DNA from: Eubacterium sp. TM05-53
GTDB lineage: Bacteria; Bacillota_I; Bacilli_A; Erysipelotrichales; Erysipelotrichaceae
Length of the DNA: 51,548 nt
Direction of reading: 5' to 3'
Assembly (NCBI RefSeq): GCF_003436425.1
Contig: NZ_QSPK01000003.1
Location: 1 to 51,548 of the forward strand
Shown here: in pieces, positions 1-51,548 of the stretch
Layout of the letters: each line of letters starts with the position of its first letter
Numbering within the stretch: the stretch's first letter is position 1
Made by a program: the position numbers and the translations under genes
Notes under the pieces: model-generated
The model's input: the letters and a program-made list of their open reading frames with translations, nothing else
Database searches by the model: none
Told to the model about the DNA's origin: nothing

Positions 1-576
1 ATGATTTTAACCGTTGTCTTGTATGTGGGTGAATCCAAGTGGAGTGCCGCTAAAAAGCTGAGTGAACTTGAAATCATTCATCCAGGATTTGAAGCTATGT
101 TTAATGAGTTTAAACTGAATCTGATTGAGCTAAACACAAATCACAAGTATAATACAGGTGAAAAGGCAACACAGGACTTCTTTGATCTATTAAGTATGAT
201 CTATAGAAAGCAGATATTAAAAGAAGATCTAGATCGAGAGTTTAATCGTGATGCATTGTATTTTGCGTATGTAGTGACAAAGAACAAAGAGTTATTGAGT
301 ATCTACAACAAAAGCGAGAAGGGAGATGTAAAAGTGTGCAGAGCATTAGATGAAATGTTTGAAGAATCCACAAACAAAGGAATCCAGATGGGTATCAAGC
401 AGGGTTTTGAGCAAGGCATTGAACAAGGAATTGAACGAGGCATTGAGCAAGGTATTGCACTAAAAGAATTGTTTGTATATCAAACTATGCTAGACAAAGG
501 TTTCAGTATTAAAACAATCGCATCAATCTTCTCAGTGAGTGAAGAATCGATTGAAAAGCTATTGATGAAAGCTTAG
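1..576 (+). CDS. Rpn-family nuclease / PD-(D/E)XK transposase-like protein, 3' part
   Basis: The visible 191 residues match the C-terminal half of Rpn (recombination-promoting nuclease, formerly transposase_31) proteins: a helical region, then a run of GI-Q-GI/GIEQGI repeats at about residues 127-152, then a short helix-turn-helix-like tail (KGFSIKTIASIFSVSEESIEKLL). The family's catalytic PD-(D/E)XK core normally precedes this, so the gene probably begins before the window and the first Met is internal. Family members cut DNA and are often duplicated in gut Firmicutes. The function here is inferred from family resemblance only. Confidence 0.6.
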   Translation: MILTVVLYVGESKWSAAKKLSELEIIHPGFEAMFNEFKLNLIELNTNHKYNTGEKATQDFFDLLSMIYRKQILKEDLDREFNRDALYFAYVVTKNKELLSIYNKSEKGDVKVCRALDEMFEESTNKGIQMGIKQGFEQGIEQGIERGIEQGIALKELFVYQTMLDKGFSIKTIASIFSVSEESIEKLLMKA

Positions 577-591
577 ATAATGTAGTATAAT
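562..591 (+). promoter_or_regulatory. Promoter of the riboswitch-antiporter unit
   Basis: A TTGATG -35-like hexamer (562-567) and a perfect TATAAT (586-591) are separated by 18 bp. They overlap the end of the preceding gene and stand a few bases before the riboswitch aptamer, where a leader transcript should start. Confidence 0.6.
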
Positions 592-596
592 TTTTC

Positions 597-660
597 TGGG
601 AATGAAGTTCTCCCTTAGTTGTAAACTAAAACTGCTTTTATAAGCTGATGACTTCTGTGT
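597..660 (+). promoter_or_regulatory. Fluoride riboswitch (crcB motif)
   Basis: The segment follows the fluoride aptamer plan: GGGA-ATGAAGT-TCTCCC at the start, an A-rich junction (AAAACTGC), a GCTT/AAGC stem, and the signature GCTGATG followed by ACTTCTGT. ATGAAGT pairs with ACTTCTGT, as ATGAGGC pairs with GGCCTCT in the structurally known Thermotoga aptamer. About 13 extra bases (TTAGTTGTAAACT) sit between the first hairpin and the junction. The downstream gene is a cation/proton antiporter, a known target class of this riboswitch. Fluoride binding should favour antiporter expression. Confidence 0.85.
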
Positions 661-665
661 TTTTT

Positions 666-696
666 AACGCGGAAACCATCAGCTTTTCTGCGTTTT
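666..696 (+). terminator. Riboswitch expression-platform terminator
   Basis: A 10-bp stem (666-675 with 685-694, one G-U) is followed by a short T run. Its loop holds CATCAGC, complementary to the GCTGATG of the aptamer (antiterminator AAGCTGATG/CATCAGCTT). Aptamer folding and terminator formation can therefore be coupled: a transcriptional riboswitch platform. Confidence 0.75.
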
Positions 697-711
697 GAAA
701 GGAGAGATAAA

Positions 712-1890
712 ATGCTGATCAGTTTATCTTATATTTTTCTTGTAGGAATGTTTTTATCTTGGTTATGTAAAAAGGTGGGGTTACCTGGATTATTAGGAAT
801 GATATTTACTGGGATACTTTTAGGACCTTATTGTCTTGGTTTGATTGATTCTTCACTATTGAACATATCTAGTGAATTAAGAAAGATTGCGTTGATTATT
901 ATATTGATGCGTGCTGGATTGAATCTAGATTTAAGTGATTTAAAAAGGGTGGGAAGACCAGCTATATTGATGTGCTTTGTACCAGCATGTTTTGAAATGG
1001 TTGGAATGATTTTGTTGGCGCCAAAATTATTAGGAATCTCTTTACTAGATGCTGCCATTATGGGAAGTGTTGTTGCAGCCGTGAGTCCTGCAGTTATTGT
1101 TCCAAAAATGTTACAACTTATGGATGAAGGATATGGAACGAAAGAAAGTATTCCACAATTGATTTTGGCTGGAGCAAGTGTAGATGATGTATTTGTGATT
1201 GTGATGTTTACGGCATTTCTTGGTTTAGCCCAAGGCGAAAGCGTGAACATATTAAGCTTTGTGAATATTCCACTATCCATTCTAAGTGGTATTATATGTG
1301 GAGCATTATTAGGAAAAGGGTTTGCAATCTTCTTTAAGAAAAACCATATGCGAGATACTGTAAAGATTTTAATTCTGTTAAGTGTGGCATTTATTTTAGT
1401 GACACTTGAGGATGTCTTACCAATTCCATTTTCAGGATTAATTGCGATTATGTTTATGGGGATTTTTCTACAAAGAAATCATTTGGTTGCCTCTAAACGA
1501 TTATCCGTTAAATTTAATAAGTTATGGGTTGGTGCAGAAGTCTTATTATTTGTGTTAGTTGGGGCTTGTGTAAATGTTTCTTATGCATTAAAAGCAGGTG
1601 TGATGGCCATTCTGTTGATATTTGGAGTACTTCTATTTAGAATGCTTGGAGTATTTATTTGTTTATTAAAAACATCATTGACAAAATCAGAACGTTTATT
1701 TTGCATGATCGTCTATTGTCCTAAGGCAACCGTACAAGCTGCGATTGGTTCTGTTCCTTTGGCTGCAGGACTTGGTTGTGGACAAATTGTATTGACTGTA
1801 GCTGTTTTATCTATCTTGATTACAGCTCCATTAGGTGCATTTTTAATTGAACATACATACAAAAAATGGTTAAAAAAAGAACAAAGATGA
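712..1890 (+). CDS. Cation:proton antiporter (CPA family), fluoride-riboswitch controlled
   Basis: The 392-residue integral membrane protein has 11-13 hydrophobic segments and the CPA signature regions: GLPGLLGMIFTGILLGPY near the N terminus, an RAGLNLDL segment near residue 68, and a GASVDDVFVIVMF segment (about 153-165) carrying the DD pair typical of Na+/H+ or K+/H+ exchangers. It should exchange cations for protons at the cytoplasmic membrane. The start at 712 follows a good GGAGAG site eight bases upstream. The fluoride riboswitch suggests a role during fluoride stress, probably restoring pH or ion balance, since acid-driven HF entry acidifies the cytoplasm. Substrate ion is unknown. Confidence 0.85.
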   Translation: MLISLSYIFLVGMFLSWLCKKVGLPGLLGMIFTGILLGPYCLGLIDSSLLNISSELRKIALIIILMRAGLNLDLSDLKRVGRPAILMCFVPACFEMVGMILLAPKLLGISLLDAAIMGSVVAAVSPAVIVPKMLQLMDEGYGTKESIPQLILAGASVDDVFVIVMFTAFLGLAQGESVNILSFVNIPLSILSGIICGALLGKGFAIFFKKNHMRDTVKILILLSVAFILVTLEDVLPIPFSGLIAIMFMGIFLQRNHLVASKRLSVKFNKLWVGAEVLLFVLVGACVNVSYALKAGVMAILLIFGVLLFRMLGVFICLLKTSLTKSERLFCMIVYCPKATVQAAIGSVPLAAGLGCGQIVLTVAVLSILITAPLGAFLIEHTYKKWLKKEQR

Positions 1891-1907
1891 ATTAATCTTT
1901 GTTCTTT
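1876..1907. terminator. Bidirectional terminator between antiporter and coaX
   Basis: A 13-bp perfect stem (1876-1888 / 1895-1907) with a six-base loop, A-rich on the left and T-rich on the right, can end transcription from both sides. It overlaps the stop codons of the two convergent genes. Confidence 0.85.
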
Positions 1908-2659
1908 TCATATATAACTTTTAATCCTTTGAAAATTAGGTTTGGATCATATACATCAATGGATTTTGTGTAGCTACAAACGATTCTTCCTAATCCACCC
2001 GTCGCAATGACTTTCATATCTTTACCAACTTCTTTTTTGAATTGAGCAATTGTATATTCAACTCCACCCAAGAATTGATAGAATACACCAGCTTGCATTT
2101 CTGTTTGTGTATTTCTTGCCAAGATAGTTTTTGGACGTTTGATCTCAATTTCAGGAAGTTGTGCCGTTTGTCCCCATAATGCATTCGCTCCTGTTTCAAT
2201 ACCAACACCAATGGCACCGGCTTTAAAACAACCATTTTCATCAACATAGTCATAAGTTGTAGCTGTTCCAAAATCGGCCACTAGAATAGGTCCTCCATAT
2301 TCACTGAATGCACCAGCACAATCGGCAATACGGTCTGCACCAACATTTCTAGGGGTTTCTAATTGAACACTGATACCACTCTTAATACCAGGACCAACAA
2401 TAAGAGGTTCGATACCAACAAATTTTTTGATTCCATTTGTGAAGGAATGCATCACTTTAGGTACAACACTTGAAACAATAACGGCTTCAATTTGTTTTTC
2501 ATGTACATTCGAACGATCTAAAAAGTTTTTTAACATAAAACCATATTCATCACTTGTTCTTCTTACTTTTGTCGTTAATCGATATGTACCAATTAGATCC
2601 TCTTTATCAAAAATGCCAATCGTAATATTTGTATTTCCAATATCTACTGTTACAAGCAT
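1892..2659 (-). CDS. coaX: Type III pantothenate kinase
   Basis: CoaX phosphorylates pantothenate, the first step of coenzyme A synthesis. The 255-residue product starts MLVTVDIGNTNITIGIF, the ASKHA-fold phosphate-1 loop with its Asp. GPGIKSG, NVGADRIADCAGA and ADFGTATTYDYVD follow, all diagnostic of type III enzymes. The start at 2659 is preferred over an upstream in-frame Met because GGAGAAATAAT stands directly before it. It begins two bases after the coaBC stop, so the two genes are translated from one mRNA and supply consecutive CoA steps. Confidence 0.95.
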   Translation of the reverse strand: MLVTVDIGNTNITIGIFDKEDLIGTYRLTTKVRRTSDEYGFMLKNFLDRSNVHEKQIEAVIVSSVVPKVMHSFTNGIKKFVGIEPLIVGPGIKSGISVQLETPRNVGADRIADCAGAFSEYGGPILVADFGTATTYDYVDENGCFKAGAIGVGIETGANALWGQTAQLPEIEIKRPKTILARNTQTEMQAGVFYQFLGGVEYTIAQFKKEVGKDMKVIATGGLGRIVCSYTKSIDVYDPNLIFKGLKVIYEKNKD

Positions 2660-2660
2660 A

Positions 2661-3857
2661 TTATTTCTCCATCTCAATTTCTTTCATTGTTTCTAGAATT
2701 TTATATCCCAATTCTTCTTTTGAACACTTAGGTAAATGTTGTGAATTGTTCTTTCTTAATAAAGTTACAACATTTGTATCTGTCTGAAAACCAGCACCAC
2801 TTGTGAATAAGTTATTCGCAATCAACATATCACAATTTTTGGATTCTATTTTTTTTCGTGCATTTTCCTCTAAATTCTGAGTTTCCATCGCAAAACCACA
2901 AATGATTTGATTGTCTTTTTTGTGTTGTCCAATATAAGCTAAGATATCTGGATTTTTCACAAAATGAAAAGTCACTTCGTCATCAGATTTTTTGATTTTT
3001 TGATCTGCGACCATTTCAGGTCTGTAATCCGCAACCGCTGCAGCCATGATGATGTAGTTTTGATCATCGAGTCTCGATGTGATCGCATCAAACATATCTT
3101 GCGCACTTGTTACGTGTACCATATTTACGTCATTAAGATCTTCTAAAGCAGTAGGACCTGCAACTAAAGTTACATTGGCTCCTAGTGCCTTGGCGGCTTT
3201 GGCAATCGCATACCCTTGTTTACCACTTGAATGATTGCTTAAAAAACGAACAGGATCTAAAGCTTCCTGCGTTGGTCCTGCAGAAACTAAAACGTTCTTT
3301 CCTTTTAATGTTTGTTCCAATTCAAACTCATGATCAATGGCAGCCACAATATCTTGTACATCGGCAAGCTTACCTTTTCCTGTATCATTACATGCCAAAT
3401 GACCAACAACAGGTTCTACAAATTTATAGCCAAGTTCTTTGGCAAGTTTAATATTTCTTTGAGTGACCTCATTTTCATACATATGAACATTCATTGCTGG
3501 ACAAATTAATTTTTTTGTATGACAAGCCAAGAATGTTGTGGAAACAATATCGTCCGCAATACCATGAACGACTTTGGCAATAATATTGGCTGTAGCAGGA
3601 ACTAATACCATGATATCAGCCCATTTAGCTAAAGTAATGTGGGCAATTGGATCTTCATTTGTTTCGTCAAACAAAGAAACTTCACATTTATGTTTACTCA
3701 AAGATTCAAAGTTGATTGGTTTAACAAATTCTTGAGCATGTTTTGTCATGACAACTTTGATTTCATAATCTTTTTTGGATAATTTGCTGACAAGATCGCA
3801 AGCTTTATAGGCTGCAATACCACCAGATACCCCTATAACGACATGTTTTTTTTTCAT
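2661..3857 (-). CDS. coaBC: Bifunctional phosphopantothenoylcysteine synthetase/decarboxylase
   Basis: This is the 398-residue fusion enzyme of CoA synthesis. The N-terminal CoaC flavoprotein part has GVSGGIAAYKA (about 7-17), the PATANIIAK loop and the PAMNVHMYEN substrate clamp. The C-terminal CoaB part has VSAGPTQEALDPVRFLSNHSSGKQGY and a KKSDDE nucleotide-binding region. CoaB joins phosphopantothenate to cysteine with CTP and CoaC decarboxylates the product to 4'-phosphopantetheine. The start at 3857 follows AAGGAGAATCAATAATC; an upstream in-frame Met (3908) lacks such a site. It is the first gene of the coaBC-coaX unit. Confidence 0.95.
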   Translation of the reverse strand: MKKKHVVIGVSGGIAAYKACDLVSKLSKKDYEIKVVMTKHAQEFVKPINFESLSKHKCEVSLFDETNEDPIAHITLAKWADIMVLVPATANIIAKVVHGIADDIVSTTFLACHTKKLICPAMNVHMYENEVTQRNIKLAKELGYKFVEPVVGHLACNDTGKGKLADVQDIVAAIDHEFELEQTLKGKNVLVSAGPTQEALDPVRFLSNHSSGKQGYAIAKAAKALGANVTLVAGPTALEDLNDVNMVHVTSAQDMFDAITSRLDDQNYIIMAAAVADYRPEMVADQKIKKSDDEVTFHFVKNPDILAYIGQHKKDNQIICGFAMETQNLEENARKKIESKNCDMLIANNLFTSGAGFQTDTNVVTLLRKNNSQHLPKCSKEELGYKILETMKEIEMEK

Positions 3858-4018
3858 GATTATTGATTCTCCTTTGTGAATAAAATCACGTATAGATTTT
3901 TCACTCAAATATTATCCCATATGACATCTTGCTTTTCAAGCAACAATAAAGTATTAACTATGGATATTTTAACTAATGAAACGCAAAAATTAAAAAAGTG
4001 TTTATTTTTTGTGGCATA

Positions 4019-4027
4019 TGGTAAAAT
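4019..4027 (+). promoter_or_regulatory. Extended -10 promoter, probably giving a leaderless glycerate kinase mRNA
   Basis: TG (4019-4020), one base, then TAAAAT (4022-4027) forms an extended -10 element. The ATG of the next gene is only six bases further on, exactly where transcription should begin, and no ribosome binding site is visible. Confidence 0.5.
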
Positions 4028-4033
4028 GTACGC

Positions 4034-5167
4034 ATGAAAATAATTGTTGCGTGTGACTCTTTTAAAGGTTGTATGTCTTCAAAAGAAGTCGAAGAAAGTA
4101 TAAAAAAAGGAATATTAAAGGCAAATCATAAACATGAAGTTTTAACGTTTCCTATGGCTGATGGTGGAGAAGGTACGGCCATGGTGTTTTGCGATATCAT
4201 CCAAGGAAAGACAATAAACGTATTAACTGTGGATGCTTATGGTAAAAATGTATTTACGACATACTGTATTTCTCAAGATGGTCAACTCGCCATAATGGAT
4301 GTGGCTAGCTGTATCGGATTGAATATGACACCTAAAGAAAAAAGAAATCCAATGATCGCATCAAGTAAAGGTGTGGGTATCATGATGAAAGACGCGCTTT
4401 CTAGGGGATGTAAAAAAATTATTATTGGCTTAGGTGGCAGTGCAACAAATGATGGTGGTATGGGAATCTTAAATGAGTTTGGAGTTCGTTTTTATAATTC
4501 AAAAAGAGAATTACTTGTACCAAGCGTATATGCTCTTAGCCAAATTGCCTTTATTGATAAGCGTTATGCAAGACTACCAAAAGATGTGGAAATTGTTTGT
4601 GCTTGTGATGTAAAGAATCATTTATTGGGGAAGAATGGTGCTACCTATATTTTTGGTAAACAAAAAGGAATTTATTTAAATCAAATGGCCGAAGTTGAAA
4701 AAGGAATGGCTCACTATTGTACGAAACTGAAACAAACATTCCATGTGGATGTGAATGAATTTGAAGGTTCAGGAGCAGCTGGAGGCATTGGATGTGTATT
4801 GTTGGGTGTTATGAAGGCAAAAAGAACTTCAGGAATCGATTTAGTTGTAGAATATTCTGGATTAAAAAATCATCTTCAAGATGCAGATTTAGTTATTACT
4901 GGAGAAGGGCAGACAGATGCACAGACATTGTATGGAAAATTGCCACTGGGAATTGCACACTTGGCAAGATCTTATAATGTGCCTTGTGTTTGTTTGAGTG
5001 GTGCTTTAGGCTTAGGCTATCAATCACTTTATGAGGAAGGTATGATTGGAATTTTTTCAAGTGCGGATCGTGCCATGTCTTTTCAGATGGCCCTACAGAC
5101 AGGAAGTGAAAAACTAGAGGCATTGGCTTTTAGTTTGACTAAATTTATGGATGGAATTAGAAAGTAG
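4034..5167 (+). CDS. glxK: Glycerate kinase (GckA/GlxK family)
   Basis: The 377-residue protein matches the whole length of the family: DSFKGCMSSKEV at the N terminus, PMADGGEGTA (about 42-51), GLGGSATNDGGMG (about 133-145), EGSGAAGGIG (about 245-254) and ITGEGQTDAQT (about 288-298). It phosphorylates glycerate with ATP, feeding glycolysis. The ATG lacks a Shine-Dalgarno sequence and sits at the expected start of transcription, suggesting leaderless translation. The downstream lipoprotein gene follows after eight bases, so the gene begins a three-gene operon with the lipoprotein and asparaginase. Confidence 0.92.
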   Translation: MKIIVACDSFKGCMSSKEVEESIKKGILKANHKHEVLTFPMADGGEGTAMVFCDIIQGKTINVLTVDAYGKNVFTTYCISQDGQLAIMDVASCIGLNMTPKEKRNPMIASSKGVGIMMKDALSRGCKKIIIGLGGSATNDGGMGILNEFGVRFYNSKRELLVPSVYALSQIAFIDKRYARLPKDVEIVCACDVKNHLLGKNGATYIFGKQKGIYLNQMAEVEKGMAHYCTKLKQTFHVDVNEFEGSGAAGGIGCVLLGVMKAKRTSGIDLVVEYSGLKNHLQDADLVITGEGQTDAQTLYGKLPLGIAHLARSYNVPCVCLSGALGLGYQSLYEEGMIGIFSSADRAMSFQMALQTGSEKLEALAFSLTKFMDGIRK

Positions 5168-5175
5168 GTTGTTCA

Positions 5176-5685
5176 ATGAAAAAACTATTAACTATATTTT
5201 GTGCTTTTATTCTGTGCATTGGGCTTGTTGGATGTTCTTCAAAAGAACCTTTTGAAATTAAAGAAATTACGGCAACAAAATTACAGAAAAAATTAGATCA
5301 TAAAGACTCTTTTGTGTTAATTATTGAAAGAGAAAATTGTCCTTATTGTGAATCTTTACAAGAATATATCAAACAAACAAAGGATGAACATCCAAACCTT
5401 GTTTTATATAAGATTGATTCAACAGACTATGGCTTTAGTAAAATTAGCCAGGATTCTAAGCAGCTACAAAGCTCGACAGAAGATGGAAAGATTCTTTTGG
5501 ATATGGCTCCATATTTCCTTTATACACCAACATTGTATGTGATTGAAAATGGCAAAGCCACACATGCAGGTATTGGTTATAGTGAAGATGATCATTCAAT
5601 CAGTTTATGGGATGTTGATTCTACCGTTGATTTTGATTTGGCAGATACACAAGAGTTCTGGGAGTTTTTAGAAACATATGAATAA
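5176..5685 (+). CDS. Thioredoxin-like lipoprotein
   Basis: A 169-residue secreted protein. It has a basic, hydrophobic signal peptide ending in the lipobox LVGC (Cys20), so it should be lipid-anchored outside the membrane. The mature part has a thioredoxin-fold motif ENCPYC (about 54-59) and a late cis-proline-like TPTLYVIENG. Long SxDyGFSKISQDS and TEDGKIL stretches resemble bacteriocin-transport accessory and thioredoxin-like proteins. It may reduce or isomerise disulfides on the surface, but the partner is unknown. It overlaps the next gene by eight bases. Confidence 0.75.
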   Translation: MKKLLTIFCAFILCIGLVGCSSKEPFEIKEITATKLQKKLDHKDSFVLIIERENCPYCESLQEYIKQTKDEHPNLVLYKIDSTDYGFSKISQDSKQLQSSTEDGKILLDMAPYFLYTPTLYVIENGKATHAGIGYSEDDHSISLWDVDSTVDFDLADTQEFWEFLETYE

Positions 5686-6661
5686 GAAGAATATTACAAT
5701 CATTGCGACAGGAGGAACAATTGCCGGTCGAGGAAGTTTAGGCAAAAGTGCGAATTATGAGGCGGGCACTTTTGATGTGGAAGAAATTGTTAAAAGTATT
5801 CCACAAATTCGTGATTTGGCAAATCTAAATACGATTCAATTATACAATGTAGATTCTAATGATATGGGTTTAGATAAATGGATTGAATTAAGAAAAATTT
5901 GTCATGAATTAGAAAAAGATCGCTATGTGGATGGAATTGTTATTACACACGGTACAGATACATTAGAAGAAACAGCCTTCTTTTTAAATCTTACGTTGGC
6001 ATGTCATAAACCTGTTGTCCTAACAGGATCGATGCGACCTGCAACTGCAACAAGTGCAGATGGACCTATGAATTTATATCAAGCAGTAGCTTTAGCATGC
6101 CATATGGAAGCTTGGCAAGCCGGTGTTTTAGCTGTGATTTCTGATACAATCTATTCAGGTAGAGATTTACAGAAAACAAACAGCTATAAAACAGATGCAT
6201 TTAAAATGGGTGAATTTGGCTCTCTAGGATATATGCGTGATGATCATGTGTATTTATTGAATGCACCATTTAAAAAACATACATTCCAAACAATTTTTTC
6301 AAAAATGGAATTTGAAGATTTGCCGAAAGTAGAAATCTTTTATGTGCACACAGATTCGGATCCTGAATTGTTAAAATTTATGTTAGGCATGTATGATGGC
6401 CTAGTTCTAGCAGGAACAGGTTCAGGGAATTATCCAACAAAAATTAAAGAGGTTTTAGAAAATTATACAGGAGAATGTACAGTCGTACGTGCAAGTCGCG
6501 TATTAGAGGGAGCTGTCTTTGATTCAGAAATTTTTGATTCTAAAAGAGTCACTATTCCGGCCTATAAATTTTCAGCGCAAAAGGCAAGAATTTTATTGAT
6601 GCTTGCACTAAATTGTACTAAAAACCATGAAATAATCAAATCTTTCTTCCAAGAATATTGA
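5678..6661 (+). CDS. ansA: L-asparaginase, type I-like
   Basis: The 327-residue product carries the two catalytic Thr motifs of asparaginases: IIATGGTIAGRG at the N terminus (about 7-18) and DGIVITHGTDTLEETAFF (about 84-101), followed by the VLTGSMRP segment. It hydrolyses asparagine to aspartate and ammonia. There is no signal peptide, so it should be cytoplasmic. Translation is coupled to the preceding lipoprotein by an overlap. Aspartate produced could feed the NadB step, though the nad operon lies far away. Confidence 0.93.
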   Translation: MNKKNITIIATGGTIAGRGSLGKSANYEAGTFDVEEIVKSIPQIRDLANLNTIQLYNVDSNDMGLDKWIELRKICHELEKDRYVDGIVITHGTDTLEETAFFLNLTLACHKPVVLTGSMRPATATSADGPMNLYQAVALACHMEAWQAGVLAVISDTIYSGRDLQKTNSYKTDAFKMGEFGSLGYMRDDHVYLLNAPFKKHTFQTIFSKMEFEDLPKVEIFYVHTDSDPELLKFMLGMYDGLVLAGTGSGNYPTKIKEVLENYTGECTVVRASRVLEGAVFDSEIFDSKRVTIPAYKFSAQKARILLMLALNCTKNHEIIKSFFQEY

Positions 6662-6677
6662 AAAAACTTTTCTTGTA

Positions 6678-6705
6678 TTGTAAATAATTTTGTAAATGCT
6701 ATAAT
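6678..6705 (+). promoter_or_regulatory. Promoter upstream of the pyrophosphatase-like gene
   Basis: TTGTAA (6678-6683) and TATAAT (6700-6705) are separated by 16 bp. A GGAGG site and ATG follow 25-35 bases downstream. Confidence 0.6.
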
Positions 6706-6738
6706 AATTTATAGACTATTACAAGACAGGAGGTTATT

Positions 6739-7128
6739 ATGCAGCAATTAGAAAATAACGCATACTTTTGGCAAAAGCTTGATACGCTATTGTTGTCTAG
6801 CAGTTGTACGATTGATCGACCAAAAGGAAGTACTCACTATAAGTTTACAAATTTAGTCTATCCTGTAGATTACGGTTTTCTTTCAGATACATTTGGTTCA
6901 GATCAAAAACCTATTGATGTTTTCAAAGGTTCTATCGCAACAAATAATGTAGATGCGATTGCGATTACAGCTGACATTCTTAAGAAGGATTGTATCGTCA
7001 AATTATTGATAGGATGTACAGAAGAAGAAACGATGCGTATTTTAGAGTTCTTGGATCAAACCGAATTCCAAAAAGCTATTTTAGTACGAAGAGGCAATGA
7101 TACACCATCTTGGTCAAATAATGATTAG
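6739..7128 (+). CDS. Small inorganic pyrophosphatase-like protein
   Basis: The 129-residue protein resembles the first part of family I soluble pyrophosphatases: IDRPKGSTHYKF, YPVDYGFLSDTFGSDQKPIDVFKG. The canonical enzyme is about 170 residues and has further metal-binding acidic residues after DxxPxDVL that are not evident here. It may be a shortened relative with weak, altered or no hydrolase activity. A perfect AGGAGG site precedes the ATG. The gene is monocistronic, bounded by its own promoter and terminator. Confidence 0.7.
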   Translation: MQQLENNAYFWQKLDTLLLSSSCTIDRPKGSTHYKFTNLVYPVDYGFLSDTFGSDQKPIDVFKGSIATNNVDAIAITADILKKDCIVKLLIGCTEEETMRILEFLDQTEFQKAILVRRGNDTPSWSNND

Positions 7129-7158
7129 AAAAGACAGGTCTTAGAATTTGTCTTTTCT
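7127..7158 (+). terminator. Rho-independent terminator
   Basis: A 10-bp perfect stem AGAAAAGACA (7127-7136) with TGTCTTTTCT (7149-7158), just after the stop codon. The stem is rich in A on the left and T on the right, so it could act in both directions. Confidence 0.75.
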
Positions 7159-7170
7159 TGTGTGCTTTAA

Positions 7171-7199
7171 TGGACAAACATGTTGAGTTGATTTATAAT
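7171..7199 (+). promoter_or_regulatory. Rubrerythrin promoter
   Basis: TGGACA (7171-7176), a 17-bp spacer and TATAAT (7194-7199) precede the AGGAGG and ATG of the rubrerythrin gene. Confidence 0.65.
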
Positions 7200-7223
7200 T
7201 AAGAAAGATAGGAGGTCTTAATT

Positions 7224-7766
7224 ATGGAATTAAAAGGATCTAAAACAGAAAAGAATTTAATGGCTGCTTTTGCAGGAGAATCTCAGGCAAGTGTTAAGTA
7301 TCAATATTACGCTTCACAAGCTAAGAAAGATGGTTATGTAAAGATTCAGAACATTTTCACTGAAACATCAAATAATGAAAAAGAACACGCAAAATTGTGG
7401 TTTAAGGCTTTGCATGGTGGAAAAGTACCTACAACAACAGAAAACCTTAAAGATGCGGCTTCTGGTGAAAACTATGAGTGGACAGATATGTACGCAACAA
7501 TGGCTAAAGAAGCTCGTGAGGAAGGCTTTGATGATATTGCTACCTTGTTCGAAGGCGTAGGGGCTATTGAAAAACATCATGAAGCTCGTTATAAAGCTAT
7601 GTTGAAAGATGTTGAAGAAGATGCTATGTTTGAAAAGGCAACTTCAACAGTTTGGATTTGTTTGAATTGTGGACACATTCACTATGGCGAAACAGCTCCA
7701 TTGGTATGTCCAGTATGTAATCATCCACAGGCTTATTTCCAAGAATTGAAAGATCATTACGAATAA
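7224..7766 (+). CDS. rbr: Rubrerythrin
   Basis: The 180-residue protein has the full rubrerythrin layout: an N-terminal ferritin-like di-iron domain with EXXQA ([13 protein letters not shown], about 18-30), E..NEKEHA (about 50-56) and [10 protein letters not shown] (about 113-122). A C-terminal rubredoxin-like [Fe(SCys)4] domain follows, CLNCG...CPVCNHP (about 147-169). It reduces hydrogen peroxide in anaerobes, using electrons from rubredoxin or NADH oxidoreductases. The ATG follows a strong AGGAGG. It has its own promoter and terminator. Together with the flavodoxin and ferritin genes around the prophage, it marks an oxidative-stress and iron region. Confidence 0.96.
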
Positions 7767-7775
7767 TAATATCTC

Positions 7776-7800
7776 AAGACAGCTTAGGCTGTCTTTTCTT
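7776..7800 (+). terminator. Rubrerythrin terminator
   Basis: AAGACAGC (7776-7783), loop TTAG, GCTGTCTT (7788-7795), then a T-rich tail. Confidence 0.85.
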
Positions 7801-7814
7801 ATCTTTGAAAGTTG

Positions 7815-7823
7815 TGCTAAAAT
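7815..7823 (+). promoter_or_regulatory. Extended -10 promoter before a possible leaderless gene
   Basis: TGC-TAAAAT (7815-7823) ends six bases before the ATG at 7830, the same arrangement as at 4019. No ribosome binding site is visible between them. Confidence 0.45.
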
Positions 7824-7829
7824 AATCCT

Positions 7830-8078
7830 ATGGAAATAATAGAGGCAATTGAAAAACTAAAAGATAATCATGCACTTGTGTGTTTAGAAAATCGTGCATT
7901 GATTAAAATGGAAAAAGATAAAGTATATATATGGCATAGTCAATGGCATTCAAAGCTATCAAGAAATGATTTTATTTCACTATTTCAACAGAATACGTTT
8001 GAAGTTTATGAAAATGACCATGGTATTGATATGGAAAAAGATGAAGAGTATTATGCATGGCGTAATCGCTACTTATGA
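7830..8078 (+). CDS. Small hypothetical protein
   Basis: An 82-residue soluble protein rich in charged and aromatic residues (VYIWHSQWHSK, DEEYYAWRNRYL). I recognise no domain. It starts at the probable transcription start without a Shine-Dalgarno site and overlaps the beginning of the flavodoxin-like gene. The two are probably co-transcribed, so a role next to a flavoprotein is possible but unproven. Confidence 0.55.
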   Translation: MEIIEAIEKLKDNHALVCLENRALIKMEKDKVYIWHSQWHSKLSRNDFISLFQQNTFEVYENDHGIDMEKDEEYYAWRNRYL

Positions 8079-8336
8079 AAGAATATATTTTACGATAGGA
8101 ATTGTTTATAGTTCAAAAACAGGGAATACACAATTTTTGGCAAACGGCTTGAATTTTATGGAGTCAAAATATTGTGTACCTGTAGAAAATGCAAAAAATT
8201 TAGAACCCGTAAATTTATTGTGCATTGGATTCTGGTGTGATAAGGGAGATTGTGATGATCAAATGAAACAATATCTTTCTGCACTACGTAATCAAAATGT
8301 TTTCTTATTTGGAACAGCTGGCTTTGGTAAGTCTAA
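8053..8336 (+). pseudogene. Flavodoxin-like protein, 5' part interrupted by the prophage
   Basis: The visible part encodes a flavodoxin fold: IGIVYSSKTGNTQFLANG is the FMN phosphate loop, and VNLLCIGFWCDKGDCDDQ and VFLFGTAGFGKS are the later FMN-contacting loops. The frame reads into phage DNA after codon Ser (tct, 8332-8334) and stops at 8433, giving about 32 foreign residues. Joined to 44118-44334 with one TCTAA copy, the gene is 501 bp (166 residues) with no frame change. The start is uncertain; ATG 8053 is in frame but has a weak ribosome site. While lysogenic, the gene is inactive. Confidence 0.85.
8332..8336. repeat. Prophage target site duplication, left copy (TCTAA)
   Basis: TCTAA directly precedes the prophage 5' TGTA and is repeated at 44113-44117 directly after the prophage TACA. 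A 5-bp duplication is the product of Mu-type transposition. Deleting one copy and the element rebuilds the codons for GFGKSKEYFEM. Confidence 0.95.
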
Positions 8337-8394
8337 TGTAGTGTTGCACGCAAAATGCAAAAATGTTGCAAATAAAATGCAAAAAATAGGTTTT
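8337..8394. other. Prophage end distal to the transposase (attR-like)
   Basis: This AT-rich tip has no gene of its own. It holds short repeats likely to be read by the transposase: TTGCACG (8344-8350), TGTTGCAAATAAAA (8364-8377) and two copies of TGCAAAAA. At the opposite end CGTAAAAA occurs in inverted orientation, so YGYAAAAA may be the shared end motif. This is inference from sequence similarity only. Confidence 0.55.
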
Positions 8395-8446
8395 AAAAAA
8401 AGACATTTTAACTGGCTTTTAAACGCCAAATAAATGTCCTTTTTTA
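8395..8446. terminator. Bidirectional terminator at the prophage end
   Basis: An A-run plus GACATTT (8402-8408) pairs with AAATGTC (8432-8438) plus a T-run, with an inner GGC/GCC arm. It lies just after the XRE gene end and insulates prophage and host transcription. Confidence 0.7.
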
Positions 8447-8450
8447 ATGC

Positions 8451-8660
8451 TTATTTTCTGTTTGTTATTTTGATTAAATCACACACTTCACAATTCAAAA
8501 CTGAGCATATTTTTTCAATATGTTCTAGACTGATTCTTTCAACCATTTCCCAATATATTTCATTAATCGTATTAGGTCGAATACCAGTCTTTCTAGCAAG
8601 CTCTGCCTGAGTCATTTTCTTCTTTCCTAATATCTCAGACAGGCATATTTTAATCGCCAT
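8451..8660 (-). CDS. XRE-family helix-turn-helix regulator
   Basis: A 69-residue single-domain DNA-binding protein with the Cro/CI fold: MTQAELARKTGIRPNTINEIY is the helix-turn-helix, followed by LEHIEKICSVLNCEVCDLI. It is the last gene at the distal end of the prophage, next to the Dam methylase. A perfect palindrome (8723-8739) lies upstream of it and recurs almost exactly near the repressor end (42881-42897), so it may bind both. It could also control the methylase, as Com controls mom in Mu, but this is inference. Confidence 0.75.
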   Translation of the reverse strand: MAIKICLSEILGKKKMTQAELARKTGIRPNTINEIYWEMVERISLEHIEKICSVLNCEVCDLIKITNRK

Positions 8661-8722
8661 AGCAACGCCCCTTTAAGTGAATTTTATCACTCCAAACATT
8701 GCTATAACATTATTGATATTTT

Positions 8723-8739
8723 ATATCGTATTTCGATAT
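8723..8739. promoter_or_regulatory. Palindromic operator-like site upstream of the XRE gene
   Basis: ATATCG-TATTT-CGATAT is a perfect 6-bp inverted repeat with a five-base centre. The reverse complement of 42881-42897 matches it at 16 of 17 positions. Its place between the methylase end and the XRE start suggests autoregulation. Confidence 0.5.
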
Positions 8740-8740
8740 T

Positions 8741-9496
8741 TTACTTGTAATTTCTTATAATCAATTCTTTATATCTAGAATCGCCATCTTTAACAAGATT
8801 GTTATTTCTTTCAACCTCTTCTATATAAAAGTCTGCATATAACTCTCTTATGAATTCACAATCATTATAAGAAAGAATAAACTTACCTTTTATATTCTTT
8901 AGAATATCTCTTAACTTAACATGATCTTCTTCATCAAACAAGTCACCATAATATTTTTCAGTCTTATAATATGGTGGATCTAGATAAAACAAAGCATTAT
9001 TTCTATCATATACTTTAATAAGGTTATCATAGCTTTTATTCTCTATAACAACTCTATTAAGACGTTTACTGATTTCAGGAAGCATATCGACCGAATACGA
9101 TATGTTTTTAGCGTTTGTTCCATATGTTCTTCCATCAGCACCAAAAGACACCTTTATAATATATAGAAAGCGTGCTGCTCTTTGTATATCAGTTAATCCA
9201 TTGATATTCATTTGCTCCCTATAGTTAAGAAAAATCTCTCTAGAATTTAATAAGAATTCACATTCTCTTTGGACTTCCTGAGCATGGTATTTAACACATC
9301 TATATAGGTTAACTAAATCACCATTGAGATCATTATATACCTCTAATTGCTTACTGTTATGTTCTTTCGCAAATAATACCCATCCTGCACCTCCAAACAC
9401 TTCGATATAGCGTGATGGTTGCTCTTTAGGAAACCTGCTTAATATCTCTTTTCTAAGTAACTTTTTACCACCAATCCATGGTATAAAACTATTCAT
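8741..9496 (-). CDS. dam: DNA adenine N6-methyltransferase (Dam/D12 class)
   Basis: The 251-residue protein has the D12 class order: FIPWIGGKKLLRKEIL at the N terminus, the AdoMet loop YIEVFGGAGW (about 31-40), and the catalytic DPPYYKTEKYYGDLF (about 173-187). The C-terminal segment is FILSYNDCEF. It should transfer a methyl group from S-adenosylmethionine to adenine in a short motif, probably GATC-like, but specificity cannot be read from sequence. No restriction partner is present. Its position at the distal end matches the mom region of Mu, so a role in protecting phage DNA or timing regulation is likely. Confidence 0.9.
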   Translation of the reverse strand: MNSFIPWIGGKKLLRKEILSRFPKEQPSRYIEVFGGAGWVLFAKEHNSKQLEVYNDLNGDLVNLYRCVKYHAQEVQRECEFLLNSREIFLNYREQMNINGLTDIQRAARFLYIIKVSFGADGRTYGTNAKNISYSVDMLPEISKRLNRVVIENKSYDNLIKVYDRNNALFYLDPPYYKTEKYYGDLFDEEDHVKLRDILKNIKGKFILSYNDCEFIRELYADFYIEEVERNNNLVKDGDSRYKELIIRNYK

Positions 9497-9542
9497 TTTT
9501 AATCTCTCCTTTCACACAAAGGGCATTGCTATGAAAAGGAGA

Positions 9543-9569
9543 GTAGGATAGTATTTTCTACTATCCTAC
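9543..9569. promoter_or_regulatory. Strong hairpin between endolysin and dam
   Basis: An 11-bp perfect inverted repeat (9543-9553 / 9559-9569) with a five-base loop lies right after the endolysin stop codon. It has no T run on the minus-strand exit side, so it may be an mRNA stability or processing element, or a weak attenuator before dam. Confidence 0.5.
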
Positions 9570-9572
9570 AAA

Positions 9573-10559
9573 TTACTTACACAAACGATTTACAATGTTT
9601 TGAATTGCATCATAGTTATATCCAGCATCCATTAATCGTTTCTTACGGTCAGCTCCGTTTCCCCACTTACCAGCAATAACCTCTTTTGCAATTGCTTCGT
9701 TGGATTTACTAGGCTTTGAACCATATAGTTTTTCATTAACTTTTGCTTGAACTGCATCGTAATTATAACCTGCTTTTGTTAAGCGATTTTTACGATCATC
9801 ACCATTACCCCACTTGCCAGCAATGACTTCATCAGCTAACTGAGCAATGGTTTTTGTTGGTTTTGGAGCAGGTTTTGAGCCTCCTATCATTTGATTTACT
9901 AATGATTGAATAGCATTATAATCGTAACCTGCTTTTGTTAAGCGATTTTTACGATCATCGCCATTTCCCCATTTACCATCAACAACCTCTTTTGCAACTT
10001 CTTCATTGGTTTTTTTATTACCTGTAGATGGTTTACTTGGTTTAGATGGAGCTTCAGCCCCATTCACCATTTGATCATACCATTGTTGAGCTTTTTGCAT
10101 ATAAGCATCCCTTTGCTCATCCTGTAATCGACCAGGGCAAGATGTAGCTGCAAAATGATTATGAGGGAATACATTTACTTTCCATTTAGGACGTCCCAAT
10201 CCATAATATTTACATAATGCTGCAACTAAATGAGCTCCTGCATCTAAGCATGCTTCACTAATATATCCTCCTGATTTATTGGCATGTTCAATTCCGATAC
10301 TTGAACAGTTGGCATCCCAGTTGCCTGCATGCCATGCTGTATCACCATCCCAAACCAATTGTCCAATACGACCTGACGATTCAACTTGATAGTGTGCTGA
10401 AGCTGGTCTATTTTGCCATACAGAATAACATCCTTCTACAGTTAAATCACCTGCGTTGTAATGAATTATTATTTTATTGATTTTTCGTCCTGAACGCCCC
10501 TTAGTATAGTGCTTATTCAAGATTTTATTTACATCGGCATTTAAGTTTTTCCAATCCAT
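9573..10559 (-). CDS. Endolysin: N-acetylmuramoyl-L-alanine amidase with three CW_7 repeats
   Basis: The 328-residue lysin has an N-terminal Amidase_2 zinc hydrolase (about 20-165) with KIIIHYNAG, the His of GDTAWHAGNW, and HNHFAATSCPGR carrying the C-terminal zinc ligands. A Lys/Pro/Ser linker leads to three CW_7 cell-wall-binding repeats, each holding GKWGNGxDRKxRLxxAGYxYdAIQ. It cuts the amide between muramic acid and the peptide stem at the end of infection. There is no signal peptide, so export depends on the holin. Its ATG overlaps the stop of the small upstream ORF. Confidence 0.95.
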   Translation of the reverse strand: MDWKNLNADVNKILNKHYTKGRSGRKINKIIIHYNAGDLTVEGCYSVWQNRPASAHYQVESSGRIGQLVWDGDTAWHAGNWDANCSSIGIEHANKSGGYISEACLDAGAHLVAALCKYYGLGRPKWKVNVFPHNHFAATSCPGRLQDEQRDAYMQKAQQWYDQMVNGAEAPSKPSKPSTGNKKTNEEVAKEVVDGKWGNGDDRKNRLTKAGYDYNAIQSLVNQMIGGSKPAPKPTKTIAQLADEVIAGKWGNGDDRKNRLTKAGYNYDAVQAKVNEKLYGSKPSKSNEAIAKEVIAGKWGNGADRKKRLMDAGYNYDAIQNIVNRLCK

Positions 10560-10651
10560 TACTCATCACTTCCTTCTACACCTTTTCCCATGGTGTTAAG
10601 TTCTTCTTCCATTTCTGAAGTAATTTCAATATCTTTTACATCTTCATTCAT
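10559..10651 (-). CDS. Small acidic ORF between holin and endolysin
   Basis: A 30-codon ORF (MNEDVKDIEITSEMEEEL...) overlaps the holin stop and ends in TAATG, which also starts the endolysin. It is highly acidic and has no membrane segment. The tight overlaps on both sides support translation, perhaps mainly for coupling. It is too short to assign a function. Confidence 0.45.
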   Translation of the reverse strand: MNEDVKDIEITSEMEEELNTMGKGVEGSDE

Positions 10652-11018
10652 TTCCTTTACCTCCTACTTTTTCTAATGGTTCTACCATTCCAGTAGAGAT
10701 AGAATCTTGAAGCAACTTTCTTTGTTCACGAATATTAGCAATAAACTCATGAATAGCAGGTGCTCCAGCTGAAATAATCAAACCTGAAATGATATTGCCA
10801 ACATATGGAATTGTTCCATTCAAATCAAAGTATTTAAATACATCAATGCTAAACATAAATGCAAACAAAATACCTAATAATGCAGCCAATACATCCGCTG
10901 GTAGATACTTCATTACCTTATTACCTAAGATTGCTTTTAAGCGTTCAACGATAAATTGAATCAACACTGCAAAAACGATTAATAATAATAGTAATGATGT
11001 TGTTTTTGAAATATCCAT
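10644..11018 (-). CDS. Phage holin-like membrane protein
   Basis: A 124-residue protein with three hydrophobic segments (about 8-26, 43-60 and 70-92) and a charged C-terminal tail (NIREQRKLLQDS). Size, topology and position right before the endolysin fit a holin that opens the membrane for the amidase. A GGAGG site precedes the ATG. It lies after the RT terminator, so a separate promoter for the lysis genes must lie in 11022-11095; I see no clear one. Confidence 0.75.
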   Translation of the reverse strand: MDISKTTSLLLLLIVFAVLIQFIVERLKAILGNKVMKYLPADVLAALLGILFAFMFSIDVFKYFDLNGTIPYVGNIISGLIISAGAPAIHEFIANIREQRKLLQDSISTGMVEPLEKVGGKGNE

Positions 11019-11095
11019 TATATATTCCTCCTTTCTCGCACATTTTATAAAAAATAAATAAAGTCGAAAAATAAAGAACTTTAAAACATAATTAA

Positions 11096-11121
11096 AAGGT
11101 AACGAAATTAATCGTTACCTT
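11096..11121 (-). terminator. Terminator of the DGR reverse transcriptase unit
   Basis: AAGGTAACGA pairs with TCGTTACCTT (10-bp stem, six-base loop), followed by TTTTAAT on the minus strand. The RT's last codons form one arm, so termination occurs immediately after RT. Confidence 0.85.
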
Positions 11122-12262
11122 GATTTCTAGTCAGTACAAACCAACCATCTATTCCTTTTTCATAATCACCAAATATTTCTGTTTTTAATGCGTAACTATT
11201 ACAATGCTTCAACAGTCCAAAATATGAATTAACTACTTGCGTAGCGTGTTCTAAAGTACAATCTCCTTCATTGTATCGTTTCATCACGCCTTTTAAGTTC
11301 CTTTTAATTCTCAAGGAAGTGCTTTTCCTTATTTTAATATGTGTAGCCCATAAGCGAAAACCACAAAATTCTATCCCTTGATTAATTGGTCTAATACAGG
11401 TCTTTTGGTTCATTTCCATTTTCATGACATCATTTGCGAACTTTTCTAGTTTCTGATGCCATTCTTTTATTTGTTTCTTATCATCAGAAAGCACCACAAT
11501 ATCATCCTGATAGCGTATATAATACTTAATTCCTAATGTCCTTTTAGCATATTGATCTATCTGATCATTGTAGACATTGGCTAACATTTGAGAAACCAAA
11601 GCACCCACTGGCATTCCTTTATCAAATAAACGTTCGCTCATTTCAACATCTTCAGGACGCATGCCTCTAGGCAATCCAAAAGGCATATCAGGGCTTTCTA
11701 TGCGTGTTTCAAGCCACCTAACAACACGATCATCTTTTATTTTCTTCTTCAATACATCAATCATGACTTTATGATCCACTCTATAGAAGTATTTACTAAA
11801 GTCTATTTTCAAGTAATACCACTTGCTTAAGTCAGATACATCTAAACCGTTTTTCAGTCTATTGTATCTTTTACTATTGACTAATTTAAGCCAATAATGA
11901 AGCCTTTTAACTGCTGCAATTTGTCCTTTTCCTTTGATGCATGCATAAGAATCCTTAATGTACATCCTCATAAACATAGGACTTAAAACTTGATAAAACG
12001 CCCACTGTTTTATCACTTCAGGGAAGTCTTGAGCAAGGATCAAGCGACACTTTGGTTCGTAAATATAGAACTCTCTATATTTAGGATAATCAGCAACTTC
12101 GCTTCTTAATTCATTTTGAATCTTAACTAGATTCGCTTCTAGATTTTGAGTAAATATGAGTACATCTTTTCTATATCTTTTGCTTTTACGAGCGTTTAAA
12201 TAAGCCTTGTATATGTTTTCATCACTAACGATATAGTCATATACATTCTTTATTTTCGCCAT
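11108..12262 (-). CDS. Diversity-generating retroelement reverse transcriptase
   Basis: The 384-residue enzyme has the compact DGR RT layout without maturase or endonuclease domains. LKIDFSKYFYRVDH (about 151-164) is the first catalytic Asp motif, GMPVGALVSQMLANVY (about 216-231) carries the DGR-type SQ signature in place of group II SP, and YIRYQDDIVVL (about 248-258) is the YxDD catalytic pair. The C terminus has GIEFCGFRLW and a VNSYFGLLKHCNSY thumb region. With Avd it copies template RNA with adenine errors and transfers the cDNA to the VR. ATG 12262 is preferred: AGGTG stands six bases upstream, while GTG 12271 and ATG 12268 crowd that site. Confidence 0.93.
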   Translation of the reverse strand: MAKIKNVYDYIVSDENIYKAYLNARKSKRYRKDVLIFTQNLEANLVKIQNELRSEVADYPKYREFYIYEPKCRLILAQDFPEVIKQWAFYQVLSPMFMRMYIKDSYACIKGKGQIAAVKRLHYWLKLVNSKRYNRLKNGLDVSDLSKWYYLKIDFSKYFYRVDHKVMIDVLKKKIKDDRVVRWLETRIESPDMPFGLPRGMRPEDVEMSERLFDKGMPVGALVSQMLANVYNDQIDQYAKRTLGIKYYIRYQDDIVVLSDDKKQIKEWHQKLEKFANDVMKMEMNQKTCIRPINQGIEFCGFRLWATHIKIRKSTSLRIKRNLKGVMKRYNEGDCTLEHATQVVNSYFGLLKHCNSYALKTEIFGDYEKGIDGWFVLTRNQGND

Positions 12263-12271
12263 GATCATCAC

Positions 12272-12425
12272 CTAATTTTTAAGATGCTTAACGGAGTTCA
12301 TTTAACATTACTATCGGTTTTCATCTTTATTTATTTTTTTGCTTGTTCAGCATGGAATTAGACTCCTTTATTCCCTTGATTTGAAATGACAGACGTATCC
12401 ATCATATACCTAATTGCAAGAGCAG
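12272..12425 (-). other. Leader between template array and RT
   Basis: This 154-bp AT-rich stretch has no convincing ORF. On the minus strand it begins after R1 with GCAATTAGGTATATGATGG, which resembles the GGGATTAG leader of the array units. It may be the remnant start of a fifth unit. It probably forms part of the long template RNA or the RT leader. Confidence 0.4.
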
Positions 12426-12554
12426 AGCGGAGCGAAAACCTACATTGTGATTGGAATTGGAGCGTGGGTTATTCAAGTTTACAGCGAACACGCCTGCATT
12501 GCCACCATTATCCCAATTGCCACCACGAAAAGGCAAATCATATAGTCCAATCCC
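12426..12554 (-). repeat. DGR template-like repeat R1
   Basis: The 108-bp core (12426-12533) aligns without gaps to the VR. Read on the minus strand in the VR frame it encodes LPFRGGNWDNGGNAGVFAV, then NLNNPRSNSNHNVGFRSAL. Nine of its codons are Asn (AAT/AAC) and the core has 24 adenines by my count, the composition expected of a template. It differs from the current VR at many non-adenine positions, so it is not that VR's parent. The unit includes a leader GGGATTGG at 12547-12554. Confidence 0.85.
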
Positions 12555-12574
12555 ATTACTCTTTATTGGGTTAG

Positions 12575-12703
12575 AGCGGAGCGAAAACCTCTATCATTGT
12601 CAGCATTGGAGCGTGGGTTATTCAGATTCAATTCGAACACGCCTGAATTCGAATGCTCCCAAAAAGCGCCACCACGAAAAGGTCTTCATAATAATCTAAT
12701 CCC
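12575..12703 (-). repeat. DGR template-like repeat R2
   Basis: An ungapped 108-bp core (12575-12682) encodes RPFRGGAFWEHSNSGVFEL, then NLNNPRSNADNDRGFRSAL. It has six Asn codons and about 22 adenines. The frame letters at fixed positions (FRGG, GVF, NPRSN, GFRSA) are shared with the VR while the other positions form a different scaffold. A GGGATTAG leader lies at 12696-12703. Confidence 0.85.
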
Positions 12704-12711
12704 ATAAGGAT

Positions 12712-12843
12712 AAAGCGGAGCGAAAACCTATACTGTTCCAAGTGTTGGAGCGTGGGTTGTTCAAATTCAAAGCGAACACGCCTGCATCGCTAGAATTATT
12801 GAAAGAGCCACCACGAAAAGGCAAACGCTAATAGCCTAATCCC
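12712..12843 (-). repeat. DGR template repeat R3: parent of the present variable region
   Basis: Positions 12712-12829 align with the VR (13626-13743) over 118 bp without gaps and differ at seven sites: 12731, 12746, 12753, 12758, 12760, 12797 and 12800. At each, the coding strand has A in R3 and G, C or T in the VR. No other base differs. This is the fingerprint of adenine-specific mutagenic homing and identifies R3 as the active template. It encodes SFNNSSDAGVFALNLNNPRS, then NTWNSI, with Asn at the positions changed in the VR. Confidence 0.97.
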
Positions 12844-12863
12844 AAAATAGCATAAAAGAATAG

Positions 12864-12992
12864 AGCGGAGCGAAAACCTACAACGTCAACGGAGTCCGAG
12901 CGTCCCCAGCGTACCAGCAAAGCAAACACGCCAGCACTAGTCGTGGTCGCTAAACCTCCACCACGAAAAGGTCTCACTATTCATCTAATCCC
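12864..12992 (-). repeat. DGR repeat R4, adenine-depleted
   Basis: The core (12864-12971) aligns without gaps to R1-R3 and VR. It encodes RPFRGGGLATTTSAGVFAL, then LVRWGRSDSVDVVGFRSAL. It has no Asn codon and only about 11 adenines, fewer than the VR itself. It therefore looks like a product of past diversification rather than a fresh template. It also carries non-adenine differences from R3, so it derived from another template. Its leader overlaps the Avd stop codon (ctaatccc on plus, 12985-12992). Confidence 0.8.
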
Positions 12993-13485
12993 TATGACTT
13001 TTTTGACATGCATAACAAAGAGATTTACCAAAATTTCTCATTGAATATTCATAAGACTTAGGAGTTATTTTTGTACCACATTTCTCGCAAACATATGTTT
13101 TTTCAATAGCAGTATTTCCTGATTTTTCTTTTTCAGCCTTAATCCAGCCACCTAACATCTTGCCGACTTTATCTAATCTTCGAGACATTTCCATGTAGTG
13201 GTTTTCGCCTTTAAAAAAATGCAATTCAAATGCTAATCTTATATAAACCTTTAATGCAGCTAGTTCTACATCCATTTTTTCAAGCGTTGTAGTCTTAGTG
13301 TATTTTTTATTAGCAGTAATTGCATATTTAAGAACTAAATCCATACTTCTTTTGATATCTTGAACTAAAGAGAATTTTTGACTCTTTGGAAAATGATCTA
13401 ACAACGGATAGGCATATAGCAACATATCATAAACCTCCTGCTGTATGACCAGCTGAGTCTCATACGATCCTAATTGATTATCCAT
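12985..13485 (-). CDS. avd: Avd-like DGR accessory protein with C-terminal zinc ribbon
   Basis: Residues 1-115 resemble the Avd four-helix bundle: LVIQQEVYDMLLYAYPLLDHFPKSQKF, IKRSMDLVLKYAI, LAALKVYIRLAFELHF and YMEMSRRLDKVGKMLGGWIKA. Avd forms a basic ring that binds RT and template RNA and is required for mutagenic homing. An extra tail, CEKCG...YEYSMRNFGKSLCYACQ, has two CxxC pairs and resembles zinc ribbons at the ends of phage single-strand DNA-binding proteins. The likely start is ATG 13485 after GAGGTGG; ATG 13488 and GTG 13494 are alternatives. It is the first gene of the avd-template-RT transcript. Confidence 0.85.
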   Translation of the reverse strand: MDNQLGSYETQLVIQQEVYDMLLYAYPLLDHFPKSQKFSLVQDIKRSMDLVLKYAITANKKYTKTTTLEKMDVELAALKVYIRLAFELHFFKGENHYMEMSRRLDKVGKMLGGWIKAEKEKSGNTAIEKTYVCEKCGTKITPKSYEYSMRNFGKSLCYACQKSHRD

Positions 13486-13503
13486 CATTACCACCTCAAG
13501 TAA

Positions 13504-13531
13504 ATTATATCATGTGTAAGAATTTACACAA
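13504..13531 (-). promoter_or_regulatory. Promoter with palindromic operator for the avd-template-RT unit
   Basis: On the minus strand TTGTGT (13531-13526), a 16-bp spacer and TATAAT (13509-13504) precede avd. A perfect 7-bp inverted repeat TGTGTAA-4-TTACACA (13513-13530) covers the spacer and -35, so a repressor could silence the DGR machinery independently of the tail genes. Confidence 0.7.
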
Positions 13532-13543
13532 TAAAAAAATAAT

Positions 13544-13567
13544 CCCACCAGCTAAATCGCTGGTGGG
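13544..13567 (-). terminator. Terminator of the tail operon after the DGR target gene
   Basis: CCCACCAGC and GCTGGTGGG form a 9-bp GC-rich stem with a six-base loop, followed on the minus strand by TTATTTTTTTA. It separates the structural operon from the avd-template-RT unit. Confidence 0.93.
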
Positions 13568-13572
13568 AATGA

Positions 13573-13590
13573 TTGCCACTCACGTGGCAA
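13573..13590 (-). promoter_or_regulatory. DGR target-site hairpin downstream of VR
   Basis: On the minus strand TTGCCAC-GTGA-GTGGCAA is a perfect 7-bp stem with a GNRA-type four-base loop, 35 bp after the VR. In the Bordetella phage DGR a hairpin/cruciform just after the VR is needed for efficient homing and marks the target. This hairpin has the right size and location and is absent after the array units. Confidence 0.65.
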
Positions 13591-13612
13591 AAACAGAACA
13601 CTGATACCAAAA

Positions 13613-14692
13613 TTACAGACCTACAAAAGCGGAGCGAAAACCTAGACTGTTCCAAGTGTCGGAGCGCGGGTAGGTCAAATTCAAAGCGAACACGCCTGCA
13701 TCGCTAGAATAATCGAAAGAGCCACCACGAAAAGGCAAACGCTCTCCCTTATTTCTCATATATATATAATCTCCATGATTTGCTTTTGTTCCATCAGGAT
13801 AAATTGCTAATGCCTTTAAAATTTCAGGTGGAGTGATACTTCCATCTGCTGTCATATCTTCAAATTGTCCTGCTGCATATGGCTCATCATTTGTTTGTTG
13901 ATGCTCTAGGGTTGTTACTAATTTAGGAAGTCCTTTTCCTGCATTTACAGTACCTGGATCTACTGTATAATCGAACTTTAATGTATTGGCTGATTTTGGA
14001 GTAACCAAGTTTCCACTCTTATCAATCGCTTTCCAATGGCTAGAATTTACAGTCATATCTGCATCGCTTGCTGCATTATTATCAGCAATAACTTGGATTT
14101 CACCATCAACTAAACGAAGTCCTCCAACCCATTCCCATACATTTCCATTCAAGTCAAAGATACCTGAATTGCTTCCATCATGCGCCCATGTAACTGGACC
14201 AGAACCTGTTCCAACTCTACCAGTTTTCCCATCATATTTATAGGTTTCTACACCTTTTTCATGTGGATATGATACATCACTTCCGTAATTGTTATTACCT
14301 CTTGGAAAGTATCCGTTCTTTTTGCACCACAAAGCAATTGCAGCCCATTCTGCATTTGTCATTAAGTGCCATCCTTTTCCTTTTTTTTCACAAGCTTTTC
14401 TTGCTGTATCAAAATCAATATAAGCTTTTGGATCTTGCATCGGTAAGGAATAAGCTCGATCGTTCATTACGATATTTTGATACTTACTTATGAAGATTTC
14501 ATCTTTTTCTACACCATTGACAATAAAGGCTGGATGAACTGAATTAGAACCTCCTTGAATAACATCTGAAATTTTAAATTTAGGAATTCTAACCATGATT
14601 GATGGATTCCCTAAATCATCAAATAATACTGTATTTTTTCCTCCTGTAGATGCTTCGATTGCTAACTTAATTGCATCAAAATTTGTCTCCAT
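13613..14692 (-). CDS. DGR target: C-type-lectin/FGE-fold tail tip protein with variable C terminus
   Basis: The 359-residue protein carries an FGE-sulfatase/C-type-lectin fold as found in DGR ligand-binding proteins: KGWHLMTNAEWAAIALWCKKNG (about 107-128), DLNGNVWEWVGG (about 180-191), and the terminal RGGSF...GFRSA. The last 39 residues before VGL are the VR. Template-derived changes fall at D327, Y328, T340, Y341, D345 and L350, plus a silent change in P342. These positions should be surface-exposed ligand contacts. As the last gene of the tail operon, it is probably the receptor-binding tip, and its variation would alter host range. Confidence 0.92.
   Translation of the reverse strand: METNFDAIKLAIEASTGGKNTVLFDDLGNPSIMVRIPKFKISDVIQGGSNSVHPAFIVNGVEKDEIFISKYQNIVMNDRAYSLPMQDPKAYIDFDTARKACEKKGKGWHLMTNAEWAAIALWCKKNGYFPRGNNNYGSDVSYPHEKGVETYKYDGKTGRVGTGSGPVTWAHDGSNSGIFDLNGNVWEWVGGLRLVDGEIQVIADNNAASDADMTVNSSHWKAIDKSGNLVTPKSANTLKFDYTVDPGTVNAGKGLPKLVTTLEHQQTNDEPYAAGQFEDMTADGSITPPEILKALAIYPDGTKANHGDYIYMRNKGERLPFRGGSFDYSSDAGVFALNLTYPRSDTWNSLGFRSAFVGL
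13626..13743 (-). repeat. DGR variable repeat (VR)
   Basis: 118 bp matching R3 apart from seven template-adenine substitutions: A to G three times, A to C twice and A to T twice on the coding strand. Identity ends at the conserved CGCTCCGCTTT, the likely initiation-of-homing segment, five codons before the stop. Confidence 0.96.
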
Positions 14693-15024
14693 TATTCTTC
14701 AACCTCCCATAATGTAATGACTACTTTTTTAATATCAAAAGGAACTGCCACCTTGTTGTATTTTGTGTGTCCTTCTTCATCCACACCATCTTCTACATAT
14801 TGATATTCTCTAGCTGGAATATCAATTTGAGCCACATAGTTGTGTGCAAGTCCCATACACAAACATCCAAATTCATCCATACAAATGTCGATATGCATTG
14901 GATCATCACGTTCATACTTTTCAAGATTTAACATCAATTCATCATTGAAAATAATTTTATTCCCCATGATTTCATAATCAATCTTTGTTCCTGCATTCAT
15001 GTTAATTACTTTTTCACCATTCAT
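14692..15024 (-). CDS. Tail-associated hypothetical protein
   Basis: A 110-residue acidic protein (AGTKIDYEIMGNKIIFNDEL, PAREYQYVEDGVDEEG) with mostly beta-type sequence. I do not recognise a named family. It overlaps its neighbours' start and stop codons in the tail fibre region, between a fibre-like protein and the DGR target. It may link the variable tip to the fibre or act as its chaperone. Function is inferred from position only. Confidence 0.6.
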   Translation of the reverse strand: MNGEKVINMNAGTKIDYEIMGNKIIFNDELMLNLEKYERDDPMHIDICMDEFGCLCMGLAHNYVAQIDIPAREYQYVEDGVDEEGHTKYNKVAVPFDIKKVVITLWEVEE

Positions 15025-15524
15025 TAATATCGTCCTCCTGTTACTTTATATTTTAATTTCACATTTTTTGCACTCCCTTTAAACGCCAATTTAAATCCAT
15101 TTAACTGTTTATCAAAAACTTCAATACTTTCAATGTTCCCATCCGTTTCTGATACTTCGATTTGAACTACATAATCAAAATTAGACCTCTTTTCTTTAAT
15201 CGGCACTGTTATCGAAGCAGATGAAAATGGATATTTGTTTGTATTTATGATAGTTACCTCACCAAACTCACCATGATTTTCTTCAGCTGCTCTTTGCAAT
15301 TGCAGCATTTCTTGTTGCAAAAACAGAGCAAGAATCTGATTGGCAAGAATACCTTCTTCCATGTTGTTATAGTTCTTAGCGTTTCTTGGTGTCCCTTGTT
15401 GAATCACATCACCTTCTGCACGAACTATATCTGCAGTCCCATCTTCATTGTTTGTAATTCGTCTACGCATCGGATATTGCGTAACGTGATCGAGCCATTT
15501 TGTTGCTTTATACAATAATCCCAT
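15024..15524 (-). CDS. Putative tail fibre / baseplate appendage protein
   Basis: A 166-residue protein starting with MGLLYKATKWLDHVTQYPMR and containing EGDVIQQGTPRNAKNYNNMEEGI, a pattern common near the N terminus of Firmicutes phage fibre or structural proteins. The second half is beta-rich (VTIINTNKYPFSSASITVPI). It probably attaches the DGR-diversified tip to the baseplate. The specific role is not established. Confidence 0.6.
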   Translation of the reverse strand: MGLLYKATKWLDHVTQYPMRRRITNNEDGTADIVRAEGDVIQQGTPRNAKNYNNMEEGILANQILALFLQQEMLQLQRAAEENHGEFGEVTIINTNKYPFSSASITVPIKEKRSNFDYVVQIEVSETDGNIESIEVFDKQLNGFKLAFKGSAKNVKLKYKVTGGRY

Positions 15525-15525
15525 A

Positions 15526-15834
15526 CTAGCTTACCTCCATAAAATTAATCGTTATCTTTACAATAATTCCTTCATTCAAAGGATTGAATTTAATATTTTC
15601 AGCCTTTTTATAAAATAGATCTCCTGATGTATCATATAAGGCAATTTCAGATACAGTTACTTCTTGAGCGATTGATGGGTTAAGTTGTAAATGCAATACC
15701 AACTCCGATTCTTTCTCTTCAATACTGTTAATCGTTGCCTCATGATAGGTATTTTGGATTTTATACTTTGCTGAAACAATTTCTCTACGTGTATGAGATA
15801 CCAAACCTTTAAATGCCTTCGTACTAAATGGCAT
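15526..15834 (-). CDS. Baseplate/fibre junction protein, hypothetical
   Basis: A 102-residue beta-rich protein. I placed the start at 15834 (MPFSTKAF), seven bases after AGGAGG; longer alternatives start too close to that site or lie upstream of it. The sequence (VTVSEIALYDTSGDLFYKKAENI) resembles short tail proteins found between XkdU and fibre genes in PBSX-type phages. Role inferred from gene order. Confidence 0.6.
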   Translation of the reverse strand: MPFSTKAFKGLVSHTRREIVSAKYKIQNTYHEATINSIEEKESELVLHLQLNPSIAQEVTVSEIALYDTSGDLFYKKAENIKFNPLNEGIIVKITINFMEVS

Positions 15835-15845
15835 ATCCATACCTC

Positions 15846-16733
15846 CTAATCTTCGCCACAATAATCGCCATCTTCTTGGGCAAATAAAAGCGGTGTGGCG
15901 TAGTTTTCTGTTTCCACGTTTATTTGTCCGTTCTCTTCATTATCAACGCCCAGCGTTGAAATATGGGGTATTATCCCTACTTCAAAAGATGTAAAGTCAT
16001 AATCATATTCATGCGTTTCATGTACTGCGTTAACTTTAATATCTCCATCCTTTATGCTTCCTAAAGTAGAAATTACTGGATATTGACCTGCAAACACATA
16101 AGGGAATGAATGACTTTCTTTTCTTGCTTTAACTTGTATTCCTGTTTCTTCTATCTTTCCTAGATAGCTTAGATCAGGTGTTTCTCCACAATAATCATAA
16201 TCATTGCCAAGACCACCACATACATCATGAGCTACTTTGTAAATGGTTGAACTGACTTTAATTCCAATCGTCCATTTCCAACACATCATAACTGCAAAAG
16301 CAAGATGTGCTGGTTTAATGATTTCTACTGCTGCTTTGATATCTTCGATATTGATTAATTGGTCATTATCTCTTAAGACATCAATCATAAAAGTATACTT
16401 ATCGTAGTATTCTTCTATTTCCGTATTGCATCCTGTAATAGATGAAACAACTGTTTTGATGGCATCTACAGTTGAATTTGTTCTTGTATTTAGCTTCGCA
16501 AGAATTCTTCCTATTCTTTCTGAATCGGTAAGAGCAGGACTGACATTCAATCCAAACATCTTCTCATATCTTGAAAGGTAAATACTGGCTGTACTGATTG
16601 AAGTTTGATTACGCATCAATTCAATATAGTCAAAGAACTCATCTAGACCTTTTTGCTCGGCATATAAAAGTTCCTTCATTTCAGGAATATCAAGTATAAA
16701 TTGAGGAAGATAGTTAACTGAATCAATTCTCAT
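15846..16733 (-). CDS. Baseplate protein, XkdU/YmfQ-like (DUF2313)
   Basis: A 295-residue protein whose N-terminal 200 residues match the DUF2313 pattern: YLPQFILDIPEMKELLYAEQ, TSISTASIYLSRYEKMFGL, RIGRILAKLNTRTNSTVDAIK and IKPAHLAF. It corresponds to Mu gp48/XkdU, which closes the baseplate wedge. The C-terminal 100 residues carry three loose repeats around a YDY or YCGE element (PDLSYLGKIEETGIQVKARKE), an added domain not typical for short members. It overlaps the baseplate J gene by 11 bases. Confidence 0.8.
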   Translation of the reverse strand: MRIDSVNYLPQFILDIPEMKELLYAEQKGLDEFFDYIELMRNQTSISTASIYLSRYEKMFGLNVSPALTDSERIGRILAKLNTRTNSTVDAIKTVVSSITGCNTEIEEYYDKYTFMIDVLRDNDQLINIEDIKAAVEIIKPAHLAFAVMMCWKWTIGIKVSSTIYKVAHDVCGGLGNDYDYCGETPDLSYLGKIEETGIQVKARKESHSFPYVFAGQYPVISTLGSIKDGDIKVNAVHETHEYDYDFTSFEVGIIPHISTLGVDNEENGQINVETENYATPLLFAQEDGDYCGED

Positions 16734-17823
16734 GAAGCGTTATCTCCGATAGAGAAAAGAATTCTGCAGCTTCTGCCATGATGGATTGTTTACCACCATT
16801 AATCGTATAATCCAAGACATCTGAAACTCCTTCAACATTAAATATCAAGTCGCTTATCTTGAAGTAAGATAACACCTTGCTTTCTTCCTCATAAGCAATT
16901 CCTGTTAGATATTCACGAATAATACGATTGGCTTCTGTTTGAACATCAGCAAGCCTATGACCAGCTGAAACTTTAATTGTGCCATCAATAACAATTTCTT
17001 TTGCTTCAGCTTTTGAAACTGTTACTTTAGCACCTATTGGTCTTTGTGTTTCAATGTAGTCAGCAACATTTTTTATAACTGTATCATCAGGAGCAGTCCC
17101 ACCCGAAGATAAAATTACGACTTTAACAGTCCCAGCTCCATTCCATAAAGGGATACATCGAGCGTTACCGACACCTGAAACCTGCTTCGCCCAATATATA
17201 TAAGAATTGGCATTTCCTGAAGCAATCGGCATTTGTATCTTTTCATAAATCCTTTTACGGTAAGAATCATCCGTTTCTTCTTCAGCTCCACCTTCAAAAG
17301 GCTCTTCGTTGGTTACTTTTACACCATCAATTCCTTCGGTAGCCCTAATTCCAGTAATCGCACCTGCTAGAACGTTTCCAGCAATTCCGAGTTCTGTACA
17401 TGTCGCTCTCACACTAACTGTTCCTGAAGGAGAGATGATTGCTTCAAAATCAGTTGTAAACGTGTGGGTGTCCGACAAAAGGGTTGTTCGTTTTGGAATA
17501 ATCGTTCCTTGCGCTCCTGTGAATTTAACATAGCCACTAGAAGCAGTTGCTGGATTTCTTGCCAATCCATAATCTAATCCTTTTCGATCTAAAAATTCAT
17601 ATACTGCTGTGTCTAGCATTGCCATATCAATGAAATCAATAATTCGCATATTCATAGCTCTTGCCATTTCTTGAGCTACTGCCTGTATGCTATCCATAGC
17701 AAATGAACCTTCGATTTTAGATGCTGGATTATTCAAGTATGATCTAATACGACTTTTGATTTCTTCAGCAGTGTATTCGCCATTACTCATAGCATCTATC
17801 ACTTCTTGATAATCTCTTTCCAT
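16723..17823 (-). CDS. xkdT: Baseplate J-like protein (XkdT)
   Basis: The 366-residue protein shows the baseplate J signature: ASSGYVKFTGAQGTIIPKRT, the TELGIAGNVLAGAITGIR segment (about 141-158), and EGGAEEETDDSYRKRIYEKI (about 176-195). It forms the baseplate wedge that connects hub and fibres in contractile tails (P2 gpJ, Mu gp47, PBSX XkdT). Confidence 0.93.
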   Translation of the reverse strand: MERDYQEVIDAMSNGEYTAEEIKSRIRSYLNNPASKIEGSFAMDSIQAVAQEMARAMNMRIIDFIDMAMLDTAVYEFLDRKGLDYGLARNPATASSGYVKFTGAQGTIIPKRTTLLSDTHTFTTDFEAIISPSGTVSVRATCTELGIAGNVLAGAITGIRATEGIDGVKVTNEEPFEGGAEEETDDSYRKRIYEKIQMPIASGNANSYIYWAKQVSGVGNARCIPLWNGAGTVKVVILSSGGTAPDDTVIKNVADYIETQRPIGAKVTVSKAEAKEIVIDGTIKVSAGHRLADVQTEANRIIREYLTGIAYEEESKVLSYFKISDLIFNVEGVSDVLDYTINGGKQSIMAEAAEFFSLSEITLHEN

Positions 17824-18278
17824 TATCCAACACCTTCTTTCATTATCTGTTCATACTGCATTTGTCCATATATAGAAATTACAGTAAATCGAATCAATAC
17901 TTCCGAGCCTTTTACTTCAAATTCAAAACTATTCAATTCCTGAATATAAGGGTTATACATCAATGCTTCTGTAATATATCGCTTGAGTTCCAAAAGCAAT
18001 ATTTCTTGGTCGATAGATTGTGCTATCATAGAAAACATCTCATTTCCATAATCTTCCGTATAGGCTAGATGCTGATAGCGTGGAGTCATTAATGCCTTAT
18101 ATATCCAAACTTTCAAAGCCTCATTTCGATATACATAATAGTTTTGTCCTGCGCTGTTAGTTAAAAGGCAGTTATTTTTGAAATCAAACGCATACTCGCA
18201 TAATTCTTCTAATTTATCACTCTCAATAACATCTTCGTACTTGCTTGTATCAATAAAAGGAAAGATTGAATTGCTCAT
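17823..18278 (-). CDS. xkdS: Baseplate wedge protein XkdS-like (DUF2634)
   Basis: A 151-residue protein matching the XkdS family order and size, with LLTNSAGQNYYVYRNEALKVWIYKAL and YGNEMFSMIAQSIDQEILLLELKR. It is the lysozyme-less gp25/W-like wedge component that initiates sheath assembly. Its neighbours are DUF2577 and baseplate J, the standard PBSX order, and overlaps on both sides indicate coupled translation. Confidence 0.82.
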   Translation of the reverse strand: MSNSIFPFIDTSKYEDVIESDKLEELCEYAFDFKNNCLLTNSAGQNYYVYRNEALKVWIYKALMTPRYQHLAYTEDYGNEMFSMIAQSIDQEILLLELKRYITEALMYNPYIQELNSFEFEVKGSEVLIRFTVISIYGQMQYEQIMKEGVG

Positions 18279-18631
18279 GCGACCTTCGTGACTCTTTCCA
18301 ATACATAAAAGGAAACACCATCTAAAAGAACGATAACAGTATCGCCAGCACTTAATAGGTCAGCTTTAAACATCTTTCTTGTAAAGCTAAGTAAACTGCT
18401 AGGAACATAATCGTGATTTTCATCCCAAGTAATATTGGAATCTATCGCTTTTGATGATGTCTTTAGAAATGAGTTATTCACATAAATATGTTCAGTAATC
18501 GTTTGATCATACAGCTTTAGTTTGAATGGACTTGTGCTGACTACTTTGGCAACATAAAGATTGTTGCTATTTTGACATTTACTCTTTAGTGCATTCACTA
18601 AATCCACTATTTTTCTATCTGTTTTTTTCAT
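18275..18631 (-). CDS. Phage tail protein, DUF2577 (XkdR-like)
   Basis: A 118-residue beta-rich protein with TSPFKLKLYDQ, DHDYVPSSLL-type sequence and AGDTVIVLLDGVSFYVLERV near the end. These are DUF2577 features of the small tail spike or plug protein found between the XkdQ hub and XkdS wedge genes. It likely sits at the baseplate tip. Confidence 0.78.
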   Translation of the reverse strand: MKKTDRKIVDLVNALKSKCQNSNNLYVAKVVSTSPFKLKLYDQTITEHIYVNNSFLKTSSKAIDSNITWDENHDYVPSSLLSFTRKMFKADLLSAGDTVIVLLDGVSFYVLERVTKVA

Positions 18632-18643
18632 AGGTGCTCCTTT

Positions 18644-19600
18644 CTAGGATGTAGGAAGTTCCTTTTCATCCATCATATTTTCAAATGCTAATGTGAGTGA
18701 CATTTCGTGTTTCCCATCCATAAATGTATGAGAATCACTTTCAATATAAAAAAGACCATACAGTCCAGACTTACTTTCCTGTACCGCTACTGAATATCCT
18801 GATATCGCACGTGCATCACCTAAAGCTAGAACAGAACCATTTTTATCAATTCCATGCATGAGCGCTTTTGCCTCAACGTTGGAATCTTTCCCATCCTGTG
18901 TTTTATAAACTTTTTGAATTGTTCCATACTTATTCATAGAATCAATATCTTCTAATGTCCTGATGGCATTTCCTTCCTTATCGGTAATCACCACTTTATT
19001 GACTACATTTTCAGAAGTCACTGAATAAGTACTATCTTCAAGATTGTACGTGCCTTCTAAAATAACATTTGAATACTGACCTTTTTGGATGATATTCAAT
19101 TTGTTTATATCTTTCATAATAGGGATATAAACATTTCCAGTTTGATAGCCTGCTTGCGTATAAGCAATCATTATCGCCTCATAAGCTGATTTACCAAGGC
19201 AAGGATAATAAACCTTAACATTTGTTGAAGCTAGACTTCCGACTGGAATATTGAGATCGTTACAAATTGACCTTGTAATTGCTTCAGGAGTTGAATTGAA
19301 TATCTTGGATATTTCTGATTTGTTGACATAGAACAGTAGATCATATGCTAGAAAAGTGAAACTCTTTTCTGCTGCTTTCCTATCTTTTTTATGAATGACT
19401 CCACCAAAGATAGCTTTTCCTGCATCGTCTTTAAAAATGATGTCATCTCCTTCGTTGATAGAAACTGCTGGCATCAACTTATCTATGTCGTTTTGATAAA
19501 TTACAAAATTGAGCTTTCTAGATACTTCTTTTGTATCGCCTGACCATGTTATCTCCCTTACTAGCTCAATGATATCTTTTCCACCTGTTAATAATTGCAT
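18644..19600 (-). CDS. xkdQ: Baseplate hub protein XkdQ-like
   Basis: A 318-residue protein of the gpD/XkdQ hub family, which forms the central baseplate ring. Recognised parts include ITWSGDTKEVSRKLNFVIYQ, a VYYPCLGKSAYEAIMIAYTQAGYQ region and DGKHEMSLTLAFENMMDEKE at the C terminus. The ATG overlaps the stop region of the upstream LysM protein, as in PBSX. Confidence 0.85.
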   Translation of the reverse strand: MQLLTGGKDIIELVREITWSGDTKEVSRKLNFVIYQNDIDKLMPAVSINEGDDIIFKDDAGKAIFGGVIHKKDRKAAEKSFTFLAYDLLFYVNKSEISKIFNSTPEAITRSICNDLNIPVGSLASTNVKVYYPCLGKSAYEAIMIAYTQAGYQTGNVYIPIMKDINKLNIIQKGQYSNVILEGTYNLEDSTYSVTSENVVNKVVITDKEGNAIRTLEDIDSMNKYGTIQKVYKTQDGKDSNVEAKALMHGIDKNGSVLALGDARAISGYSVAVQESKSGLYGLFYIESDSHTFMDGKHEMSLTLAFENMMDEKELPTS

Positions 19601-20310
19601 TATGGAATCGTTATGCTCGTACCTGGGAAAATCCAGTGTCCGTTTTGTGAGCTTCTAAACCCTCGGCTCTTGGCTACAGACTCTATAGTTCCTTTGTTAG
19701 CGTTATATATCTTTGAATATTGAGCGCCATTTCCATAGTATCTTGTAGCAATTGCCCATAAAGTATCACCACTTTTGATAGTGTATGATCTTCCTGCAGA
19801 TGAGCCACCTGATGGTTTAGACTTTGAGGGAGCAGTTGGGGCAGGTCTTCTTTGAATAGAACTTTTCACTTTGGTCGAAACTTTAACAGTTGGGACGTTT
19901 AAAGTTTTATATTCAACTAACTCAATGCTGTAATAAATATCATCATCTCCTTCACGATGTGTTGCCGTGAAGTTATTGATTGCCATGGCTAGATTGATAT
20001 CCATATCTGATATGATCAAGCGAACAATCATATTTTTATCTTTCCATTTTTTAAAAAGAGCCTTGCACTCCTGTGGTGTCCTAACCCCTCCATATCTTTT
20101 ATAAAAAGGCGAACTTTCAGAAGGGAAGAAGCTCTCAAGCGTTGTCGTTATCAAGCCTCTGTTCCCTAAAAGAAGTGCAGTTCCCACTTCCAACAAATTA
20201 ATCTGCTGGTTATTTTGCATATCGGTAAAAACAATAGAAGCTGGATTTACTGATAGCTTTAAAAATTCCTGTCGGTTATTCACATTCAATTCAATTATTC
20301 TTCTTTTCAT
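19600..20310 (-). CDS. xkdP: LysM tail protein (XkdP-like)
   Basis: A 236-residue protein. The N-terminal domain (about 1-140) is the XkdP/gp53-like baseplate or tail region. A Ser/Pro/Lys linker leads to a C-terminal LysM domain (YTIKSGDTLWAIATRYYGNG, about 180-236) that binds peptidoglycan. It connects tape measure and hub. I chose ATG 20310 because AAGGAGA stands just upstream; the frame extends ten codons further. Confidence 0.87.
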   Translation of the reverse strand: MKRRIIELNVNNRQEFLKLSVNPASIVFTDMQNNQQINLLEVGTALLLGNRGLITTTLESFFPSESSPFYKRYGGVRTPQECKALFKKWKDKNMIVRLIISDMDINLAMAINNFTATHREGDDDIYYSIELVEYKTLNVPTVKVSTKVKSSIQRRPAPTAPSKSKPSGGSSAGRSYTIKSGDTLWAIATRYYGNGAQYSKIYNANKGTIESVAKSRGFRSSQNGHWIFPGTSITIP

Positions 20311-20323
20311 GCAAATCTCCTTC

Positions 20324-22639
20324 CTATAAATTCTCAACAACTTCTAAAATCTTATCAGCCACTTCTTCAGCAATATCATCAATATCTTGTTTTTCCTTGA
20401 CTACGATACTTTCTGCAAGTTTTGCAATCGTGATGACTACTGATAAATTCTTTCCACTAGAAGCTGGAGACATAGTGTTTCCATTGGTCATCGGTATATC
20501 TTTACTTACAGTAGGCAATTGGATACTAAATCCAGCCATCCTACTCATAATCTGTCCTGCTAACTGACCAATCCAACCTGTATTTCTTTCAAGAGGCATG
20601 ACCGCTTCTTTACCAGCTTCACCAATGACCGCTGTTGTTGCCTCATTGACAACACCACCCTTGGCAAGGTATGGGATTTGTCCTAAGTTTAATCCCCAAT
20701 GTTGACCACCAACAACTGGAACCCAGTCAGGGATATCAACTGAAATACTATTGATTGCCCTAATCGCTCCATTGATAATCGCAATGACTGCATTGATAGG
20801 AGCTTTACAAATTTCAGCGATGCCACCAAAGATTGAGCCAAAGGCATCTACGACTCCTTGCCAGCTTCCTGACCAAATAGCACTGATCAAATCAAGTCCA
20901 CCTTGAATTACCGTACTCATACCTGATATTGCATTCGTTACAACTTCACTGATTGCTGAGAAGGTATCTGAAATAATAGGCGCTATCGCTACGATAACAT
21001 CTGCAATCATTGAAAAAGCATTCCCAAGTGGAGGTAATACAGTTGTGACTATATTTCCAATGGTTGTAACGATAGTAGAAAAAATCGGTTGAACTGCTGG
21101 TAAGATACGAGCAATCGCTTGAATAATCTGGTCAATTATCGGTGTTGCCTTGACTACTACATTTTGTATCGTAGTAACGATCGTTCCACCAAAGGTCATG
21201 ATTGGTGGCAACATCTGCTGAACTCCTGAAATAATTGATTGGATCGCAGGCATCATCATTTTGAAACCATTAATAAACGATGGCATGATTGATGATATGT
21301 ATTGAATTCCTTTTCCAAGTCCTTCACCAAACGTTACACCGAACTCTTGAATGTAAGGCATCGCTTTATCAATCAAGCCGATAATGTTTGTAAAGACTGG
21401 TTTTAGCTGTTCTACAATATTCAATCCAAAATCAGCCATTCCTGACTTTAACTTACCAGTAATTGTAGACAATAACCCTGAACCAGTTGAAGCCAGTTTG
21501 GATGCAGCGCCACCATAGAAGTTTTCTAAATCTTTGGAAATACCTTCAAATCCTTTTTGTTTAAATTCATCAGCTGATACTTTAAAGCCAAATTCCTTTA
21601 AACGCTCCATTTCTCCAAGTTTCGCATCAGCTAAGGCTTCCATTGCATCACTGATTGATTTCGTACCACCTGAAGCGGCTGCCATGTCTTCTGCAAGTCT
21701 AACCAAGGACATCGCTGACTTCGTGTTTCCTTGTGTAATCGCTATTGCACGACTTCCTGCTTGAATGACTTCGCCAGTTTCAAATGGTGTCGCATTGGCA
21801 TTTTGTCTTAACTGCTCAGTAAATGTTTTTGCAGCTTCTTTTATCTGTGCTTCACCATAATCTTTATTGGTAGCACCGATAAAGTGTTCAATACTGACTT
21901 GTTGATTTTCTAAAGCCATTCCTGATTTAACTGCAGCGCCAAGTGTAGCAGTAGTGACTGTCGCTGCTACTGTTACAGGAATGACTAATTTCTTTCCTAT
22001 TTTAGCCAATCCCTTCATAGCAGAAGATATACCACTGGCTGTTTTGTTGACTGCTGTTATCGTTGCCTTATACGCTTTTTTGGTTAACGTCTTTAAAGCG
22101 AGCTTAATCGGAGATAACTTGCTGGTTATCATGTCCTTCAAAAGCACCACTGGTCTTGCGACTGTTTTTGAAAGCCACTTCGTTTCTGCTTTGATTTTCT
22201 TAGCCTTTGAAGTGAAGTTATCCTTAATCTTGACGATAGGGGAAACTACTTTATTTTTTAGATCATTAAACAATTTGATTGTAGATTTCAGTTTAGATAA
22301 TGCATGGTCTCTAATTTTAACAATCGGTGCAACTGTCATTGTTGATAGTTTTAAAAGCCTTTTATAAATAGTATTTAACTTGATTAAAGCTGCGTTATCT
22401 TCTAAATGAAACCTTGCTTTTAGATTGTTCTTAAATTCATTTGCTTTGGATTGCATGGCTCGAATTGATTTCATGGCTGATGTTGTCTCAATAGCTGGTT
22501 TATATTTATGATCCCATGCTTTTTTCAACTCATCTCTTGTTGATTTGACCTCGTCCTTGAAGGTCTTATGCTCATCTTTTAACTTTTTAAGCGTTCCTAT
22601 ACCTTCATCTGAAATCTTAATTTTTTCAACAATTGCCAT
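20324..22639 (-). CDS. Tail tape measure protein
   Basis: A 771-residue protein, the longest phage gene, as expected for the tail length ruler. It has N-terminal coiled-coil repeats (KLKDEHKTFKDEVKSTRDEL; KxxxAxxIKxxxxTxxK), a central hydrophobic stretch (VTVAATVTTATLGAAVKSGM, about 233-252), and repeated ILPAVQPIFSTIVTTIGNIV segments. The C-terminal part has GGVVNEATTAVIGEAGKEAVMPLE, a TMP signature. The start at 22639 follows GGAGGTGGCAAGA. Confidence 0.92.
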   Translation of the reverse strand: MAIVEKIKISDEGIGTLKKLKDEHKTFKDEVKSTRDELKKAWDHKYKPAIETTSAMKSIRAMQSKANEFKNNLKARFHLEDNAALIKLNTIYKRLLKLSTMTVAPIVKIRDHALSKLKSTIKLFNDLKNKVVSPIVKIKDNFTSKAKKIKAETKWLSKTVARPVVLLKDMITSKLSPIKLALKTLTKKAYKATITAVNKTASGISSAMKGLAKIGKKLVIPVTVAATVTTATLGAAVKSGMALENQQVSIEHFIGATNKDYGEAQIKEAAKTFTEQLRQNANATPFETGEVIQAGSRAIAITQGNTKSAMSLVRLAEDMAAASGGTKSISDAMEALADAKLGEMERLKEFGFKVSADEFKQKGFEGISKDLENFYGGAASKLASTGSGLLSTITGKLKSGMADFGLNIVEQLKPVFTNIIGLIDKAMPYIQEFGVTFGEGLGKGIQYISSIMPSFINGFKMMMPAIQSIISGVQQMLPPIMTFGGTIVTTIQNVVVKATPIIDQIIQAIARILPAVQPIFSTIVTTIGNIVTTVLPPLGNAFSMIADVIVAIAPIISDTFSAISEVVTNAISGMSTVIQGGLDLISAIWSGSWQGVVDAFGSIFGGIAEICKAPINAVIAIINGAIRAINSISVDIPDWVPVVGGQHWGLNLGQIPYLAKGGVVNEATTAVIGEAGKEAVMPLERNTGWIGQLAGQIMSRMAGFSIQLPTVSKDIPMTNGNTMSPASSGKNLSVVITIAKLAESIVVKEKQDIDDIAEEVADKILEVVENL

Positions 22640-23251
22640 TCTTGCCACCTCCAATCTTAATCTGCGATGCTTTTTGCATTTCTTCTATTGCGACATCCAT
22701 AGAAGCCTTGTAAAAAAGTTTGTAGTAATTCGGCAATTCTACAAACTCCTCTATTTTCCATCCCAATTGAACATAATGATGTAGCAGATTAAAATCACCA
22801 TTAGTTCGTATTAGTTTTTTAAGTTTTCTAACCCTTTATCAACGACTGTAACTTTGTTTTTACTTAGTACGCCTGATTTTTCCATGATGATCATGGCAGC
22901 TTCTGTAATTTCGTGACGTTCAAACATTTCCATCACTTCCATAGGATGAACAATCTCACCAGTTTCTTTTAAGGCTTGACCTAATTGTTTTAATGATGGT
23001 TCAACCGAAGCGATATACATAGCATATTTATCTGCTCCGTTTGGATCATCACTTTCATATGCCAAGCAATCATTGATTTCCGCATCGGATAAAGTTCTGA
23101 ATTTAATTTCTAATGGTTGTCCTTCGCCATTTTCATCTTCTAGCTTTTTAAAAGAAGGGAAGCTTAAAGTGTATTGAACGAATGATTTTTTTCTTTTCAT
23201 AGCTGCAGATGCTTTCGCAGCGAATATTTCTAGTGTTGATTTCTTTTCCAT
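22626..23251 (-). CDS. Tail assembly chaperone, -1 frameshift product (GT type)
   Basis: The slippery heptamer A-AAA-AAC (minus strand, 22820-22814) lies directly before the TAA of the short chaperone frame. A -1 slip there continues for 62 codons to a TGA at 22626, giving a 208-residue protein. The extension (LPNYYKLFYKASMDVAIEEM) looks like a real chaperone domain and has no other start. Lambda G/GT and many contractile phages use the same strategy in the same place. Confidence 0.8.
22811..23251 (-). CDS. xkdN: Tail assembly chaperone, short form (XkdN-like)
   Basis: The zero-frame product has 146 residues: FAAKASAAMKRKKSFVQYTLSFPSF, IKFRTLSDAEINDCLAY, and DDPNGADKYAMYIASV. These match XkdN-type chaperones that coat the tape measure before tube assembly. 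It follows the tube gene and precedes the tape measure, the fixed order in tailed phages. Confidence 0.88.
   Translation of the reverse strand: MEKKSTLEIFAAKASAAMKRKKSFVQYTLSFPSFKKLEDENGEGQPLEIKFRTLSDAEINDCLAYESDDPNGADKYAMYIASVEPSLKQLGQALKETGEIVHPMEVMEMFERHEITEAAMIIMEKSGVLSKNKVTVVDKGLENLKN
22814..22820 (-). promoter_or_regulatory. -1 programmed frameshift slippery site
   Basis: GTTTTTT on plus reads A AAA AAC on minus, in the correct phase TTA-AAA-AAC-TAA, with the stop codon immediately after. This is one of the most efficient bacterial -1 heptamers. Confidence 0.8.
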
Positions 23252-23262
23252 GTGAATTCCTC

Positions 23263-23697
23263 CTATCGTTTGATTGTATCTAAGTTAACTGCATCGCTAG
23301 GTGTAAAGCCTCCAGTTAATTCTTCTTCAATAAGTGCGCCTTTTTCAGCAACGAATAACGGAATATCATTCCACCATACATTATCGAATGACCAGCGTTC
23401 TTGTTGAGCGTTTACTGCATCAGGATCTGCTAACTTTGCGATTACTTGAGAACGTACATCCTTACCTTGAACATAATTCTTCATAACGTCATTGTAATTG
23501 CTGTATGTTTTGTTAATTGTGATTGTGATTTCTCCTTTGATGCCTGTCATTTTGCTATCGACATCAATACCAATCTGAACATCTTCACGATTGGTTGATA
23601 CTTTCGCTTCAATTTTCTTAAATTCGATAATTGGAACACCATCTACCCAAATTTCGCCCCATGTACCTGAAAGGACTTTGTTTCCTCTTATACTCAT
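23263..23697 (-). CDS. xkdM: Tail tube protein (XkdM-like)
   Basis: A 144-residue protein with the XkdM pattern: RGNKVLSGTWGEIWVDGVPI, KIEAKVSTNREDVQIG, DSKMTGIKGEITI and FDNVWWNDIPLF. It polymerises into the inner tube of the contractile tail. It lies between the sheath and chaperone genes as in PBSX. Confidence 0.92.
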   Translation of the reverse strand: MSIRGNKVLSGTWGEIWVDGVPIIEFKKIEAKVSTNREDVQIGIDVDSKMTGIKGEITITINKTYSNYNDVMKNYVQGKDVRSQVIAKLADPDAVNAQQERWSFDNVWWNDIPLFVAEKGALIEEELTGGFTPSDAVNLDTIKR

Positions 23698-23715
23698 TGT
23701 TATATCCTCCTATTC

Positions 23716-24777
23716 CTACATACTGATTTCCATTTTTAAATCTTCCATTGCATCAACAAACTTAATTGCTGCAGTCAAGAAAACCATACTTCCTGTATTT
23801 GCTTGTAAGATTTCAACATCACTCATAGCTTCCGTATCTTCACCTTGACTTTCCAAATAACTGCGTTGGTCTTCAAGTGAAATTGCGCAACTGTTATCGT
23901 AAGTACGATCCAAGACATCTCCTTCAATGCTTTTGAAGTATGTGATAATCGCAGCTACGAGGTTTTGTTTATTGTCATAATCATTAATGACCTTACCAAT
24001 ATACTTTTCTTCAAAAGTAGTCTTGATGTCTTGGTAGACTGTATCTTTGCCTTCGATAACCTTAATCTTTTTAAGGTCTTCATTGTTTCCTGAAGTATAA
24101 CTATTGATACCTCTTGCGATTTTGTATTTTTCTCCATCGAATAAAATAACCAATTCGCCTTTATTGACTAATTCTTCAGGGTTGCTAGGAATATCGGCTG
24201 AGATAATATCTGTTAGAACATAGTATGTTAAACTGCGAGACAAACTTAGTCCTGCAACGATACCAGCAATACGAGCACAATATTCAGCAGCCGTTAGATT
24301 CACTTCACTACCTGTAATGGTTGAAACGATATTCTCAGTTGTGAAATTAATAATCCCTTCGCAATCTGCAGCATGATTGGCAAGCACTGCTTTAAATGTT
24401 TTTTTGTTATTGGTTCTTTGTTCTTTAATCCATGAACTAATAACTGGAGTACTTTCTACATTTGCTGATGGGACAACTAGATAGTTCCATTTATAGTTTT
24501 CTAAAACTTTTAACGCATTACTATAGTTGTTTTCTTCTTCAGGAATAACTGCGACCATGACTTTGTATGGTGCTCCATCAAAAATCAATTTCAAATAGCG
24601 ATAGTTCTTCTCACTCATTTTTTCAAATTCTACATCACTCAAACTTTTATAAATACTGAATGGAATCGCACCTTCAGTGTTGTCTTTTAGAATGACAGCA
24701 ACAACTCCACGTTCGCTTCGTTGAACGATAGATTGAGCTTTGCTTTTAAACTCAATTACAATTTGTGGTAAATTCAT
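23716..24777 (-). CDS. xkdK: Tail sheath protein (XkdK-like)
   Basis: A 353-residue contractile sheath protein with MNLPQIVIEFKSKAQSIVQRSERGVVAVIL at the N terminus, a mid-region ITGSEVNLTAAEYCARIAGIVAGL (about 158-182), and AAIKFVDAMEDLKMEISM at the end. These are diagnostic of the XkdK family. Its presence makes the phage a myovirus type. A good GGAGG-like site precedes the ATG. Confidence 0.94.
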   Translation of the reverse strand: MNLPQIVIEFKSKAQSIVQRSERGVVAVILKDNTEGAIPFSIYKSLSDVEFEKMSEKNYRYLKLIFDGAPYKVMVAVIPEEENNYSNALKVLENYKWNYLVVPSANVESTPVISSWIKEQRTNNKKTFKAVLANHAADCEGIINFTTENIVSTITGSEVNLTAAEYCARIAGIVAGLSLSRSLTYYVLTDIISADIPSNPEELVNKGELVILFDGEKYKIARGINSYTSGNNEDLKKIKVIEGKDTVYQDIKTTFEEKYIGKVINDYDNKQNLVAAIITYFKSIEGDVLDRTYDNSCAISLEDQRSYLESQGEDTEAMSDVEILQANTGSMVFLTAAIKFVDAMEDLKMEISM

Positions 24778-24782
24778 AAAAT

Positions 24783-25232
24783 TTAATCCTCCTGTACAAA
24801 GTTAATGTTTAGATTTTCTGCAAGTACACCTTGCTCTTTATAATCGATCACATCTCTAAACTTTAATGTGAAAGTGTAATGTCCTATATTGTCCACGATT
24901 TTAAAAGAACTGTTTTCTATTGTGATTGAGCGTTTGCCGACTTGAACATAAGGCAAAAAGTTTTGATCCATTGTTTCCATCCAATTATAGAAAGTGTTGT
25001 TATCTGCTTCGTCATTGATATAAGCGACATCTACAAACAACGCTCTATCTCTCAAATACTTTCCAAATAGCGCTGTACTAATTGGAATCAAAGAAACATG
25101 AAAATACTTATAAATTCGGTTTCCTTCAATATCTGAATCCGTTTTGCTGACATTTGTAAAAAACACATCAATATCTTCCGTTTTTTTCAAAAGGCTGGTT
25201 AAGGTTGTTTTAATTTCTGTAATCTTAATCAT
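24783..25232 (-). CDS. Tail terminator-like protein
   Basis: A 149-residue protein between the gp10-like completion protein and the sheath gene, the usual place of the tail terminator. It contains VFFTNVSKTDSDIEGNRIYK and NYIEWMETMDQ-like segments followed by beta strands (ITIENSSFKIVDNIGHYTFTLKF), similar to phage tail terminator families of Firmicutes. Assigned mainly from position and size. Confidence 0.7.
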   Translation of the reverse strand: MIKITEIKTTLTSLLKKTEDIDVFFTNVSKTDSDIEGNRIYKYFHVSLIPISTALFGKYLRDRALFVDVAYINDEADNNTFYNWMETMDQNFLPYVQVGKRSITIENSSFKIVDNIGHYTFTLKFRDVIDYKEQGVLAENLNINFVQED

Positions 25233-25629
25233 TTAGATCATGATTATTTATAAAATCACTCAACCAGTCTCTTAAATAAGAAGGTAACTGTATTTTTAAA
25301 AGTTCAACTGATATTTCCATCATATGAGCTCCTTCAACAAAACCACCGTTTTTTGTTCTGTGTCCATACTCGACAGGTTCGGCATACTCAACATTGTTAT
25401 ATACCTCGATGTAATAGTCGTTTCCTCGTTTGACCAGTTCTCCGACAAACCAATTTTCTTGAAGATGGCTCGTATCAACTGGAGTAGCGTCTGCAGTAGC
25501 AGTTTGAAGATCGGTTGCAATTTGAATGACCATCTTTTCAAATTCACGTGGATAATCCTGTGAAATAATCTTTGCAAGCTTCTTTTCAAATTCATCCAAA
25601 CCTTCAATAACAATATCCGTTTGACTCAT
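25225..25629 (-). CDS. HK97 gp10-like tail completion protein
   Basis: A 134-residue protein with IVIEGLDEFEKKLAKI, ATDLQTATADATPVDTSHLQ (about 50-69), and VYNNVEYAEPVEYGHRT (about 81-97). These are the signature of the HK97 gp10 family. It takes part in head-tail joining or neck completion. It overlaps both neighbours by a few bases. Confidence 0.87.
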   Translation of the reverse strand: MSQTDIVIEGLDEFEKKLAKIISQDYPREFEKMVIQIATDLQTATADATPVDTSHLQENWFVGELVKRGNDYYIEVYNNVEYAEPVEYGHRTKNGGFVEGAHMMEISVELLKIQLPSYLRDWLSDFINNHDLND

Positions 25630-25991
25630 GCTGTATTCTTATCCTCCATGACTGGAAGTTCTGCATGATTTGGTAGGGTATATTGCTTTCCAGCAACCAA
25701 CACATAGCGTGTGCCTTCGTGTATACAAACGATTGTGTCATTCTTTTCGACTTTGATTTTTGGATCATAAAATAACTTATAATCACTTTCAATTTTCACG
25801 TTTACATCATTCTTGTTTGACTTACCATTAGAAAAGCTAGACAAGGCGCATGGTATATCGTCATATATTTTCTTGCCATTTAGACCTTTATAAAAGACAC
25901 TTTCACCAGTTGGTAAAGTGTCTTTAAAAGGTCGATAAACGCTCATTTTATCATAATAAGTTAATGCTAGAATTTCAGCTTCGCCCATCAT
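25626..25991 (-). CDS. Head closure / minor capsid protein
   Basis: A 121-residue beta-rich protein (MSVYRPFKDTLPTGESVFYK, DYKLFYDPKIKVEKNDTIVC, RYVLVAGKQYTLPNHAELPV). The pattern of a short beta barrel with a 'KNDTI...GTRYVLVAGK' segment is typical of head closure (stopper) proteins such as SPP1 gp16-type. It is in the standard place after the connector. Confidence 0.72.
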   Translation of the reverse strand: MMGEAEILALTYYDKMSVYRPFKDTLPTGESVFYKGLNGKKIYDDIPCALSSFSNGKSNKNDVNVKIESDYKLFYDPKIKVEKNDTIVCIHEGTRYVLVAGKQYTLPNHAELPVMEDKNTA

Positions 25992-26370
25992 TAGGATCTC
26001 TTGGAAGCCTCATTCTTTTAAAGTGGACTAATTGACATAAATAATCTTTCATAAAGTCAATTGCATTGTTATAGGCTGAAGCAGGATCTTTGTAGGTAAT
26101 ACTTGTATCACCTCGGCTTACGCTGGCAACTTCCTTGTTATCGGTAGCGATAACTTTATCAGCCATCAGCATTTCTTCAGTAATTTCTGCTACCACTGAT
26201 TCCAGTGCTTCAGGTAAATCATCACGATTGCAATGGGCTAAAATCTTTAATTTAACTCGTTTTGCATATCGTGTGATAATCGGTTCTAATTCCTTTTTTT
26301 GTTCATCACTAAGATTTCTTACCTTTGGATGCTCCAGAACCTCCTTCAGTATCCTTGTCATTTGTTCCAT
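25975..26370 (-). CDS. Head-tail connector protein
   Basis: A 131-residue helical protein (LSDEQKKELEPIITRYAKRV, DLPEALESVVAEITEEML, DTSITYKDPASAYNNAIDFM), the layout of SPP1 gp15/YqbG-like adaptor proteins below the portal. The start at 26370 follows AAAGGAGGCTCTACAG, so its beginning lies inside the previous gene in another frame. An upstream in-frame Met (26400) lacks a ribosome site. Confidence 0.75.
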   Translation of the reverse strand: MEQMTRILKEVLEHPKVRNLSDEQKKELEPIITRYAKRVKLKILAHCNRDDLPEALESVVAEITEEMLMADKVIATDNKEVASVSRGDTSITYKDPASAYNNAIDFMKDYLCQLVHFKRMRLPRDPNDGRS

Positions 26371-26539
26371 CTGTAGAGCCTCCTTTTTCAAGTTCATCAA
26401 TCTTCTTTTTTAAAGAAGCATTTTCTTCTGATAGTTTTTTGATTTCACTATCTTTTTTAGAAAGTTCTTTTTCTATTTTTTCTAATTCACTTGTCGGCTT
26501 TTTAGTACCTAAACCAATCACTGTTCCTTTTGTTTCCAT
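26309..26539 (-). CDS. Small coiled-coil virion-region protein
   Basis: A 76-residue protein: a short start (GTVIGLGTKKP), a heptad coiled coil at about 17-52 (LEKIEKELSKKDSEIKKLSE), and a flexible Gly/Asp/Lys tail. It sits right after the capsid gene, where decoration or head-stability proteins often lie. A strong AGGAGG precedes it. Function unknown. Confidence 0.6.
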   Translation of the reverse strand: METKGTVIGLGTKKPTSELEKIEKELSKKDSEIKKLSEENASLKKKIDELEKGGSTDGTNDKDTEGGSGASKGKKS

Positions 26540-26550
26540 ATCTTGTCCTC

Positions 26551-27411
26551 CTATTCAGAATCGTGTGAGCAATAAACACCAGCTAATTTATTTTCATAAA
26601 CATGTGCATATAAGTTATTGTTTCGATAATCCCACTTATGAGAATCGCCATTTTGGTTTTCATCAGGTGAGAAATACTTGATCCATTGTTCCATAGCTGA
26701 AACTGCAGCTGATTTTTCAACCACAACGAAGTTGACGTTTTTACCAGTTGTTGGAGTTTTCTTATAACCATATTCACTTTTACCATCTGCCAATGTGATT
26801 TGAGTGTACATTCTAGATTGTGGCATTTTGATGATTGTTGAGAACTTATCTAAAATCTTTTTAGATTTTGTTGTATCCATGTCTTCGATCATCGAAAGGT
26901 AAGAACCGACAATGAATAGGATACGTGATTCTTCAGACACTTCATCGTTATCCATTTTATCGGATGCAACTCTTAATGCATTTACAACAGCTGCACCATC
27001 AGCTAATTTTTCTTCTTTTACTGTAATACCCTCAGTTCCACAGATTTTAGCAATACGAGCTGCATCAGTTTCAGGAATAACTTTTGTACGAATAAATTCG
27101 CTCAATAGTTTAGCTGCAGGCATTTCTAATGCTTCATCATTATCTAATCGGTCGATATTTAATTCTTGAGAACGTTCTTTGTCATATTTGACTGTTTCCC
27201 AAGAGAATTTTGTTCCACCTTTTGTATAGCCTGATTTACGGTCATAGTCACCAAGCGCATCCATGTCAATTTTTGCAATCTTGATTTCGCCATGTGATCC
27301 TTTCTTAACAGTAGTTTCATCACCTTCAAGAATAGAAGTCTTAGCTTCTTGTTTGTAAAGCTCATCCATCAAAGGTGCAAATAAAGTAGCATAATCAATT
27401 ACGTTTTCCAT
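26551..27411 (-). CDS. Major capsid protein
   Basis: A 286-residue protein directly after the scaffold gene, with an E-loop-like N-terminal region (TKGGTKFSWETVKYDKERSQ), AAKLLSEFIRTKVIPETDAAR, and a beta-rich C-terminal half ending VYENKLAGVYCSHDSE. Size and order fit HK97-fold capsid proteins of SPP1-type heads. The family identification rests on context and general pattern. Confidence 0.8.
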   Translation of the reverse strand: MENVIDYATLFAPLMDELYKQEAKTSILEGDETTVKKGSHGEIKIAKIDMDALGDYDRKSGYTKGGTKFSWETVKYDKERSQELNIDRLDNDEALEMPAAKLLSEFIRTKVIPETDAARIAKICGTEGITVKEEKLADGAAVVNALRVASDKMDNDEVSEESRILFIVGSYLSMIEDMDTTKSKKILDKFSTIIKMPQSRMYTQITLADGKSEYGYKKTPTTGKNVNFVVVEKSAAVSAMEQWIKYFSPDENQNGDSHKWDYRNNNLYAHVYENKLAGVYCSHDSE

Positions 27412-27426
27412 TTTTCTTTCCTCCTA

Positions 27427-28047
27427 TTACTTAATGCCCATAAATTTTCTCATTTTATTTTGTTTATCCTGCATATCGTTGATCGCAGTATTTGAACGTA
27501 GTCCTTCAGGTGTCTTGCCTTTTAACTTCTCTTTAATCCCATTTTCAAGACACTCACTATAAGTTTTAATAATGTGATCCAACGATGCTTCAGCAGTCTC
27601 TTTTGTTGAATAGTTAATAATATCTGCTAATTTTACTGGTAAACCAGCTTCATCTAATTTTTTAATTGCATCGTTTTTAGAGTTGTTGACCATGATTTCA
27701 TGTTCCAACGCCTGAATCTTCTTGTCTTTTTCAGCATCTTCTTCTGCTTTTAGTTCTTCAGGTGTCAAAGATGCTTTTCTTTCTTTTTCAGCTTCTGCTT
27801 TTTTATATTCTTCAATAGCTTCTGCTTTCGCTTTTTCAATGGCTGCATCCATATCTTCCTTTGATAAAGCGTCTTCTTGAACTTCATCTGCTTTTGGTTC
27901 TTCAGCAGTTGGTTCTGTTTCAACTGTTGTTTCTACAACTTCTGATGGTTCTTCATCACTCTTTTTGCCAAAAACAACTTCTTTGATTTTTTCGCCAATT
28001 GTTTTTGACTTTGTTTCTTCTTGTTTTGTTTCTTGAGCTTTTTCCAT
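27427..28047 (-). CDS. Scaffold protein (DUF4355-like)
   Basis: A 206-residue protein, highly charged: an acidic N-terminal half with EEP/VETEPTAEEPKADEV, a long helical central segment (about 85-125, AEAIEEYKKAEAEKERKASL) and a C-terminal KTPEGLRSNTAINDMQDKQN. DUF4355-type scaffolds have this layout and precede the capsid gene. It guides procapsid assembly and is then removed. Confidence 0.83.
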   Translation of the reverse strand: MEKAQETKQEETKSKTIGEKIKEVVFGKKSDEEPSEVVETTVETEPTAEEPKADEVQEDALSKEDMDAAIEKAKAEAIEEYKKAEAEKERKASLTPEELKAEEDAEKDKKIQALEHEIMVNNSKNDAIKKLDEAGLPVKLADIINYSTKETAEASLDHIIKTYSECLENGIKEKLKGKTPEGLRSNTAINDMQDKQNKMRKFMGIK

Positions 28048-28086
28048 TTCGTTATCCTCCTTTAACCACTCATCTATAACAAAGCC

Positions 28087-29103
28087 TTATTTCGCTTTAT
28101 TACCATTTTTAACAAATCTTTCTTTCCATTTTTGATAGTTGATATTCTTAGCCAATGGAACGACATCTCTTTCTAAATCAAAAATACTCATTGAATGAAC
28201 TGCGATTACTCGGCATTTGCAATTCGGATGCATTGGTGGACAATTAACACCGACTATTGCATCTTCAATTTTGAATTTTTGACCATTCAAAGGTATGCAT
28301 TTCGGACATCCAGCGCCTCGATACATATACTCATCAATCTTCATTTTTTTATATGACATCAATTGCGCTTGTTGAGCAAAATACTTTGCTTCCGTCCTAA
28401 CAACACGCTCCGTTACATATTTACCTTTACCAAGAACATCATCAATTCGCTTTGTCATCTTTTGAATAGAACTTCCATCAACAAATCCTGTTGACAATTC
28501 TTTTCTTAAGGTTTCGGTCAATTTGTCAATGTTATCCCAAATGGTTTTGGAATACACTTTCGTTGACCATGGGTATTCAAGAACACTTTTAACTAGATCA
28601 GGATTAAATCTTGCCACATTAAATCCCAAGCCGACTGTTTTTTGAACAGAATAGAAACCACGATAATAGTTGTTGACAAGTACGATGCCGAGATGCTTTC
28701 TAATGCTTTTAGTAGTTTTGTTAGCTAAAGTCATCATTTCTTTATCAATCTGTGAAAGCAGTTCTTCTTTTCTTGAAATGCTGGTCTTGGCTGACAAAGT
28801 ATTTAATTCCAATAACATTTTTGTACCATCAGCTTCTTTTTCTATTTGTTCAATGTATTCTTTAATGCCTTTTTTCCATTTAGAAAATTCCTTGCTGCTT
28901 AGAAGTCCTTTTGCTTCTTCGATAGATATTTCATTGTTTTCTGCAAAACGAATCAAGGATCGTTGAATATCTGCTTTTAACCTTTCAGCTGCCTCATCAT
29001 AGACATCCAGCAAATCATCCACAATATCATCTATTTCTTCAAGCTCATCCAAAAGACACTCTTTGGCAATTGCTAACTGTTTTTCTTTTTCACCCTTATT
29101 CAT
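28087..29103 (-). CDS. Minor head protein, SPP1 gp7 / Mu F type
   Basis: A 338-residue protein with a helical N-terminal part and the C-terminal MuF domain: CPKCIPLNGQKF, VNCPPMHPNCKCRV (about 275-312). The conserved Cys and His residues are visible. It enters the head with the portal and aids packaging or ejection. I chose ATG 29103 because GAGG lies about nine bases upstream; ATG 29118 and 29112 are alternatives. The gene overlaps the portal's end. Confidence 0.88.
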   Translation of the reverse strand: MNKGEKEKQLAIAKECLLDELEEIDDIVDDLLDVYDEAAERLKADIQRSLIRFAENNEISIEEAKGLLSSKEFSKWKKGIKEYIEQIEKEADGTKMLLELNTLSAKTSISRKEELLSQIDKEMMTLANKTTKSIRKHLGIVLVNNYYRGFYSVQKTVGLGFNVARFNPDLVKSVLEYPWSTKVYSKTIWDNIDKLTETLRKELSTGFVDGSSIQKMTKRIDDVLGKGKYVTERVVRTEAKYFAQQAQLMSYKKMKIDEYMYRGAGCPKCIPLNGQKFKIEDAIVGVNCPPMHPNCKCRVIAVHSMSIFDLERDVVPLAKNINYQKWKERFVKNGNKAK

Positions 29104-30448
29104 CCAATTCATCCTCATTTAACTCAAAAGCCTTGGCTAGATTTTGATAAACACCTTGCTTGATTTCTTCATCTTTATTTTCTTCTTTGATGTTTTCTAA
29201 TTCTTCTTGAACATTTTCAATATCATCCAATTTAGAAAGAAGTGTCTGATGAGAAATGAACGGTGAAATCATTTGAGCAATTTGAGCGTTCTCTAGCTTG
29301 TTTTGAGGTCGATTTCGATTGAATACGATGTTGATATCTCGATAATCATAATTGCCACCGAATAAATTTAAGATATTGGTAATCAGTTCAATCCTTCTTT
29401 GAAGCGATTTTTTAAACTTTCTTTCTTTGATGGCTATAACTTGATCCATTGACCACATCTTGTAAGAAATAGCCACACCTGAAAGATTTCCTGAAAATGC
29501 ATTATCTGTCATATTCGGAACTGAACTAAACAAATGCATGTCGCTTACCAGTCGGTTCTTATAGTTTTCTAAAGCTGTATCATTAATCTCTTTCAACATC
29601 CAAGATACATCTCCACCATCGTCAAGAATGATTGCTCCTTTTTTACGCATTTCTTTAATATCAGTTGTCGTTACATCGCCAAGTTTAGAAATCTTCATCA
29701 ATGCCTCGTCATTATACTGGAATAAATTTGCAGTATTCGATTGAACAGTGTTATAGGCATCCACAATGCTGATGATGCCTTCAAAATCACCGATTCGCTC
29801 TTCATTGTTGACAAACTCAACGACTGGAACATCTTTCCAATAATGATCAACGACGTTATTTAGCTGAAGACTTCCACCAGCTCTTGACTCAAAATACCAA
29901 GTGCTTTCTCTTGTACTGAATTCCAATTTCAATATTTCGACCTTTCGCTTGGTATATGAACGAATAATGCGAATGAAACCTAAATAGTTATCTTCACCAC
30001 CTGAATCACGAATTAAGATACCTTCGTTCGCTGGAACTTTCGCAAAACGAATGTTGGCATCTTCGTCTATATATAGAATTTCAAAACAATCGCCATGAAT
30101 GGATGTCTTTTTAGCGATTTCTGTGTTTTCATCCTGCTCATCGTTATATTCCAGTACATTCTGTATCTTTTCCATATACTCATCATTCTGTGAGTTGTAT
30201 TTGATAGGATCTCCAACAAAATAACCAACCATGCTATCGGTTATGTACTTGCACATGTTGTTGACAATCTTATTATTGGGATCGTTTGCGTTATATTTTT
30301 GTTTGTACACGATTTTATGCTTCCCAGCATAGTAGTTATCAAGAGTTCTATATGTACTGTTTAAATATCGGTTTTCCATATAGATTCTTTTGATATCATT
30401 TTCATCCAAAGAGTTAAAACTCTCTTTATCCATATAAATTACTGCCAT
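29096..30448 (-). CDS. Portal protein (SPP1 gp6-like)
   Basis: A 450-residue portal of the phage_prot_Gp6 family: YYAGKHKIVYKQ, PNNKIVNNMCKYITDSMVGYFVGDPI, SIHGDCFEILYIDED, and a SGVAISYKMWSMDQ segment in the stem/wing region. The twelve-fold portal ring takes DNA into the head and holds the tail. This is not the Mu gp29-type portal (DUF935), evidence that the head genes came from another phage line. Confidence 0.93.
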   Translation of the reverse strand: MAVIYMDKESFNSLDENDIKRIYMENRYLNSTYRTLDNYYAGKHKIVYKQKYNANDPNNKIVNNMCKYITDSMVGYFVGDPIKYNSQNDEYMEKIQNVLEYNDEQDENTEIAKKTSIHGDCFEILYIDEDANIRFAKVPANEGILIRDSGGEDNYLGFIRIIRSYTKRKVEILKLEFSTRESTWYFESRAGGSLQLNNVVDHYWKDVPVVEFVNNEERIGDFEGIISIVDAYNTVQSNTANLFQYNDEALMKISKLGDVTTTDIKEMRKKGAIILDDGGDVSWMLKEINDTALENYKNRLVSDMHLFSSVPNMTDNAFSGNLSGVAISYKMWSMDQVIAIKERKFKKSLQRRIELITNILNLFGGNYDYRDINIVFNRNRPQNKLENAQIAQMISPFISHQTLLSKLDDIENVQEELENIKEENKDEEIKQGVYQNLAKAFELNEDELDE

Positions 30449-30458
30449 TTTTTACCTC

Positions 30459-32225
30459 CTATCCTCCAAAAAGCGAACGGTCTAATATTCTGAATCTCTT
30501 TCCTTTTTTAGCAATCGTTCGTGCCATTTCCAATGCATCAGGCGCATCATCATGGCTTGCCATAGGGAAATGCTTAAGCTGTTCTAAAAGCAATTTGTGT
30601 CTACGATTGAACTTGATATATTTATTCTTGATATCAGGTTGCAACGATTGAATACGCAGCACCTTATCACCAGTTGAATTGATTTCTTCAATCGGCAAGT
30701 AAAGACCAGCTTTGGCAGAAGCCTTGGAAATTTCCTCTTTTAAGAACCATTGGAACTGTACGGTTTCACATCCAAGTTTCTTAAAACCATTGCCATAAGT
30801 CTTTCTAAGCCATCTTTCTTTTTCAAGCACATCGTTAATGATGCGATCAGGATGTCTACGCATTACATCGGCATCAAGGACATACATATATCCAGTTACC
30901 TTTTGTTTAGCGATAGTGATAATGGCTGAATAGTCTGATTTCTTATTCTTACCAAGCGATGGATCTACTGCTCCATAGAACTCAAAATCCTTTGAATTGA
31001 AGTTCATTTCATATTCGTTGTAGTAATCAAACCATTCTTCTTGGAATAAGCAGTCATCAGGGCTGATTGGTTCATTTTGTAATTCTGAATTGAACGATGC
31101 ATCGCCTTCAGATACCTTGATGCACATAAGGTTGTAATAGGAAAGTTTGTCTTCCCATAACACTTTTGTACCTTTCAACATTTCTTTTTTATGTTGTTCG
31201 TAAAATGATAAGGCATCTGCTTCATGTTCAGGGTTATCTAAATCGGTATATATCTTTTCCCATTCATCCCATAGATCAACAGCATTTGAAAAAGAAAGAA
31301 CTGCCTGATATTTAATGCTTTTATAACTTGGATTTTTCAAAACATTAGCAAGCAATGAATCATAATGAAGCATTGTTCCAATATAAATAATATCGGTGTA
31401 ATCATCACCAGCTTTTGATACTGCTTTATAATACCAATCTGATAATTTCTTTCGTTGTTCAACCGTTCTTACATTTTCATCATTCTCAATATCATCTAAG
31501 ACCAACAAATCAGGTCGCCAATTCTTATGCTTTCTACCACGAATCTTTTTACCTGAACCAATAGCTTCTATTTTGATGTTTGTCTTGGTTAATAAAACGT
31601 TAGAACGCCATACCTTGCCATCTAGTTTTCCAAAATCTTCAATGATATGTTCATTTTCTTCCATCTCGGTTTTAATAGAATCTAAGAAACTTTCAGCCTG
31701 TTCTGAACTATCGGACAAGATAATGATGTAGTGCTTATACTCATATAGCGCTGCATGAAGTGAGCCTTTGAATGTAAGGTTGGTTGATTTTGCATGACCA
31801 CGAGGTGCTGCTATTGCTCTTTTACAACCTGCCATTCTGCTTATCTTCTTTTGAACTTTTTTTGAAAGTGGGACTTCATCCTTCATAACACCATGCTTCC
31901 AAATGTTGTCGAGCTCTTCATGAAAGTAGGGAGACTTTCTGACAAAGTAATGAGGGAGGTAGGCTCTTCCAAAAAATTCCATATCAAACGAAGCCAGTTT
32001 TTTTCGTATTCCATTCTTGCCAGTAAGAGGAGCACCTCTTTCAAAATCATCAAGAAGTTGTTTTCTTAAAAGGCTGTTGTCCTTTTTTAAAAATTCTTTT
32101 AAAAGGTCGTTCAAATAAGCTGTATATTCTTGCGTATCATACGCTTCACTATCGGCTATTTGATTTTCAGCTTCCAAAATTCCTTCCAAAAGCATGTCTA
32201 AACTTCTTTTTTTGAGTCTTCCCAT
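30459..32225 (-). CDS. terL: Terminase large subunit
   Basis: A 588-residue packaging motor. The ATPase part has AAPRGHAKSTN (Walker A, about 138-148) and LLVLDDIEND (Walker B, about 239-248). The nuclease part has the metal-binding YGAVDPSLGKNKKSDYSAIIT (about 411-431) and a late DDAPDALEMA. Mu gp28-type packaging cuts host DNA next to the prophage by a headful mechanism, consistent with the replicative transposition genes present. Confidence 0.94.
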   Translation of the reverse strand: MGRLKKRSLDMLLEGILEAENQIADSEAYDTQEYTAYLNDLLKEFLKKDNSLLRKQLLDDFERGAPLTGKNGIRKKLASFDMEFFGRAYLPHYFVRKSPYFHEELDNIWKHGVMKDEVPLSKKVQKKISRMAGCKRAIAAPRGHAKSTNLTFKGSLHAALYEYKHYIIILSDSSEQAESFLDSIKTEMEENEHIIEDFGKLDGKVWRSNVLLTKTNIKIEAIGSGKKIRGRKHKNWRPDLLVLDDIENDENVRTVEQRKKLSDWYYKAVSKAGDDYTDIIYIGTMLHYDSLLANVLKNPSYKSIKYQAVLSFSNAVDLWDEWEKIYTDLDNPEHEADALSFYEQHKKEMLKGTKVLWEDKLSYYNLMCIKVSEGDASFNSELQNEPISPDDCLFQEEWFDYYNEYEMNFNSKDFEFYGAVDPSLGKNKKSDYSAIITIAKQKVTGYMYVLDADVMRRHPDRIINDVLEKERWLRKTYGNGFKKLGCETVQFQWFLKEEISKASAKAGLYLPIEEINSTGDKVLRIQSLQPDIKNKYIKFNRRHKLLLEQLKHFPMASHDDAPDALEMARTIAKKGKRFRILDRSLFGG

Positions 32226-32463
32226 TCTATCAGCTCCTTTCGTCTTATAAAAAAATCGCTATAAAGCGATTTTAAGCGTTGTTTTTACTTGTACCCCACA
32301 ATTACTCAACTTTATGCCTAATTCGGTTTTTAAAGGGGTTTTTGTGCGAATTAAAAGGTAATGCGCTCTTTACGAACATTAGGGTATGCTTCGCCATCCC
32401 AGATATTTTATTTTCTAGGATAGTTCCTGCTATTTAACCACCAATTTCCACGTACAGGACGAA
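32226..32463 (-). promoter_or_regulatory. Structured leader before terL, possible antitermination site
   Basis: This 238-bp gap holds no convincing ORF. It contains a 7-bp inverted repeat (TAATTCG 32319-32325 with CGAATTA 32347-32353) and then a terminator (32249-32273). It lies directly downstream of the LoaP-like gene. A NusG paralogue beside a leader terminator suggests a processive antitermination element, but the exact RNA recognised is not identified. Confidence 0.5.
32249..32273 (-). terminator. Intrinsic terminator ahead of the packaging and morphogenesis operon
   Basis: AAAATCGCT-TTAT-AGCGATTTT on the minus strand followed by a T run. It lies upstream of terL and would stop transcription of the whole head-tail block unless overridden. 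Confidence 0.85.
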
Positions 32464-32979
32464 TCAACCGTTTGTTTCTGTTGGCTTTGTAGTGTCAATC
32501 ACATTCAAACTCAACGTGATTTCTTTAATTTCATTACATACAGTAATTTCAAATGTTGCTTTTCTTTGTCTTTTATTAAAGCTTTTTATTCTGCTTTTAA
32601 ATTTTAAAAGGATACCTTTTAAAATGATGACATTTCCATTTTCATCTATCGTTACTTCAGTCGGCTCTAATGGATGTCCATCGTTGTTTAAAATTTTTAC
32701 CCACTCTTCTTCTAGGAAAGTAAGAGAGGAGGGGGAACTTTTGTTCCCCAAGAAACGTTGCACACCATTAATACCTTTTATCTTGTAGAAGTCTTCTGCT
32801 TTGAAGTCGGTCTCTACAAAAACATAGTTAGGGAATAATATGTATTCTCTTTGAATCCAAGCGCCTCCTGAACGAATCAAGCGACTTTCTCTTGGAACAA
32901 GGGATTGATACCCAGCTGACTCCAATTGCTTCTGTATTTGAAGTTCTTGGCTTCCTTTTACTTGTATCACGTACCACAT
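32464..32979 (-). CDS. LoaP-like NusG paralogue (transcription antiterminator)
   Basis: A 171-residue protein with the NusG N-terminal domain (MWYVIQVKGSQELQIQKQLE, REYILFPNYVFVETDF, IKGINGVQRFLG, about 1-85) and a C-terminal KOW-like domain with VIILKGILLKFKSRIKSFNKRQRKA. Specialised paralogues of this type, such as LoaP, bind RNA polymerase and a leader RNA hairpin and let it read through terminators. Lying between small and large terminase genes, followed by a terminator, it probably permits late gene expression. Confidence 0.85.
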   Translation of the reverse strand: MWYVIQVKGSQELQIQKQLESAGYQSLVPRESRLIRSGGAWIQREYILFPNYVFVETDFKAEDFYKIKGINGVQRFLGNKSSPSSLTFLEEEWVKILNNDGHPLEPTEVTIDENGNVIILKGILLKFKSRIKSFNKRQRKATFEITVCNEIKEITLSLNVIDTTKPTETNG

Positions 32980-32981
32980 AT

Positions 32982-33530
32982 CTATCCCTCCATTTCTTCT
33001 GTTTTCTTTGCATTTAAATATTTGACAAGTTCCTTGTATAGCTCAGGTTTTTCCTTCGCCATAGAAGAGAACAATAATGTTTTAAATTCTTCAATCGCTG
33101 CATCCTTAACATCTTGGTTTTGGATTTCAACTCTTTTCTTATACGCAGTCGCACGAATAAGAGCATTAGACTCCTTCATCAGTTTCGCTAGATCTACTTC
33201 ATCCCAGTCTTCTTCTTTCGTGCTTGCTAGGCGATTAAACACGTTGCCTGATGTGATACGGATAATCGCTTCTGCCATATCTAGATCAGGATTACGATCC
33301 AATTCTTCTTTTACCAGTTTGAAATTCTGATGCGTCATCTTCAACGCTTCCATATTGGCATTGAATGAACGAGCATATCTACACACACTGGCTACTGATA
33401 CCGATTGTTCATTTTCTTTTAGGAACTCTACGATTTCCGTATAAGTTGCATCGGACTGAAGCATAGTTTCAACTACAGATTTAAGATCTTCAGGCAAGTT
33501 GTCAATCTTACTGTGTTTTCGATTAGCCAT
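32982..33530 (-). CDS. DUF3486 protein, Mu gp27-like small terminase
   Basis: A 182-residue helical protein matching DUF3486: KIDNLPEDLKSVVETMLQSDATYTEI, SVASVCRYARSF, and MAEAIIRITSGNVF. Mu gp27 and relatives lie before the large terminase and are thought to be the DNA-recognising small subunit. The gene order here is the same apart from the inserted NusG paralogue. Confidence 0.85.
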   Translation of the reverse strand: MANRKHSKIDNLPEDLKSVVETMLQSDATYTEIVEFLKENEQSVSVASVCRYARSFNANMEALKMTHQNFKLVKEELDRNPDLDMAEAIIRITSGNVFNRLASTKEEDWDEVDLAKLMKESNALIRATAYKKRVEIQNQDVKDAAIEEFKTLLFSSMAKEKPELYKELVKYLNAKKTEEMEG

Positions 33531-33534
33531 AGGC

Positions 33535-33876
33535 TTATACCTCGACCATATCGTCTACAATGTTTCTTGCTAAAAGTCTTATTCCTTTGCTAGTAAGCTT
33601 AGCTTCAAGGTTTCTGTAGTTGACATCCTGAGATAGCTCCAATACTTCATTTTTTGTAGCGATATCTCTTAAACGAATATATTTTTCTTCAGTTAGATAG
33701 TTGATACAGTCTAAAAATTCCCATTTTTCAACTCCATCCATTTCTAACACTGTTTCAACGCTTTTAAGTTCGTTGTACTTATATCTAAGAACGTTAATCG
33801 TTCTTAATACACGACCATTGTTGCTGATAAAGTTTGCAGCTTCTAGTCGCTTTTTTAACATTTCTTTATCTGCCAT
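33535..33876 (-). CDS. Mu-type late-operon hypothetical protein
   Basis: A 113-residue helical protein with a winged-helix-like feel (EFLDCINYLTEEKYIRLRDI, EAKLTSKGIRLLARNIVDDM). The last segment resembles the terminal helix of small winged-helix domains common in Mu-like phages in this position. It may bind DNA, but no specific role is known. Confidence 0.6.
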   Translation of the reverse strand: MADKEMLKKRLEAANFISNNGRVLRTINVLRYKYNELKSVETVLEMDGVEKWEFLDCINYLTEEKYIRLRDIATKNEVLELSQDVNYRNLEAKLTSKGIRLLARNIVDDMVEV

Positions 33877-33878
33877 TT

Positions 33879-34235
33879 CTATCCCCTCTCTTTCAACAGT
33901 AATTTATAGATTTCATCTAGTTTAGTTTCTGTTTTTCGTTGCTCACGAATAAAGTCTTCTTTTGTTAAAAACTGCTTCTGTGCTTCTTTTAAATCGTTTC
34001 TGAATTCTTTGACCACTTCTTTGAATTCAGTTTTAGGCGTGTAGTCAGTTTTGATATCTTGAATATCTTTCTTGATTTCTTTAATAATCTTTTCATGAGC
34101 AATTTCGGTAATATAATCTTTTTCGATTTGTTGAACTTTATGATCTGTTTTATCAATCTTGTCCATAGTCTTTTTTAAAAAGTAAGTGATAACCGTAATG
34201 ACTGTACCAATTGCCAATTCTAAAAAATATTCCAT
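33879..34235 (-). CDS. Membrane-anchored coiled-coil phage protein
   Basis: A 118-residue protein with one N-terminal membrane helix (YFLELAIGTVITVITYFLKK, about 3-22) followed by long helices (about 25-115). It resembles DUF2730-type proteins that begin the late region of Mu relatives. The start at 34235 follows GGAGGTATAGAA. It is the first gene after the Mor terminator and probably the first late gene. Confidence 0.65.
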   Translation of the reverse strand: MEYFLELAIGTVITVITYFLKKTMDKIDKTDHKVQQIEKDYITEIAHEKIIKEIKKDIQDIKTDYTPKTEFKEVVKEFRNDLKEAQKQFLTKEDFIREQRKTETKLDEIYKLLLKERG

Positions 34236-34285
34236 TTCTATACCTCCTTGCTCGTTATTACAAGGCAAATTTTAGATAAAAAAAA

Positions 34286-34336
34286 GAAAGTGGTAAAATA
34301 AACTACTTTATAGTTAAACTTTACTACTTTCTTTAA
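34286..34336 (-). terminator. Terminator between mor and late genes
   Basis: Minus-strand AAAGAAAGTAGTAAAG and TTTTACCACTTTCTTT form a long stem with a loop of about 20 bases and a T run. It ends the early/middle transcript, so late genes need a new promoter, as expected for Mor-type activation. Confidence 0.75.
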
Positions 34337-34341
34337 CTTTT

Positions 34342-34671
34342 CTATAAATCAAACAATGTGACTTGTCCTTCGTATGGATCAGTTTTTTTGTTTTTAAACA
34401 AATCACCGATGATTGTTCGTATCTGTATCTCTGATAAGCCATACTTCAAGGCAAGTGCTTTGATATCCCCATTTTTCTCATATTCAATGCGTATCTTTTC
34501 ATTGCGCTTTCTTCGCTCTATTTCACTGAACTTAGGAATGTAGATGCTTGTTCCTGCATAATAGTAAATCAAACGCTTATAGGCTTCTAAACCAATGACT
34601 TCAACGACCTGTAACTGTTCTTCATTTAAATCATCCAACGTTACATCTGCACTTTCAATTAACTCATCCAT
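34342..34671 (-). CDS. mor: Mor-family transcription activator
   Basis: The 109-residue protein contains the Mor/C domain: GLEAYKRLIYYYAGTSIYIPKFSEI (about 27-51), RRKRNEKIRIEYEKNGDIKA and LALKYGLSEIQIRTII, the helix-turn-helix. In Mu, Mor activates the middle promoter and the related C protein activates late promoters. Here the single Mor protein likely turns on the structural operon starting just downstream. It overlaps GemA's end. Confidence 0.9.
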   Translation of the reverse strand: MDELIESADVTLDDLNEEQLQVVEVIGLEAYKRLIYYYAGTSIYIPKFSEIERRKRNEKIRIEYEKNGDIKALALKYGLSEIQIRTIIGDLFKNKKTDPYEGQVTLFDL

Positions 34672-35108
34672 TTTCTTTCAGCTGTCCTAACGTAGTTTTT
34701 CAAAATTTCAATCAGTTTGTTTCCATCATCTCTTGAAAGGCGATTAAATATGCGTTGTGGGGTTGATCTTACTTGGAACTGTCTTTCTATAATACCTGCC
34801 AATCTTTCGCCTACAGGAGCAGTATTTGGCTCTCTATCCAAAGATTGAAGCTCATACATGAGTGACCAGCATTTCTTCTTTTGTCCTGCAGTCATGACTT
34901 CATCAATCTTATTATTCTGTTGTTTTTCCAAGTAGGCGATGATTTCATTGGCTTCACGATACGTTAGTTCCTTAGTTGAATATTTACATGTTTGACTAAA
35001 AATAATCATATGCAAGATGTCATTATCTTTATCTTGGCGATCAACATATCCTAATGCACTTGCAATAGCATATATTTTTTTGGTCTGCCATCTCTCAACA
35101 GTTTTCAT
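34659..35108 (-). CDS. gemA: GemA-like regulatory protein (Mu gp16)
   Basis: A 149-residue protein matching the DUF1018/GemA pattern: TKKIYAIASALGYVDRQDKDNDILHMIIF, LTYREANEIIAYLEKQ, MTAGQKKKCWSLMYELQSL and a C-terminal RIFNRLSRDDGNKLIEILKN. In Mu GemA modulates host gene expression and supercoiling. The neighbour is Mor, as in Mu. Confidence 0.85.
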   Translation of the reverse strand: MKTVERWQTKKIYAIASALGYVDRQDKDNDILHMIIFSQTCKYSTKELTYREANEIIAYLEKQQNNKIDEVMTAGQKKKCWSLMYELQSLDREPNTAPVGERLAGIIERQFQVRSTPQRIFNRLSRDDGNKLIEILKNYVRTAERKWMS

Positions 35109-35125
35109 AAGATTGCTCCTTTCTA

Positions 35126-35758
35126 TTATTCCGCTTCTAGCGTTACCTTGATTGAATCTTCGACAATCAATGAACTCTTGATTTTAGCTACTGCCTCTTC
35201 AACAGTTCCATCAAATCCTGAAGCTTCAATAATTCTCAAGATATTTTGATAAGCCATAACATCCTGTACAAGGAATGCATTATCACTTGCTTCTTTTTCA
35301 CTAAGGTCGGTGTACTTCAAGATGTTCTTTTGGTCTTGCTTGTATTTGCCTTTTAAACGTTTCATAAGAAGCGTTTGTTTCTTTTGGTCAGGAGTCATAT
35401 GAGCGACAACATTAGATAATGTATCTTCAATATAATCTCCCTTAAACATATTCGCCAACATTGTTTTGGCAACATCGGTCAATGAGAGTTTTGTTTCTTC
35501 CTTGATGAAATCAGGAACGGTCTTTCCTAAAACCTCTTTGATAACTACCCATGAAATTGGTTTGACTGTTGCTGCATTTTGTACGATGACTTTAGCACCA
35601 CTACTTCCATAGATTTCTACAGTTTTTAGTTTCGTGTCCTGTAAATCCTTTTCAGCGTATTCTTCAAAGTCAGCTTTTAGATTATCCATTTCATTTTTAA
35701 TGCCTGCTAGTTGTGCATCTAGTTCAGCGTAGCGATCAACTTTCTCTCTAATTTCCAT
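35126..35758 (-). CDS. Early phage protein with N-terminal coiled coil, possible Gam analogue
   Basis: A 210-residue protein: a coiled coil (EIREKVDRYAELDAQLAGIK, about 2-37), a short beta segment (TVEIYGSSGAKVIVQNAATV) and a long helical C-terminal half. Mu Gam, which protects linear DNA ends from nucleases, has a similar start (coiled coil, then beta strands) and location, but sequence similarity is too weak to claim it. The start at 35758 follows GGAGGTGGCGAAC. Confidence 0.55.
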   Translation of the reverse strand: MEIREKVDRYAELDAQLAGIKNEMDNLKADFEEYAEKDLQDTKLKTVEIYGSSGAKVIVQNAATVKPISWVVIKEVLGKTVPDFIKEETKLSLTDVAKTMLANMFKGDYIEDTLSNVVAHMTPDQKKQTLLMKRLKGKYKQDQKNILKYTDLSEKEASDNAFLVQDVMAYQNILRIIEASGFDGTVEEAVAKIKSSLIVEDSIKVTLEAE

Positions 35759-36005
35759 GTTCGCCACCTCCAGTGAACTTACTAGCACATGTCGTGCATA
35801 GTTCCACGCCATTAAACACTTTTACATGGTCAGCAGTTCCACAACACATGCATGTAGGGATATGCTTTTTGATGAGAAGGCTATTGTCTTCCGTTTGAAC
35901 GATTTCTACTGCTGCACCTTTTGGAATGTTCATCTGATGTCTCACCTGTGCAGGAATCGTTATTCCACCAGTTCTAGAAATCTTTTTATAAAGTTTGTTT
36001 TCCAT
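35748..36005 (-). CDS. AbrB/SpoVT-type regulator with zinc ribbon
   Basis: An 85-residue protein. The N-terminal swapped-hairpin AbrB domain (KISRTGGITIPAQVRHQMNI, PKGAAVEIVQTEDNSLLI, about 7-49) binds DNA. The tail CMCCGTADHVKVFNGVELCTTC has two CxxC pairs and should bind zinc. Start 36005 follows AGGAGGAAAAACAG. It may regulate early phage genes or replication. It is one of two prophage proteins with an appended zinc ribbon. Confidence 0.78.
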   Translation of the reverse strand: MENKLYKKISRTGGITIPAQVRHQMNIPKGAAVEIVQTEDNSLLIKKHIPTCMCCGTADHVKVFNGVELCTTCASKFTGGGEHGN

Positions 36006-36034
36006 CTGTTTTTCCTCCTTTGCTTTTGTATGCT

Positions 36035-36102
36035 CCACTCTGCATTATCCGAGGGCTTGTGACCTCCGTTGGCTGCATTAGAGCAATGGGTTATTTATCC
36101 CC
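36035..36102 (-). repeat. Three-copy intergenic element, copy C
   Basis: Minus-strand core TAATGCAGCC...CGGAGGTCACAAGCCCTCG...ATAATGCAGAGTG is about 45 nt and nearly identical to copies at 38043-38112 and 41341-41417. Upstream, GGG-ATAAATAA-CCC can form a hairpin whose loop contains the stop codon of the preceding gene. The core's ATGCAG begins a short reading frame (MQPTEVTSPRIMQS) that overlaps the next gene. Confidence 0.8.
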
Positions 36103-36258
36103 AGTGCATTTTTTGTATTCATCTTCTGTAATCGGATAGGCTTCTTTAACATACAAAGAAAAGCAAGCCATAAACTCTTCTACTGTTAGCTCTTCATCAA
36201 CCTTGGCAAATCGCTTTTCACCATTCAGCTTCTTGATTACAAAATACTGTGATTTCAT
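36091..36258 (-). CDS. Small phage protein
   Basis: A 55-residue soluble protein (MKSQYFVIKKLNGEKRFAK, VDEELTVEEFMACFSLYVK) with a good AGGAGG site before its ATG. It overlaps the transglycosylase's end and stops at the hairpin of the intergenic element. No family recognised. Confidence 0.65.
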   Translation of the reverse strand: MKSQYFVIKKLNGEKRFAKVDEELTVEEFMACFSLYVKEAYPITEDEYKKCTGDK

Positions 36259-36823
36259 ATTGATTACCTCCTATCAATTCTTTTGCTTTTAATACCTTCT
36301 TAGAGTAGTTTGTTTCATAAATGCCTTCTTTCCATAACCTTTGAGCGCCTGTAACACCCATGTTATAAGCCATAAGCATTTGATGTTCACTTTCGCACCA
36401 TTTCAGCTTGCTTAATAAATAGATGCCAGCCTTAGCGCCTTGGTGTGGATCAAGCATATTTGTTAGTCCAAGTGCTCTTTCTACCTCTTCAAAATTGATT
36501 TTATTGACTTGCATAAGTCCGAAGTCATCTGTACTAGATATAACTTCTGAATTGAAATCACTTTCTACCTTCATAATCGCAAGTACTAATTCCATATCTA
36601 ATCCTGCATTTATGCACTCTTCTCTAATATAATCTTGAAGCCCTATATCAAGAGGGACATCGTAATATGTCCTGACCTCTGTTTTTAACTCATTAGCTTT
36701 GGTTTCGATAGTTTCTGTTTCGGTTGCTGTTAGTTTATTCACTGGAGCGATTGTCAAGGCATATACCTTATTCGTTACCATGATAGTGAGCATTAGCGAA
36801 ACAATCAGAAGCGATCTTTTCAT
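36218..36823 (-). CDS. Secreted lytic transglycosylase (SLT/goose-lysozyme fold)
   Basis: A 201-residue protein: a signal peptide (MKRSLLIVSLMLTIMVTNKV) and an SLT catalytic domain with the catalytic Glu in AIMKVESDFNSEV (about 105-117), FGLMQVNK, LDPHQGAKAGIYLLSKL and AYNMGVTGAQRL. The start at 36823 follows AGGAGGATGGAACA. Unlike the late endolysin this gene is in the early block, so it may loosen the wall for early steps or aid superinfection exclusion rather than lysis. Confidence 0.85.
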   Translation of the reverse strand: MKRSLLIVSLMLTIMVTNKVYALTIAPVNKLTATETETIETKANELKTEVRTYYDVPLDIGLQDYIREECINAGLDMELVLAIMKVESDFNSEVISSTDDFGLMQVNKINFEEVERALGLTNMLDPHQGAKAGIYLLSKLKWCESEHQMLMAYNMGVTGAQRLWKEGIYETNYSKKVLKAKELIGGNQYEITVFCNQEAEW

Positions 36824-36966
36824 TGTTCCATCCTCCTGCATTTGTTCATTTCTTTTTGAAGTCTTCTTTTGTACTTCAACAGGTCTCTTTTTCTCATTGG
36901 CGAAGAAGTGTTTTTTAAATCCTCTTCGCATTTTTTAAGTTTGTTTAAAACCTCTTTTTTATCCAT
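36820..36966 (-). CDS. Small basic helical phage protein
   Basis: A 48-residue protein (MDKKEVLNKLKKCEEDLKNT, RKRDLLKYKRRLQKEMNKC) that overlaps the following ATG by four bases (ATGA). Likely one or two helices. The overlap supports translation. No function can be assigned. Confidence 0.55.
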   Translation of the reverse strand: MDKKEVLNKLKKCEEDLKNTSSPMRKRDLLKYKRRLQKEMNKCRRMEQ

Positions 36967-36967
36967 G

Positions 36968-37186
36968 TTAAACTCCTATTCCATTGTCACTTTCTCTTAT
37001 TTTTTCTAAATCTTGATACATAAGAAGCATGCTTAAGTAAGCGATTGAGCCAAGTAAGGTTGATGTAAGGACTTTGGGCTTTGACTTGAGATATTGCATT
37101 TGTGTATTGAAATGTATGTTGTTCTCGTATAAGTGCTTGTATCTTGGATTTTTAGTTACTTTTTCAAAGAATTCTTGTCCAGTCAT
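36968..37186 (-). CDS. Small membrane protein
   Basis: A 72-residue protein starting MTGQEFFEKVTKNPRYKHLY, with a C-terminal hydrophobic helix (TSTLLGSIAYLSMLLMYQ). The ATG at 37186 overlaps the end of the preceding gene and has a weak ribosome site; a longer frame reaches 37246. Function unknown. Confidence 0.5.
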   Translation of the reverse strand: MTGQEFFEKVTKNPRYKHLYENNIHFNTQMQYLKSKPKVLTSTLLGSIAYLSMLLMYQDLEKIRESDNGIGV

Positions 37187-37187
37187 A

Positions 37188-37370
37188 CTATTTTTTTTCA
37201 GTTCTAGCTTCCAGCATTGCCTGAAGCTCTCTTTTTTCCTTTTCATACTCGTGTACTAAACTCCAATCACAAGCATCCCATCGGTCTTTCATGTCGATAT
37301 AGAATAACTCTCTATCGATCCATTCAATTCTTATTTTGATTTGTTCGTTGGTCATGTTCTGATAGCCCAT
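37188..37370 (-). CDS. Small helical phage protein
   Basis: A 60-residue charged protein (MGYQNMTNEQIKIRIEWIDR, EYEKEKRELQAMLEARTE) predicted to form a helical hairpin. Start 37370 follows GAGGTGATAAAA. I recognise no family. Confidence 0.6.
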   Translation of the reverse strand: MGYQNMTNEQIKIRIEWIDRELFYIDMKDRWDACDWSLVHEYEKEKRELQAMLEARTEKK

Positions 37371-37380
37371 TTTTATCACC

Positions 37381-37752
37381 TCACAATTTCCATATAGGTT
37401 CAATAACTTCAGTAATCTGTTCAATAGTCATCCTATTACCGTTCTCTTGAAGTTTTTGATCCAACACCATCGCACATTTTTTAAGTTTTAAAATACCAAG
37501 ATCTTCTTTACTGATGTTTCCGTATCGACCTGAATTCGTCATCATTTCTAGGACAATGATAAATGTATTCAATTTCACATAGTCCCCTAAGCTGTAATCT
37601 TTCCATTCATCACAAACTTCTTGAGCGAACTTCTTTCTGTTTAGCCTAGGTTTATCAGGTGGAAGAATCCCATCTTCTTGTAAAATCTTTTTGATACGTT
37701 TTCTTTCTTCTTTTTCACGATTGGTCATGCGTTTATATTTCTTCGTTGCCAT
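37381..37752 (-). CDS. Hypothetical early phage protein
   Basis: A 123-residue basic protein (KRMTNREKEERKRIKKIL near the start; a helical remainder with KLNTFIIVLEMMTNSGRYGN). The basic N terminus suggests nucleic acid contact. It lies in the early block between small unknown genes with a good AGGAGG start site. Confidence 0.6.
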   Translation of the reverse strand: MATKKYKRMTNREKEERKRIKKILQEDGILPPDKPRLNRKKFAQEVCDEWKDYSLGDYVKLNTFIIVLEMMTNSGRYGNISKEDLGILKLKKCAMVLDQKLQENGNRMTIEQITEVIEPIWKL

Positions 37753-37761
37753 ATGTTCCTC

Positions 37762-38034
37762 CTACTTTAAGAACTGGTTTCCATATCTTCTTTTATCGTC
37801 ATGTTTTTTCAACTTGCATACTAATTCAAAAGTCGCTTGTATCTTTTCTACATTAAATGCATCTTCTTTCATTCGATAAACATACAGATATTGCCTGTCA
37901 TCTCGGATATAAACTGTTTGTGTTGCCAACTTTAACAATTCTTCGGCAAGATAAATATCACCAAACCAATGCAATGAGCCGACCGTAGTGATCACTCTAG
38001 GTTCAAAGTATAGAGAATCCCTTACTAATCTCAT
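37762..38034 (-). CDS. Hypothetical early phage protein
   Basis: A 90-residue protein (MRLVRDSLYFEPRVITTVGS, YIRDDRQYLYVYRMKEDAFN), mixed alpha/beta. The start at 38034 follows GAGGAGGTGAAGATA; the frame is open 19 codons further upstream through the repeat element, which could make a longer product beginning MQPTEVTSPR. I favour the short form because of the ribosome site. Confidence 0.6.
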   Translation of the reverse strand: MRLVRDSLYFEPRVITTVGSLHWFGDIYLAEELLKLATQTVYIRDDRQYLYVYRMKEDAFNVEKIQATFELVCKLKKHDDKRRYGNQFLK

Positions 38035-38042
38035 TATCTTCA

Positions 38043-38112
38043 CCTCCTCACTCTGCATTATTCGAGGGCTTGTGACCTCCGTTGGCTGCATTAAGGAGGA
38101 CTTTATTTGTCC
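38043..38112 (-). repeat. Three-copy intergenic element, copy B
   Basis: The same 45-nt core as copies A and C, with the ATGCAG-initiated frame continuing into the next gene. Upstream hairpin GGAC-AAATAAA-GTCC (38112-38098 on minus) has a stem sequence different from the others but the same AAATAA-containing loop. Confidence 0.85.
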
Positions 38113-38360
38113 TCAGTTTTTAATGTGTGTGTGCATTTACAATTTAGCGTTTGTTTTCCTTCTAAATAGGCTTTTTTAATTCTAATCTCTAGATCTTCAG
38201 CCATAATAGCTGCAGTTACAATCACAAGAATCAATAGAATAGATGCTAATAACAAACAGTCTTGTATGCTTAGCTTAGAAGTTACTTCACTAAGCAAAAT
38301 ACCTAAAATCACTCCGATTACAACGCTAATCAATGTCTTTTTAATTTTTCTCTTTCTCAC
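38103..38360 (-). CDS. Small two-helix membrane protein
   Basis: An 85-residue protein with two hydrophobic segments (TLISVVIGVILGILLSEV, about 9-26; DCLLLASILLILVIVTAAIM, about 34-53) and a charged C-terminal tail. It starts with GTG after GAGGAG. Function unknown; early phage membrane proteins often act in exclusion or signalling. Confidence 0.6.
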   Translation of the reverse strand: MRKRKIKKTLISVVIGVILGILLSEVTSKLSIQDCLLLASILLILVIVTAAIMAEDLEIRIKKAYLEGKQTLNCKCTHTLKTEDK

Positions 38361-38463
38361 TTTCGTTTCTCTCCTCTTTATTGTTTTTTATACTTACATA
38401 GATTGCATATACAACTATGGCAGTGCAGATGTTATGTCTTATTTCTATCAATGTATTTAGCAT
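38341..38463 (-). CDS. Very small ORF after mub
   Basis: A 40-residue ORF (MLNTLIEIRHNICTAIVVYA, then a Lys/Glu-rich tail) begins right after the MuB stop with GAGG upstream and overlaps the next gene. A short hydrophobic helix is possible. Support is limited to spacing and ribosome site. Confidence 0.45.
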   Translation of the reverse strand: MLNTLIEIRHNICTAIVVYAIYVSIKNNKEERNESEKEKN

Positions 38464-38464
38464 T

Positions 38465-39412
38465 TTAAATAACCTCTATTCCCAATGTTCTAGCCATGGC
38501 GAACAATCCATTTACTGAAACATCATCATTGTTAATGCTATTTTCATAAACATTGGTTGCTCCACGAATGCCCCATTTTGATTTACAAACACCTTTTAAG
38601 AAGTTTAATTCTTTATTCAAACCTTGTTGTTTTAATACTGGGAATAATTTTTCTACATCATCATCGGTAACATTGGATGTTGAATAGTATCGACTCATCT
38701 TAATTCTTGAGAATAACTGAGCGAATTGTGCTTCCTGTTTACCTTTCATCTTTGAATAGACCTCTGTATTTCCGATTAACACGATTCCAACACCCTTTGT
38801 TCCTGTAATTGAGTTTGGATCAGCAAGTGTTCGTATTTGTTCAAGTGCTGATAATTTCAAGTGTTGAGCTTCATCAATGATGATCACTCGGTTTGTTCCT
38901 TCCAATTTATCTCGGATGGCAAGCATCAACTCCATCTTGTTTCTGCTTTCAGGAATTTTAAGTGTCCTAGCTAGAAGTCTAAGCATATTGCCTAGAGTTC
39001 CAGCTACAGGACTCATTTCCATATAGATTGCTTGCGTTGGATTTTCTCTTACATACTTCTGTGCTGCTTTTGTTTTACCAATTCCTGCATCACCATGGGC
39101 GATGGCGATACCTCCGTTTAATTGAGCGTATCTAATCATCTTATAAATGTCTTCGCTAATAGAAATAGGAATGTAATCGTCCATCGGTTTATATGTTTGA
39201 ACCTTTTCTTTGATTTCCTCTTGTTCAGTAATAGTGTTTAAATATTCAACGATTTTAGCTTCTACTGCTGTTACATCACCCTTGTATTTACCACCTCTAT
39301 ATTGTGATAGAGCTGTCATACTCACGCCAATCAGTGGCGCAATCTTTGCTTGAGAAACACCAGCTTCTTTCATGTAGTTCTCAAGTCTTTCTTTAACTGC
39401 AACGTTAAGCAT
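38465..39412 (-). CDS. MuB-like AAA+ ATPase, transposition target selector
   Basis: A 315-residue protein with an N-terminal helix-turn-helix (SQAKIAPLIGVSMTALSQYR, about 20-39) and an AAA+ core: Walker A HGDAGIGKTK (106-115) and Walker B RVIIIDEAQH (175-184). MuB binds DNA as ATP-dependent filaments, delivers target DNA to the transpososome and gives target immunity. It overlaps the transposase gene by eight bases, so the pair is made together. Confidence 0.93.
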   Translation of the reverse strand: MLNVAVKERLENYMKEAGVSQAKIAPLIGVSMTALSQYRGGKYKGDVTAVEAKIVEYLNTITEQEEIKEKVQTYKPMDDYIPISISEDIYKMIRYAQLNGGIAIAHGDAGIGKTKAAQKYVRENPTQAIYMEMSPVAGTLGNMLRLLARTLKIPESRNKMELMLAIRDKLEGTNRVIIIDEAQHLKLSALEQIRTLADPNSITGTKGVGIVLIGNTEVYSKMKGKQEAQFAQLFSRIKMSRYYSTSNVTDDDVEKLFPVLKQQGLNKELNFLKGVCKSKWGIRGATNVYENSINNDDVSVNGLFAMARTLGIEVI

Positions 39413-41333
39413 AATAATCTCCTCCTTGTCGCTTAATTGAGTTTATATTCATCTTGTCTAAATCAACATCAGGCATTTTGTATAACGCTGGATCTTCATC
39501 CGCTCTTAAGACCTCTAAATCGTAGCTTGATTTAGAAATTTCACTGTCTTTGTTGTCTTTAGCTGATTTCAACATCAATTCAAGTGCAGTATTTCTATCG
39601 ATATTAGCGATGATTGAATCATTGATTGCTTTCTTAGTGATTTTCTTAAGCTCTCTAGTTTTAGCCATCGCTTGTTTAACGTCTTCTTTACTTGCTCCAT
39701 ATTCAAGTACAGCGACATTGTCTGCTTCAACTTCCATAATGAATCTATCATCAAGGTCATAAACCCTAACGCTGGATAAATCATCAGGATCATATCTTAG
39801 ATAAACTTTCTTATTCAGCATCTGCATGATTAGTTCGTTGTTGAAGTAATCTAGCTGAGTTCCACCAATCTTCAAGCTAACGCCACGTCTTGTCACTTTT
39901 TGAGCTCTAGTGGATCTTAACATCATGAGATTTAATTGTTCTTCGGTTGCAGTTATCTTCGTATGAAGGTTTTCTTGATATACATCAATCTTTCTTTTAC
40001 CTTTATCTGCTGCAACTGCACCGTTGTATTCTTCATAATTCAAATAATATTCAATCAGTTCTTCGATTTCTTTGATAAACGCTTCTTTATCAGGTATATT
40101 TCCGTTTTTAAGTTCAACTTTTAATATTTCAGGCTTTTCAACTACGTTTCCACCTGTATAAGTTGCAAATAATCTAGAAATACTGTTTTTGAAATCTAAG
40201 AATCTTCTTTCTATGATTTTAGCCTTTGCATTTCTAACTAAGGCATTGACCATATTGATCCCCAATCGTTCAAGAATTGGTGGAGGAGCGAATTTATCTT
40301 CGTCCTTTTTCTTCTTTCTGTGTCCTGAACCACCAAAGTCAAACGTTAAGAACTCTCGACCATTGTCTAAGTAAACATTCTTAGGTATTCCATACTTCTT
40401 AATGCCTCGTCTTAATGAATAAATTGAAGCTTGTGATGATGGTGTATCTGTAATGTAGATACATGTCATAATTCCACTTCGTGCATCCATAAAGGCTGTT
40501 AGGTATAGTCTGAATGTCTTTTCGCCATCCCCAACAATTACATCGATTGTATGGTTATCACCAATCCAATAGTCATTTGAATCCATGTTGTCATAAGTTC
40601 TTCGTATGTATGGCGCACATCTATCGTCAAATGCCTTATCGCCATCTCTTCCAAGAGTTAAGATTGCATCAGGAATATCGGCTTTTACATGCCTTGTAAA
40701 GGTGCAATAAGCAGGTATATTCTCATATAACTCAGGTGCTGTATCTTGAATATATAACAGAGTATATTGATAGCATTTTCTAAGTGGATGCTTTGCTTGG
40801 TCTAACAAGAAACTCAAGAATACTTGCCACACATGTTCATCAATTTTTGTGTAACCTTTTTTGGCTTTTCCTCGTTTATCAATCAAGCCCTCTAAATCTC
40901 CATTTTTTAAGGCTTTAAACTTCCGATAAAGAATACTTGTGGAGATATTAAGTTCAGGATGTTCTAACTTCATCTTTGTGATAAATAGTTCATCAACTTC
41001 ACTCTTATTTCTTACGTTTTCTTTATTCCTGAATGATTGCCATTCATTAATAACATTTTCCCAAAATACACATTCTTCTCTTTCTTCGGTACTCATGAAC
41101 TCTAACTTTTCAGCATTTTGTACTTCAATGTTAGTATTTAAGATACCTTTAGATTGGTAGTATTTTTGTTGTTCCTCTTCTGTCAGTTGATCTAGAGGTA
41201 TGGCATGAACTAATCTACCTCTTGAATTTTTAACTTGTACAGATTTATAAAAGCCTTCTGTAACAAGTTGTTGAATTCTAACTCTGTGACATCCTTTTAA
41301 TTCTGCTAATTCTTGAAGTGTTAGCGTCTCCAT
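39405..41333 (-). CDS. MuA-like DDE transposase
   Basis: A 642-residue transposase. The N-terminal Mu DNA-binding domain (LQELAELKGCHRVRIQQLVT) is followed by a winged end-binding region. The catalytic core has D259 (WIGDNHT), D323 (VYLDNGREF) and E375 (KIIERRF). A beta-barrel and C-terminal segment follow with YLRYDPDDLSSVRVY. It cuts phage ends and joins them to target DNA by replicative transposition, producing the observed 5-bp duplication. A GGAGGTGG site precedes the ATG. Confidence 0.95.
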   Translation of the reverse strand: METLTLQELAELKGCHRVRIQQLVTEGFYKSVQVKNSRGRLVHAIPLDQLTEEEQQKYYQSKGILNTNIEVQNAEKLEFMSTEEREECVFWENVINEWQSFRNKENVRNKSEVDELFITKMKLEHPELNISTSILYRKFKALKNGDLEGLIDKRGKAKKGYTKIDEHVWQVFLSFLLDQAKHPLRKCYQYTLLYIQDTAPELYENIPAYCTFTRHVKADIPDAILTLGRDGDKAFDDRCAPYIRRTYDNMDSNDYWIGDNHTIDVIVGDGEKTFRLYLTAFMDARSGIMTCIYITDTPSSQASIYSLRRGIKKYGIPKNVYLDNGREFLTFDFGGSGHRKKKKDEDKFAPPPILERLGINMVNALVRNAKAKIIERRFLDFKNSISRLFATYTGGNVVEKPEILKVELKNGNIPDKEAFIKEIEELIEYYLNYEEYNGAVAADKGKRKIDVYQENLHTKITATEEQLNLMMLRSTRAQKVTRRGVSLKIGGTQLDYFNNELIMQMLNKKVYLRYDPDDLSSVRVYDLDDRFIMEVEADNVAVLEYGASKEDVKQAMAKTRELKKITKKAINDSIIANIDRNTALELMLKSAKDNKDSEISKSSYDLEVLRADEDPALYKMPDVDLDKMNINSIKRQGGDYYA

Positions 41334-41340
41334 TTAACCA

Positions 41341-41417
41341 CCTCCTCACTCTGCATTATTCGAGGGCTTGTGACCTCCGCTGGCTGCATTAAGAAGGACT
41401 GGTTATTATTTACCAGT
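41341..41417 (-). repeat. Three-copy intergenic element, copy A
   Basis: Core as in copies B and C, differing from B at one base (AGCGG for AACGG). The upstream hairpin CTGGTAAATAATAACCAG again encloses AAATAA. The ATGCAG frame (MQPAEVTSPRIMQSEEVV) runs 22 codons and ends inside the transposase gene in another frame. Confidence 0.85.
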
Positions 41418-42008
41418 ACCCACTAATTCAAATGGATCTATAACCAGCTTCTCAGCTAGTATTTTTAAACTTGAATAATCAGGTAAATGAACTTTATTTT
41501 CATAATTGATAACTGATTTGAGAGTTAAGCCAGTGTAATAAGCAAATTCTTTTTGTGTCATTTTTAAAGAATTTCTTATTATTTTTAGATTCTCTGCAAA
41601 ACTATTGCTCTTACTAACAACATGCAAATAATTGTGTTTAGATAAGTCTTTCTCCATTAAGCACATAGGATTTACATTGAAGAGTTTTGCAAGTAAGCAA
41701 AGGTCTTTAGCTGTAGGTTCACGTCTACCAATTTCATAACTTGCAATTGTGTGATGAGAAATATTAGTTTTTTCTTTAATATCTTCTTGTTTAAGTTTGA
41801 AAGATTTTCTTAATAAACGAAGATTTTTACTAAAATTATTTGTTTTATGTTCACTCGTTTCTTCAACTAATGTGTCTATTTCACATTGTTCAACGTCTAT
41901 GTTGGATTCGGATGCCCTTTCTATGTGAGAAAATATGCGATCTATTTCTTCGGTTTTAACACCCTTGTTATCGTTTTGTTTGTTATCGTTATAATAGAAA
42001 ATAATCAT
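41406..42008 (-). CDS. Regulator with two tandem XRE helix-turn-helix domains
   Basis: A 200-residue protein. After a charged N-terminal region it has two Cro/CI-type domains: FSKNLRLLRKSFKLKQEDIK with HHTIASYEIGRRE (about 58-110), and FAENLKIIRNSLKMTQKEFA with LKSVINYENK (about 137-190). The pair may recognise a pseudo-symmetric operator as a single chain. It is cotranscribed with the Ner-like gene and lies before the transposase, so it probably controls early lytic genes. A strong AAGGAGG precedes the ATG. Confidence 0.8.
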   Translation of the reverse strand: MIIFYYNDNKQNDNKGVKTEEIDRIFSHIERASESNIDVEQCEIDTLVEETSEHKTNNFSKNLRLLRKSFKLKQEDIKEKTNISHHTIASYEIGRREPTAKDLCLLAKLFNVNPMCLMEKDLSKHNYLHVVSKSNSFAENLKIIRNSLKMTQKEFAYYTGLTLKSVINYENKVHLPDYSSLKILAEKLVIDPFELVGTGK

Positions 42009-42010
42009 TA

Positions 42011-42220
42011 TTATTCCTCCTTAAAAATATCATTTACATTACATTCCAATACTCTTGCAATTTCTTTAGCTCTTAACGGATGTATCTTTTTTGTTTCTTG
42101 CCTTTCAATTCTGCTTAGAGCTTGATTACCTAAGCCTGCCTCAATAGATAATTTGCATTTAGACAAACCTTTAGCTTTTCTCTTTTTTTTGATTTCGTCA
42201 ATATTAGGTATTAAATACAT
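42011..42220 (-). CDS. Ner/Cro-like XRE regulator
   Basis: A 69-residue helix-turn-helix protein (KAKGLSKCKLSIEAGLGNQA, LSRIERQETKKIHPLRAKEI). It is the first gene of the lytic operon, divergent from the repressor, the place of Ner in Mu. It should limit early transcription and help decide lysis. The start at 42220 follows GGAGGTGG; the frame is open to 42244. Confidence 0.83.
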   Translation of the reverse strand: MYLIPNIDEIKKKRKAKGLSKCKLSIEAGLGNQALSRIERQETKKIHPLRAKEIARVLECNVNDIFKEE

Positions 42221-42240
42221 ATAACCACCTCCAAATGTAT

Positions 42241-42333
42241 CCATATGGCTACCTTAATCATATTATAAGATACCCACGTGGTTAGGTCAAGACATTTTTT
42301 TATTTATTAGATGTGTTTTTTCTATCCAAGTGG
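42241..42333. promoter_or_regulatory. Switch-region operators CCANNTGG, three copies
   Basis: CCATATGG (42241-42248), CCACGTGG (42274-42281) and CCAAGTGG (42326-42333) lie between the divergent repressor and Ner-like genes. Two continue as TTA, giving CCANNTGGTTA. Three spaced operators recall lambdoid and Mu switch regions. Confidence 0.6.
42262..42290 (-). promoter_or_regulatory. Early lytic promoter with operator
   Basis: On minus: TTGACC (42290-42285), a 17-bp spacer, TATAAT (42267-42262). The spacer contains the palindrome CCACGTGG (42274-42281), a likely operator. Confidence 0.8.
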
Positions 42334-42369
42334 TTACATAATTGCTATACTATAAAAGAGGTGATAAGC

Positions 42370-42828
42370 GTGAAGCTCGCTGACAACATAAGACTTTTAA
42401 GAAAAGAAAAAGGTTTAACACAAAAACAAATGGGTGAACAATTAAATATTCCATTTAGAACAATTATGAATTGGGAACGTGGCGTAAGAGAACCTAGCTC
42501 ACAGAATATGGTTGCACTAGAAAATTTTTTTAATGTGAGTGGATCTTTTTTGCGTGGAGAAACAGATATAAGAGAGCCTATGATATGGGATGATTTAGAT
42601 GTTCTAAATTCTATAAATAACGAATTTCCTCAAATGCTAAAAAGAATATTAAATATATTTGAACAAGAAGACGAAGATAATCAACATGCAATTTTCACAA
42701 TAATTTCTGAATTGCAAAGTATCTTAATGTCTAATAAAAAAGAAGAGAAAAAGAAAGTTCTTTACATGGCAATGCTTAATTTAAAAACAATTAACGATAC
42801 ATTAAAAGTTAATAAAACCCACGACTAA
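42370..42828 (+). CDS. Prophage repressor, XRE family
   Basis: A 152-residue protein with an N-terminal Cro/CI domain (NIRLLRKEKGLTQKQMGEQL, FRTIMNWERGVREP) and a helical C-terminal part probably used for dimers. It is one of few plus-strand prophage genes and opposes the early operon, so it is the likely lysogeny repressor. GTG 42370 is chosen because AGAGGTG stands six bases upstream; earlier in-frame starts lie within the operator region. No peptidase (LexA-like) domain is visible. Confidence 0.85.
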   Translation: MKLADNIRLLRKEKGLTQKQMGEQLNIPFRTIMNWERGVREPSSQNMVALENFFNVSGSFLRGETDIREPMIWDDLDVLNSINNEFPQMLKRILNIFEQEDEDNQHAIFTIISELQSILMSNKKEEKKKVLYMAMLNLKTINDTLKVNKTHD

Positions 42829-42880
42829 AATACTACATATATTAGACTTTATCTTCCCTTATATCCAAGTGCGATAGGAT

Positions 42881-42897
42881 ATATCAAAATACGATAT
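42881..42897. promoter_or_regulatory. Operator-like site matching the distal-end palindrome
   Basis: ATATCAAAATACGATAT; its reverse complement differs from the perfect palindrome at 8723-8739 in one base. It lies between the repressor's end and the next plus-strand promoter. Confidence 0.5.
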
Positions 42898-42905
42898 TTT
42901 ATAAG

Positions 42906-42946
42906 AAAAAAAGATGCAAATTCTATTAAAAATCTGCATCTTTTTA
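42906..42946 (+). terminator. Repressor terminator
   Basis: AAAAAGATGCA pairs with TGCATCTTTTT (11 bp) around a loop of about 16 bases. It ends the repressor transcript. Confidence 0.8.
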
Positions 42947-42956
42947 TATATTTTTA

Positions 42957-42985
42957 TTGACATAGTATGCCTACTATGTTATAAT
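42957..42985 (+). promoter_or_regulatory. Consensus sigma-A promoter with embedded operator
   Basis: TTGACA (42957-42962), 17 bp, TATAAT (42980-42985): both hexamers and the spacer are consensus. The spacer contains the perfect inverted repeat ACATAGTA-TGCC-TACTATGT (42960-42979). Such a strong promoter would be expected to be tightly repressed, or to give constant expression in the lysogen. Confidence 0.9.
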
Positions 42986-43011
42986 AATAATGTAAGGAAG
43001 GAGGTGTGAAG

Positions 43012-43146
43012 ATGGATGAACATATTAGCGAAATAATAAAAGACCTCTCAGAAGCTTTCCTAGCAATTGTTAGTTCGATCTGCTTAATCATTACTACTGC
43101 TAGAAAAAAATCTAAGAAGTCTAAAAATCGCAAGGGCAAGAGATGA
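43012..43146 (+). CDS. Small single-pass membrane peptide
   Basis: A 44-residue peptide (EAFLAIVSSICLIITTARKK; very basic tail ending KNRKGKR) behind a consensus promoter and an AAGGAGG site. One hydrophobic helix followed by a Lys/Arg tail resembles small toxic or holin-like phage peptides, but also small membrane regulators. A GATGAGG-GCAA-CCTCATC hairpin overlaps its stop. Function unknown; probably expressed from the prophage. Confidence 0.65.
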   Translation: MDEHISEIIKDLSEAFLAIVSSICLIITTARKKSKKSKNRKGKR

Positions 43147-43203
43147 GGGCAACCTCATCCTCCCTTATCATTTATAATATAACATGTTCCTCTATCATCA
43201 TCA

Positions 43204-43374
43204 ATGAAAATCTTTGATATTATTGTATGTGCATTAACCTTAGTCGTTATTATTGAAGGCTTCGAAGGAGAGTTTGCCAATCCTACTATTTTTGATATAG
43301 TGAAATGGATCAGCTGCATAGTGATGATTGTATGCTATATCTACTACAGAAAAAGAGGTGATACAAATGACTAA
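43204..43374 (+). CDS. Small two-helix membrane protein
   Basis: A 56-residue ORF with two hydrophobic segments (DIIVCALTLVVIIEG and WISCIVMIVCYIYY) and a short basic end. It overlaps the next gene's ATG by eight bases. Its own ribosome site is poor, which lowers confidence. It may be a lysogenic conversion gene. Confidence 0.45.
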   Translation: MKIFDIIVCALTLVVIIEGFEGEFANPTIFDIVKWISCIVMIVCYIYYRKRGDTND

Positions 43375-43564
43375 ATTTAATGAAAATGAGTATAAACGAG
43401 AATGGAAAAAAGAGAACATGAAAACCGTTCGTGCTTCCTTTAAAAATGACTTCGTAGATCAGTTCAAAGAGGCATGTAAAATTCTTGGAATTACTCAAGC
43501 AGACGCCATTCGTGAAGCCATGAATAATACTATTCAAAAAGCTGATGAAATTAGTAAAAAATAA
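43367..43564 (+). CDS. Ribbon-helix-helix (CopG/Arc-like) protein
   Basis: A 65-residue protein with the RHH layout: a strand (KTVRASFKNDF) followed by two helices (VDQFKEACKILGITQADAIR, EAMNNTIQKA). The start at 43367 follows AGAGGTGATACAA. It may bind DNA as a dimer, possibly at the adjacent repeat-rich prophage end. Confidence 0.75.
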   Translation: MTKFNENEYKREWKKENMKTVRASFKNDFVDQFKEACKILGITQADAIREAMNNTIQKADEISKK

Positions 43565-44112
43565 TAGCTTAAAATCACCTTTTAAGAAACGTACAAATTT
43601 AATCATTTTCTTAAAAATCTCACTGTAAATCCATTTTTGTTAAAAGGTTTTTGAAAACTCAAAAAAAGCCGATAAAATGGGACTTTTCAAGCATTTACAG
43701 TGAAAAGCCTAAAAACTTACAGTGAGATTTCATTTTTTACCTTTTAACAATTAGATTTATATATACAAATTTTTAAATTTTTAAAAGTTTAAAACCTACC
43801 TTTTAAAAGTCAAAAAAGCCTTTATTTATCGGTGTTTTTTGACTTTTTTTGTTTTTAATTTAAAAGGTAGTAAAAGGTTGTTAAAAGGTCATTTTTCATT
43901 ATTTTTATAAAATCCAATTATTCTTCAAAAACGCCCATTTTTTACGATTTTTTTGTTGCAAAATAAAAATTACTGTTTTTCATAGTATTACAGTAATTTT
44001 ACTCAAAATTGCACGATTTTATGGGCTTTTTTCAATTTTTTACGGATTTTTACGGATTTTTTCAGCTTAATTTTTCACTGTAAATATTTTCTATTCTATT
44101 TGATAACTTACA
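43565..44112. other. Transposase-proximal prophage end (attL-like), repeat-rich, no gene
   Basis: About 550 bp without a convincing gene, very AT-rich. Nine-base TTAAAAGGT or its complement occurs six times (43577, 43640, 43739, 43798, 43860, 43881). CACTGTAAAT or its complement occurs at 43621, 43693 and 44087, with a partial copy at 43714. TTTTTACG occurs three times (43939, 44037, 44047). These are good candidates for transposase-binding and regulatory sites in the prophage end that is read by MuA and contains an enhancer-like region. Confidence 0.65.
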
Positions 44113-44117
44113 TCTAA
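44113..44117. repeat. Prophage target site duplication, right copy (TCTAA)
   Basis: The second copy of TCTAA, immediately after the prophage's terminal ACA (44110-44112). Confidence 0.95.
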
Positions 44118-44334
44118 AGAATATTTTGAGATGATTTTAAAAAATGTTCAAAACCATTTAGATGCATCCAACTACGTTAAAGGAACATGTATGTGCCAAG
44201 GTAAGATGCCTTTGTCAATTCGTGCAAAGTTTGAGTCGAATCCTGAAATGTTGAAGAATTTTGATGAGGCTTTAAAACATCCGAATGATAAGGATGTAGA
44301 CAATTTAATGAAATGTGTAAATGAAGCGTTGTGA
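44118..44334 (+). pseudogene. Flavodoxin-like protein, 3' part cut off by the prophage
   Basis: This half continues the flavodoxin gene: GAATATTTTGAG encodes EYFE, then MILKNVQNHLDASNYVKGTC, FMN-fold end helices and GKMPLSIRAKFESNPEMLKN. It has no promoter or ribosome site of its own. ATG 44131 is an internal Met, not a new start. Confidence 0.88.
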
Positions 44335-44398
44335 GAGCATATCACTACACTTTTCTTGTTGCTAGGAGTATGATATAGCCAGAAAGAAGGAATGTGCT

Positions 44399-44908
44399 AT
44401 GTTGAGTAAGAAAGTAGCGGACATGTTGAATAATCAAGTTAATAAAGAATTATATTCTGCTTATTTGTATTTGGATTTCGAAAATTATTATCATGATAAA
44501 AGTTTAGAGGGTTTCGCAAATTGGTATCATGTACAAGTACAAGAAGAGATTGCACATGCTCAATTGATGATGCAATATCTTCAAGATAATGATTATAGTG
44601 TTGTTTTGGAAGCTATTAATAAGCCAAATATTCCTTTAAATGAGCTAAGTGATCCGTTAAAGGCAGGCTTAAAACATGAACAATACGTAACTGAATTGAT
44701 TCATACTTGTTACGCAGCGGCTTATGAAGAAAAAGATTTTAGAACTATGCAGTTCTTGGATTGGTTTGTCAAAGAACAAGGAGAAGAAGAAAAGAATGCT
44801 TCGGATTTAATTTCTCGATTTGAATTGTTTGGACACGATGCCAAGGGTTTGTATGATTTAGATGCAGAGTACAAAACCCGTACTTATATTGCACCAAGCA
44901 TTTTATAG
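44399..44908 (+). CDS. ftnA: Ferritin, non-haem
   Basis: A 169-residue ferritin with the ferroxidase residues in KELYSAYLYLDFENYY, WYHVQVQEEIAHAQLMMQYL (ExxH) and EKDFRTMQFLDWFVKEQGEEEKNA. It stores iron in 24-subunit shells and limits Fenton chemistry. A GGAATG-type site precedes the ATG. With rubrerythrin and the flavodoxin it forms an iron/oxidative-stress neighbourhood interrupted by the prophage. Confidence 0.95.
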   Translation: MLSKKVADMLNNQVNKELYSAYLYLDFENYYHDKSLEGFANWYHVQVQEEIAHAQLMMQYLQDNDYSVVLEAINKPNIPLNELSDPLKAGLKHEQYVTELIHTCYAAAYEEKDFRTMQFLDWFVKEQGEEEKNASDLISRFELFGHDAKGLYDLDAEYKTRTYIAPSIL

Positions 44909-44919
44909 AAAAAAAATAA

Positions 44920-44947
44920 GGCGATGATTTTTGATTCATCGCTTTTT
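44920..44947 (+). terminator. Ferritin terminator
   Basis: GGCGATGA pairs with TCATCGCT (one G-T) around TTTTTGAT, followed by a T run. Confidence 0.85.
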
Positions 44948-44989
44948 TCATGCTTATTTCCTTGTGATATATAACTTATATAATATTGA

Positions 44990-45031
44990 CTTTACAACTG
45001 TCTTGTCAGATGTAAAGCCTGGGTGTATAAT
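44990..45031 (+). promoter_or_regulatory. nad operon promoter and NiaR-type operator
   Basis: TTGTCA (45003-45008), 17 bp, TATAAT (45026-45031). An inverted repeat CTTTACA...TGTAAAG (44990-44996 / 45011-45017) with an inner CTG-TCTTGT-CAG core overlaps the -35. The operon encodes a 3H-domain NiaR-like regulator, so it likely represses its own operon when nicotinate is sufficient. Confidence 0.7.
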
Positions 45032-45067
45032 TCAAAGCGGTAAAATTTTTTAAGGGAGGAAAATTCC

Positions 45068-45973
45068 ATGTCTTTAAAGGAAGATGTATTGAAATTAAAA
45101 AAGGAAAAAAATGCGATTATTTTAGCGCATTATTATGTAGATGGAGCTGTACAAGATGTAGCGGATTTTGTCGGAGATTCTTATGCTTTGGCAAAGAAAG
45201 CAAAAAATACAGATGCAGATATTATTGTATTTGCGGGTGTTAAATTTATGGGTGAAAGTGCCAAAATGTTGAATCCAGACAAGAAAGTATTGATGCCAGA
45301 TTTAAATGCAGATTGTCCAATGGCACACATGGCAAGTAAGGCTGTTATTAAGAGGATGAAAGAAGAATATGAAGATTTAGCGGTCGTATGTTATATCAAC
45401 TCAACAGCTGAATTAAAAACGATGGCTGATATTTGTGTAACAAGTTCAAATGCATTGAAGATTGTTCGTTCACTTCCAAATAAAAATATTTTCTTTATTC
45501 CAGACGGAAACTTAGGTGCTTATGTGAAGAAACAAGTACCTGAAAAGAATATTATCTTAAATGATGGATATTGTATTACGCATAAGCGTGTGACATTAAA
45601 AGATGTTGAAAAAGCACGTGAAGAACATCCAAATGTTCCAATCATTGTTCATCCTGAGTGTGTTAATGAAGTTGTTGAGGCAATTGATTTTGCGGGAAGC
45701 ACTTCAGAATTGATTCAATATACAGTGGAAAATTCAAGTAAAGAATTTGTGATTGGCACTGAACTTGGGGTACTTCATGAAATGCAGTTGAAATCACCAG
45801 ATAAAACTTTCTATCCATTATCCGATAAATTGATTTGTATGAATATGAAAAAAGTATCTTTGGAAAAAGTTTATGATTGTTTGTTGAATGAGACAAATGA
45901 AGTGTTTGTAGATGAAGAAGTGAAGGCTATGGCCGAAAAGTCATTAGATAGAATGTTGGAGTTGGCAAAATAG
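45068..45973 (+). CDS. nadA: Quinolinate synthase
   Basis: A 301-residue enzyme condensing iminoaspartate with dihydroxyacetone phosphate to give quinolinate. Present are AIILAHYYVDGAVQDVADFVGDS, NADCPMAHMAS with the first cluster Cys, VHPECVNEV with the second, and a late IGTELGVLHEM and LICMNMKKV with the third. These hold the [4Fe-4S] cluster. It is the first gene of nadABC; the ATG follows GGGAGG. Confidence 0.96.
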   Translation: MSLKEDVLKLKKEKNAIILAHYYVDGAVQDVADFVGDSYALAKKAKNTDADIIVFAGVKFMGESAKMLNPDKKVLMPDLNADCPMAHMASKAVIKRMKEEYEDLAVVCYINSTAELKTMADICVTSSNALKIVRSLPNKNIFFIPDGNLGAYVKKQVPEKNIILNDGYCITHKRVTLKDVEKAREEHPNVPIIVHPECVNEVVEAIDFAGSTSELIQYTVENSSKEFVIGTELGVLHEMQLKSPDKTFYPLSDKLICMNMKKVSLEKVYDCLLNETNEVFVDEEVKAMAEKSLDRMLELAK

Positions 45974-45974
45974 T

Positions 45975-47267
45975 ATGGAAAAGTTAGAGGCAGATATAGT
46001 TATTGTTGGAACCGGTGCAAGTGGATTGTTTGCAGCTTTACATGTTCCAAATGATAAAAAGGTCCTAATGTTGACAAAATCTGATGTCGAAAATAGTGAT
46101 TCATTTTTAGCACAAGGTGGAATTTGTGTATTGAGAGACAAAAATGATTTTGATTCTTTTATGGAAGATACTATGAAGGCAGGGCATTACGAAAATCGTA
46201 AGGAATCTGTTGAAATTATGATTAATTCAAGCCGTGACATTATTAATGAATTGATTGGATATGGTGTTGATTTTGCGACAAAAGATGGTGAATTAGATTA
46301 TACGCGTGAAGGGGCACACTCTAAACCACGTATTTTATTCCATGAAGATATTACAGGAAAAGAAATCACATCCACTTTATTAGATGTGGTTCGCAAATTA
46401 GAGAATGTTACAATCATGGAATATGTCACTATGACAGACATTATTGAAAAGGACAATGTATGTTATGGTGTTTTGGCAAAAGATGCCAACAACAATGAAA
46501 TGAGCATTGAAGCAGGTTACACAATCTTTGCGTGTGGTGGAATCGGCGGATTATATGATCATTCAACAAACTATCCACACTTAACGGGAGATGCCATTGC
46601 GATTGCAATCCAGCATGGTATTAAATTAGAAAATGTGGATTATGTACAGATTCACCCAACAACTTTATATACAAAGAAAAAAGGAAGAGCCTTCCTTATT
46701 AGTGAATCGGTTCGTGGTGAAGGAGCTAAGCTTTATGGAAAAGACGGAAAACGTTTTGCGAATGAAGTGTTGCCACGCGATATCATGACACAAAAGATTC
46801 GCGAACAAATGAAGAAGGATGATATGCCTTATGTTTGGATGGATATGACTGTTTTAGGTGCAGAAGTCATCAAGAATCATTTTCCTCACATTTATGAAAA
46901 GTGTTTAGAAGAAGGACATGATTGTACAAAAGAATGGATTCCTGTTACACCAGCTCAGCACTATTTTATGGGGGGAATTCATGTAGATAAAGATTCACGA
47001 ACTTCTATGTCGCATTTATATGCAGTTGGAGAAACTAGCTGTAATGGAGTTCACGGAAGAAATCGTTTGGCTAGTAATTCCTTATTGGAATCTTTAGTTT
47101 GGGGAAAGAGAGCCGTTGTTGATTTATTGAAAAAGGAACCGGCTTATACAAATGATTTTGATCATTTGGCAAAAGTGACGAAGTCACATCAGTTATCAAA
47201 TCAAGAAAAGATGTATCATGATTTGGTACTTGAAGAAATAGAAAGAGAGAGACAAGCTCGTGGATAA
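45975..47267 (+). CDS. nadB: L-aspartate oxidase
   Basis: A 430-residue flavoenzyme that oxidises aspartate to iminoaspartate for NadA. The FAD site GTGASGLFAALH (about 12-23), the SFLAQGGICV segment, substrate loop EGAHSKPRI and the HGRNRLASNSLLESLVWGKR motif are visible. It is shorter than the about 540-residue enterobacterial enzyme because the C-terminal helical domain is reduced, as in other Firmicutes. It starts one base after nadA. Confidence 0.95.
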   Translation: MEKLEADIVIVGTGASGLFAALHVPNDKKVLMLTKSDVENSDSFLAQGGICVLRDKNDFDSFMEDTMKAGHYENRKESVEIMINSSRDIINELIGYGVDFATKDGELDYTREGAHSKPRILFHEDITGKEITSTLLDVVRKLENVTIMEYVTMTDIIEKDNVCYGVLAKDANNNEMSIEAGYTIFACGGIGGLYDHSTNYPHLTGDAIAIAIQHGIKLENVDYVQIHPTTLYTKKKGRAFLISESVRGEGAKLYGKDGKRFANEVLPRDIMTQKIREQMKKDDMPYVWMDMTVLGAEVIKNHFPHIYEKCLEEGHDCTKEWIPVTPAQHYFMGGIHVDKDSRTSMSHLYAVGETSCNGVHGRNRLASNSLLESLVWGKRAVVDLLKKEPAYTNDFDHLAKVTKSHQLSNQEKMYHDLVLEEIERERQARG

Positions 47268-48111
47268 GAATACAATGTGTTTAAATGTGGATCACTTATT
47301 GATTCAAGCTTTGCAGGAAGATATAACAAGTGAAGATGTTTCAACAAATGCAGTCATGCCTTCCTATCAATATGGACAGGTACAATTGATCTGTAAAGAA
47401 GATGGGATTATTGCAGGCCTTGAAGTATTTGAAAGAGTCTTTTATTTATTAGATGAAAACATGGAAGTGAAATTCTATGTAAAAGATGGGGATTCCGTTA
47501 AAGACGGACAATTATTGGCCGAAGTGTCTGGAGATGTTCGTGTTCTTTTATCAGGTGAAAGAACGGCGTTGAATTATCTTCAAAGAATGAGTGGAATTGC
47601 CACTTATACAAATCGTGTCGCATCTTATTTGAAGGGTTCAAAGACAAAGCTGTTGGACACAAGAAAAACAACACCAAATATGCGTGTGTTTGAAAAATAT
47701 GCAGTTCGTGTTGGTGGTGGAAATAACCATAGATACAATTTATCAGATGGTGTTATGTTGAAGGATAATCATATCGCAGCAGCTGGTTCAATCACGAATG
47801 CAGTTAAGATGGCAAAGGATTATGCTTCTTTTGTTCGTAAAATTGAAGTGGAAGTAGAAAATTTAGAACAGGTTAAAGAAGCGGTTGAAGCAGGTGCGGA
47901 TATTATCATGTTAGATAACATGAGTGTTGAAAATATGAAAAAAGCAATTGAAATCATTGATGGAAGAGCCGAAACAGAATGTTCTGGAAATGTCACAAAA
48001 GAGAACATTGAAAAACTAACGGCTTTAGGTGTGGACTATATTTCAAGTGGTGCTCTAACGCATTCAGCACCTATTTTAGATTTGTCTTTAAAAAACTTGC
48101 AGGTGAAATAA
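47260..48111 (+). CDS. nadC: Nicotinate-nucleotide pyrophosphorylase (carboxylating)
   Basis: A 283-residue enzyme that turns quinolinate and PRPP into nicotinate mononucleotide and CO2. Its motifs include ALQEDITSEDVSTNAV, SGERTALNYLQRMSGIATYT, LLDTRKTTPNMRVFEKYAVR, GGGNNHRYNLSDGVMLKDNH and EVEVENLEQ. It overlaps nadB by eight bases. Confidence 0.96.
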   Translation: MDKNTMCLNVDHLLIQALQEDITSEDVSTNAVMPSYQYGQVQLICKEDGIIAGLEVFERVFYLLDENMEVKFYVKDGDSVKDGQLLAEVSGDVRVLLSGERTALNYLQRMSGIATYTNRVASYLKGSKTKLLDTRKTTPNMRVFEKYAVRVGGGNNHRYNLSDGVMLKDNHIAAAGSITNAVKMAKDYASFVRKIEVEVENLEQVKEAVEAGADIIMLDNMSVENMKKAIEIIDGRAETECSGNVTKENIEKLTALGVDYISSGALTHSAPILDLSLKNLQVK

Positions 48112-48618
48112 ATGGAAAAAGAAGCTAGACTTCAAGCCATTTATGACACGATTTCAAAAAGCGAAGTGCCAGTTTCAGGAAGTGCACTTTCCAAAAAGTT
48201 TAATGTATCAAGACAAGTCATTGTACAGGATATTGCCTTATTAAAGGCAAGAAATGTTCATATTTATGCGACACACAAAGGATATGTATGTTCACATCAA
48301 AGAGTTCGAAGAGTATTTTCTTGTTTTCATTTGAATGATCGTATGGAAGAAGAAATGAATGCGATCGTAGATTGTGGTGGCTGTATTGAAAATGTATTTG
48401 TCAAACATGATGTATATGGAAAGTTAGAGGCTAAAATGAACATTAGTTCTAGAAAACAAGTCAAGGAATTCATTGATTCTATTTCACAGAATCAGGCAAA
48501 ACCTTTAACGGATCTAACGAGTGGATATCATTGTCATACGGTGAGTGCACAATCAAAAGAAGATTTAGATTCAATTGAGGAATCATTAAGAAAACTTCAT
48601 ATTTTACAAGAGGCCTAA
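48112..48618 (+). CDS. niaR: NiaR-like transcriptional repressor (HTH plus 3H domain)
   Basis: A 168-residue protein: an N-terminal winged helix (RLQAIYDTISKSEVPVSGSA, FNVSRQVIVQDIALLKAR) and a C-terminal 3H domain with spaced His residues (CFHLNDRMEEE, FVKHDVYG, GYHCHTVSAQ). In Bacillus and Thermotoga NiaR binds nicotinate and represses NAD synthesis and niacin uptake genes. Here it is the last gene of nadABC, starting right after the nadC stop, so it closes a feedback loop on the upstream operator. Confidence 0.9.
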   Translation: MEKEARLQAIYDTISKSEVPVSGSALSKKFNVSRQVIVQDIALLKARNVHIYATHKGYVCSHQRVRRVFSCFHLNDRMEEEMNAIVDCGGCIENVFVKHDVYGKLEAKMNISSRKQVKEFIDSISQNQAKPLTDLTSGYHCHTVSAQSKEDLDSIEESLRKLHILQEA

Positions 48619-48631
48619 GGGCCTCTTTTAT
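48607..48631 (+). terminator. nad operon terminator
   Basis: AAGAGGCC, a three-base loop and GGGCCTCTTTT form a compact hairpin overlapping the niaR stop. Confidence 0.85.
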
Positions 48632-48662
48632 GGTAGAATGAATTTAGAAAGTAGTGATTTTT

Positions 48663-49559
48663 ATGGAACAACCACCTAAATTTATGCCTGATAAAGAATT
48701 GAGTAAAGTTGGAGGCTCATTATGGCTATATATTATTATGCAGCTGACACTCTCTTTTTTGTTTAGCTTTGTAGCTATGCCTTTAATCATGTATTCTTTG
48801 TATTATGATTATTCCGCAATCAATGCCTGTATTGAAATGTTGATTTCTTTTATATCTGGAATCATCCTGTTATGGTTTATGAGTAATTCTTTTAAACGAA
48901 GTATCAAAGATTTGAAGTTTACATTTAAACCCAAAGAGACAATAGATACAGTTTCAATGATGTATTTTTTAAATTATGCGATTGGTATTGTTGGAGCTTT
49001 ATTATCAAAGTTTGGATTACCAGATACAAGTCCAGATTTTTCATTAAATGGCGGTTTATTGTATAACACTTTTACTTTTATCAGTGTTGTCGTACTTGCA
49101 CCTATATTTGAAGAATTAATATTTAGAGGTATGATTCTACAGACATTGTCGAAATATAATAAAATGTTCGCCATTGTTGTGACATCATTATTATTTGGAC
49201 TGTTACATTTGAATATTACACAAGCCATACCCGCTTTCTTTATGGGGCTAGTGCTATGTTACATGTATCTTAAATCGGATAGTATTTTAGTTACTATATT
49301 AGCTCATGCAGGTAATAACTTTTTAGCATTAATGTCAGTTTATTCAAATCATGTTTTGATTACAGTTTTAGTACTTGCGCTTGTGATTTATGGATTGATT
49401 ACAGTAATCTTAAAATCAAAAGAAGTGAATGCATTTATTAAAGAAGAGAAGACAAGTGAGAATTGGTATGCGAGATTCTTTAAACAAATCCCAAATCTTT
49501 TATATTTAATATTTACGATTCTTTGGATCATCATTTCATTATTCATGAATATGTTTTAA
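48663..49559 (+). CDS. CPBP-family intramembrane glutamic protease
   Basis: A 298-residue membrane protein with about eight hydrophobic segments. The CPBP (Abi) catalytic motifs are present: EELIFRG (about 153-159) with the Glu pair and Arg, FGLLHLN with a His, and LAHAGNNF with the second His. Family members cleave CAAX-like or membrane substrates and sometimes confer bacteriocin self-immunity. ATG 48663 is preferred over an upstream GTG (48654). The substrate is unknown. Confidence 0.87.
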   Translation: MEQPPKFMPDKELSKVGGSLWLYIIMQLTLSFLFSFVAMPLIMYSLYYDYSAINACIEMLISFISGIILLWFMSNSFKRSIKDLKFTFKPKETIDTVSMMYFLNYAIGIVGALLSKFGLPDTSPDFSLNGGLLYNTFTFISVVVLAPIFEELIFRGMILQTLSKYNKMFAIVVTSLLFGLLHLNITQAIPAFFMGLVLCYMYLKSDSILVTILAHAGNNFLALMSVYSNHVLITVLVLALVIYGLITVILKSKEVNAFIKEEKTSENWYARFFKQIPNLLYLIFTILWIIISLFMNMF

Positions 49560-49591
49560 AAAAGAGGACATCTCCTATTTGGAAATGTCCT

Positions 49592-51232
49592 TTATTGGTT
49601 ATGCTTCTTTAATTCGTCAAATTTTTGTTTCATTGTAGGATTATTACGTGTTAAACGCTTGATTGTAAGATCCTCTGCCTTATTGTTAGCTAGCTGTAAT
49701 TGTCGCTCACTTGATAATAACGCTTCCTTTGTCTTTTGAAGATGTGAAATTGTTTTATCGATTTCATCGATAGCGTTCGCAAATTTAGTCGATGCAATCC
49801 TATAATTTCTAGAGAATTTTTCTTTGAAATCATTCATGCTTTCTTCAAAGTGTGTAATATCAATGTTTTGATTTCTAACTTCTTGTAATTCATTTTTATA
49901 CTGTAAAGAATTCAATGCAGCATTTCTTAAAATGGTGATCATCGGAATAAAGAACTGTGGACGAATTACGTACATCTTTGGATAACGATGCGATTTATCA
50001 ACAATACCCGTATTATATAAATCGTTATCTGGCTCTAACATAGAAACAAGAACAGCATATTCACATTGTTTTTCATTACGGTCCTTATCTAATTCTTTTA
50101 AGAAATCTTCATTCTTATGTTTTGTAGCCGTTTTGTCATTTTCGTTTTTCATTTCAAACATAATGGAAATGATTTCAATTCCATTCTCATCTAATTCACG
50201 ATAGATATAGTCACCCTTAGATCCTGTACGAGCATCATTATCTTTTTCAAAGTATGCATTTTGAAAGCCTGTTGCACGAAGTTTATTGAATTCAATTTCA
50301 CAATGCTGTTCTAAAGATTCACCGATCATTTTAGTAGACTGTTTTAATTTAAAATCTTTATAGTAGGCAATTTGCTCATCTTTGGTTTGTAGTAAAGTAT
50401 CGTATTTTTCCTGCAAACTCTTTTCTTGAAGCTGATATTTTATTTTATCTTGTTCGATTTGATTTTGAAGGTCCTGCTTAATACTCTTTACATTTAATTC
50501 ATTTTCAACCTTAGCTTTATCCATATCTTGTTTTAAAGATTGGATTTCAAGATTCTTTTCATTTAACCTTGATTGGTAAGTGTTTTCTAGATTTGCCTTT
50601 AACATCTTTTCATTATTTGAAATGTCATTCTTTAAAGCTTGAATCTCATTTTCTTTTGCCTGCAGCTGCAATTTATATTCTTGTTCAGTCTTAGATTCAT
50701 TGATCTTATTCTGTGAAAGAATCTGTTCTAATTTGGCATTTAGTTTAGATATTTCTAAATCTTTTTGGTTTAACTGCTCCTGATATTCCTTTTGTGTTTC
50801 AGATTTTGTCAGTTGTGTACTCGCCTCTAGCTTTTCTTTTAATGAAATAACTTCCTGTTCTTTATCATTTTGTTTCTGATTAAAATCCGATTGTAGCTGC
50901 TTGATTTCAAGCTCTTTCTTGTTTAATTGTTCTTGATAAGCCTTTTCGGTTTCACTCTTGATAATTTGTTCAGTAGATTTTAATTGTTCTTTTAAAGAAA
51001 TGATTTCTTGTTCTTTATTTGCCTGAAGCTCTTTAATTTCTAAAGCTTTTTGATTTAATTTAGACTCATATTCCTTTTCTAATTTCGATTGAATGATTTG
51101 ATTTGAGTTTTTTTGTCTTTCGTTTAATTCTTTTTCAAATTCTTCATTACGAACTTGTTGTAAGATTTCATGATATTGACTCTCATCGACCTGGAATACA
51201 GTTCCACAATTAGGACATTTTATTTGACTCAT
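49592..51232 (-). CDS. DUF2130 protein with long coiled coil
   Basis: A 546-residue protein: an N-terminal zinc-ribbon-like CPNCGTVF (6-13), a long coiled coil of about 250 residues with repeated [12 protein letters not shown] and [12 protein letters not shown] units, then the DUF2130 domain ([40 protein letters not shown]). The last part resembles restriction-endonuclease-like folds (E..K with D). Biochemical role is not established. Start 51232 follows GGAGGTACCCT. Confidence 0.85.
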
Positions 51233-51328
51233 AGGGTACCTCCGTAAAAAAATTATAAACATTAAATTGACAATATTTTTGTCTAAAACTAAATTAATTA
51301 TAATATTTAAAAAAAATCAAAAAAAGAC

Positions 51329-51357
51329 TTGCATAATACAAAAACACATGGTATATT
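51329..51357 (+). promoter_or_regulatory. tRNA promoter
   Basis: TTGCAT (51329-51334), 17 bp, TATATT (51352-51357), 20 bases before tRNA-Ile. Confidence 0.7.
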
Positions 51358-51376
51358 AAATAGGCATTCAGCGAAT

Positions 51377-51453
<77 letters not shown>

Positions 51454-51467
51454 TTTGCTGAATATAT

Positions 51468-51543
51468 GGGGTGTTAGCTCAGCTGGGAGAGCACCTGCCT
51501 TGCACGCAGGGGGTCATCGGTTCGATCCCGATACGCTCCACCA
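51468..51543 (+). tRNA. tRNA-Ala (anticodon TGC)
   Basis: 76 nt with encoded CCA. D arm AGCTCAGCTGGGAGAGC, anticodon loop CTTGCAC and T arm GGTTCGATCCC are present. The acceptor stem GGGGTGT/ACGCTCC contains two G-U pairs. It lies 14 bases after tRNA-Ile and is probably cotranscribed. Confidence 0.97.
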
Positions 51544-51548
51544 ATTTT

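Follow-up and report, generated by a model that had tools for sequence, protein, structure and literature searches.

Four tandem template-like repeats in a prophage DGR, and mosaic variable repeats in its relatives that point to more than one donor template

The window, by which we mean the whole stretch of 51,548 nt that was analysed and from whose first letter all coordinates are counted, contains a prophage. Its genes, which include a transposase (phrog_310), a transposition protein (phrog_296), a terminase, a minor head protein, a tape measure and a baseplate, together with a match to Mu Gp48, mark it as Mu-like. An amidase with three CW_7 repeats (PF01510, PF08230), probably an endolysin, lies at 9573-10559 on the minus strand. 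On the same strand a target gene is followed by avd, four repeat units in the order R4, R3, R2, R1, a spacer RNA and a reverse transcriptase (RT). These features are given below, where L015 and L016 are related viral records, VR is the variable repeat, TR the template repeat, and a non-A difference is one at a template position other than adenine.

11108..12271, minus strand: reverse transcriptase (PF00078, 59.1 bits), with the RTs of single-TR DGRs as its relatives
12282..12422, minus strand: single spacer RNA between R1 and the RT, Rfam RF02921 (RT-14; 67.7 bits, gathering score 48.1)
12427..12531, minus strand: R1 core; template fits of the relatives' VRs show its counterparts as donors in L015 and L016
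12576..12680, minus strand: R2 core; its counterparts in L015 and L016 likewise come out as donors in these fits
12715..12819, minus strand: R3 core, from which the present VR derives (0 non-A mismatches between them)
12865..12969, minus strand: R4 core, adenine-poor by repeat alignment and adenine count, to which none of the VRs analysed could be traced
12985..13494, minus strand: avd (PF22296 bAvd; NF033474 DivGenRetAVD, 96.8 bits, cut-off 80)
13573..13590, minus strand: hairpin downstream of the VR, seen in the sequence, with a 7-bp stem and the loop GTGA
13613..14692, minus strand: target gene, a variable protein of FGE-sulfatase/C-type-lectin type (PF03781), with the VR at its 3' end
13629..13733, minus strand: VR core of 105 nt (against R3, 0 non-A and 7 A differences)

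Judged by its sequence, the locus has all the DGR features tested apart from the single template that is usual. The closest annotated relatives of its RT adjoin TR/VR pairs, as is the case for DGR-type RTs, and motif 4 reads VGxxxSQ, which we take to be typical of DGRs. The Avd match to NF033474 lay above the cut-off, RT-14 supplied a structured spacer RNA between TR and RT, and the target was assigned to the C-type-lectin-like variable proteins by PF03781 and by its profile match to PDB 5vf4 (E 9.9e-91), presumably a Thermus DGR variable protein. The target also matched phrog_2889 and, more weakly, the tail protein phrog_5302; an AlphaFold2 model of it was poor (mean pLDDT 52.9) and was left out of the analysis. 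VR and TR share the block GGTTTTCGCTCCGCT, after which their flanks diverge (IMH versus IMH*), as at the 3' boundary of a DGR. Over the 105-nt core the VR differed from R3 at seven positions, all of them adenines in R3, which bears out the derivation of the present VR from R3 given in a preliminary description of this DNA. A single TR is usual for a DGR, without being strictly defining; here there were four units. The hairpin stands at a place equivalent to that of the BPP-1 target hairpin, and its loop departs from the consensus GRNA given in the available part of that account (PMC3240598). The corresponding loop was GATA in three related loci (L120, L126 and L060), matching GRNA, and GCTA in L016.

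The four units stand head to tail between avd and the RT, and the starts of the ungapped copies are separated by 149, 139 and 150 bp, as had been described. Compared over 109 nt, the non-A mismatches of the VR numbered 15 to R1, 22 to R2 and 33 to R4. R1, R2 and R3 are open in the frame of the target. Their adenines (24, 22 and 22) fall mainly on the first and second positions of codons, and they have nine, six and seven AAY codons; one codon in R2 (AGA) could mutate to a stop, and none in R1 or R3. These three units have conserved anchor blocks in common, which flank three variable adenine-rich stretches, and the 14-nt 3' anchor GGTTTTCGCTCCGC is identical in all units. Four template-like units are present as described earlier, with the correction that R4 is unlike the other three and that a role for it as a working template in the window is unsupported. 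It has 11 adenines, no AAY codon and no patchwork fit: as a mutated patchwork of R1-R3 it was rejected, 16 non-A mismatches being left even with four switches. The L015 counterpart of R4 is decayed, and none of the VRs analysed could be traced to R4. In the window's phage, R4 looks worn out by these signs.

Viral contigs yielded three records with the same array, namely L002, L001/L015 and L016 (IMGVR_UViG_2884097670_000001). The L002 array was identical to that of the window (582/582 bases), and L002 is probably the same prophage; the RTs of L001/L015 and L016 were 97% and 78% identical to that of the window. At codon 45 the RT frame of L015 (L015:5001-6164) carries a TAG stop; its remainder is 97% identical to the window's RT. 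Further RT sequences, P0002-P0021, showed 78-84% identity. Searches of genome contigs with the RT and with an RT alignment found no relative, nothing in the phage collection matched the array region, and all RT matches among plasmids were below 60% identity.

Each VR was fitted to its own four units, with any base allowed at template adenines and the leftover mismatches counted. The window VR was explained by R3 with no switch between units, no non-A mismatch and seven A differences. The L015 VR left 11, 2 and 0 non-A mismatches at zero, one and two switches, and the sole two-switch solution was R1-R3-R2, with seven A differences. In this solution the R1 and R2 parts are firm; the R3 piece is weaker, because it rests on two sites (R1 and R2 alone leave 2 non-A mismatches). 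The L016 VR was a mosaic of R2 and R1 with nine A differences, its non-A mismatches being 10, 0 and 0 at zero, one and two switches. The switches of L015 could be placed within core positions 28-49 and 61-72, and that of L016 within 33-54, ranges that fall in or beside the anchors GCAGGCGTGTTCGC and AACCCACG. Both mosaic VRs carry adenine changes absent from every unit, and their flanks are of VR type.

These fits make it very probable that, in the window's clade, a single VR is fed by two or more units. The preliminary description had proposed R1 and R2 as alternative templates, to be recognised by VRs of relatives that match them with adenine-only mismatches. The L015 and L016 VRs hold R1- and R2-derived stretches of just this kind, as mosaic pieces, and both contradict the opposing view that no relative's VR derives from R1 or R2. 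That description held neither the apparent combination of units inside one VR nor the single spacer RNA of the array, nor the tandem arrays found in other phages (see below).

Several controls were applied to the fits. With C, G or T as the mutable base the fit failed, at a cost of 7.6-14.5 as against 0.1-2.1 for A. Random redrawing of the differing bases reached 0 non-A mismatches in 0/2000 trials for L015 and in 0/2000 for L016; for the window VR this control is uninformative (2000/2000), its differences all being at A. When the VR letters at variable columns were shuffled, 0/2000 trials reached 0 non-A mismatches for window, L015 and L016 alike. Foreign arrays left 10-18 non-A mismatches at two switches, near relatives apart: the window VR fitted the L015 templates with 0, and the L015 VR left 5 on the window's templates. 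On the L016 templates the L015 VR left 17, as against 0 on its own. Among the 170 RT groups without an array, 141 had 0 non-A mismatches in their best 80-nt TR/VR window. Since single-TR relatives obey the adenine rule so strictly, the non-A mismatches of the L015 and L016 VRs to single units need another donor.

At the protein level, 17 target homologues (P0121-P0137) were compared with the three arrays, codons containing A being allowed all residues that they can reach. P0121 and P0123 each had three incompatible residues with the best single unit and none with one switch from R1 to R3 of the window array, so that the window's R1 is compatible with the 5' part of both. P0127 had no residue incompatible with R2 of L016 alone. 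The other 14/17 were unexplained by the three arrays; among them P0122 ends in the R3 downstream flank, P0124 is out of frame at its end and P0136 is one residue longer, and the remainder come from phages other than the three whose templates were compared. The mosaics are few, two in DNA and two at the level of protein.

We surveyed 318 loci, often several per contig, of which 264 had a detectable TR/VR pair and 54 had none. They represent 199 distinct RTs, 177 of them with a pair, in a sample biased to RTs close to that of the window. Further repeat copies were flagged in ten RT groups, as tandem arrays in seven and as one copy elsewhere in three; a tandem array was thus absent in 170/177 of these related RT groups. 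Four flagged loci (L068, L212, L291 and L302) were left out, on the view that they hold coding repeats or a second VR. L334 was dropped as a case of a rewritten template unit, its first unit being the end of a target gene fused to a template-type flank with no avd between. In L334:2642-4151, as in P0122, the VR runs straight into a template-type 3' flank, and these fusions may reflect either a deletion between VR and TR or an assembly collapse.

Outside the window's clade, arrays were seen in L120 (four units), L126 (three), L060 (three) and L121 (two whole cores in an incomplete record), the L121 RT being 98% identical to that of L120. A FastTree tree was built from 196 RTs, three being too short to place, including that of L015 owing to its stop. 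The six placed array RTs fell in one clade of 15 tips (support 0.53) alongside nine tips without a detected array, which is compatible with either one gain followed by losses or several gains. The L120 VR agrees with its unit T2 and shows no mixing; 10 A and three non-A differences were counted over 116 nt, and the three non-A ones lie at positions 0, 9 and 114. No clean donor was found among their own units for the VRs of L126 (8 non-A mismatches at three switches) and L060 (6 at four switches). In L126:4402-5000, two template-spacer modules 304 bp apart are identical over the 110-nt core, pointing to a recent duplication in the array. Because two of its units are identical in this way, a donor unit of L126 may have been overwritten.

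The spacer RNA divides the arrays into two layouts. At least one RT-14 copy was found in all 14 sources searched (the window and 13 related loci). Window, L015 and L016 have one copy each, after R1 only, and the spacer is nearly unchanged in L016. L120 has four copies, L121 three, L126 three and L334 two, and in L120, L121 and L126 every template has its own RT-14 above threshold. Of the three L060 copies (48.3, 45.7 and 34.1 bits) only the first clears the gathering score, and single-TR relatives have one each after the TR (7/7). What is repeated elsewhere is thus a template plus its spacer; the window's clade carries several templates on one spacer. If priming as in BPP-1 holds here, the RT would get to R2 and R3 either by reading through from R1 or by a jump at the common anchor. 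The contrast between a shared spacer and one per template offers a natural experiment on RT priming.

We consider that the locus is best explained as an array of alternative templates whose products are joined into VR mosaics by nested partial homing, and give this reading a probability of about 0.6. One RNA, running from avd through the single spacer, would serve as template. The RT would copy different units into cDNA with adenines randomised, and the cDNA would replace all or part of the single VR, its 3' boundary fixed at the common anchor and its 5' boundary falling anywhere with homology, as in BPP-1. Successive homing from different units would leave a mosaic VR with adenine changes, the newest piece lying on the 3' side. 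The joining step we infer by analogy with BPP-1 homing, for which the accessible part of PMC3240598 reports a fixed 3' boundary, 5' integration that needs TR/VR homology (8 bp being enough) and cryptic 5' sites.

Mosaics could instead arise during cDNA synthesis, if the RT started at the spacer beside R1 and switched to R2 or R3 at identical anchors, or read through to them. We regard this as rather unlikely, for all that RT-14 adjoins only R1 in window, L015 and L016 where L120, L121 and L126 have a spacer per template, that the anchor GGTTTTCGCTCCGC is the same across units, and that the sole explained VR of a spacer-per-template array, that of L120, is unmixed. In BPP-1, moreover, cDNA is primed by a spacer adenine and ended by a motif in avd, going by what is available of PMC12875486. 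However, the window VR stems from R3 alone, a unit that lacks an adjoining spacer, and this would need an immediate jump or read-through; moreover, the L120 contrast is a single case. Homologous recombination at the DNA level, with each VR fed by a single unit at any one time and mosaics formed later by exchange among the target genes of co-infecting phages or of lysogens, predicts equal mosaics with switches in conserved blocks, but the pieces match alleles of the same phage's array, the L015 VR leaving 0 non-A mismatches on its own templates as against 5 on the window's. This makes recombination improbable, and even under it R1 and R2 must have been templates, so that the main claim stands.

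It is far less probable still that short-read assembly mixed VR and template sequences. L015, P0121 and P0123 are metagenomic as far as their sources tell, and fusions of VR and TR that may be collapses do exist (L334, P0122); on the other hand, the mosaic VRs hold adenine changes absent from all units and keep VR-type flanks, and L016 looks like an isolate record, a status that we read from the IMG number convention. We find it similarly hard to credit that R1, R2 and R4 are functionless relics of template duplication and that R3 alone works. In the window R3 alone fits the VR, R4 has few adenines and the L015 version of it is decayed, yet in L015 and L016 the counterparts of R1 and R2 come out as donors, and the window's R1 fits P0121 and P0123.

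Beyond nested partial homing, we tentatively put forward, at somewhat short of even odds, that the array is kept up as a library of templates that have several parts and are interchangeable, in which anchor-guided joining plus adenine randomisation would be a selected route to diversity, with a logic like that of V(D)J joining combined with hypermutation. The same machinery may also rewrite the templates. Over a 132-nt stretch, R3 and R4 of L016 show 18 differences up to position 52 and then four, all at A in R3, so that a mutagenised R3 copy may possibly have landed on R4 by template-to-template homing. Between the R1-R3 cores of window and L015, 10 positions differ, seven of them involving A, which alone is no proof of rewriting.

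The usual DGR has one written scaffold and varies it at adenine positions only. Where an array is combined with joining, a tail protein could exchange separate parts of its scaffold in addition to single residues, and the widened sequence space that had been proposed for this locus would follow from the mosaics. Many non-adenine sites distinguish the units, and a VR therefore shows, for each of its parts, the template from which that part came. Template choice and cDNA boundaries, which single-TR systems make difficult to observe, can thereby be followed with sequence data only.

The DGR of BPP-1 (mtd, avd, TR, brt) resembles the present one in its RT, Avd, adenine-only change from TR to VR, IMH-like 3' boundary, hairpin after the VR, spacer between TR and RT, and a C-type-lectin target at a phage tail position. 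It differs in having one TR, where here there are four tandem units of which several feed one VR in relatives. In the MetaCSST survey (PMC6642488), in the part available, 216/271 DGRs with several VRs had only one TR, a Stenotrophomonas DGR had two TRs and six VRs, and the multi-TR DGRs have several TRs alongside several VRs, with no tandem array for one VR or mosaic VR described there. Tandem template arrays were not found in a search of the titles and abstracts of open-licence papers, from which we do not claim their absence from print. The single-TR DGRs of BalMu-1 (Bacillus phage), Dulem virus 37, FP_Lagaffe (Faecalibacterium phage), VP58.5 (Vibrio phage) and ACA1 (Pseudoalteromonas phage) have the gene order seen here (target, avd, TR, RT), with targets 36-48% and RTs 34-43% identical to those of the window in the search results. 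They differ from it in their one TR, which has 0 non-A mismatches to the VR in the best 80-nt window. In segmental gene conversion of the pilin or vlsE type, tandem silent donors yield a mosaic expressed gene. The present array works alike, with no kinship between the two; in contrast to gene conversion, the change here is adenine-specific, and thus passes through a mutagenic RT.
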